This document shows, piece by piece, positions 1 through 33,525 of a stretch of DNA of 33,525 bases (its first letter is position 1; the number at the start of each line of letters is the position of its first letter). The translations under genes and the position numbers were made by a program. Source of the DNA: Accumulibacter sp. (GTDB lineage: Bacteria > Pseudomonadota > Gammaproteobacteria > Burkholderiales > Rhodocyclaceae). The notes beneath the pieces were generated by a model. That model searched no databases. It was not told the origin of the DNA and saw only the letters and a list, made by a program, of their open reading frames with translations. The stretch lies in the NCBI GenBank assembly GCA_031266435.1, contig JAISAZ010000004.1, forward strand, positions 1 to 33,525, in the 5' to 3' direction.

Positions 1-841
1 GTTTTTCTATTTCGCGCGTTGCGATTTCCAGCGTATTCTGCCCGAGCTGAACCTTGAGGTTGCCTGCCTCCGCCGACTCTATCCAGGGGTCGATTTTCTC
101 CGGCGCCGGCGGCGCGAGCAAAACGCCCGCGCGCAATGTTTTTACCTTATCTGCATTCTTCCCCGTCAGCGTGCGCAACACCCTCTTTCGCAAGCTCAGA
201 GCGCTGCGCGCGGAAATTTCCTGCGCCAAGGCGAGGTCGTAACGCGATTGCGCCTCGTGCACGTCGGTGATCGTCGCCGCGCCGTACTTGAAACCCTTTT
301 TCACCGCGTCCAACTGTTCTCCGATCGCTTGCTTTTGCGATTGCACCGTGACGAGCGCGTCCTGCGCGGAGAGAACATCGAAGTAGCTTTGCGCGACGCG
401 CAGGATCAAGTCCTGACCGGCATAAACCCATTGCAATTCGGCGGCGGCGGTAGCCAATTCCGCCTGCGTATAGCTCACCCAGTTCTGCCAGCGAAAGACG
501 GGTTGCGTCAGTTGGATCGCCCAGCTCGTGCTGCTGTAATGCGACGAAAGCATTTGCGCGCCGGGGTAACGGAGTTGCGATTCCTGGCGGTTCGACGCCA
601 CCGAGGCGTTGAGAGACACGTTCGGTAACAGACCCGCGCGCCCTTGCGGCAACTGTTCCAAGCCCGCGTCGCGCGCCGCGCGCGCGGCGGCGTACGGCGC
701 GTCGTGAAGCTGCGCGTCGCGGTAGGCGCTCATCAGGTCGTCGGCAAGGCAGGGAGAAGAAAAAAAGAAAATCGAAACGAATAAGAAGCGTCCGAAAGAA
801 AGCGATCCGAATGAATTCAGGAAATGCCGGCAAAATAGCAT
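1..841 (-). CDS. TolC-family outer membrane channel of a type I secretion system (3' part outside window)
   Basis: The reverse strand reads as an open frame from ATG at 841 to the window edge, giving 280 residues, with AGGA about 8 nt upstream. The first ~36 residues form a signal peptide with a Phe-rich core ending in PCLA before DDLMSAYRDAQ. Typical TolC/type I outer-membrane-factor segments follow: GLLPNVSLNASV, QLTQPVFRWQNW, LRVAQSYFDVLSAQD, GFKYGAATITDVHEAQSRYD, LRTLTGKNADK and a run ending LKVQLGQNTLEIATREIEK. In the family this forms the trimeric outer membrane barrel and periplasmic tunnel that docks onto a HlyD-type adaptor. It lies divergent from the RTX, ABC and HlyD genes and is the likely outer membrane partner for them. 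The C-terminal helical hairpin is cut off by the window edge. Confidence 0.95.
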   Translation of the reverse strand, partial: MLFCRHFLNSFGSLSFGRFLFVSIFFFSSPCLADDLMSAYRDAQLHDAPYAAARAARDAGLEQLPQGRAGLLPNVSLNASVASNRQESQLRYPGAQMLSSHYSSTSWAIQLTQPVFRWQNWVSYTQAELATAAAELQWVYAGQDLILRVAQSYFDVLSAQDALVTVQSQKQAIGEQLDAVKKGFKYGAATITDVHEAQSRYDLALAQEISARSALSLRKRVLRTLTGKNADKVKTLRAGVLLAPPAPEKIDPWIESAEAGNLKVQLGQNTLEIATREIEK

Positions 842-1237
842 TCAAATTGTTCCTGCGGGAGTAACGGGAGGGAGAACATTAGGCTCGAATGGTAGTTCAA
901 GCCGCGCCGCAAGGGAAGGGGTATGTGATATTCCGGTGAGGAGGTGGCGTCAGTGCCACGGGGTTTCACGTGGGAAGATGATGATAAGGGTCTCGCAGGG
1001 GCGGGAAACGTGATCAACCCAAGTCGCTGACAGCGCCTTGCCCTCGGCCACTGCATCTAAACAGTTTCAGTGCCAGACAGATTTCCTGTGTGCGTAAAAA
1101 AGTATTGCATCAAATTTATCAAAGGGGTAGGATTCGCTGGAGTCGTTCCTATTTTCCTGAATCGTGACGAATTTTTTCATGCGGGACATTTCTTCGCCAG
1201 AAGAATCAGAAGGGGATCAGTCTCGGAGAGGGTCTAA
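842..1237. other. Intergenic region between tolC-like gene and IS630 remnant
   Basis: About 400 bases separate the divergent tolC-like gene from the transposase remnant. No convincing coding frame is visible on either strand. The half near 1080-1200 is AT-richer than its surroundings and holds the only promoter-like match seen. This region should carry the tolC promoter, but I could not place it with confidence. Confidence 0.5.
1105..1133 (+). promoter_or_regulatory. Candidate sigma70 promoter
   Basis: TTGCAT and TAGGAT are separated by 17 bases. It points toward the IS630 remnant and the DUF898/RTX genes. The same TTGCNN-17-TAGGAT arrangement occurs upstream of the aminotransferase at 15703. 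This is a sequence match only. Confidence 0.3.
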
Positions 1238-1573
1238 ATGGTGGAATTGCTTCAAAATTCGAATGCTGGATGCGGCGAAACCTATCTGATCGTAGACGGT
1301 CATGCGGTTCATCGCCCGAGCGCAGTCAAGCAATTCGTGGCGGAGAACAGCGATCGCCTACACCTCATCATTTTACCGGGCTGCTACCCGGAACTGAACC
1401 CGGACGAACTCCTCAACCAAGACGTCAAAACCAACGCGCTCGGCAAGAGCCGCCCGACCAACAAAGCGGAAATGATCCACGGCCTCCGTCGCCATTTGCA
1501 TCGACGGCAAAAGCAACCGCATTTCATCCGCAACCTGTTTCACGAACAACATGCACTCTATGCCGTTGGATAA
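1238..1573 (+). pseudogene. IS630-family transposase, 5'-truncated remnant
   Basis: The 111-residue frame holds the C-terminal half of an IS630/Tc1-type DDE transposase. The second catalytic Asp is seen in LIVDGHAVHRPSAVKQF. The catalytic Glu region is seen in LPGCYPELNPDELLNQDVK, 30-some residues later as expected for a D..34..E core. The tail is the usual RHLHRRQK...FIRNLFHEQHALYAV. A stop codon (TAA at 1235-1237) sits directly before the ATG. The helix-turn-helix N-terminus and the first catalytic Asp are absent, so the gene cannot be functional. Its last 63 bp recur near 32.2 kb. It separates the tolC-like gene from the DUF898 gene. Confidence 0.85.
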
Positions 1574-1596
1574 TATGCGCACTATTTAGTGGATTT
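1534..1596 (+). repeat. IS630 3' end, copy 1
   Basis: This 63-bp segment covers the transposase C-terminal codons, the stop and a non-coding tail containing GCGCACTATTT. It matches 32244-32182 on the other strand with only about six differences. In both places a membrane-protein gene begins within about 10-15 bp of the end of the match. Confidence 0.8.
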
Positions 1597-1606
1597 GTTA
1601 GTAACA

Positions 1607-2818
1607 ATGAATGACGGCGCCAACTTTCCTGACGACCTCTCGGGCGAGGATATGGGGGAAGCATTCCCGGAAGAGCCGGTCGAGTATGGTTTTGAATTCA
1701 CCGGTTCCGGTCATGAATACTTTCGCATCTGGATACTCGATCTGGCATTCAACATCGGCACGCTGGGAATGTACTCGCCGTGGGCCAAGGTGCACCGGAA
1801 ACGGTATTTCCATCGAAACACGTTTCTCGACGGCTACGGCTTCGACTACCACGGCGACCCAATCTCCATCCTCAGAGGCCGCCTCGTTGTCTGCGGCTTG
1901 TTTTTCGCGCTCTTGGTGTTCTGTGTGCTAGCACTCCCCGCACCGCCCCTTTTTCCAGTCGCGCTCGTCGTGGTCTTTCTGCCTGTCCCTTGGTTGCTCG
2001 TGCGTTCCCTTGGTTTCCACGCGCGCAATACCTCGTACCGGGGACTGCGCTTCGAGTTCCACGGCGCGTATCGCGAATGCGCAAGTCTCGTCTTGCTCGG
2101 TTTTTTGCTTTTTATCGCCATGGTCATTTTTTTCCCAAAATTGTGGGAACTCCTCGCGCCCATAGTGCAAGCTTGGCCCGTGCCGACGACGTGGACCAAG
2201 CTTGCTCTGCTCTTGATTGTCGTCGTTCCCGCGTACGCTCTACTGTTCCACGCTTTCAAGCACTTCGAGATCGACAGGCTTTCGTTTGGTCGGTCGCACT
2301 TCGCATGCGCTACGAGGTGGTACGACTTTTATCCGATCTTTCTCTCCACGGTGCTGGCGGTGTTTGTCTTTTTTGTTTTTCATCTCTTCTATCTCCGTAT
2401 TACCGCTTTTCTTTCGGTGGAATGGCCTGCTTGGTCGAAAGGGTCGGAGAGTTTTTTTCCTTATGAGACGATCTTGATCTTCTTGTTCCTTGTATTCTTG
2501 GCTGCAATCCGCGCGTATTTTCAGTCGCGCGTCGCAAATTGCGTGCGGAACGGCACGATGCTGGGAGGATGCCGCCTTGTCAGTACCCAGCGCTTCAAGG
2601 GCCTGTTCGCGCTTACCCTTTCCAACTGGCTTCTCGCCTCGATCACGCTGGGGCTATACTGGCCTTGGGGCAAGGTCAAACTCGCTGCATACCGCGCAAG
2701 GCACACGTCGCTGATCGCGAAAGGCCGTCTCACTGACTTGGTCGACGGGGGCCGCGAAGAAGCGTGCGCAACGGGTAAAGAAGTCCCCGAATCTTTCGAC
2801 TACGACATCGCACTCTGA
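1607..2818 (+). CDS. DUF898 (YjgN-like) polytopic membrane protein
   Basis: This 403-residue protein opens with the DUF898 signature around residues 20-75. Visible pieces are FTGSGHEYFRIWI, LGMYSPWAKVHRKRYFHRNT and LDGYGFDYHGDPISILRGR. A second copy of the pattern near the C-terminus reads LGLYWPWGKVKLAAYRARH. Several strongly hydrophobic segments lie between them, as expected for a YjgN-type inner membrane protein of unknown function. I chose ATG 1607 over the in-frame GTG at 1589, because the GTG lies inside the IS630 tail; neither has a strong ribosome binding site. It runs in the same direction as the small protein and RTX gene that follow and may be co-transcribed with them. Its role in secretion is unknown. 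Confidence 0.85.
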   Translation: MNDGANFPDDLSGEDMGEAFPEEPVEYGFEFTGSGHEYFRIWILDLAFNIGTLGMYSPWAKVHRKRYFHRNTFLDGYGFDYHGDPISILRGRLVVCGLFFALLVFCVLALPAPPLFPVALVVVFLPVPWLLVRSLGFHARNTSYRGLRFEFHGAYRECASLVLLGFLLFIAMVIFFPKLWELLAPIVQAWPVPTTWTKLALLLIVVVPAYALLFHAFKHFEIDRLSFGRSHFACATRWYDFYPIFLSTVLAVFVFFVFHLFYLRITAFLSVEWPAWSKGSESFFPYETILIFLFLVFLAAIRAYFQSRVANCVRNGTMLGGCRLVSTQRFKGLFALTLSNWLLASITLGLYWPWGKVKLAAYRARHTSLIAKGRLTDLVDGGREEACATGKEVPESFDYDIAL

Positions 2819-2844
2819 CGCTGCTGGATGAAAGACCGCAAGCA

Positions 2845-3276
2845 ATGATTTCAGAAATTTGGCAAAAAGTCTGGGTCAAATGGATCGTGCTGATTCTCGC
2901 CTTTTTTGTTCATCTGAGAACCTGTTTATTTGTCGTGGGGTACTTCATCTTAGATAGGAACTTAGTTTTTTCGAATGGCTCAGGCAGTCTCTTGACGCTT
3001 ATGTCACTACACGTCGACGGGAAAGCGCTTTATACTGGAGAGCGAGAGCTTTATAAGAATACTATTAGCGTCGACTTGGGAAGAATTAGGTATCCGATTA
3101 TCAGTCCGCTTTTGGTGGAGGTTACCCTTAAAAAACCAAGTGGCGCAACAACTAGCCTAACATGTCATTTGATTGATAAAGAAGGCTCGCGTTGCTCCTC
3201 TTACAAAGCCAGTCTTCATGCGGACAGACTGTCGTGTTGGTGTGATATCTATTCAGGTTTTTACGAAGAATATTGA
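2845..3276 (+). CDS. Small membrane-anchored protein of unknown function upstream of the RTX gene
   Basis: This 143-residue protein is not one I recognise. Residues ~10-36 form one strong hydrophobic segment (KWIVLILAFF...LFVVGYFIL). A ~105-residue domain follows with several predicted beta strands and Cys residues near the C-terminus (LTCHLID, RCSSYK, LSCWCDIY). The layout suggests a signal anchor with an extracytoplasmic domain. The stop codon lies 10 bp before the RTX start, and the RTX Shine-Dalgarno overlaps its stop, so the two genes are very likely one transcript. The DNA is clearly AT-richer than the flanking chromosome, as is the start of the RTX gene. An accessory or immunity role is only inference from position. 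Confidence 0.7.
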   Translation: MISEIWQKVWVKWIVLILAFFVHLRTCLFVVGYFILDRNLVFSNGSGSLLTLMSLHVDGKALYTGERELYKNTISVDLGRIRYPIISPLLVEVTLKKPSGATTSLTCHLIDKEGSRCSSYKASLHADRLSCWCDIYSGFYEEY

Positions 3277-3283
3277 GGAGAAA
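3275..3283 (+). promoter_or_regulatory. Strong Shine-Dalgarno that fixes the RTX start
   Basis: GAGGAGAAA ends a few bases before ATG 3287 and overlaps the stop of the upstream gene. A longer in-frame TTG start at 3173 exists but lacks any such site and would overlap the upstream gene by more than 100 bp. Confidence 0.8.
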
Positions 3284-3286
3284 CTT

Positions 3287-6200
3287 ATGAGCTTGGGCCC
3301 TATTGATAATTCTACCGTTCCCTCCATTGCTACGCTTCTTGAATGGGTTAATAATGAAACTTATTACTCTGGATTGCCCGGTCGTGTAAACGGTCCGGCA
3401 GATGCCTACAGGCATATGCTCCTTGCTGCAGCTTTAGCTGTTATTTATCATGAGGGTGTCGCCAAAGCGATACTAAATGGCATTGAGAAATTTGGGGAGA
3501 TGAGGGACTATGGAGACGGTTCCCGTAGTGAAGCCGAGAGGAATGCCACAAAAATGGACGATATTAACAATGCAATTGGCATTGAAATTGGCTTGGAGGC
3601 CAGACGGCTAATGGAAGAATTTGGAGCTGACCAAGGAGATATGGGAGCGTGGATCCGGGAGCAGGTAAGAGCGGAATTTGAACAAGGTGGGGAACTGGGT
3701 GTGAATGGGGCGGATGGTCCGCGTTGGCTTTCGCCCGGCAACTGGGACAGAAATCCCAGAGACACAAGTGATCCTAAAGATCAAAGAGATAATGAAGGTA
3801 AACCGATTCCGACAAGTGAAACCAACTGGCCACCTATCTGGTGGTCTGATGGGAAGGCGTCGCCAGAAGCGTGGAAGTGGTGGAAGAATGGAGTCGGCGA
3901 TATCGCTCCCGAAATTTTGGTGCCCATGCCTGATCCTATCTTCAAGTTTTTCCCTGACCCATCCAATGAAGGACCGGGTATTAGCCCGTTTCAATGTACG
4001 CCTGAAGATCTGAATGGTAATGGTTTGCCTGACTGGCCTGCGCCGCCTATTCCAGGCTTATTCGACGATGCTCAAAAGTACTGGCAAGAAGTTCGTATCG
4101 ACCCCTTGGCCTTGGACCTCGACGGTGATGGGCTCGAAACGAGCAACTTCAACCTACAGAACCCAATCTGGTTCGATCATGATCTGAATGGCTCCGCCGA
4201 AGGCACGGGCTGGCTCAACAGCGACGACGGTTTTCTGGTGCTTGATCGAAACGGCAACGGAACGATCGACGACGGGTCGGAACTTTTCGGCGACCACACG
4301 CCGCTTTACGAAGGCGACGGAACTGCCGTCAACGGATTCGCCGCGCTGGCGCAAGAAGATACCAACGAAGACGGACTCGTCGATAATCAGGACGCCAACT
4401 GGAACGACCTGCGCGTCTGGCGCGATTTGAACCAAGACGGAATCAGCCAGTCGAACGAGCTCTTCACGCTGAGCGAACTCGGTATTCAAAGCCTCACGGT
4501 CGCCGCCGAAGCGGCGTCTCAATCGCAAGGCAACAACCAGATCAGCGCCACGGGAATCTTCACGTGGGAAGACAGCAGCGAAGGTATCGCAGGTGCGGGC
4601 CAAGCGGCCGACATCGATTTCTCCGTCGACACCTTCCATAGCAACTTTACCGACACGATTGAACTCGCCGAAGGCGTCGACGAATTGCCCGACCTAGGCG
4701 GGTCGGGCCTCGTGCGTTCCCTGCGCGAGGCCGCGAGCCAATCGACGCAGGTCAACGCGCTACTCACGCAATTCGCGCAAGCGACGACGCGCGCGGAACA
4801 AAACGGCATCATCGACCAACTCCTCCTCGCGTGGGCTGACACGTCAGGTCTAGCGGCGGCGATGGACGACCGCGACCCGGACAACTACCGGATGTACTAC
4901 GCCCAATTCGGCGCGATTCGGCGTGAGGATCATTACGTCACCTACCCCTCGTTTGTTAGCGGCCCCAGTGATGGCGGGAGCGGCGGAGGCAGTGGTATCG
5001 TCGGTGTGCTTATCCTCCCTTGGGAAACCGACGTTGAAAACGACATTGTGCTCGACGACGAATACCGTGCCCTGATCGACTCGTGGTCGAAACGCTTGCA
5101 CGTGCTCGAAGCGTTCAACGGGCGCTACTTTTTTGCGTTCCCGGAAGAAACCCAGGCAGGCGGGTCAGCGCGGACAGGGCTGAGCGCAGATTCAATGGTC
5201 TATTCGGTCGGGCAAACCACAAGCGGCGGCTACGGCTACTACGGTTATTCCCGCCAAGCCGTCGCTGTTGGTGACATTGACATTCCGATCACACTGAGCA
5301 TCCGGTTCCAGCAAGAGCAGCTCGACTCTCTTGGGAGAGCGTATGACATTCTGCGTGATCATGTTTATTCTATTCTGGCCTTGCAGACGCGGCTTCCCGA
5401 TTTGTTTGAATATGTTCAGACGGGTATTTCCGGTACAAAATTTGATCAAACCCTAGCTGCATTACTGGATGCGTCAGAATTATCTGAACTTTCGGAAACC
5501 GAGATGCAGGAGATTTTATTGTTGGCCGTAAATTCGTCAGTTATTTATGGCACTATCGAACTGCTTACTGAACTAGAAGATCGGATTGTCTCGAATCCCG
5601 CAGAAGGAGTAGGGGATTTATTGACGCTGATGCGTTATGTTCCCAAATTGAAAGACAACCCATACTGGGCTTCGTCGAGCCTCAAACTCCTGCAAAACGC
5701 CCTTGCGCAGAACGCGGACAATGCAAATATCCAGGCGGTACTCTCCGATAACTTCGTCAAGGTAGCAAACGGTAGCCCGATTATCCTTTATGGGAACGAC
5801 AGTTCTGGCATTGCATGGAACGACATCCTGATCGGGACTGCGGGTGCCGATATCCTGAATGGCGGGATAGGCGACGATTCCTTGGCGAGTGGTGCTGGAG
5901 ACGACCTTTTATATGGAGGCGCTGGCGACGATGTCCTGATGAGTGGCGCCGGAAATGATACTCTCTATGGCGACGTGGGCGACGACATTCTCGACGGAGG
6001 CGCCGGAAATGACCTATTGAACGGAGGTGCCGGAAACGACATATTCGTCTTCGGTACTGGCTACGACCACGATACCGTGATAACCGGCGACGCGGCGACG
6101 GACAAATACGACCTCATCAAACTGGTCGACCTGATGCCCGAAGACGTCGAATTCGGTATTCTCAGTGCTGGCAGTACCATAAACTTCCAGATACGGATTC

Positions 6201-9200
6201 TCGAAACGGGCGAAACACTGACTGTTATGCATGGTGCGCTCAACAATTACGGCGCCCAGATTCAAGGTATCGAATTCGCCGACGGAAGCCTGATGACGTG
6301 GGCGCAGGTGCTCTCCGTCGGCCTGCACGCCACATCGGGCGACGATAACCTGAGTCTACCCGGCGCCGGCGCCTACCATGCCGAAGGCGGCAACGACACC
6401 TTATTTGGAAGCGGCGGAAACGATACGCTTTTAGGAGGAGTGGGCCACGATGTCCTCTATGGACAGGACGGCGACGATATGCTTGACGGAGGCGCGGGGG
6501 TCGATTATCTGATCGGTGGCGCTGGCAACGACACCTTCGTTTTCGGGATCGGATACTACCACGACTTCGTAACGACCAACGACAGCAGCACCAACAAAAT
6601 CGACACGATCAAACTGATCGACCTAATGCCGGAAGACATAGAATTCAGTCTCATCAAAACCGACAACCGCCAAGACCTCCAGATCCGGATTATCGAGACC
6701 GGCGAAACACTGACGATTCAGGATGGCGCAAGCAACGGCTACGGCAATCAAATTCAGGTCATCGAATTCGGCGACGGGACGGAATGGACCTGGGCGCAAG
6801 TGACGCAAGCGGGCATGCGCGCCACATCGGCCAACGAAAACTTAAGCCTTTATCAATCCGGTGCCCTGTATGGCGAAGGCGGAAACGACTCTCTATGGGG
6901 AAGCAGTGCCGACGATAGTATTTACGGCGGTGACGGAAGCGACACGATCTTTGGTAGCGACGGCGACGACGTAATCGACGGCGGTGCGGGCATCGATTAT
7001 CTGTACGGCGGAGCTGGGGACGACACCTTCATCTTTGGCGTCGGCTACAGTCACGACTTCGTGTCGGCCAGCGACACTGGTGCCGACAAAGTTGACACGA
7101 TCAAACTCGTTGGCCTTCAGCCGGAGGATGTTGAATTCGGCGTCGTCATGAATAACGGATACCAAGACTTACAGATACGCATCAACGCTACCGGCGAGAC
7201 GATCACTGTCCAAAGTGGCGCGAGCAACGGCTACGGCAATCAAATCCAGATCGTCGAATTCGGCGACGGGACGCAATGGACGTGGGAACAGATCGTGCAA
7301 GCAGGCTTGCACGCCACATCGGCCAACGAGAACTTAAGCCTCTACCAGTCCGGCGCCCTCTACGGCGAAGGCGGAAACGATTCTCTCTGGGGAAGCAGCG
7401 CCGACGACAGTATTTACGGCGGTGACGGAAGCGACACGATCATCGCTAGCGACGGAGACGACGTGATCGACGGAGGTGCGGGCGTCGATTATCTGTACGG
7501 CGGAACCGGGGACGACACCTTCATCTTCGGCGTCGGCTACAGTCACGACTTCGTGTCGGCCAGCGACAACGGTGCTGACAAAGTTGACACGATCAAACTC
7601 GTTGGTCTTCAGCCGGACGATGTTGAATTCGGCATCGTCAAGAATAACGGAAATCAGGACTTCCAGATACGCATCAACGCCACCGGCGAGACGATGACCG
7701 TCCAGAGCGGCGCAAGCAACGGCTACGGCAATCAAATCCAGATCGTCGAATTCGGCGACGGAACGCAATGGACGTGGGAGGAAGTCATCCAGGCGGGTTT
7801 GCACGCCACATCGGGCAACGACACATTCACCCTCTACCAGTCCGGTGCTCTCTACGGCGAAGGCGGCAATGATTATCTGTACGGAAGTAGCGGCAGCGAC
7901 AGCCTCACCGGCGGCGACGGGAGCGACACGATCATCGCTGGCGGCGGAGACGACGTGATTGATGGTGGTGCGGGCGTCGATTATCTGAACGGAGGCACCG
8001 GCAACGATACCTTCGTCTTCGGCGTCGGCTACGGTCATGACTTCGTAACGATCAACGACAACGACGCCAACAAGATCGACACGATCAAACTCATCGGCCT
8101 CATGCCCGAAGACCTTGAATTCGGCATCGTCAAAAATAATACGAACCAAGACTTCAGGATACGCATCAACGCCACCGGCGAGACGATCACCGTCCAGAAC
8201 GGCGCAGCAAGCAATGTTTATGGCAACCAAATCCAGATCGTCGAATTCGGCGACGGGACGCAATGGACATGGGCGGAAGTCGTCCAGTCGGGCATGAACA
8301 ACGTCCCGAGCGGGAGTCTGACCCTGACGGGGCAAGCAGAACAGAACCAGACCTTGACGATCAGCAACGCGATCACCGACGTCGACGGACTGGGGGCCAT
8401 GTCCTACCAATGGCAAAGCTCAGCGGACGGAAGTACGTGGACGAACCTCGCCGGCGTGACCGGAACGAGCTACTCGCTGAGCCAAGCCGACGTTGGTCAG
8501 CGGATTCGCGTTATTGCGTCCTACACGGACGGCAGCGGCACGGCGGAATCGGTCATCGGCACGTCCACCTCGGTCATCGCCAACGTCAACGACGCCCCGA
8601 CCGGGACGGTCTCGCTTTCAGGAACGCTGGAACTGGGTCAAACGCTGGAAGCAAGCCATACACTCGCCGACATCGACGGACTGGGAACGGTCGGCTACCA
8701 ATGGCAGCGTTCAGCCAACGGAAGCACGTGGACGGATGTCGCTGGCGCGACCGAAGCGACGTATGTCCTCGGCCAAGGTGACGCCGGCAAACAGATTCGC
8801 GTCGTCGCGTCCTACATCGACGGTTGCGGCACGGAAGAATCGCTGATTACCGCGCCGACCTCGGTCGTCCCGGGCGACAGTTCCGGCGGCGGCAACCACG
8901 CACCAACCGGTAGCCTGAGCCTGACGGGTCAAGCGACCCAGCACCAAACCTTGACGGTGAGCAGTACGCTTGACGACGCCGACGGTCTGGGAGACCTGTC
9001 CTACCAATGGCAGTATTCCTTGGATGGAAATAGCTGGGCTGACATTGACGGTGCGACCGAGACGAGTTACACCCTCGAACAAAGCGATGTTGGGCAACAG
9101 ATTCGCATCGTCGTGTCCTACACGGACGATGGCGGCACGGAAGAATGGGTGCTCGGCGCAGCGACCTCGGCCATTGCGGACGTCAACGACGCGCCGGTGC

Positions 9201-11554
9201 TCGCTACCGCGATTACCGACAAAACGGCGATCGCACAAGCGCCCTTTAGCTTCACCTTGCCCGGAAACGCCTTTACCGACATCGACCCGGAAGACACGCT
9301 GACTTACAGCGCAACGCTGGAAGACGGATCGGCACTCCCATCGTGGCTGAGCTTCGACGCACAAACACGCACCTTCCAAGGCACCACCAGCGCGGCGGGG
9401 AGCCTCAACATCCAGGTTACGGCGACGGATACGGCAGGCGCATCCGTCTCCGATGTTTTTGCGCTCGTGATTCAAGCTTACAGCAATACCGTGGTCGGAA
9501 CCGCCAGTGGAGAAACGCTGAACGCCGGAAGCACAGGCTCCGCCGTGATGGGTCTCGGCGGGAACGACACTCTGACTGGAAGCAACGCCAGCGACGGCCT
9601 CTACGGCGGAGACGGCAACGACAGTCTCATCGGAAACGCCGGCAATGACATACTCGACGGAGGCGCCGGAAATGACACTCTGATCGGAGGCGCGGGGAAC
9701 GACACCTACGTCTTCAGCGTCGGCTACGGGAACGACACGGTCGATACCTACGAAACCACGGGCGGGAAGATCGACACGATCAAGCTCGTCGACCTCGCTC
9801 CAGAGGATGTCGAATTCGGGATCGTCAATCGCAACGGCAACCTGGACTTCCAGATACGTATTCTCGAAACAGGCGAGACGATGACCGTTTTGAACGGCGT
9901 GAACAGCGCGGTTGCTTACCAAATCCAGAAAGTGGAGTTTGGCGACGGGACGGAATGGACGTGGGCACAAGTCCTGCAAGCGAGTCTGCACGGCACGGCG
10001 AGCGGCGAGGCCCTGACGCTTCCCGGAGCGGGCGGACTCTACGGTGAAGGCGGGAATGACAGCTTGTATGGAAGCAACGCCAACGACGGCCTCTACGGCG
10101 GAGGCGGCAACGACAGCCTCATTGGAAACGGTGGCAATGACGTACTCGACGGAGGCGCCGGAAATGACACCCTGATCGGAAGTGCGGGGAACGACACCTA
10201 CGTCTTCGGCGTCGGCTACGGAAACGACACGGTCGACACCTATGAGACCACGAGTGGCAAGATCGACATGATCAAGCTCGTCGACCTCGCTCCAGAGGAT
10301 GTTGAATTCGGGATCGTCAATCGCAGCGGAAACCTGGATTTCCAGATACGTATTCTCGAAACAGGCGAGACGATGACCGTTTTGAACGGCGTGAACAGCG
10401 CGGTCGCTTACCAAATCCAGAAAGTGGAATTCGGAGATGGGACGCAGTGGACGTGGGCACAAGTCCTGCAAGCGAATCTGCACGGCACGGCGAGCGGCGA
10501 GGCCCTGACGCTCCCCGCGTCGGGCAAACTCTACGGCGAAGGCGGGAATGACAGCTTGTATGGAAGCAACGCCAACGACGGCCTCTACGGCGGAGACGGA
10601 AACGACAGTCTCATCGGAAACGCCGGCAATGACATACTCGACGGAGGCGCCGGAAATGACACCCTGAACGGAGGCGCGGGGAACGACACCTACGTCTTCG
10701 GCGTCGGCTACGGGAACGACACGGTCGACACCTACGAAACCACGGGCGGGAAGATCGACACGATCAAGCTCGTCGACCTCGCTCCAGAGGATGTCGAATT
10801 CGGGATCGTCAATCGTAGCGGAAATCTGGACTTCCAGGTCAGGATCAAAGCGACGAATGAAACGATGACTGTCCTGAACGGCGTGAACAGCGCGGTCGCT
10901 TACCAAATCCAGAAAATGGAATTTGGAGACGGGACGGAATGGACGTGGGCACAGGTTTTGCAAGCGGGTCTGCACGGTACAGCGAATGCTGAGTCCCTGA
11001 CGCTCCCCGGAGCGGGCGGACTCTACGGCGAAGGCGGGAACGACACTTTGAGCGGTAGCAATGCCAACGACGGCCTCTACGGCGGAGACGGAAACGACAG
11101 TCTCATCGGAAACGCCGGCAATGACATACTCGACGGAGGTGCCGGAAATGACTTTCTGGGCGGAGGCGTAGGGAGCGATACCTACCAATTCGGCGCAGGC
11201 TGGGGGCAAGACAGCCTCAGCGATTACGACGCCACGGCGGGAGTGATTGACAAGGCGCTCTTCGGCGAAGGAATCGCCTACGATCAACTGTGGTTCCAAC
11301 ACGTCGGAAACAATTTGGAAGTCAGCCAAATCGGAACGTCCGATAAGGTGACGATTCAGAACTGGTATTCTGGAGCGGCCTACCACGTCGAGCGCTTTGA
11401 AGTTTCAAGCGGGCAGGTACTACTCGATACGCAGGTCGAAGCACTGGTACAGGCGATGGCATCGTTCTCGCCACCGTCTGCGGGAGAGACAAGCTTGCCG
11501 CAGAACTATCAGGATGCGCTTCTTCCTGTGCTCGCGGCAAATTGGCAGGCTTGA
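3287..11554 (+). CDS. Giant RTX protein with FrpC-like self-processing module and Ig-like domains
   Basis: This is a ~2755-residue type I secretion substrate. Residues 1-272 form a distinct N-terminal domain with DAYRHMLLAA (39-48) and MDDINNAIGIEIG (90-102), the pattern of DUF6973-type domains, and a Trp-rich patch near 180-200. D272-P273 begins PLALDLDGDGLET, matching the FrpC self-processing module, with EF-hand-like loops (DRNGNGTIDDG, DTNEDGLVD, DLNQDGISQ) to ~450. A linker region (~455-840) follows. RTX nonapeptides (GGAGNDxLx) with haemolysin-related modules (EDVEFGIV...WTWAQV) span ~850-1670. Three Ig-like domains (SYQWQxSxDGxxWxxLxG) lie at ~1676-1968 and one He_PIG-like domain at ~1968-2063. 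More RTX units run to ~2640, then a C-terminal secretion region. Only two cysteines are seen (237, 1847). Family knowledge predicts Ca-dependent folding after export. The target is unknown. Confidence 0.93.
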   Translation: MSLGPIDNSTVPSIATLLEWVNNETYYSGLPGRVNGPADAYRHMLLAAALAVIYHEGVAKAILNGIEKFGEMRDYGDGSRSEAERNATKMDDINNAIGIEIGLEARRLMEEFGADQGDMGAWIREQVRAEFEQGGELGVNGADGPRWLSPGNWDRNPRDTSDPKDQRDNEGKPIPTSETNWPPIWWSDGKASPEAWKWWKNGVGDIAPEILVPMPDPIFKFFPDPSNEGPGISPFQCTPEDLNGNGLPDWPAPPIPGLFDDAQKYWQEVRIDPLALDLDGDGLETSNFNLQNPIWFDHDLNGSAEGTGWLNSDDGFLVLDRNGNGTIDDGSELFGDHTPLYEGDGTAVNGFAALAQEDTNEDGLVDNQDANWNDLRVWRDLNQDGISQSNELFTLSELGIQSLTVAAEAASQSQGNNQISATGIFTWEDSSEGIAGAGQAADIDFSVDTFHSNFTDTIELAEGVDELPDLGGSGLVRSLREAASQSTQVNALLTQFAQATTRAEQNGIIDQLLLAWADTSGLAAAMDDRDPDNYRMYYAQFGAIRREDHYVTYPSFVSGPSDGGSGGGSGIVGVLILPWETDVENDIVLDDEYRALIDSWSKRLHVLEAFNGRYFFAFPEETQAGGSARTGLSADSMVYSVGQTTSGGYGYYGYSRQAVAVGDIDIPITLSIRFQQEQLDSLGRAYDILRDHVYSILALQTRLPDLFEYVQTGISGTKFDQTLAALLDASELSELSETEMQEILLLAVNSSVIYGTIELLTELEDRIVSNPAEGVGDLLTLMRYVPKLKDNPYWASSSLKLLQNALAQNADNANIQAVLSDNFVKVANGSPIILYGNDSSGIAWNDILIGTAGADILNGGIGDDSLASGAGDDLLYGGAGDDVLMSGAGNDTLYGDVGDDILDGGAGNDLLNGGAGNDIFVFGTGYDHDTVITGDAATDKYDLIKLVDLMPEDVEFGILSAGSTINFQIRILETGETLTVMHGALNNYGAQIQGIEFADGSLMTWAQVLSVGLHATSGDDNLSLPGAGAYHAEGGNDTLFGSGGNDTLLGGVGHDVLYGQDGDDMLDGGAGVDYLIGGAGNDTFVFGIGYYHDFVTTNDSSTNKIDTIKLIDLMPEDIEFSLIKTDNRQDLQIRIIETGETLTIQDGASNGYGNQIQVIEFGDGTEWTWAQVTQAGMRATSANENLSLYQSGALYGEGGNDSLWGSSADDSIYGGDGSDTIFGSDGDDVIDGGAGIDYLYGGAGDDTFIFGVGYSHDFVSASDTGADKVDTIKLVGLQPEDVEFGVVMNNGYQDLQIRINATGETITVQSGASNGYGNQIQIVEFGDGTQWTWEQIVQAGLHATSANENLSLYQSGALYGEGGNDSLWGSSADDSIYGGDGSDTIIASDGDDVIDGGAGVDYLYGGTGDDTFIFGVGYSHDFVSASDNGADKVDTIKLVGLQPDDVEFGIVKNNGNQDFQIRINATGETMTVQSGASNGYGNQIQIVEFGDGTQWTWEEVIQAGLHATSGNDTFTLYQSGALYGEGGNDYLYGSSGSDSLTGGDGSDTIIAGGGDDVIDGGAGVDYLNGGTGNDTFVFGVGYGHDFVTINDNDANKIDTIKLIGLMPEDLEFGIVKNNTNQDFRIRINATGETITVQNGAASNVYGNQIQIVEFGDGTQWTWAEVVQSGMNNVPSGSLTLTGQAEQNQTLTISNAITDVDGLGAMSYQWQSSADGSTWTNLAGVTGTSYSLSQADVGQRIRVIASYTDGSGTAESVIGTSTSVIANVNDAPTGTVSLSGTLELGQTLEASHTLADIDGLGTVGYQWQRSANGSTWTDVAGATEATYVLGQGDAGKQIRVVASYIDGCGTEESLITAPTSVVPGDSSGGGNHAPTGSLSLTGQATQHQTLTVSSTLDDADGLGDLSYQWQYSLDGNSWADIDGATETSYTLEQSDVGQQIRIVVSYTDDGGTEEWVLGAATSAIADVNDAPVLATAITDKTAIAQAPFSFTLPGNAFTDIDPEDTLTYSATLEDGSALPSWLSFDAQTRTFQGTTSAAGSLNIQVTATDTAGASVSDVFALVIQAYSNTVVGTASGETLNAGSTGSAVMGLGGNDTLTGSNASDGLYGGDGNDSLIGNAGNDILDGGAGNDTLIGGAGNDTYVFSVGYGNDTVDTYETTGGKIDTIKLVDLAPEDVEFGIVNRNGNLDFQIRILETGETMTVLNGVNSAVAYQIQKVEFGDGTEWTWAQVLQASLHGTASGEALTLPGAGGLYGEGGNDSLYGSNANDGLYGGGGNDSLIGNGGNDVLDGGAGNDTLIGSAGNDTYVFGVGYGNDTVDTYETTSGKIDMIKLVDLAPEDVEFGIVNRSGNLDFQIRILETGETMTVLNGVNSAVAYQIQKVEFGDGTQWTWAQVLQANLHGTASGEALTLPASGKLYGEGGNDSLYGSNANDGLYGGDGNDSLIGNAGNDILDGGAGNDTLNGGAGNDTYVFGVGYGNDTVDTYETTGGKIDTIKLVDLAPEDVEFGIVNRSGNLDFQVRIKATNETMTVLNGVNSAVAYQIQKMEFGDGTEWTWAQVLQAGLHGTANAESLTLPGAGGLYGEGGNDTLSGSNANDGLYGGDGNDSLIGNAGNDILDGGAGNDFLGGGVGSDTYQFGAGWGQDSLSDYDATAGVIDKALFGEGIAYDQLWFQHVGNNLEVSQIGTSDKVTIQNWYSGAAYHVERFEVSSGQVLLDTQVEALVQAMASFSPPSAGETSLPQNYQDALLPVLAANWQA
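5888..8300 (+). repeat. First tandem array of 492-bp RTX units (five units)
   Basis: The phrase coding GEGGND starts at 6380, 6872, 7364 and 7856, exactly 492 bp (164 codons) apart; the equivalent of unit 1 is at 5888. Each unit holds RTX nonapeptides, an FxFGxGYxHD segment and one haemolysin-related module. Units 3 and 4 are nearly identical at DNA level. The last unit has one extra codon and ends at the Ig-like region. Confidence 0.9.
9551..11200 (+). repeat. Second tandem array of 492-bp RTX units
   Basis: The same phase point occurs at 9551, 10043, 10535 and 11027, again exactly 492 bp apart. The first three units are complete and close to identical in long stretches; the fourth stops after the nonapeptides and passes into the secretion region. 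Confidence 0.9.
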
Positions 11555-11576
11555 TCAACGGAATGCAGTGCCGACA

Positions 11577-11608
11577 AAAGCGGGCGCATTGATGCGCCCG
11601 CTTTTTTT
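11577..11608 (+). terminator. Rho-independent terminator after the RTX gene
   Basis: A perfect 12-bp stem (AAAGCGGGCGCA / TGCGCCCGCTTT) with a TTGA loop is followed by a run of T. It lies 23 bp after the RTX stop and should separate RTX transcription from the exporter genes. Confidence 0.95.
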
Positions 11609-11680
11609 ACGGCGTCTGTATTGACGCACCAGAATCGTAATCCGGGTTGAAATAAAACACGAAACAATTTCTCATTGCGC

Positions 11681-11686
11681 TACAAT
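11681..11686 (+). promoter_or_regulatory. Candidate -10 box of the exporter promoter
   Basis: TACAAT lies in the AT-rich stretch between the RTX terminator and the ABC exporter gene. No good -35 box sits at the right distance, so this is a weak call. A promoter is expected here because a strong terminator precedes. Confidence 0.25.
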
Positions 11687-11716
11687 TCTATCCGCAAGCG
11701 AATCGAAAGCTTCGCA

Positions 11717-11768
11717 AACGCCATCGCTCATCCGTCATAAAAAAACAACAGGCTGATGGGATGGCGTT
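11717..11768 (+). other. Inverted repeat in the leader of the ABC exporter gene
   Basis: AACGCCATC (11717-11725) and GATGGCGTT (11760-11768) are perfect complements, with CATC/GATG pairing further inside. The repeat ends 28 bp before the exporter ATG, so an mRNA hairpin could form in the 5' leader. There is no T-run, so it is not a terminator. Confidence 0.4.
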
Positions 11769-11796
11769 GCCCGTTATATCATTCTGAAAGCGCTTC

Positions 11797-13995
11797 ATGA
11801 TCGAAGAGAGTAGCGATTCTCCGGAAATCGTCTCTGAAGTTTTGCGGAAGGATTCGCCGCCCTTGCCGGACACGGGGCTGATCGGGCTCGTGATGCTGGC
11901 CCGGTTTCACGGCGTCGCGGCTGAGCCGGAACAATTGACGCACGAGTACGGCGAATCCGGCAAGCCTTTTGGCGTGCCGCAAATACTGCTCGCCGCCAAG
12001 CACCTCGGACTCAAGGCACGGAAAGTGCATACCGACGCGTCGCGCCTGGATCGCACGCCTTTGCCGGCGTTGGCGATCGACCTGGAGGGGAATTTCTTCA
12101 TTCTCGCCCGAATCGACGCTTCACCGGAGAAAAGTCAGGTTCTGATCCAGGACCCGCGCGCGCAGCGCCCGCAGGTTTTGCCGCTCTCCGAATTCGCTTC
12201 CCGCTGGAGCGGTGACCTGATCCTGTTCACTTCGCGCGCGTCGCTGGCCGGCGAATTGGCCAAATTCGATTTCACCTGGTTCATTCCGGCGCTCGTCAAA
12301 TACCGGAAACTTCTGCTCGAAGTCTTTACGGTTTCTTTCGTCCTGCAACTTTTCGCTCTGGCGACCCCGCTTTTCTTTCAGGTCGTCATGGACAAGGTCT
12401 TGGTCCACCACGCCTTGACGACGCTGGATGTCATCGCGATCGGCCTGTTTGTCATTTCCGTTTTCGAAGTCGTTCTCTCGGGTTTGCGTACTTTCGTCTT
12501 CGCGCATACGACGAGCCGAATCGACGTTGAACTCGGCGCGCGGCTTTTCCGGCATCTTTTGAACCTTCCTCTCGCTTACTTCCAGGCGCGGCGCGTCGGG
12601 GACACCGTCGCCCGCGTCCGCGAGTTGGAGAACATCCGGCAGTTTCTGACCGGGAACGCGATTACCTTGGTTCTCGACCTTTTCTTCTCGGTTGTTTTCA
12701 TCGCCGTCATGCTTTTGTACAGCGGCTGGCTGACGCTGATCGTCGTCCTTTCGCTGCCGTGCTACGCCGCGCTTTCGTTTTTCATCACGCCGCTCCTGCG
12801 CGCGCGTCTGCACGAAAAATTCAATCGCGGCGCGGAAAACCAGGCTTTCCTCGTCGAAGCCGTCAATGGCATCGACACCCTGAAGGCGATGGCGGTCGAG
12901 CCGCAGTCGACCCGGCGCTGGGACAAGCAACTTGCGGGCTATATTTCCGCGAGCTTCCGAACGGCGACTCTGGGAACGATCGCGCATGAAGGCGTCAATT
13001 TCATCGGGAAACTCGTTACCGTCTTGACGATGTGGGTCGGCGCGCGCCTCGTCATCGGCGGCGACCTCTCCGTCGGGCAGTTGATCGCTTTCAATATGCT
13101 GGCTGGGCGCGTCGCCTTGCCCGTGATGCGCCTCGCGCAGTTGTGGACGGATTTCCAGCAGACGGGCATTTCGATTCAACGCTTGGGCGATATATTGAAC
13201 GCGCGTTCGGAAACTGTGCGCGCGAACGGCACGCGCAGCGTCCTGCCGAGAATCGCGGGACGGATCGAATTCGACCAGGTCAGTTTTCGTTACCGGCCGG
13301 ACGGGCAGGAGGTTCTGCGCGGGATCAATCTTTGCATCCAGCCCGGTGAAATCATCGGCCTCGTCGGGCGGTCGGGTTCCGGGAAAAGCACCTTGACCAA
13401 GCTGGTCCAGCGCCTGTATCTCCCGGAACGCGGTCGCGTCCTCGTCGACGGCATGGATCTCGCGGTCGCCGATACGACCTCGTTGCGCCGCCAGATGGGC
13501 GTCGTACTCCAAGAAAATATGCTGTTCAACCGCAGTATCCGCGAAAACATCGCGCTCGCCGATCCGGGACTGCCGATCGAGGCCGTCATACAGGCCGCGC
13601 AACTCGCGGGGGCGCACGAATTCATCCTGGAATTGCCGGAAGCCTATGATACCGTCGTCGGCGAGCACGGTTCCACGCTTTCCGGCGGGCAACGCCAGCG
13701 CATCGCCATCGCGCGCGCCTTGATTACGAACCCGCGCATTCTCATTTTCGACGAGGCGACGAGCGCGCTGGATTATGAATCCGAGCATGTCATACAGCGC
13801 AATATGAAATCGATCTGCCGCGACCGAACGGTACTCGTGATCGCGCACCGCTTGAGCGCCGTGCGCGATGCCGACCGGATCATCGTCATCGATCGCGGCC
13901 AGATCGTCGAAGAAGGAACGCATGACGAATTGATACGCCGCGAATCGGGCCATTACGCGCACTTGTATTCCCTGCAGCAGAGGGACGACGCATGA
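11797..13995 (+). CDS. Type I secretion ABC exporter (HlyB/LapB type, permease-ATPase)
   Basis: This 732-residue protein has the three-domain order of RTX exporters. Residues ~20-150 are a C39-peptidase-like domain whose catalytic Cys position reads PDTGLIG, so it is the non-cleaving HlyB-type version. Residues ~165-455 are the six-helix ABC transmembrane domain. The ATPase domain follows, with Walker [13 protein letters not shown], signature [15 protein letters not shown], Walker [13 protein letters not shown] and switch VIAHRLS. In the family it energises one-step export of RTX proteins through HlyD and TolC partners. It follows the RTX gene after a terminator. Its TGA stop overlaps the ATG of a short frame inside the repeat element that leads into the HlyD gene. 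Confidence 0.96.
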
Positions 13996-14100
13996 TTCCA
14001 TTTCCAGTTCCTCCCTTCCTTCGTCGTCTTCGCCTTGCCGTACTGCCTGTACTGTCCGCGGCTCGGCATCAAAGCATGAATGAACTGGAAAAGGAATGAG
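13992..14100 (+). repeat. 108-bp dispersed element, copy A (between ABC exporter and HlyD genes)
   Basis: The left end TGATTCCATTTCCAGTTC contains the exporter stop codon. The right end GAACTGGAAAAGGAATGAG contains the HlyD start codon. The two ends are imperfect inverted repeats of about 20 bp. From ATG 13992 an open frame of 36 codons including the stop crosses the whole element, beginning [10 protein letters not shown] and ending MNELEKE. Its TGA overlaps the HlyD ATG as ATGA. Confidence 0.85.
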
Positions 14101-15538
14101 ATACCCGCAGAGCCTCGCGCTTTATTTCGACGCCTTGAAAGACTTCGGACGGCGTTATCGTGAAATCTTCCGCATCGTCTGGGCCGAGCGGCACGCGCTC
14201 GATACGACACCACGGCTTCGACACGAGACCGAGTTCCTCCCCGCCGCGCTGGAGCTTCAGGAAACGCCGGTTTCTCCCGCGCCGCGCGTGGCGATGTGGC
14301 TGCTCATCGCCTTTGCCGCCATCGCCGTGCTCTGGTCGATCTTCGGTCATATCGACGTCGTGGCGAGCGCGCGCGGGAAGACCGTTCCGAGCGAAGGGTC
14401 GAAAGTCGTCCAGCCGATGGAGACGGCTGTCGTCCGTACGATTTACGTCAAGGATGGGCGAGAGGTCAAAAAAGGCGATATCCTGATCGAACTCGACGCG
14501 ACCGCCACGTCCGCCGACGCTGCGCGGCTGGATAACGATACGCTGACGAATCGCTTGCAGGCCGCGCGCTCCAGGGCGTTGCTCGACGCGATCGACGCGC
14601 GCAAGCCGCCGAAGCTCGCGTCGATGCCGGACGTCCCGCAGGAACGTTATCGGCATGAGCAGCGCGTGCTCGAGGGGCAATACGGTGAATTCCAGAGCCG
14701 CCTTTCCCGGATCGAAGCGGAAATCGAGCGGCGCGACGCCGAGTTGCGCTCGACCCGGGAAATCGTCAAAAAACTCGAAAAAACCGCCCCGATCGCGCGC
14801 CAGCGCGCGCGGGATTACAAGCAGCTCGTCAATGAAAAATTCATGTCGCAGCACGGCTATCTGGACAAAGAGCAGCTTCGTATCGAGCAGGAGGCCGATC
14901 TGGCCACGCAGCGCGGCAGGGTTCAGGAGCTTCAGGCCGCGCTTCAGGAAGGACACGGCGAGCTTTCCACGCTCATCGCCGAAACGCGCCGAGTAGCTTT
15001 CGATACGTATAACGATGCTTCGCAGAAAGCGACGGCGAGCGAACAGGAACTTATCAAGGCCAATATCCGAAATCGCCAGATGACGCTCGTCGCGCCCGTG
15101 GACGGCACGATACAGCAGTTGGCCATTCATACCGTCGGCGGCGTGGTCACTCCAGCGCAGCCGCTCATGATCGTCGTTCCGAAGGACGCGCCGCTAGAGG
15201 TCGAAGCCTTTCTGGAAAACAAGGACATCGGTTTCGTCAACCCAGGTCAGGATGCCGAAATCAAGGTCGAGACTTTTCCGTTTACGCGCTTTGGGACGAT
15301 TGCCGCGAAGGTCATCAGCGTTTCTCACGACGCGATTCTCGACGAAAAGACCGGGATGCTGAGCTATTCTTCACGTTTGCAGTTGTCCAAACCGACCATG
15401 CAGATCGGCGAAAAAACGATCCGCCTCACTCCCGGCATGGCGGTGACCGCCGAAATCAAAACCGACCGCCGGCGCGTTATCGAGTATTTCCTCTCACCGC
15501 TCATCCAGTATAAGCAGGAGAGCTTGAGGGAACGATAA
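14096..15538 (+). CDS. HlyD-family type I secretion periplasmic adaptor
   Basis: This 480-residue protein has a cytoplasmic N-terminus of about 60 residues and a single TM helix at ~66-84 (MWLLIAFAAIAVLWSIFG). After the TM comes GHIDVVASARGKTVPSEGSKVVQPME, the first lipoyl half. A long coiled-coil hairpin (~145-320, rich in Glu, Arg and Gln) follows. The second lipoyl half is APVDGTIQQLAIHTVGGVV. Beta-barrel segments end in TPGMAVTAEIKTDRRRVIEYFLSPL, typical of HlyD. The family bridges the inner membrane ABC exporter to TolC. The ATG lies in the right end of repeat copy A, and no other in-frame start is near, so the element appears to supply its start codon. Confidence 0.96.
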   Translation: MRYPQSLALYFDALKDFGRRYREIFRIVWAERHALDTTPRLRHETEFLPAALELQETPVSPAPRVAMWLLIAFAAIAVLWSIFGHIDVVASARGKTVPSEGSKVVQPMETAVVRTIYVKDGREVKKGDILIELDATATSADAARLDNDTLTNRLQAARSRALLDAIDARKPPKLASMPDVPQERYRHEQRVLEGQYGEFQSRLSRIEAEIERRDAELRSTREIVKKLEKTAPIARQRARDYKQLVNEKFMSQHGYLDKEQLRIEQEADLATQRGRVQELQAALQEGHGELSTLIAETRRVAFDTYNDASQKATASEQELIKANIRNRQMTLVAPVDGTIQQLAIHTVGGVVTPAQPLMIVVPKDAPLEVEAFLENKDIGFVNPGQDAEIKVETFPFTRFGTIAAKVISVSHDAILDEKTGMLSYSSRLQLSKPTMQIGEKTIRLTPGMAVTAEIKTDRRRVIEYFLSPLIQYKQESLRER

Positions 15539-15539
15539 G

Positions 15540-15640
15540 TGTCGATTCCATTTCCAGTACCCTTGGTCGACTTCGCCTTGCGGCATGTAGATACTGCGAA
15601 GTGGCTTGTGCTTCCTGAGCATGAGCAAACTGGAAAGAAC
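15540..15640 (+). repeat. Dispersed element, copy B (diverged, after the HlyD gene)
   Basis: GATTCCATTTCCAGTA begins within a few bases of the HlyD TAA. The interior keeps GTCGACTTCGCCTTGC, and the right part keeps AACTGGAAA, but the terminal GGAATGAG is degraded. It is recognisably the same element with more substitutions and small indels than the other three. Its frame stays open from GTG 15539, but no downstream gene starts at its right end. Confidence 0.65.
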
Positions 15641-15702
15641 ATTCCACAAGACACAGGAGCGCGCGGGTGCGTAAATCAGCACGCTTTGGAAAAGGGCATC
15701 AA

Positions 15703-15731
15703 TTGCGGGAAAACGGGCAATAAAGTAGGAT
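15703..15731 (+). promoter_or_regulatory. Candidate sigma70 promoter upstream of the aminotransferase
   Basis: TTGCGG and TAGGAT are separated by 17 bases. The predicted start lies about 60 bp before the aminotransferase ATG, so it would serve the aminotransferase-hom-thrC run. Confidence 0.45.
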
Positions 15732-15797
15732 TATACCTTTTGCTTTTCCCGGAACGAGGATAAGCGGCGCTTGGCCGTACCGGGGCGAGAGGGCGCA

Positions 15798-17093
15798 ATG
15801 AAATCCACGCAGGAACCAGAGATACCGTCGAACGTTTGCCACGACCTTCGGAAGAAGGCGTTTGGCTCGAAAAAACCCGTGCTCAAGTCCGACAAACTCG
15901 CGAATGTCTGTTACGACATTCGCGGACCGGTGCTCGAACAGGCCAAGAGGATGGAGGAAGAGGGGCACAGGATCATCAAGCTGAACATCGGCAATCTGGC
16001 GCCTTTCGGTTTTGATTCTCCCGAAGAGATCCGGCTCGATATGATCCGCAATTTGCCGGAAGCGGCGGGTTATTCGGATTCAAAGGGAATTTTTCCCGCG
16101 CGCAAGGCCGTGATGCATTACACGCAACAGAAGCATATCAAGGGCGTTACGCTCGACGACATCTACATCGGCAATGGCGTCTCCGAGCTGATCTGCCTTT
16201 CGATGAACGCCTTGCTGAACGCGGGCGACGAAGTTTTGCTGCCGGCGCCCGATTATCCTCTCTGGACGGCGGCCGTCAGCCTTTCGGGCGGCGCGCCGCG
16301 CCACTATCTGTGCGACGAGAACAACGGATGGCTTCCCGACATTGATGACATTCGGTCGAAGATCACGCCGCGCACGCGCGCGATCGTCGTCATCAATCCG
16401 AACAATCCGACGGGCGCGCTGTATCCCGACGATCTCTTGAAAGAAATCGTCGAAATCGCGCGGGAGAACGAGCTGATCATCTACGCCGACGAGGTTTATG
16501 ACAAAGTGCTCTACGACGGCGTGGCGCACACGGCGATCGCTTCGCTTTCCGACGACGTGTTGATTGTCAGTTTCAACGGCCTTTCGAAGAATTACCGTTC
16601 CTGCGGGTACCGCGCCGGATGGATGGTCGTCTCGGGCGACCTTGCGCGCGCGCGGGATTACATCGAAGGTCTGGACATGCTCGCGTCGATGCGTCTGTGC
16701 GCGAACGTTCCGGGGCAATACGGCATCCAGACGGCGCTCGGCGGTTATCAGAGCATCGACGACCTCGTCATGCCCGGCGGTCGCATGTGCCGCCAGCGCA
16801 ACCTGGCGTACGAGCGGATCACCGCGATTCCCGGCGTGAGTTGCGTCAAGCCGAAAGCGACGCTGTATATGTTCCCGAAGCTCGATCCGAAGGTTTATCC
16901 GATTGAAGACGATCAGGCTTTCATTGCGGAACTTCTGCGCGAGGAGCGTGTTCTGCTCGTTCAGGGGAGCGGCTTCAACTGGCCGCGCCCCGACCATTTT
17001 CGCCTGGTTTTTCTTCCGTACGAGGACGATCTCGAAGAGGCGATCGGGCGCATCGCCCGGTTTTTGGAGAACTTCCGTGCGCGCAGGGCGTAA
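15798..17093 (+). CDS. alaA: Alanine-type PLP aminotransferase (AlaA-like)
   Basis: This 431-residue class I/II aminotransferase closely follows E. coli AlaA (YfbQ), the glutamate-pyruvate transaminase. Matching segments are KSDKLANVCYDIRGPVL, LNIGNLAPFGFDSPEE, IYIGNGVSELI, PAPDYPLWTAAVSLSGG, INPNNPTGALY, YADEVYDKVLYD and LDMLASMRLCANVPGQ. The PLP lysine lies in FNGLSKNYRS. ATG 15798 is preceded by GAGAGGG at good spacing, while the upstream TTG at 15771 has no such site. The N-terminus is about 26 residues longer than I expect for the family, and part of it (SNVCHDLR) resembles the downstream ANVCYDIR. It lies just upstream of hom and thrC in the same direction. Confidence 0.9.
   Translation: MKSTQEPEIPSNVCHDLRKKAFGSKKPVLKSDKLANVCYDIRGPVLEQAKRMEEEGHRIIKLNIGNLAPFGFDSPEEIRLDMIRNLPEAAGYSDSKGIFPARKAVMHYTQQKHIKGVTLDDIYIGNGVSELICLSMNALLNAGDEVLLPAPDYPLWTAAVSLSGGAPRHYLCDENNGWLPDIDDIRSKITPRTRAIVVINPNNPTGALYPDDLLKEIVEIARENELIIYADEVYDKVLYDGVAHTAIASLSDDVLIVSFNGLSKNYRSCGYRAGWMVVSGDLARARDYIEGLDMLASMRLCANVPGQYGIQTALGGYQSIDDLVMPGGRMCRQRNLAYERITAIPGVSCVKPKATLYMFPKLDPKVYPIEDDQAFIAELLREERVLLVQGSGFNWPRPDHFRLVFLPYEDDLEEAIGRIARFLENFRARRA
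15899..15924 (+). other. Perfect inverted repeat inside the aminotransferase 5' coding region
   Basis: CGCGAATGTC and GACATTCGCG form a perfect 10-bp stem with a 6-base loop, about 100 bases into the coding region. It encodes part of the conserved LANVCYDIRG segment, so it may be fortuitous. Confidence 0.5.
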
Positions 17094-17126
17094 ACCGATT
17101 TTTTTTAACCCTTGAAAACAATTCAG

Positions 17127-18437
17127 ATGAAACCGATCAACATAGGACTCCTCGGCATTGGAACTGTAGGCGGCGGCACTTTTTCCGTCCTCGACCGGAA
17201 CAACGAGGAAATTACCCGGCGCTCCGGGCGCCCGCTTCGGATAAGCGTCGTCGCGGACAAGAACATTGCGCACGCGGAGAAGGCGACGCAGGGGAAATGC
17301 CGGCTTACCGACGATGCCTTTTCGGTCGTTTCCGACCCGGAAATCGACGTCGTCGTCGAATTGATCGGCGGATGCGGCGTCGCAAAAGACCTCGTGCTGA
17401 GGGCCATGGAAAACGGCAAGCACGTCGTGACGGCGAACAAGGCGCTGATCGCTTCTCACGGCAACGAGATTTTCGCGGTGGCGCGGGAAAGAAACGTCAT
17501 GGTCGCGTTCGAGGCGGCCGTCGCTGGCGGCATCCCGATCATCAAGGCGCTTCGTGAAGGTCTGACGGCGAATCACATCGAATGGGTCTCCGGGATCATC
17601 AACGGGACGACGAATTTCATCCTCTCGGAAATGCGCGAGCGGGGAGAGCCTTTCGACGTCGTGCTGAAAGAAGCGCAACGCCTGGGTTACGCCGAGGCCG
17701 ACCCGACCTTCGACATCGAGGGCGTCGACGCGGCGCACAAGCTGACGATCATGAGCGCGATCGCCTTCGGGACGCGGATGAATTTCGAGAAAGCGCATAT
17801 CGAGGGGATCAGCCGACTCGATTCGATAGATATCAAGTACGCGGGGCAGTTGGGGTATCGGATCAAACTCCTCGGCGTAACGAAGCGGACGGTCGCGGGA
17901 ATCGAGTTGCGCGTCCATCCGACGCTGATCCCGGAAAAACGCCTGATCGCCAACGTCGAGGGCGCGATGAACGCCGTCCTCGTCAAGGGCGACGCGGTCG
18001 GTTCGACGCTCTACTACGGCAAGGGCGCGGGCGCTGAACCGACCGCGTCCGCCGTGATCGCCGACCTCGTCGATATCGCGCGGATGCTGACGTCGAACCC
18101 GGAGCATCGCGTTCCGCACCTGGCGTTCCAGCCGGACGCGGTCGTCGACCTGCCGATCCTTCCGATTTCCGAAGTCGTGACGAGTTATTACCTGCGTCTG
18201 CGCGTCGAAGACAAACCCGGCGTACTCGCCGATATTACGCATATCCTCGCCGACCAGTTGATCTCGATCAACGCGATGATCCAGCGCGAACCCGACGAGG
18301 GCGAGGATCAGACCGACATCATCCTGCTGACGCACGAGACGCGCGAAAAGAATATCAATGCGGCGATCTCCAAAATCGAGTCGCTCCCCGTCGTCAAGGG
18401 ACGCTTGATCCGTCTGCGGCTGGAAGAATTGACTTAA
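17127..18437 (+). CDS. hom: Homoserine dehydrogenase
   Basis: This 436-residue enzyme catalyses reduction of aspartate semialdehyde to homoserine, the branch to threonine and methionine. The N-terminal NAD(P) loop is GLLGIGTVGGG. ANKALIASHG, EAAVAGGIPIIKALREGL, GIINGTTNFILSEM and AEADPTFDIEGVDAAHKL are the catalytic and substrate motifs. A C-terminal ACT domain (YYLRLRVEDKPGVLADI, ~350 on) indicates allosteric control, probably by threonine. ATG 17127 is preferred; an in-frame TTG at 17112 is the alternative. It follows the aminotransferase by 33 bp and precedes thrC by 41 bp, so the three genes probably form one operon. The length is the usual one for the single-domain form without aspartokinase. 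Confidence 0.96.
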   Translation: MKPINIGLLGIGTVGGGTFSVLDRNNEEITRRSGRPLRISVVADKNIAHAEKATQGKCRLTDDAFSVVSDPEIDVVVELIGGCGVAKDLVLRAMENGKHVVTANKALIASHGNEIFAVARERNVMVAFEAAVAGGIPIIKALREGLTANHIEWVSGIINGTTNFILSEMRERGEPFDVVLKEAQRLGYAEADPTFDIEGVDAAHKLTIMSAIAFGTRMNFEKAHIEGISRLDSIDIKYAGQLGYRIKLLGVTKRTVAGIELRVHPTLIPEKRLIANVEGAMNAVLVKGDAVGSTLYYGKGAGAEPTASAVIADLVDIARMLTSNPEHRVPHLAFQPDAVVDLPILPISEVVTSYYLRLRVEDKPGVLADITHILADQLISINAMIQREPDEGEDQTDIILLTHETREKNINAAISKIESLPVVKGRLIRLRLEELT

Positions 18438-18478
18438 GGGATTTCGCACCACCGACGATCGATAAAGGGAACACAAGC

Positions 18479-19921
18479 ATGCGTTATATCTCGACCCGCG
18501 ACGCTTCGCTGAATCCGCAGAAAAAAACGTTTACCGAAATCCTGCTCGGCGGACTCGCGCCCGACGGCGGTCTCTACCTTCCCGAAGCCTACCCGCAACT
18601 CGGGAACGAGGAATTGAATCGCTGGCGCCGGCTTTCCTACGCCGAACTGGCTTTCGAAGTGCTGTCGAAATTCATCGACGACATCCCCTCGGCAGATTTG
18701 AAAGCCCTCGTCGATAAGACCTATACGCCCGCCGTGTACTGCAACGGGCGTGACTTGAAGAACGCCGGCGAAATCACGCCGATACGCCCGCTTGAACCCG
18801 GATTCGGCCTTTTGGAGCTTTCCAACGGGCCGACGCTCGCGTTCAAGGATATGGCGATGCAGCTTCTGGGGAATCTTTTCGAATACGTCCTGGAAAAGCG
18901 CGGCGAGACGATCAATATTCTCGGCGCCACGTCGGGCGATACGGGTTCGGCTGCCGAATACGCGATGCGCGGGAAAAAGGGAATCCGCGTTTTCATGCTT
19001 TCGCCGCACGAACGGATGAGCGCGTTTCAGCGCGCGCAGATGTATTCGCTCCAGGACACCAATATCTACAACATCGCCGTGCGCGGGATGTTCGACGACA
19101 CGCAGGATATCGTCAAGGCGGTTTCGAACGATCACGCTTTCAAATCCAGGTTCAAAATCGGAGCGGTGAATTCGATCAACTGGGCGAGAGTGGTCGCGCA
19201 AGTGATTTATTACATCAAGGCGTCGCTTGCCGTGACGCAGTCGAACGACGAGCGCGTGGCTTTCGCGGTGCCCACGGGGAATTTCGGCAATATTTGCGCG
19301 GGGCACATCGTGCGGATGATGGGCGCGCCGATCGGTCGGCTTATCCTGGCGACGAACGAGAACGACGTACTCGACGAATTTTTCCGGACGGGCGTTTATC
19401 GACCGCGCAAAGCCGCGGAAACCTTCACGACATCGAGCCCGTCGATGGACATTTCCAAGGCGTCCAATTTCGAACGCTTTGTTTTCGACCTCGTCGGGCG
19501 CGACCCCGCGCAGCTTCGTTGCCTCTGGGGAGAAATCGACCGGGGCGGGAGCTTCGATCTCTCAAAAACGCCGTATTTCGAGCGTCTGCCGCACTTTGCC
19601 TTCGTCTCCGGGAAGAGTTCGCACGCAGACCGTATTGCGACGATCCGCAAGGTATACGAGAAATACGGCCTGATGATCGACCCGCATACCGCAGACGGCT
19701 TCAAAGTCGCCTTCGAGAACCCGACGCCGGATATGCCGCTGCTTGCGCTGGAAACGGCCTTGCCGGCCAAGTTCGCGGAAACGCTCATGGAAGCGATCGG
19801 CAAATCGCCGACGCGCCCGCCGGCGATGGAGGGCATCGAGCGTCTGCCGCAGCGGGTGACCGTCCTCGACGCGGACGTGCAATCCGTCAAACGTTTCATC
19901 GAAGAGCACGCCGCCGACTGA
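18479..19921 (+). CDS. thrC: Threonine synthase
   Basis: This 480-residue PLP enzyme converts O-phosphohomoserine to threonine. It starts MRYISTRDAS like other long-form (proteobacterial) threonine synthases. SNGPTLAFKDMAMQLLGN carries the PLP lysine. ATSGDTGSAAEYAMRGK is the phosphate-binding loop region. VPTGNFGNICAGHI and ATNENDVLDEFFRTG are conserved later segments. AAAGGGA lies upstream of the ATG. It follows hom directly, completing the homoserine-to-threonine branch apart from homoserine kinase, which is not in the window. Confidence 0.96.
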   Translation: MRYISTRDASLNPQKKTFTEILLGGLAPDGGLYLPEAYPQLGNEELNRWRRLSYAELAFEVLSKFIDDIPSADLKALVDKTYTPAVYCNGRDLKNAGEITPIRPLEPGFGLLELSNGPTLAFKDMAMQLLGNLFEYVLEKRGETINILGATSGDTGSAAEYAMRGKKGIRVFMLSPHERMSAFQRAQMYSLQDTNIYNIAVRGMFDDTQDIVKAVSNDHAFKSRFKIGAVNSINWARVVAQVIYYIKASLAVTQSNDERVAFAVPTGNFGNICAGHIVRMMGAPIGRLILATNENDVLDEFFRTGVYRPRKAAETFTTSSPSMDISKASNFERFVFDLVGRDPAQLRCLWGEIDRGGSFDLSKTPYFERLPHFAFVSGKSSHADRIATIRKVYEKYGLMIDPHTADGFKVAFENPTPDMPLLALETALPAKFAETLMEAIGKSPTRPPAMEGIERLPQRVTVLDADVQSVKRFIEEHAAD

Positions 19922-20035
19922 TTCCGTTTCGGCGCGTTCCCGCCGAGCGAATCCATGAAGCGCGGGCGCGTCGGACGAAGGCGGCACGGCGGGGCCTTCT
20001 TCGGAAAATATTGTGAAAACGCACGGGAGGAAAAA

Positions 20036-20845
20036 ATGCTTGGCGGAATCATCGGCGATATTTGCGGCTCGATTTACGAATGGCGCAACCGAAAAACGGA
20101 GAACCCGGACGAAATCGACCTGGTGAATCCGAAATGTCGTTTTACCGACGATTCGGTTTTGACGGTCGCGGTAGCCGACGCCTGCCTTGGGGAACGGGAC
20201 TATCGAAGCGCGCTCAAGGACTGGGGTACGCGTTATCTCGACGCCGGGTACGGCGGCTCGTTTCGCCAGTGGCTCGTGCGCGAGGATGCCGACGCTTACA
20301 ATAGCTGGGGGAACGGCTCGGCGATGCGCGTCGGCCCGGTCGGATGGGCTTTCGATACACTCGAAGAGACGCTCGACGAGGCGCGGCGTTCGGCGGAAGT
20401 CACGCACAACCACCCCGAAGGCGTCAAGGGCGCGCAGGCGGTAGCCGCCGCGATCTTTCTCGCGCGTTCAGGGCGTTCCAAAGCGGAAATCGGGGATTAC
20501 ATCAAGAAGTCTTGCGCTTACGACCTGGATCGGTCTTTGAACGAGATTCGCCCTGATTATGAATTCGATGTGAGTTGCCAGGGAAGCGTTCCCGAAGCGC
20601 TCATCGCCTTCTTCGAGAGCCGCGACTATGCGCACGCGATCCGGTTGGCGATTTCGATCGGGGGCGACAGCGATACGATCGCCTGCATCACCGGTAGCGT
20701 CGCCGAGGCTTTTTACCGGGAAATCCCCGCCGAACTCGGCGCGATGGCGTGGAATCGCGTGACGCACGAAATGCGTTTGCTGATACATGCCTTTCTCGAA
20801 AAATACACGCTTCCCTCGGCGAGCGTCTTCACGCACGGCGACTGA
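20036..20845 (+). CDS. ADP-ribosylglycohydrolase family protein
   Basis: This 269-residue protein has the ARH fold signatures. MLGGIIGDICGSIYE opens the fold. FTDDSVLTVAVAD holds the first metal-binding Asp pair. NSWGNGSAMRVGPVGWAF is the substrate-side loop. GGDSDTIACITGSVAEAF holds the second metal site. Family members use two Mg ions to remove ADP-ribose from proteins or nucleic acids, or to hydrolyse related ADP-ribosyl compounds. Which substrate applies here cannot be told. ATG 20036 follows GGGAGG at ideal spacing; a longer start at 19955 lacks one. It lies 114 bp after thrC and may be read from the same transcript. No ADP-ribosyltransferase gene is visible nearby. Confidence 0.9.
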   Translation: MLGGIIGDICGSIYEWRNRKTENPDEIDLVNPKCRFTDDSVLTVAVADACLGERDYRSALKDWGTRYLDAGYGGSFRQWLVREDADAYNSWGNGSAMRVGPVGWAFDTLEETLDEARRSAEVTHNHPEGVKGAQAVAAAIFLARSGRSKAEIGDYIKKSCAYDLDRSLNEIRPDYEFDVSCQGSVPEALIAFFESRDYAHAIRLAISIGGDSDTIACITGSVAEAFYREIPAELGAMAWNRVTHEMRLLIHAFLEKYTLPSASVFTHGD

Positions 20846-20874
20846 CGCTGTTTCCTGATCGACCGCTCTAAGAA

Positions 20875-20981
20875 CTCATTCCTTTTCCAGTTCATTCATG
20901 CCGAGAAGACGAGCCGCAGACAGTACAAGTAGTACGGCAAGGCGAGTCGACGATGGAAGGGATGGACTGGAAATGGAATCA
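20875..20981 (-). repeat. Dispersed element, copy C (after ygfZ, reverse orientation)
   Basis: Read on the minus strand, TGATTCCATTTCCAGTCC starts with the ygfZ stop codon, and the right end GAACTGGAAAAGGAATGAG is identical to copies A and D. The length is 107 bp, one base shorter than A and D because one T is missing in the CGACTTCGCC segment. This breaks the through-frame. On this strand no gene follows; beyond it lies the 3' end of the convergent ARH gene. Confidence 0.85.
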
Positions 20982-21980
20982 GATTTCAAGCGCTTCGACG
21001 GAATCAAAAAGCTGACCGCTTTCCGAGCGGATTCCGCCCGCTTGGGCGGCTTCGTCCAGAAGGACGCCGAGCGCGTCGAACCCGCCTTCGGGCGACGGCG
21101 CCGCGCAGACGAGCGTTCCGCAAGCGGCTTCGGCGCTGTAAACGGGTTCGCCCGCGCGCGCCGATGCCTCGGTGTGAAGACGGTAAAGGTGGCGTTTGAG
21201 CCGACCGAGGTATTGCGAGCGCGCGACGACTTCCTGTCCGGGATAACAACCTTTGGTAAAGCTGACGCCGCCGATTTTTTCGAAGCCGAGCATTTGCGGC
21301 ACGAATTTTTCTTCGGTCGCTTGGGTGATCCACGGGATCCCGGCACGGATGTCGAGCCACCGCCACGCGGGAACACCGACCGGCGTCGCTTTTCCGGCAA
21401 GTTTTTTCCAGACTCCCCTTGCGGCGTCCGCCTGGATCGCCGCGATGTAGCGCCGATCCTCAATGCGGATGAGCGTTCCGCCGTCGAATTTCGCCGTCCC
21501 GGTCAGTGGGACGGGCAGGGCGGCGGCGCGGAGGACTTCGGGCGCGTCGGGTCCGGAAACGCCGAAGAGCGCGATGGCGTCCGATTCGTCGGATAGCTCG
21601 ACTTTCGATCGCAGAACATACATCCGCAAACGCTTTATCGTCGTTGCGAGCAGGTCGGCGGAGAGCAGGGCGTGGTAAGCACCCTGATCCCGATAGAGGA
21701 TGAAATTCGCAAGCATCCGCCCTTGGGGCGAACACCACGCGGAATATTGAGAGGCGTCGGCGCCGAGGCCTTCAACGTCGCTCGTAAACAAATTGTGCAA
21801 ATAGGTCTTCGCGTCGTCCCCGGAAAAGCCGACGACGGAAAGATGCGTGAGCGGCGAGACGACCGTCGCGTCGCGCGCAAGTCTGCTTTCGACGATTTCA
21901 GAGCCGAAAACCAGGTGGCCGCTTTCTTCCGTGCGCGCGCCCGCGCTTGCGAGAAATTCAAGCCAGGAAATTTTCGCCAT
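20979..21980 (-). CDS. ygfZ: Folate-binding protein YgfZ (GcvT-like)
   Basis: This 333-residue protein contains the YgfZ hallmark KGCYPGQE within FTKGCYPGQEVVARSQYLG, including the conserved Cys. The N-terminal GcvT-like fold is supported by THLSVVGFSGDDAKTYLHNLFTSDV and SPQGRMLANFILYR. In other bacteria YgfZ binds tetrahydrofolate and supports repair or assembly of certain Fe-S enzymes. The ATG at 21980 begins MAKISWLEFLASAGA. The gene is divergent from mltG, a common betaproteobacterial arrangement. Its stop codon is the first codon of repeat copy C, so the element sits immediately at the 3' end. Confidence 0.95.
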   Translation of the reverse strand: MAKISWLEFLASAGARTEESGHLVFGSEIVESRLARDATVVSPLTHLSVVGFSGDDAKTYLHNLFTSDVEGLGADASQYSAWCSPQGRMLANFILYRDQGAYHALLSADLLATTIKRLRMYVLRSKVELSDESDAIALFGVSGPDAPEVLRAAALPVPLTGTAKFDGGTLIRIEDRRYIAAIQADAARGVWKKLAGKATPVGVPAWRWLDIRAGIPWITQATEEKFVPQMLGFEKIGGVSFTKGCYPGQEVVARSQYLGRLKRHLYRLHTEASARAGEPVYSAEAACGTLVCAAPSPEGGFDALGVLLDEAAQAGGIRSESGQLFDSVEALEI

Positions 21981-22162
21981 AGTGTTCCGCGATTCTCGAT
22001 TTCATCAGTGTGATGCCTTGAACGATTTTCAAGCCGATTTTGTACCGGAAGTCCGAGAAAGCCGCTTCTCCGGTTATCATTCGATTTTGAATCGCTTATG
22101 ACCGTGTCGGCGCGTACGCTGCCTTGCGTGTCATCGGCTCATTCGTGGAATTCATGAGCGGA

Positions 22163-22168
22163 ATTATA
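22163..22168 (-). promoter_or_regulatory. Candidate -10 box (minus strand) in the ygfZ-mltG spacer
   Basis: TATAAT is read on the minus strand, within the small inverted repeat GCGGA/TCCGC. No good -35 box is present at 16-18 bases, so the call is weak. The 278-bp spacer must hold the divergent promoters. Confidence 0.25.
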
Positions 22169-22258
22169 TCCGCATCGCCGATAAACGTTTTTATTTGGAA
22201 GGAATCGAGGAGAGAGAAGCCGCCGCCCAGCCTTCTTCTCCTCGCCACGTGCTCCGAC

Positions 22259-23266
22259 ATGCGAACTTTTTTTGGATTCATCAAATGGTTTCTCACGCTC
22301 TGCCTCGTCGTCGCGGTGGCCGGAGGCTGGCTTTTTTACAAGGACGCCACGTCGCCGCTCGTTTTCGAGAAGGAGCGCGTCGATTTTCAAATTCTCCCCG
22401 GGAGCAGCCTCAAGACGGTAATCCGCGATATTTCAAGCGCGGGCGTGACGCTCAACCCCTGGACTTTCCGTCTTCTCGGAAAGATCATGCGCGCCGAATC
22501 GGCGATCAAGGCGGGCAGCTACGAAATCCGGCAGGGAACGACGCCGCAGGAACTCCTGGAAAAATTGATGCGCGGCGATGTTTCACAAACCGAGATCACC
22601 TTCATCGAAGGCTGGACCTTCCGCCAGATACGGGAAAGGCTCGACGCGCACCCCGACGTGCGCCACGATACGAAAGGCCTGAGCGACCAGGAGATCATGC
22701 AGCGTATCGGCGCGCCCGATGTTTTTCCCGAAGGGCGCTTCTTCCCCGATACCTATCTCTTCGTCAAGCAAAGCGCCGACATCGACGTTCTCGCGCGCGC
22801 TTTCAGGATCATGCGCGAACACCTCGAACGCGAGTGGGGCGCCCGACAAGCGGATCTGCCTTACCGTGATTCCGTCGAGGCGCTGGTCATGGCGTCGATC
22901 ATCGAGAAAGAAACGGGACGCGAAGCGGATCGCCCGATCATCGCCGCCGTTTTCGTCAACCGCTTGCGGCAGAACATGTTGCTCCAAACCGACCCGACGG
23001 TCATCTACGGGATGGGTGAAAATTTCGACGGCAACCTGCGCAAACAGGATTTGACCACCGACACGCCTTACAACACCTACACGCGCGCCGGTCTGCCGCC
23101 CACGCCGATCGCGATGCCCGGTCTTGCTTCCCTGCGCGCCGCTTTGAACCCCGCGCAAAGCAGCGCGATCTATTTCGTCGCGCGCGGCGACGGGACCAGC
23201 GAGTTCTCGAATACGCTCGAAGAGCACAATCGCGCGGTTAGCCGTTTTCAGCGAAAGGGAAGGTAG
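22259..23266 (+). CDS. mltG: Endolytic murein transglycosylase MltG
   Basis: This 335-residue YceG-family enzyme cleaves nascent peptidoglycan strands at the inner membrane. It has a short N-terminal tail, one TM helix at ~11-30, then a LysM-like region. The catalytic domain shows VMASIIEKETGREADRP (catalytic Glu in EKE), VFVNRLRQNMLLQTDPTVIYGMG, DTPYNTYTRAGLPPTPIAMPG and ALNPAQSSAIYFVARGDG. ATG 22259 gives the usual family length; an upstream in-frame start at 22124 adds a non-conserved stretch. It is followed by repeat copy D and tmk, the usual betaproteobacterial neighbour. Confidence 0.96.
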   Translation: MRTFFGFIKWFLTLCLVVAVAGGWLFYKDATSPLVFEKERVDFQILPGSSLKTVIRDISSAGVTLNPWTFRLLGKIMRAESAIKAGSYEIRQGTTPQELLEKLMRGDVSQTEITFIEGWTFRQIRERLDAHPDVRHDTKGLSDQEIMQRIGAPDVFPEGRFFPDTYLFVKQSADIDVLARAFRIMREHLEREWGARQADLPYRDSVEALVMASIIEKETGREADRPIIAAVFVNRLRQNMLLQTDPTVIYGMGENFDGNLRKQDLTTDTPYNTYTRAGLPPTPIAMPGLASLRAALNPAQSSAIYFVARGDGTSEFSNTLEEHNRAVSRFQRKGR

Positions 23267-23271
23267 GCACT

Positions 23272-23380
23272 GTGATTCCATTTACAGTTCATCCCTTCCT
23301 TTGTCGACTTCGCCTTGCCGTACTACTTGTACTGTCTGCGGCTCGTCTTCTCGGTATGAATGAACTGGAAAAGGAATGAG
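23272..23380 (+). repeat. 108-bp dispersed element, copy D (between mltG and tmk)
   Basis: It starts 5 bp after the mltG TAG, with TGATTCCATTTACAGTTC, and ends with GAACTGGAAAAGGAATGAG, in which the ATG is the tmk start. From GTG 23272 a frame of 36 codons including the stop is open across the element, ending MNELEKE, with its TGA overlapping the tmk ATG. It is the same length as copy A and differs from it at about 15 positions. Confidence 0.85.
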
Positions 23381-24056
23381 AAACTGCGCGCGGGAAAGCG
23401 AAGAAACCGGGCAGGGCGGGAGTCTCGACCGTCCGCCGACCGGTCGGGGGAAATTCATCAGCTTCGAAGGGATAGACGGGGCGGGCAAAAGTACGCACAT
23501 CGACGCCGCGATCGATCTTTTGCGCTCGAAAGGCCTCAAGGTCGTTTCCACGCGCGAACCAGGCGGGACGCCGCTCGGAGAAAAGTTGCGCGAACTCCTT
23601 TTGCACGAGCCGATGCATCTGGAGACCGAAACCCTCCTGATGTTTGCCGCTCGGCGCGAGCACGTCGCGCGCGTCATCGAGCCGGCGCTTGCGCGCGGCG
23701 ACTGGGTCGTCTGCGACCGTTTTACCGACGCGACTTACGCCTACCAGGGCGGGGGGCGCGGACTCGATCTTGTGAAGATCGAGATGCTCGAACGCTGGGT
23801 TCATGAAAACCTGCAACCCGACCTGACTTTTTTGTTCGACCTTCCGACGACGGTCGCCCAGCGACGCATTCAGGCGCAGGGAAGGGACGCCGACCGTTTT
23901 GAGCGGGAAAAGGCGGATTTTCACGCGCGCGTCCGCGAAGCCTATCTATCGCGCGCGTCGCGTTTCCGCCGTTTCTGCGTCGTCGACGCCGACCGGACGC
24001 GCGATGAAATCAAGAAATTAGTTGAAGAAAGTATTCTAAGCTATTGTTTTCAATAA
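23376..24056 (+). CDS. tmk: Thymidylate kinase
   Basis: This 226-residue kinase phosphorylates dTMP to dTDP. The P-loop is [11 protein letters not shown], followed by [18 protein letters not shown] (the DR/EP dTMP-binding motif), [17 protein letters not shown], and a lid region [14 protein letters not shown]. The core normally starts two to four residues before FISFEG. Here a 28-residue leader ([13 protein letters not shown]...) precedes it, and I see no other ATG, GTG or TTG in frame. The start codon therefore lies in repeat copy D, which seems to have replaced the original start region. It is followed by holB, as in many bacteria. Confidence 0.95.
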
Positions 24057-24129
24057 AAAATTGATTGAATCTCTTTTATCCACATTTCTTGAAGTAACTT
24101 ATTAAAACAACGCTGTAACAGATTGATTT

Positions 24130-25173
24130 ATGGATATAAACACGCTGCATTCCGAAGCCTGGGCGCGAATGAACGTATTGCGCCCGCGTCTTCCGCACGC
24201 CTTGCTGATCGCGGGGCAGCGGGGAATCGGAAAATTCGACCTCGCGTGGAAGTTCGCACAATCGATTCTGTGCGAAAAGCCGGGGGAGGATTTCTTGCCC
24301 TGCGGGAAGTGCCTTCCGTGCGGCTGGTTCTTGCAAAGGAATCACCCGGACTTTCGCCTTCTTCAGCCGGAAAACGAAGAGGAGAGCGACGCGCCGCCTG
24401 AAACCGAAGCCGCCGGAAAGAAAAAGCCGAGCCGGGAAATCACCGTCGATCGGGTGCGCGCGCTCGACGATTTTCTGCACATCGGCACGCACCGGCAGGG
24501 CATGCGTATCGTCCTGATTCATCCCGCCGAAGCGATGAACCGAAATGCGGCGAACTCTCTTTTGAAAGCACTCGAAGAACCCGCGCCGGAAACGCTGTTT
24601 CTGCTCGTTTCCAGCGAATTCGCGCGCCTCTTGCCGACGATCCGCAGCCGCTGCCGGTTTTTTTCCGTCGCCTTGCCGAAGGCGGAGCAATCGGCGGAAT
24701 ACCTGCGCCAATCGGGCGTCGAGAACGCGGAAAGCTGGTTGACGCTCGCGGGCGGTTCGCCTTTTTTGGCGGACGACCTTTCCAGGGAGGGGCACATCCT
24801 GCTGGACGCGCTGCTCGCCGAATTGCGAAAGGGCGAAAAATTCGCGCCGCTCGCCGCCGCGGCGTCGATCGAGCGCATCGCCAAGGCGGACAAACGCCAG
24901 CTTACCCTGAAACGAAGCGTCGAATGGCTGCAAAAATGGCTTCTCGACCTGCTTCTCACGCGCGAAGGGCTGCTTCCGCGCTATTTTCTCGACTACGCGA
25001 AAGAAATCCGTCGATTGGCGGCGTTGATTCCTGCAGGGAAGATTGTCGCATTCTACAGAAAATCGTTAGAATACCGCTTGTTCTGTGAGCAACCGTTGAA
25101 CACGCGGCTGTTTCTCGAAGAATGTTTTTTGAATTACGCCGCCTTGTTCGACGGCAAAAGGCAAAATCCCTGA
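24130..25173 (+). CDS. holB: DNA polymerase III delta prime subunit
   Basis: This 347-residue clamp-loader subunit shows RLPHALLIAGQRGIGKFDLAW (degenerate P-loop, as usual for delta prime). The zinc-site region is FLPCGKCLPCGWFLQRNHPDF. The sensor/core segments are MRIVLIHPAEAMNRNAANSL, KALEEPAPETLFLLVSS and LLPTIRSRCRFF. Residues ~85-100 carry a lysine- and glutamate-rich insertion (ENEEESDAPPETEAAGKKK). It follows tmk after an AT-rich 73-bp spacer that may hold a local promoter. The stop codon lies within a hairpin at 25168-25188. Confidence 0.95.
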   Translation: MDINTLHSEAWARMNVLRPRLPHALLIAGQRGIGKFDLAWKFAQSILCEKPGEDFLPCGKCLPCGWFLQRNHPDFRLLQPENEEESDAPPETEAAGKKKPSREITVDRVRALDDFLHIGTHRQGMRIVLIHPAEAMNRNAANSLLKALEEPAPETLFLLVSSEFARLLPTIRSRCRFFSVALPKAEQSAEYLRQSGVENAESWLTLAGGSPFLADDLSREGHILLDALLAELRKGEKFAPLAAAASIERIAKADKRQLTLKRSVEWLQKWLLDLLLTREGLLPRYFLDYAKEIRRLAALIPAGKIVAFYRKSLEYRLFCEQPLNTRLFLEECFLNYAALFDGKRQNP

Positions 25174-25188
25174 ATCGACGATTCAGGG
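25168..25188 (+). terminator. Hairpin spanning the holB stop codon
   Basis: CCCTGAATC and GATTCAGGG pair perfectly around a GAC loop. The downstream bases GGTTTCAG are not T-rich, so it may be a weak terminator or an mRNA-stability hairpin rather than a full stop. Confidence 0.4.
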
Positions 25189-25226
25189 GGTTTCAGTAAC
25201 CGATCGTTTATCCAGATGTGCCGACC

Positions 25227-25700
25227 ATGCCGACTTCAATGACCCCGCCGCTCGCTTTTCAGCCGATTCCTCCTCAGCAGGCGTCGCAACCCTACCAGGC
25301 TCAAACGGCATCGGCGCCCTTCGGCGTTCCCGGTGTTCCCGGTACCTCCGACCCAGCGCAACGCGCGACGACGGTGCTGTCTTTGACGATCAAGTCGAAA
25401 TCGGCGCTGTTCGCCGCTTTCATGCCGCTCTTGCACAACGGCGGACTTTTCATCCCGACGAGCAAACGCTACAACCTGGGCGACGAGGTTCTTGTGATGC
25501 TGATGCTCATGGACAACCCGAATAAATTCACTTTTTCTGGAAACGTCGCGTGGATTACCCCCGCCGGCGCGCAGAACAGCAAGGTTCAGGGGATTGGGGT
25601 ACATTTCAAGGCCGATGGACCCGGGAGTACCGTCAGGAAAAAAATCGAGGGGATTTTGGGGAATCTGGTCAATTCAAGCCGCCCGACGCATACCATCTGA
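25227..25700 (+). CDS. pilZ: PilZ domain protein (type IV pilus biogenesis PilZ)
   Basis: The C-terminal ~105 residues match the short PilZ proteins encoded next to holB. Visible pieces are VLSLTIKSKSALFAAFMPLLHNGGLFI, GDEVLVMLMLMDNPNKFTFSGNVAWITP and GIGVHFKAD. This subclass lacks the RxxxR motif needed for cyclic-di-GMP binding, and no such motif is visible here. The family is needed for type IV pilus assembly and twitching. A Pro/Gln-rich leader of about 50 residues (PPLAFQPIPPQQ...) precedes the domain and is longer than I expect. The start is ambiguous among GTG 25218, ATG 25227 and ATG 25239. It lies between holB and tatD. Confidence 0.9.
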   Translation: MPTSMTPPLAFQPIPPQQASQPYQAQTASAPFGVPGVPGTSDPAQRATTVLSLTIKSKSALFAAFMPLLHNGGLFIPTSKRYNLGDEVLVMLMLMDNPNKFTFSGNVAWITPAGAQNSKVQGIGVHFKADGPGSTVRKKIEGILGNLVNSSRPTHTI

Positions 25701-25741
25701 CCCCGCTTTCCACTTTCCGTTTTCCGCTCTCCGACTTCCCG

Positions 25742-26524
25742 ATGCTCGTTGACTCGCATTGCCACATCGATTTTCCGAAACTCGCCGAGAATCTTCCAGA
25801 AGTCTTTGAATCAATGGAGGAAAACGGCGTTGGGCACCTTGCCTGTATCGGCGTTCGGCTCGAAGACTTTCCGGGGATTCTGGCGCTCGCTGAAAACGAT
25901 TCGCGGATTTTTGCGTCGGTAGGGCTACACCCTGAAGTGACCGACGGACGCGAAGCGACCGAAAAAGAACTGCTTGAGCTTGCCGCGCATCCCAAAGTCG
26001 TCGCGATCGGCGAAACAGGTCTCGATTATTACTGGCACAAGGACGCCCCCGAATGGCAGCGCGAGCGTTTCAGGACGCATATCCGCGCCGCGCGAAAGGC
26101 GCGCAAACCCTTGGTCATTCACAACCGCAACGCGAGCACCGACGTGCTCCGCATCCTCGCGGAAGAGAACGCCGACGAGGTCGGAGGCGTCTTCCATTGT
26201 TTTTCCGAAGACAGGGAAATCGCTCAACGCGCGCTGGACATGGGTTTTTACATCTCGTTTTCCGGGATCGTCACTTTCAAGAACGCGCCGGCGGTCAAGG
26301 ACGCCGCAAAATACGTCCCGGAAGACCGTTTCCTCGTCGAGACCGATTCGCCGTATCTTGCGCCCGTTCCTTACCGGGGAAAAAGAAACCAGCCGGCTTA
26401 CGTTCGCTACGTCGCCGAAGAGATCGCTCGCCTGAGAGAAACCTCGTTTGAAAGAATCGCCACGGCGAGTACCGAGAACTTCTTTCGACTTTTCAAGCAT
26501 GCCAACCGGAGAACAGTTCGATGA
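25742..26524 (+). CDS. tatD: TatD-family metal-dependent DNase
   Basis: This 260-residue hydrolase starts MLVDSHCHIDFPKL, with the HxH metal ligands. It continues with VGLHPEV, IGETGLDYYW (bridging Glu), PLVIHNRNA, GVFHCFSED and VETDSPYLAPVPYRGKRN (final Asp ligand). The family acts as divalent-metal 3'-5' exonuclease or repair-type DNase. Earlier in-frame codons would overlap pilZ, so ATG 25742 is the right start. Its stop overlaps the next gene's ATG by four bases (ATGA), so it is translationally coupled to the ankyrin gene. Confidence 0.95.
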   Translation: MLVDSHCHIDFPKLAENLPEVFESMEENGVGHLACIGVRLEDFPGILALAENDSRIFASVGLHPEVTDGREATEKELLELAAHPKVVAIGETGLDYYWHKDAPEWQRERFRTHIRAARKARKPLVIHNRNASTDVLRILAEENADEVGGVFHCFSEDREIAQRALDMGFYISFSGIVTFKNAPAVKDAAKYVPEDRFLVETDSPYLAPVPYRGKRNQPAYVRYVAEEIARLRETSFERIATASTENFFRLFKHANRRTVR

Positions 26525-27141
26525 AAAAGATTTTATTCGTATTGGCGTGTCTCGCGCAGACTTGCGCCTTTGCGGGAACCTACGAAGAAATGGAAGCGGC
26601 GATGAGCAAACGCGACTCGGAGAAGGCGATCGGCCTCGTGCGTCGCGGGATGGACGTCAATACCGTCGACCGGGCGGGCGACACCTTGCTGATCCAGGCC
26701 GTGCGCCAGGATATGCCCGAACTGGTCGATTTTCTGCTCGAATCGCGCGCCCGCTTGAACAGCCGGAACCGCTTTGGAGAAACGGCGCTGACGATCGCGG
26801 CTTTCAACGGAAACATCCGCGACGTGAAACGCCTTGTCGAAGCGGGCGCGGAAGTCAATCATTACGGATGGCCTCCGCTGGTTTACGCGGCGCTCAACGG
26901 CCATGCGGACCTTATCGAGTATCTTCTGAAGTCCGGCGCGCAAATCGACGCGCAAGCCGAGAGCGGAGCGACGGCCCTGTACGCGGCGGCTCGCGGCGGA
27001 CATCTCGAAGCCGTCAAAAAACTTCTCGACAACAAGGCGAACCCGGAGATCGCCAACCAGTACAAAGAAACGCCGCTCGACATCGCGCGAAAAATGGGAC
27101 ACGTTGAAATCGAGAAAATCCTGCAGGGCGCCGGGAAATAA
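26521..27141 (+). CDS. Exported ankyrin-repeat protein
   Basis: This 206-residue protein has a signal peptide (MKKILFVLACLAQTCAFA). About five ankyrin repeats follow, recognisable as GDTLLIQAVRQDMPELVDFL, GETALTIAAFNGNIRDVKRL, PLVYAALNGHADLIEYLL, GATALYAAARGGHLEAVKKL and KETPLDIARKMGHVEIEKIL. It probably acts as a periplasmic binding scaffold; the partner is unknown. It overlaps tatD by four bases. The pilZ-tatD-ankyrin order is one I know from betaproteobacteria. Confidence 0.9.
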   Translation: MKKILFVLACLAQTCAFAGTYEEMEAAMSKRDSEKAIGLVRRGMDVNTVDRAGDTLLIQAVRQDMPELVDFLLESRARLNSRNRFGETALTIAAFNGNIRDVKRLVEAGAEVNHYGWPPLVYAALNGHADLIEYLLKSGAQIDAQAESGATALYAAARGGHLEAVKKLLDNKANPEIANQYKETPLDIARKMGHVEIEKILQGAGK

Positions 27142-27331
27142 AACAGCCGTTTCGGACGCTTGGAATCGGGCTGAAAAAACGCCTCTAAAAAGCGCATAAT
27201 TTGTATTATGTTAAATTATTGTGCGAAGTATGTAGTGAAGTTCCTGGTGAAGTTCTTTCACCGTTTCTTCAAATCGTTTCCAGTGCTGTTCCTGCTTCGT
27301 GTTCCTCAGCCACCCCTGATCGCATCCTCCG

Positions 27332-27360
27332 AAAAGCCAAGCCGCTCCTGCTTGGCTTTT
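27332..27360 (+). terminator. Hairpin terminator, probably bidirectional
   Basis: AAAAGCCAAGC and GCTTGGCTTTT form a perfect 11-bp stem with a 7-base loop, giving T-rich ends on both strands. It lies in the 284-bp gap between the ankyrin gene and the next small gene. Nothing else is evident in that gap. Confidence 0.8.
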
Positions 27361-27425
27361 CCTTTCTCCGCTCTCCGTTGACAACTTCAAGGCACTGGGT
27401 AAAAATCACCTGAACGGAGAACCGC

Positions 27426-27629
27426 ATGCACGCCGACGAAAAAGAGCTTCTCACCAAGGAAAATCTTGAACTCCAGCAAATCCTTGCCGACCTTAGAAAA
27501 AGAATGCTCGAGGGAGATAAACTACAGGCCGAAGCGATGAAGATTCTCATCGAATCAAAATGGTATCCGTTCGTTCTGGCTATCTCACTCTTTGCCGCTG
27601 GAGGCGCTTTCGTGAAGTTTTTCGCCTGA
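27426..27629 (+). CDS. Small coiled-coil plus transmembrane protein
   Basis: This 67-residue protein is of unknown function. Residues ~3-40 are charged and heptad-like (EKELLTKENLELQQILADL). One TM helix follows near 46-65 (WYPFVLAISLFAAGGAFV), ending in KFFA. GGAG lies seven bases before the ATG. The gene stands alone between a terminator and the toxin-antitoxin promoter. Similar short coiled-coil/TM proteins are often found near mobile or phage-derived genes, but I see no direct tie here. Confidence 0.65.
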   Translation: MHADEKELLTKENLELQQILADLRKRMLEGDKLQAEAMKILIESKWYPFVLAISLFAAGGAFVKFFA

Positions 27630-27680
27630 TCCTTCCTGAAGTTTTGGATAGTCCAATTCCAAATACCGTAGGCAGAGAAC

Positions 27681-27709
27681 TCGCATTGTTATGTCCACAT
27701 GGGTATAAT
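27681..27709 (+). promoter_or_regulatory. Promoter of the toxin-antitoxin pair
   Basis: A perfect -10 box TATAAT lies at 27704-27709, preceded by GG and a nearby TG. No clear -35 box is seen; TTGTTA sits too close (12 bases). Transcription would start about 14 bases before the toxin ATG, giving a very short leader. Confidence 0.55.
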
Positions 27710-27729
27710 GCACAAAAACCGGACAGCGT

Positions 27730-28080
27730 ATGAAACGATTGTTTTGGCTTGGTTCTACCAAGAAGAACTTGAAGGAAATGCCAGACGATGTTCAAGATAC
27801 GTTTGGCTATGCGCTACATCAAGCTCAAGCTGGCAAAAAGCATGAACAGGCCAAACCATTAAAAGGCTTTGGTTCGGCGGGTGTTCTTGAAGTCGTCGAA
27901 GATTCGAGCGGCGGTACATTCCGCGCTGTCTATACCGTCAAATTCGGCGAGGCAATTTATGTCCTTCACTGCTTTCAGAAGAAATCAACGCATGGCATTG
28001 CGACGCCAAAGCCAGACATAGACCTGATTCGAGAGCGATTGAAAGTAGCGGAGGCGCATGCTAAAGGGAAAATAAAATGA
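27730..28080 (+). CDS. RelE/HigB-like toxin (Gp49-like family)
   Basis: This 116-residue protein matches the Gp49/HigB2-like toxin family. WLGSTKKNLKEMPDDVQDTFGYALHQAQAG, KPLKGFGSAGVLEVVED, TFRAVYTVKFGEAIYVLHCFQKKS and ATPKPDIDLIRERLK are the conserved stretches. Related toxins cleave mRNA on ribosomes. The toxin comes first, as in higBA systems. Its stop overlaps the antitoxin ATG by four bases (ATGA), so synthesis of the two proteins is coupled. Confidence 0.9.
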   Translation: MKRLFWLGSTKKNLKEMPDDVQDTFGYALHQAQAGKKHEQAKPLKGFGSAGVLEVVEDSSGGTFRAVYTVKFGEAIYVLHCFQKKSTHGIATPKPDIDLIRERLKVAEAHAKGKIK

Positions 28081-28400
28081 TCGAGATTGAAGAAAGCACT
28101 GGCAACGTTTACGCCGACCTGGATATGGCCGACGCCGATAAAATGATGGTCAAGGCGCAACTTGCGACCAAGATCGGTGAAATCATCAAAAGCCGCAAAT
28201 GGCCTCAGCAACACGCGGCAGATGTCCTCGGCATTCCTCAATCCAAATTATCGAAGATGCTGCGTGGTCAGTTTCGCGGGATCAGCGAGGTGAAGATGCT
28301 CGAATGTCTCGCCCAGTTGGGGCGTGACGTACAAATCGTCGTCGGTCCTGCTCGCCGTGCGGCTTCGTCTGGACGTGTCGCTGTCGTGTTCGCCGCATAA
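28077..28400 (+). CDS. XRE-type antitoxin (HigA-like)
   Basis: This 107-residue protein has a helix-turn-helix at ~40-70, seen as KWPQQHAADVLGIPQSKLSKMLRGQFRGIS. VKMLECLAQLGRDVQIVVGP is typical of HigA2-like antitoxins paired with Gp49-type toxins. The antitoxin should neutralise the toxin and repress the shared promoter near 27704. The C-terminus (ARRAASSGRVAVVFAA) is a short extension with no recognised motif. Confidence 0.9.
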   Translation: MIEIEESTGNVYADLDMADADKMMVKAQLATKIGEIIKSRKWPQQHAADVLGIPQSKLSKMLRGQFRGISEVKMLECLAQLGRDVQIVVGPARRAASSGRVAVVFAA

Positions 28401-28410
28401 GCCAGAGCAG

Positions 28411-28422
28411 ACCCGCGCGGGT
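28411..28422. other. GC-rich perfect palindrome
   Basis: ACCCGCGCGGGT lies in the convergent gap between the antitoxin and the large membrane gene. A second palindrome, GCCGCGCGGC, lies about 40 bases on. Neither has a loop or T-run, so they do not look like ordinary terminators. Function unknown. Confidence 0.3.
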
Positions 28423-28491
28423 ATTATCGCCCGAGAATTTTGATACCACGACGCCGCGCGGCGGATGGCACATGAAACTCCAAATACTTTT

Positions 28492-31263
28492 TCACTTTTT
28501 CTCTGGGTCGATGATTTCAAGCGCGCTGTCCCGCAGGGCGACGATCAGGCATTGGCCGTTTTCGTCCACGCGCAGATCGGCGTAACGCGCCCCGTCGAAC
28601 GCCCTGCCCGTCCCCTCGCGGAAGAAGAAGGAACCGGAGCCGACGCGCACACTGTATTTTTGGAAACGGAAAATGATTTTGATCTGTTTTTCCGTCAAAG
28701 GAAGCGCGTCGTCGTAAAGCGACGCAAAATGGTAGACGCCCTGCGCGTCGGATTCGATGACCGCGAGACCCTCGCGCGGCGCGCCTGAAAAATCGTCGTC
28801 TCTCTTTTCATCGCCCGCCTTTTGATCCCGCTTTGCCTCCCTGCGCGCCGTTTCGATCTCTCTTTCCAGCGCGAGATTCAAGACCATGTAATCGCCTTGC
28901 ATCAGCGAACGCGGGTCTCTGGGCGTCAAGTGCAGAATGACCGGTTTGCCGTCGGCGAGCAGGGTTTCCTTTTGATGGACGGAACGGGTGAAAAGTCCCG
29001 CGAAAATCACCAGGGCGCCGACGAGCGACGCGCACAGGACGACTTCCCTGCGCGACTCCCACCGCACGACGCTCGACACGCGTTTGCAAAATTCGGCAAG
29101 CTCGTCCGGTATCGACACGGCCCCTTTTCTCAGCGCGAGCGTCAACAGCGTTTGCAGGGCGAACGCCGCCAGCACGAGGACAAGGGCGGCAAGCGCGAGC
29201 GACTTCGACTTTTCGAGTAGCGTCGTCGCACGACTGTAATACTCCATGACCGTGCAGGACGCCAGATAAATGACGGAGAAACCGAAAAGCGGGGAAGAAG
29301 CGGCGTAGCGGGCCAGCGCAAGCGCGAACAGCCCGACGCCCACCCAAGGGAGCCACCAGGAAGCCACCGTCGTCGCCAGACAAAGAAACGAGAGCGCGGC
29401 GAATACGGTTTTCGACAGCGAAAGCTCAAGGGAAAGACGCCAGGAAAAAACCAGAAGGCCGATCCCCGCACCGACGCCGCACATCGATAAGGTCGCGGCT
29501 CCGAACAAGGGGTAGTCCGCCATGAAAACCGAACAGAGGCCGAAGACCATGAGCGCGGTCAACAGCCCTTTTCGGTTGATCCAGCGTAATTTCGGATGCG
29601 AATCGTCGGATTTGTCCCAGAGAAGTACCAGCAATACGCTCAGCAGCGCAAAAAGTGCGATGAACAAGAGGCTGGTACCGCCCCACACGGGTCGCCGAAG
29701 CGCACGGGCGCTTCTGAACAACCACCCCCAACTCGACCACCCTCTTCTTGCGTAAACAAAACAGAACCTCAACTGCATGAACGAAAAAAAGGTGACGAAT
29801 ACCGCAGCCAGGAAACGGTACGCTTCGTTACGCGCCAGAAAAGCCGAAACGGCGAAAACGGCGATCGTCGGAACGAGCAAATATTTTTCATCCTCCCATC
29901 CGAGCGCAACGGTCAAGCTCACGCTCAGCGCGAGGGAGGCCATCAGCATCGTACAGAGAGAAGCCTGACGGATAAAAATCCCTTGATTTCTGGAAAGCGC
30001 GACGCCTCCGGCAAGAATGAAGAAAGAAATACTCGCGATGGTGGAAAACGACTTGATCTCAAGCAGATAGATGAACAATACCAGGGAACAGATCAGCAAG
30101 GGGACGATCACCCAGGCGCATATTCCCATAAGCAGGCGCGCGACCCAGGGTGACGATTCCTTCGTTTTTTCCGGCGGCGCGTCGGCAAGGACGCCCGAAA
30201 AAACGAAATTCAGAACGCGCATCGAGAGCAGCGAGGGCAAAACAGCGGTGGGACTGTCTTCTTCAGGCGGAGGCGGCGTGGATTCCTCCGCGTCTCTGGC
30301 CTCGGTTACCGCATGTGTTTCCGGTGTTTGTCCGTGCAGATAAATCAGGAACTTTCCGGCGGCGACCGAAAGCGAGAGGAGCACGAGCGCAAGAAAGAGC
30401 AGGTAAAACGAAGAAGAAAAGTTTATCGAAATCGAAGAATCGAGTCCCATCATGATCAAGGCGATCACGCTCAACAGTCCGGCGGCAATCATGAAGAGAT
30501 CGCGTTTTTTTCGGAGATACCAATAAGCGCCTCCCCCCATTACGCACAGAAAAAGCAGCCCGATTCCCGCATCCGGCGCCGTGGCTCTCCAGGAATTGTG
30601 TTTGATGAATTCCTCGATGAATATCTGCGTCAGGCACGCGAGAAGCAGAACGCCGATGCAGCGGGGAATCCAGCGCGAACGGAGGAAAGGAAGCTCCTTC
30701 GCCGGATAGTAGTACGAAGCCGCCTCGAAAGCCGCCCAGACCAAGGTTTGCGAGCCAAAGAAAAACAGACGCATGCTGTTTTTGTCCAACAGCATCTGCT
30801 GCCAATAGAACGACGCCCAGAGGTTTGCAACGACCCAGAGGGTGAAAAACAAACCCGACCGGCGGCTGATCAGAAAGAGCGGGACGAGCCAGAAGGTCCA
30901 GGACCGAAAAAGTTCCCAAGCGTTCGCGCCCGTCTGGTAGACCTGCCCATACACGGCGAAAAGTACCCCGCCGAGTATCCCGCAGAGCAAGAGGCCGGCG
31001 TGCGTCACCGAACTGGAAAAACCGCGCAGAAAAGCCGGGAGCGCGGACGCGGCGATCAGCACCGCGATGAAGCCGAATTTGGCGAAGGCAGGGATATCCG
31101 CCCAGTTATACGCGAAAAAACAGACGAGCGCCGCCGCAAAGAAAAGCACACCCGACTGCGTTGCGAGAACGCGCCAGAAGAGTCCCCAGGCAAGGCGCTG
31201 TTGCGGCGCGTCGATGGGAGCGGCGGCTGGAAAAAACTTTTTACCCATCGTTTCGAAAAGCAT
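28492..31263 (-). CDS. Large membrane fusion protein: DUF2157, DUF4401 and GDYXXLXY domains
   Basis: This ~923-residue polytopic protein has an N-terminal DUF2157-like part (LALVCFFAYNWADIP-type TM segments, then GVLFAVYGQVYQTGANAWELF). A long multi-TM middle follows, with DUF4401-like character and a charged linker near 310-330 (ESTPPPPEEDSPT). The C-terminal GDYXXLXY domain shows SLMQGDYMVLNLALE, GLAVIESDAQGVYHFASLYDD and FFFREGTGRAFDGARYADLR. In many genomes these parts are separate neighbouring genes; here they are one. Function is unknown. ATG 31263 was chosen because it follows GAGAG and lies 28 bp after the thioesterase stop; an in-frame ATG at 31320 would overlap that gene. Confidence 0.88.
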   Translation of the reverse strand: MLFETMGKKFFPAAAPIDAPQQRLAWGLFWRVLATQSGVLFFAAALVCFFAYNWADIPAFAKFGFIAVLIAASALPAFLRGFSSSVTHAGLLLCGILGGVLFAVYGQVYQTGANAWELFRSWTFWLVPLFLISRRSGLFFTLWVVANLWASFYWQQMLLDKNSMRLFFFGSQTLVWAAFEAASYYYPAKELPFLRSRWIPRCIGVLLLACLTQIFIEEFIKHNSWRATAPDAGIGLLFLCVMGGGAYWYLRKKRDLFMIAAGLLSVIALIMMGLDSSISINFSSSFYLLFLALVLLSLSVAAGKFLIYLHGQTPETHAVTEARDAEESTPPPPEEDSPTAVLPSLLSMRVLNFVFSGVLADAPPEKTKESSPWVARLLMGICAWVIVPLLICSLVLFIYLLEIKSFSTIASISFFILAGGVALSRNQGIFIRQASLCTMLMASLALSVSLTVALGWEDEKYLLVPTIAVFAVSAFLARNEAYRFLAAVFVTFFSFMQLRFCFVYARRGWSSWGWLFRSARALRRPVWGGTSLLFIALFALLSVLLVLLWDKSDDSHPKLRWINRKGLLTALMVFGLCSVFMADYPLFGAATLSMCGVGAGIGLLVFSWRLSLELSLSKTVFAALSFLCLATTVASWWLPWVGVGLFALALARYAASSPLFGFSVIYLASCTVMEYYSRATTLLEKSKSLALAALVLVLAAFALQTLLTLALRKGAVSIPDELAEFCKRVSSVVRWESRREVVLCASLVGALVIFAGLFTRSVHQKETLLADGKPVILHLTPRDPRSLMQGDYMVLNLALEREIETARREAKRDQKAGDEKRDDDFSGAPREGLAVIESDAQGVYHFASLYDDALPLTEKQIKIIFRFQKYSVRVGSGSFFFREGTGRAFDGARYADLRVDENGQCLIVALRDSALEIIDPEKK

Positions 31264-31291
31264 TTCGCACTCTCGATAAAAAAGAAAGATA

Positions 31292-31708
31292 CTACCGCGA
31301 AAACCAGGCGCGGAATTCATCGGGCAACGGAAGCGATTTCCCCGTCGATCGGTCGATCCAGACCATTTTCATCTGACCTTCCGCATACACGAGATCATCC
31401 CCTTGCACGCGTATTTCGTAAAGGGTAAAAAAACTGCTCCGCCCCGGAGACGCGCAATACATCCGCACTTCGACCACACCGGGGTACATCAGCGAGCGCA
31501 GGAAGGTGCAGGACGCGTTGACGACGACCGGCCCCTGATTCGTCGCCAGCGCGTGGAATCCGAGACCGCCGATGAATTCGGCGCAGGCTTGCTCCATATA
31601 GCGGAAATAAACCGCGTTATTGACGTGGCGGTACGCGTCCATGTCACCCCAGCGCATCGGGATCAAACAGGTGTGCGCATGAATTTTCGGCGCGGGAACG
31701 GTTTGCAT
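31292..31708 (-). CDS. Acyl-CoA thioesterase (YbgC/4-hydroxybenzoyl-CoA type hotdog)
   Basis: This 138-residue hotdog-fold enzyme has MRWGDMDAYRHVNNAVYFRYMEQA, with the Asp expected for catalysis in this class. GPVVVNASCTFLRSLMYPGVVEVRMY and GRSSFFTLYEIRV follow. The family hydrolyses acyl-CoA thioesters, and short or aromatic acyl groups are most likely; the substrate cannot be inferred. It precedes the large membrane fusion gene by 28 bp and is probably co-transcribed with it. Confidence 0.92.
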   Translation of the reverse strand: MQTVPAPKIHAHTCLIPMRWGDMDAYRHVNNAVYFRYMEQACAEFIGGLGFHALATNQGPVVVNASCTFLRSLMYPGVVEVRMYCASPGRSSFFTLYEIRVQGDDLVYAEGQMKMVWIDRSTGKSLPLPDEFRAWFSR

Positions 31709-31739
31709 CGGAGCGATAAAAACTCAAAACTGATCAAAC

Positions 31740-31761
31740 GCCCCCGGAAAAGCCGGGTGGC
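31740..31761 (-). terminator. Weak hairpin after the small membrane gene
   Basis: GCCCCCGG and CCGGGTGGC pair with one bulge around AAAAG. On the minus strand it follows the stop of the gene at 31762 and is followed by only short T runs (GTTTGATCAGTTTTGAG). Confidence 0.35.
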
Positions 31762-32175
31762 TTAGCTTACTGAGTCGTTATTGACAAAGTATTTTTTGTA
31801 GAACTCATTATAATCGTAGAACAAGATGACCAGACAGCCGAATCCAAAAAACAGTATTCCTGAAATTCCTGCAAAAGTTATCAGATTGAAACCAAAACCA
31901 TCGTAAACAAATATTATGCATATCAAGGTAAATGAACACGAGCCTGAGGCATAAACATACCGGATCGTTTTGTGTTTTGCCAATGCCTCGAACATATCCT
32001 CTTTATAGAATAATTCCGTAATTGCCACGGAAACAAGTACGATACCGAAGGCCATGACCGCCATAACCTGATAATCGAATTCATTTTTGATAAAAATCTG
32101 CCTGAAACAGGCATAAAAACAAAATACCCCTGCCAAAAACAGAAGGACATAGGGTGTTTTTTTAAGGAATTTCAT
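31762..32175 (-). CDS. Small polytopic membrane protein, unknown function
   Basis: This 137-residue protein has about four hydrophobic helices: TPYVLLFLAGVFCFYACF, a second near MAVMAFGIVLVSVAI, a third near GSCSFTLICIIFVYDGFG, and a fourth at ISGILFFGFGCLVILFYDY. I recognise no family. ATG 32175 is preferred over an in-frame start 33 bases upstream, which lies within the IS630 tail. The DNA is AT-rich compared with the thioesterase that follows, which suggests recent acquisition. It begins only a few bases after an IS630 3' end, as the DUF898 gene does on the left. Confidence 0.65.
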   Translation of the reverse strand: MKFLKKTPYVLLFLAGVFCFYACFRQIFIKNEFDYQVMAVMAFGIVLVSVAITELFYKEDMFEALAKHKTIRYVYASGSCSFTLICIIFVYDGFGFNLITFAGISGILFFGFGCLVILFYDYNEFYKKYFVNNDSVS

Positions 32176-32181
32176 ACTGAA

Positions 32182-32244
32182 GAATCCACAAAATAGTGCG
32201 CATATCATGCAACGGCATAGAGAACATGTTGTTCGTGAAACAGG
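32182..32244 (-). mobile_element. IS630 3' end, copy 2 (63-bp remnant)
   Basis: On the minus strand, CCTGTTTCACGAACAACATG begins a match to 1534-1596, with the same final codons (LFHEQH.LYAV) and the same tail containing GCGCACTATTT. The rest of the transposase is absent. It lies between two membrane-protein genes. Confidence 0.8.
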
Positions 32245-32260
32245 CCATTCCCTCTGGATA

Positions 32261-32959
32261 TCAGGTCTTATGCGATAAGCGTAGAAAAATCTCCTTGTGC
32301 ATGGAAATCAATGTAACCAAAGCAAAAGCGCTTGGAAATATCAGCATCGGGGCTATCAGCCCCAAACCCAGCCGTGAAGTCATCATGAATACAAACAGAT
32401 GCTCAAAAAGGCGCTTTGTTCCTGAAATTTCCGAGTAACCCAGCACGGCTATCCTGGGAATAAGAAACGTGAAAAACATCATTACATAGGCAAGCAGTAA
32501 CCCTGCCAACAACTTCCCTGTGTCCTCTCTTCTTTGAAACCACTCTGGTAATTGGTACGAGAAAAAGCAACGAGTCGCTAAAATGGGATAAGTTACACAC
32601 AGCAAGGCTAGCGTAATGCATGTTGCTTCAGGGAATTCTGAAAGTCTTGCCCACCAATGGATAGGCACGTAGAGTGAAACGAGCGACGAAATCGGGATGA
32701 CGAAACAGTCCTCCAAAAATGGAAAGGTGGTGAGAATGTCGTCCGGCACCGTCAAGGCAACGAATAACGACAAGGCAAAATACCAGCCATAGGCGCGAAA
32801 ATATCGCACCTCTCTGTTTTTCAGATTTTCCCAGCGATATGCCCTTATATAAGGCTCAAACATGGCGCGACCATCCCTGTTTATTTCATTGGTATCTTGT
32901 GGAATACGAACCCGATCAATCCATTCGGAAATGAAGTTTCGGCGCTTCTTTCTTTTCAA
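32261..32959 (-). CDS. Polytopic membrane protein, unknown function
   Basis: This protein of up to 232 residues has about four TM segments: YGWYFALSLFVALTVP, CITLALLCVTYPILA, LLAGLLLAYVMMFFTFLI and LGLIAPMLIFPSAFALVTL. I recognise no family. The longest frame starts at TTG 32959 inside the 3' end of the preceding gene. ATG 32863 (MFEPYIRAY) is a plausible shorter start, and the basic N-terminal piece KRKKRRNFISEWIDR is real only if the TTG is used. The gene ends about 16 bp before the IS630 remnant. Base composition is AT-rich. Confidence 0.6.
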   Translation of the reverse strand: MKRKKRRNFISEWIDRVRIPQDTNEINRDGRAMFEPYIRAYRWENLKNREVRYFRAYGWYFALSLFVALTVPDDILTTFPFLEDCFVIPISSLVSLYVPIHWWARLSEFPEATCITLALLCVTYPILATRCFFSYQLPEWFQRREDTGKLLAGLLLAYVMMFFTFLIPRIAVLGYSEISGTKRLFEHLFVFMMTSRLGLGLIAPMLIFPSAFALVTLISMHKEIFLRLSHKT

Positions 32960-33416
32960 CGCGCGCTTCAGCTTTCGGAATGTTCGGATGGTTTGAAACG
33001 GGCAATCGATCTTTCCACAGACTGAGCGGCGTTACTTTCACGCTCGCTTCGTTCGCATCGTTGACATAGACCCGCGTACCCCTCGGTAGCGCGCGGTACG
33101 CGCCGCTTACCCTGTCCAATACGATCGGCGCCGAACCCGACGCGTCGTCGGACCTTCCGATTTTGAGGAATATATAGCGGCGCCCCGGAAGGGCGTTGCT
33201 CCAATAGGTATCCAGTACGCTGCTCCCGAAGTAACCGTCCGACGACCAGAATCGTTTGAGCGCAAGGAGCGGAGATTTCGGCTTGTCCTCCGAATAGAGC
33301 TTATGATGCGGGACTTTTTCTCCCGCCGGTTTCAAAATGAGACCCGTATGCTTTTCGAAGTTCTCCAAATCTGGATATTGATCCACCGAATAAACCTTGC
33401 CATTATAGAGCGGCAT
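32916..33416 (-). CDS. Hypothetical protein, possibly 5'-truncated by an IS630 element
   Basis: This 166-residue soluble protein matches no family I recognise. It shows VYSVDQYPDLENFEKHTG, LLALKRFWSSDGYFGSSVLDTYW and ALPGRRYIFLKIGR, then a Lys-rich tail (ARVEKKEAPKLHFRMD). The only start I see, ATG 33416, lies inside the last codons of the IS630-type transposase at 33403-33525 in another frame, with no good ribosome binding site. The original N-terminus may have been lost to the insertion. Confidence 0.5.
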   Translation of the reverse strand: MPLYNGKVYSVDQYPDLENFEKHTGLILKPAGEKVPHHKLYSEDKPKSPLLALKRFWSSDGYFGSSVLDTYWSNALPGRRYIFLKIGRSDDASGSAPIVLDRVSGAYRALPRGTRVYVNDANEASVKVTPLSLWKDRLPVSNHPNIPKAEARVEKKEAPKLHFRMD

Positions 33417-33525
33417 AAGAAGTGGAGGGAGCGGTAAAGAACGCCCTGACTTTTGCGGGGCGGAGCTGAACGGTTTTCAGGTGCGAGCGGATGTTGGTTT
33501 CGAGTTCGGCTTCGGTACGCGGCAT
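33403..33525 (-). mobile_element. IS630-family transposase, C-terminal end (runs off the window)
   Basis: The minus strand at the window edge codes 40 residues ending in a stop. ELETNIRSHLKTVQ, LRPAKVRAFFTAPS and TSYAAL form the classical IS630 transposase C-terminus. The sequence differs from the remnants at 1238 and 32182, so it belongs to another IS630-group element. Whether the transposase is complete cannot be seen. Confidence 0.8.

Follow-up and report, generated by a model that had tools for sequence, protein, structure and literature searches.

The window, a 33,525-nt stretch of DNA from a 2.66-Mb genome that belongs to the genus of an Accumulibacter MAG and is assembled in 121 contigs, carries four copies of a short repeat (Table 1). 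Copies A, C, and D are closely alike, and copy B is decayed. The genes bordering copy A were recognized by PF00664/PF00005 (the exporter) and PF13437 (the HlyD-type adaptor), and the minus-strand gene beside copy C is, by our own reading, YgfZ-like. No close orthologue of the HlyD gene was found in four relatives, where the best match had 31% identity. The 3-bp sequences on either side of copies A, C, and D are identical (TGA/TGA in the orientation of the element), and the target of copy B is CGA, which resembles a mutated TGA.

A preliminary description of this DNA had placed all four copies at or within a few bases of a stop codon, and the measured distances bear this out: 0 in copy A, where the duplicated target is itself the stop TGA, 4 nt in copy B (between TAA and CGA), 0 in copy C with respect to the minus-strand gene, and 6 nt in copy D (between TAG and the target). 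The length given there, about 108 bp, refers to a genuine repeat but not to the element, which measures about 100 bp; 108 is reached by adding both target copies and one further base. The right end was also correctly said to supply the downstream start in copies A and D, since the ATG of HlyD (14096) and of Tmk (23376) consists of the last A of the element and the TG of the duplication. Likewise, the 36-codon frame (stop included) that was said to cross these two copies is open and in phase in both, beginning with ATG in copy A and with GTG in copy D, where the left site copy reads GTGA and is probably the former tmk start.

Table 1. Repeat copies, target duplications, and core in the window.
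Feature	Position	Strand	Description
Copy A	13996..14096	+	Full-length, 101 bp, TTCC..GGAA; between ABC exporter gene and HlyD-type adaptor gene
Left target copy TGA of A	13993..13995	+	Exporter stop codon
Right target copy TGA of A	14097..14099	+	With A14096 gives the ATGA that starts the HlyD gene
Copy B	15546..~15637	+	Degenerate; after HlyD stop TAA (15536-15538); partial HMM match 15547-15636
Copy C	20879..20978	-	100 bp; left end adjoins stop of minus-strand gene 20979-21980 (PF01571)
Copy D	23276..23376	+	Full-length, 101 bp; between YceG/MltG-type gene and thymidylate kinase gene
Left target copy TGA of D	23273..23275	+	Context GTGA
Right target copy TGA of D	23377..23379	+	With A23376 gives ATGA, the tmk start
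Correia-type core CCTTGCCGTACTACTTGTACTGTCTGCGGC in copy D	23313..23342	+	Exact match; common to other genera

Family size, ends, and target site

A profile search of 771,101 bases of the host genome, made up of 91 stretches around matches together with the window, found at least 139 copies of the repeat, 112 of them full-length; some copies in the genome lie outside these bases. Genome-wide, the terminal-repeat pattern gave 284 hits and the core pattern (≤3 mismatches) gave 56, against 0 for the reversed form of each, which is beyond chance; the four copies first described are real. The element proper, TTCC...GGAA, is 100 bp long in 41 and 101 bp long in 37 of the 112 full-length copies. Its ends, TTCC[A/T]TTTCCAGTTCA (also written TTCC[A/T]TTTCCAGTTCAT), form terminal inverted arms of about 18 bp, and no transposase gene lies inside, which are the generic marks of a MITE. 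All placement counts given below exclude the 27 partial copies and rest on our own gene caller rather than on curated annotation.

Target duplications are identical in 74 of the 112 copies and every one of these is TNA (TGA 41, TCA 25, TTA 5, and TAA 3), and the remaining 38 pairs differ, presumably through mutation. Beyond TNA, the first 95 copies indicate a preference of roughly CGTYTNARACG that is similar from both sides in an unsymmetrized flank table; the weight matrix behind the target-weighted expectation given below was symmetrized by us. Three insertions have empty counterparts in the nearest genome, G024, our sister genome, which includes a contig deposited as Accumulibacter sp. Gx485_bin129. 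At each, a single TGA is found where the host has two; the comparison is letter-perfect around the site at L225:5027 and L231:4900 and shows nearby changes at L190:4004. Together with the TNA duplications, these supply the polymorphic insertions with target duplication by which a MITE is recognized. Other comparisons with G024 showed gaps of 5, 25, and 71 bp and are ambiguous. The stretches taken from G024 contain 29 usable full-length copies, 11 at the same places as in the host. Copy D is absent from the YceG/MltG–tmk junction of G024 (L280), a junction that is altered in other ways as well.

We therefore regard the repeat as very probably a non-autonomous MITE of about 100 bp that is mobilized in trans, duplicates TNA, mostly leaves its neighbors unharmed, and has a Correia-core interior. 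IS5-family groups of the ISL2/IS1031 type use TNA targets, and the mobilizing transposase, most likely of IS5-family type, would recognize the TTCC ends and insert the element at a roughly palindromic CGTYTNARACG-like site, with the observed duplication of the central TNA. Among the four DDE_Tnp_1 (PF01609) hits in the host genome, no transposase gene with the ends of the family was found, and because the assembly is in 121 contigs the corresponding IS could be missing from the data. The terminal repeat of the family gave two short matches in plasmids (E 0.1 and 0.5) and no match in viral contigs.

The Correia core within and beyond Neisseria

The interior of the element, CGTACTRYTTGTACTGTCTGCGGC, is the core of the Correia elements of Neisseria, with a 24-base centre in common. 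The preliminary description had known of no described element with this design, a statement that the Correia interior qualifies, and its passing remark that Correia-type elements are of similar size came nearer the truth than its author knew, the core being common to both. A scan of named genomes returned at least 102 stretches with the core, most of them from Neisseria and at least 26 from elsewhere by title, including Crenobacter, Aquitalea, Pseudogulbenkiania, Cupriavidus, Acidovorax, Keguizhuia, Nitrosomonadaceae, and Accumulibacter. In genomes sampled from the order the core was present in 30 of 399, representing 17 of 159 genera and 12 families (our own genome included). A class-wide sample yielded it in 2 of 369 genomes, both within the order, and it was found in none of 365 sampled genomes outside the order. 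The reversed core, used as a control, occurred in 0 of the genomes listed.

The ends between which this core is carried differ widely. Of the 104 Neisseria sites, 101 had identifiable ends, with 80 beginning with TATAG, and element lengths fall mainly at 104–109 bp (40) and 152–159 bp (38), in agreement with the size classes published for Correia elements; from their size, copy number, and the Correia sequence, we take these elements to be CREE. Clear ends were found in 47 of the 55 non-Neisseria rows and none in the other 8. Terminal repeats vary among the core families (AGAGCCGCTAACAAAACCC, GGAGGCCGTTTCAAAATGA, AGAGACGCTATCAAAATGA, TAGAGAATCGCCTAGGAATT, TATAGTGRACTGCGTGAA, and that of the window family), and TTCC.. 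ends somewhat like those of the window family also occur in L087 (Nitrosomonadaceae) and L271. One sister family of core-bearing MITEs (AGAGCCGCTAACAAAACC; end type AGAGCCGCTAACAAAACCC) matches the end of an IS5-family element in 21 of 21 letters, a count that includes target letters and has an E of 0.1 on its own. Plasmids of Xanthomonas and Edwardsiella carry the matching element, which their annotation assigns to the IS5 family; its opposite end bears this repeat too, exact in one of them and with two mismatches in the other. Nothing core-like was found in this IS5-family element at up to 6 mismatches, and thus in this case the IS accounts for the ends but offers no evident origin for the core between them. 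A 49-base core query matched 12 plasmid records, nine of them covering at least 80% and two being gonococcal and chromosome-sized; among phages it matched one only (two records), over half of the query and at E 0.3.

An 8-bp collar flanks the core, and its letters change with pairing often kept. The core alignment comprised 54 distinct rows, restricted to core matches with ≤4 mismatches, with Neisseria rows limited to ≤8 and to those whose core starts CC, and a separate collar analysis took in 155 sites (104 Neisseria). Two-sided cells numbered 58 against 25.3 ± 3.8 in shuffles that ignore relatedness (0/500), the collar was paired in 87.0% against 80.3%, and the covariation score was 0.203 against 0.107; versions of the collar slid along the alignment reached at most 52.2% pairing and 29 cells. 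No excess appeared in the two measures that are most robust against false positives: pairs with two-sided change numbered 6 against 5.0 shuffled (73/500), and further pair types 21 against 20.7 (279/500). Most collar pairs are near independence in the Neisseria rows, the collar of the window family is poor, and RNAalifold preferred a fold different from the collar pairing. Rfam gave no match at gathering level in the window and, at five core loci, one weak sub-threshold match lying ~1.8 kb from the core of that locus.

What the shared core reflects may be read in two main ways. It may have spread by common ancestry and horizontal transfer, its ends having drifted or been exchanged with transposases while the core itself remained unselected, an account whose chances we put at nearly even. 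MITEs move between species, the core is confined to one order in the genomes sampled, and the bases bordering it (GTTGC.., ..GCGCC) resemble one another in many families too, as descent predicts. However, drift should change an unselected core at least as fast as it changes ends that a transposase has to recognize.

Alternatively, the core might be a functional module, such as a structured RNA, a DNA hairpin, or a protein site, that is of use to the element or its host and is carried by successive IS-type ends. This is a reading that we offer tentatively. In favor of a functional core, one 24-base sequence recurs within different ends across many genera, the collar covaries by the two-sided and pairing counts, and the core is missing from the IS5 element whose ends match. 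Yet the rows were picked by core match, so that its constancy is to some extent a result of the row choice, the two stricter collar measures lie within the shuffles, most collar pairs are nearly independent in Neisseria, the collar is weak in the family of the window, and the fold chosen by RNAalifold is a different one. Nor does the core correspond to an Rfam family, and at least 16 of the 112 copies of the window family have a changed core (14 more were not parsed). The row selection and the two unsupportive collar measures lower the standing of a functional core and raise that of plain ancestry. The Correia core may, with the same reservation, be no peculiarity of Neisseria but an independent betaproteobacterial module, hairpin-capable and provided with a pairing collar, that has been repeatedly repackaged between IS5-type ends.

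Stop codons, start codons, and the short frame

Insertions at stop codons make up 33 of the 112 copies, against an expected stop share of 7.3–7.6% of TNA sites, or 10.5% when weighted for target preference. Much of this excess reflects crowding just past genes, since 34 ends lie at the stop and 19 elsewhere within 30 bp downstream, a zone in which stops are 51% of sites (p 0.07). We do not claim a special stop-targeting mechanism, given how the excess shrinks when set against these nearby sites. The left end faces the stop in 27 cases and the right end in 7 (p 0.0008, host genome), and with the non-shared G024 copies included the orientation is 34 to 9 (p 0.0002). Simple tolerance does not explain the stop excess and this orientation bias. 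Sites that are neither stop nor start comprise 20 TGA and 19 TCA. Start codons are the site of 9 of 112 insertions against 4.8% expected (p 0.12), and in the absence of a significant excess starts appear to be tolerated rather than sought. Seven of the nine are right-end insertions (A, D, L176, L233, L326, L185, and L231) and two are left-end insertions (L317 and L318). The preliminary description saw a design for operons, and this is rejected on the even orientations of flanking genes (29 ++, 27 --, 26 -+, 24 +-, and 6 at contig edges, n=112).

Its suggestion that insertion can spare both neighbors fared better. Because TGA and TAA are themselves TNA sites, a stop codon used as a target is rebuilt before the element, and because the GGAA end followed by duplicated TGA reads ATGA, insertion at an NTGA start keeps an in-frame ATG. 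The clearest case is L231:4900, where the stop of the upstream gene and the start of the downstream gene overlap in a GTGA at the empty site (L360); the insertion left both reading frames unbroken and turned the start into ATG. The apparent design around stops and starts thus follows from TNA targeting, rebuilt stops, and a terminal A joined to duplicated TGA. The purine-rich GGAAAAGGA precedes the new ATG and might serve as a weak ribosome site. Most copies probably sit in 3' and intergenic DNA as bystanders that the host tolerates.

The copies beside stops could instead be selected as 3'-end processing signals, either RNase III-type hairpins or terminators, which we consider unlikely. Folding relative to shuffles is strong (z -3.5, -3.7, and -3.3 in copies A, C, and D, and -2.4 in B), the stop placement with its orientation bias over two genomes would suit such a role, and an earlier study reports that RNase III cleaves Correia RNA (PMC2649163). 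Nevertheless, any inverted-repeat element folds, this one ends without a T-run, and the stop itself is not clearly favored above its share of sites within 30 bp.

Of the 112 copies, 38 keep the 36-codon frame open and in phase, and the commonest length, 100 bp, breaks it. It is rarer beside stops (4/24 against 32/71, p 0.015, first 95 copies), and the bias towards co-directional genes that the preliminary description led one to expect did not appear (10/25 against 26/70, p 0.81, first 95 copies). Core substitutions in 35 copies of 101 bp are synonymous in 79 of 222 cases, or 0.36, against 0.32 at random; this near-random fraction and the 100-bp subfamily argue against coding selection on the frame, which we reject. 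At right-end start insertions the frame is present in 5/7 (A, D, L176, L233, and L231) against 33/105 of other copies (Fisher p 0.043, all 112; 5/6 against 31/89, p 0.028, in the first 95), with p values uncorrected for multiple tests, and under a looser rule that admits starts ≤60 nt inside the ATGA frame the comparison becomes 6/11 against 32/101 (p 0.18). The left copy has ATG or GTG in all seven right-end insertions and thus preserves the native start. From this old start, a few of the start-codon copies may express a leader of 35 residues that terminates in the ATGA at which the gene proper begins, which is possible, if weakly supported.

These observations are the best case for a translation-coupling element, in which the 35-codon frame would be selected and ribosomes coming from the upstream gene or the old start would restart at the downstream ATGA. 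We find such a role quite improbable, since the numbers are small and uncorrected and do not hold under the looser rule, L326 is a start insertion with a broken, out-of-phase frame, L224 has an ATGA overlap with a broken frame (if its start is the ATG of the element), G024 keeps the frame in 6 of 29 copies and in neither of 2 start insertions, and the family at large shows neither enrichment between co-directional genes nor a synonymous excess and is commonest at a length that breaks the frame. Coupled expression, as first proposed, is possible at a handful of loci but is not established as the purpose of the element. The earlier interpretation as a whole is partly supported.

Relation to known repeats

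Work on Correia elements goes back to the 1980s and has treated them as a feature of Neisseria. The window family resembles the short form of these elements (CREE/NEMIS) in approximate size, in being bounded by inverted repeats, in having >100 copies per genome, and in the same 24-base centre. It differs in its ends (TTCCATTTCCAGTTCA, against the Correia ends TATAGTGGATTAAATTT seen in the Neisseria rows), in its 3-bp TNA target as opposed to the TA of CREE, and in residing in an Accumulibacter-type genus rather than in Neisseria. Neisseria REP2 / CREN repeats carry a ribosome site just before an ATG, and the window family may be like them in this respect.

Published length classes of CREE, according to PMC2649163, are 104–108 and 153–157 bp; the elements described here are mostly 100–101 bp without target copies and 103–104 bp with one. 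That study also has the Correia repeat reported solely from Neisseria and its mobilizer undetermined in 2009, and a note to its Table 1 gives one CREE case in which an ATG takes its A from the last position of the element, as can happen here (PMC2649163). Open frames fused to genes are likewise noted for the 107-bp Correia form in PMC2229807. Our search of the open-licence PMC literature found no description of the core outside Neisseria.

With IS5-family MITEs the window family shares the 3-bp TNA duplication, and its sister core-MITE family shares IS5-family ends; unlike that case, no IS with the window family's own ends was found. Among other betaproteobacterial repeats, BRE is described in PMC3110155 as a repeat of ~90 bp in Bordetella and other betaproteobacterial genera that is mostly intergenic, mobile-like, GC-rich (69%), and tandem/VNTR. 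The window family is like BRE, which occurs in several Betaproteobacteria, in approximate size, in its many copies, in a mostly intergenic placement, and in its mobile-like character, but its copies are dispersed. MITEs of Polaromonas and Ralstonia, also betaproteobacterial, are named in a review (PMC10969869). BRE or the Polaromonas MITEs may be relatives of the window family.

Judged from its sequence, the window family appears to be new, a MITE with a Correia core but without Correia ends or a Correia target. Its TNA preference and one terminal base (GGA-A) provide a clean example of how an element can land on stops and starts and leave both genes unbroken. If the core is indeed a module repackaged between IS5-type ends, selection would keep the core rather than the ends, and the core would have a function that nobody has assigned. 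The presence of the same core in MITEs with other ends, across 12 families, offers comparative material on both the mobilizer and the role of the core, and the core-MITE type that bears the ends of an IS5-family element gives a lead to the mobilizer.

Orientation of the element at stop codons

Copies of the element that abut stop codons in the organism's own genome (n=33), a set that includes the window sites 13993-13995 and 20979-20981, showed a bias in orientation, turning the left end toward the stop in 27 cases and the right end in 7. Non-shared copies in the sister genome G024 gave counts of 7 and 2, respectively. Sequence C106 of G024 is contained in a contig deposited as Accumulibacter sp. 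Gx485_bin129 (fetched stretches L138 and L340, of which L340 falls inside L138), and the window's genome is therefore a congener of that MAG.

Variation within the core

An own-genome subfamily carries a core reading CTTGCGGCACGTAAGTACTG.. or CTTGCGGGACGCGAGTACTG.. instead of CTTGCCGTACTACTTGTACTG.., and was found in at least 16 of 112 full-length copies, with 14 further copies unparsed. Among the aligned core matches, two positions vary jointly in some rows (TTGCC..TGTCTG versus TTGTC..TGCCTG; L068:1101, L264, L251, and L236). Any joint constraint on them would be loose, because L076, L271, and L074 alter the first position while leaving the second unaltered.

Other repeats in the window

Features of the window and examples of altered-core copies (fetched stretch:position of copy)
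Feature	Location	Basis
Very long predicted gene	window 4106-11554	gene calling
DDE_3 transposase gene fragment	window 1238-1573	domain match
70-nt inverted repeat	window 1534-1603 / 32175-32244	repeat comparison within window
Altered-core examples, own genome	L225:5027, L203:4004, L212:3918, L167:4004	

We read the transposase fragment as IS630-type. One arm of the inverted repeat lies at its tail and the partner near the contig's opposite end; fragment and pair are perhaps leftovers of one IS.

The very long gene directly precedes the ABC exporter and HlyD-type adaptor genes. Comparison within the window revealed internal repeats spaced mostly 492 nt apart, with a 300-nt unit present in nine copies. 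By eye, these repeats appear RTX-like, and the gene product is a probable type I secretion cargo.
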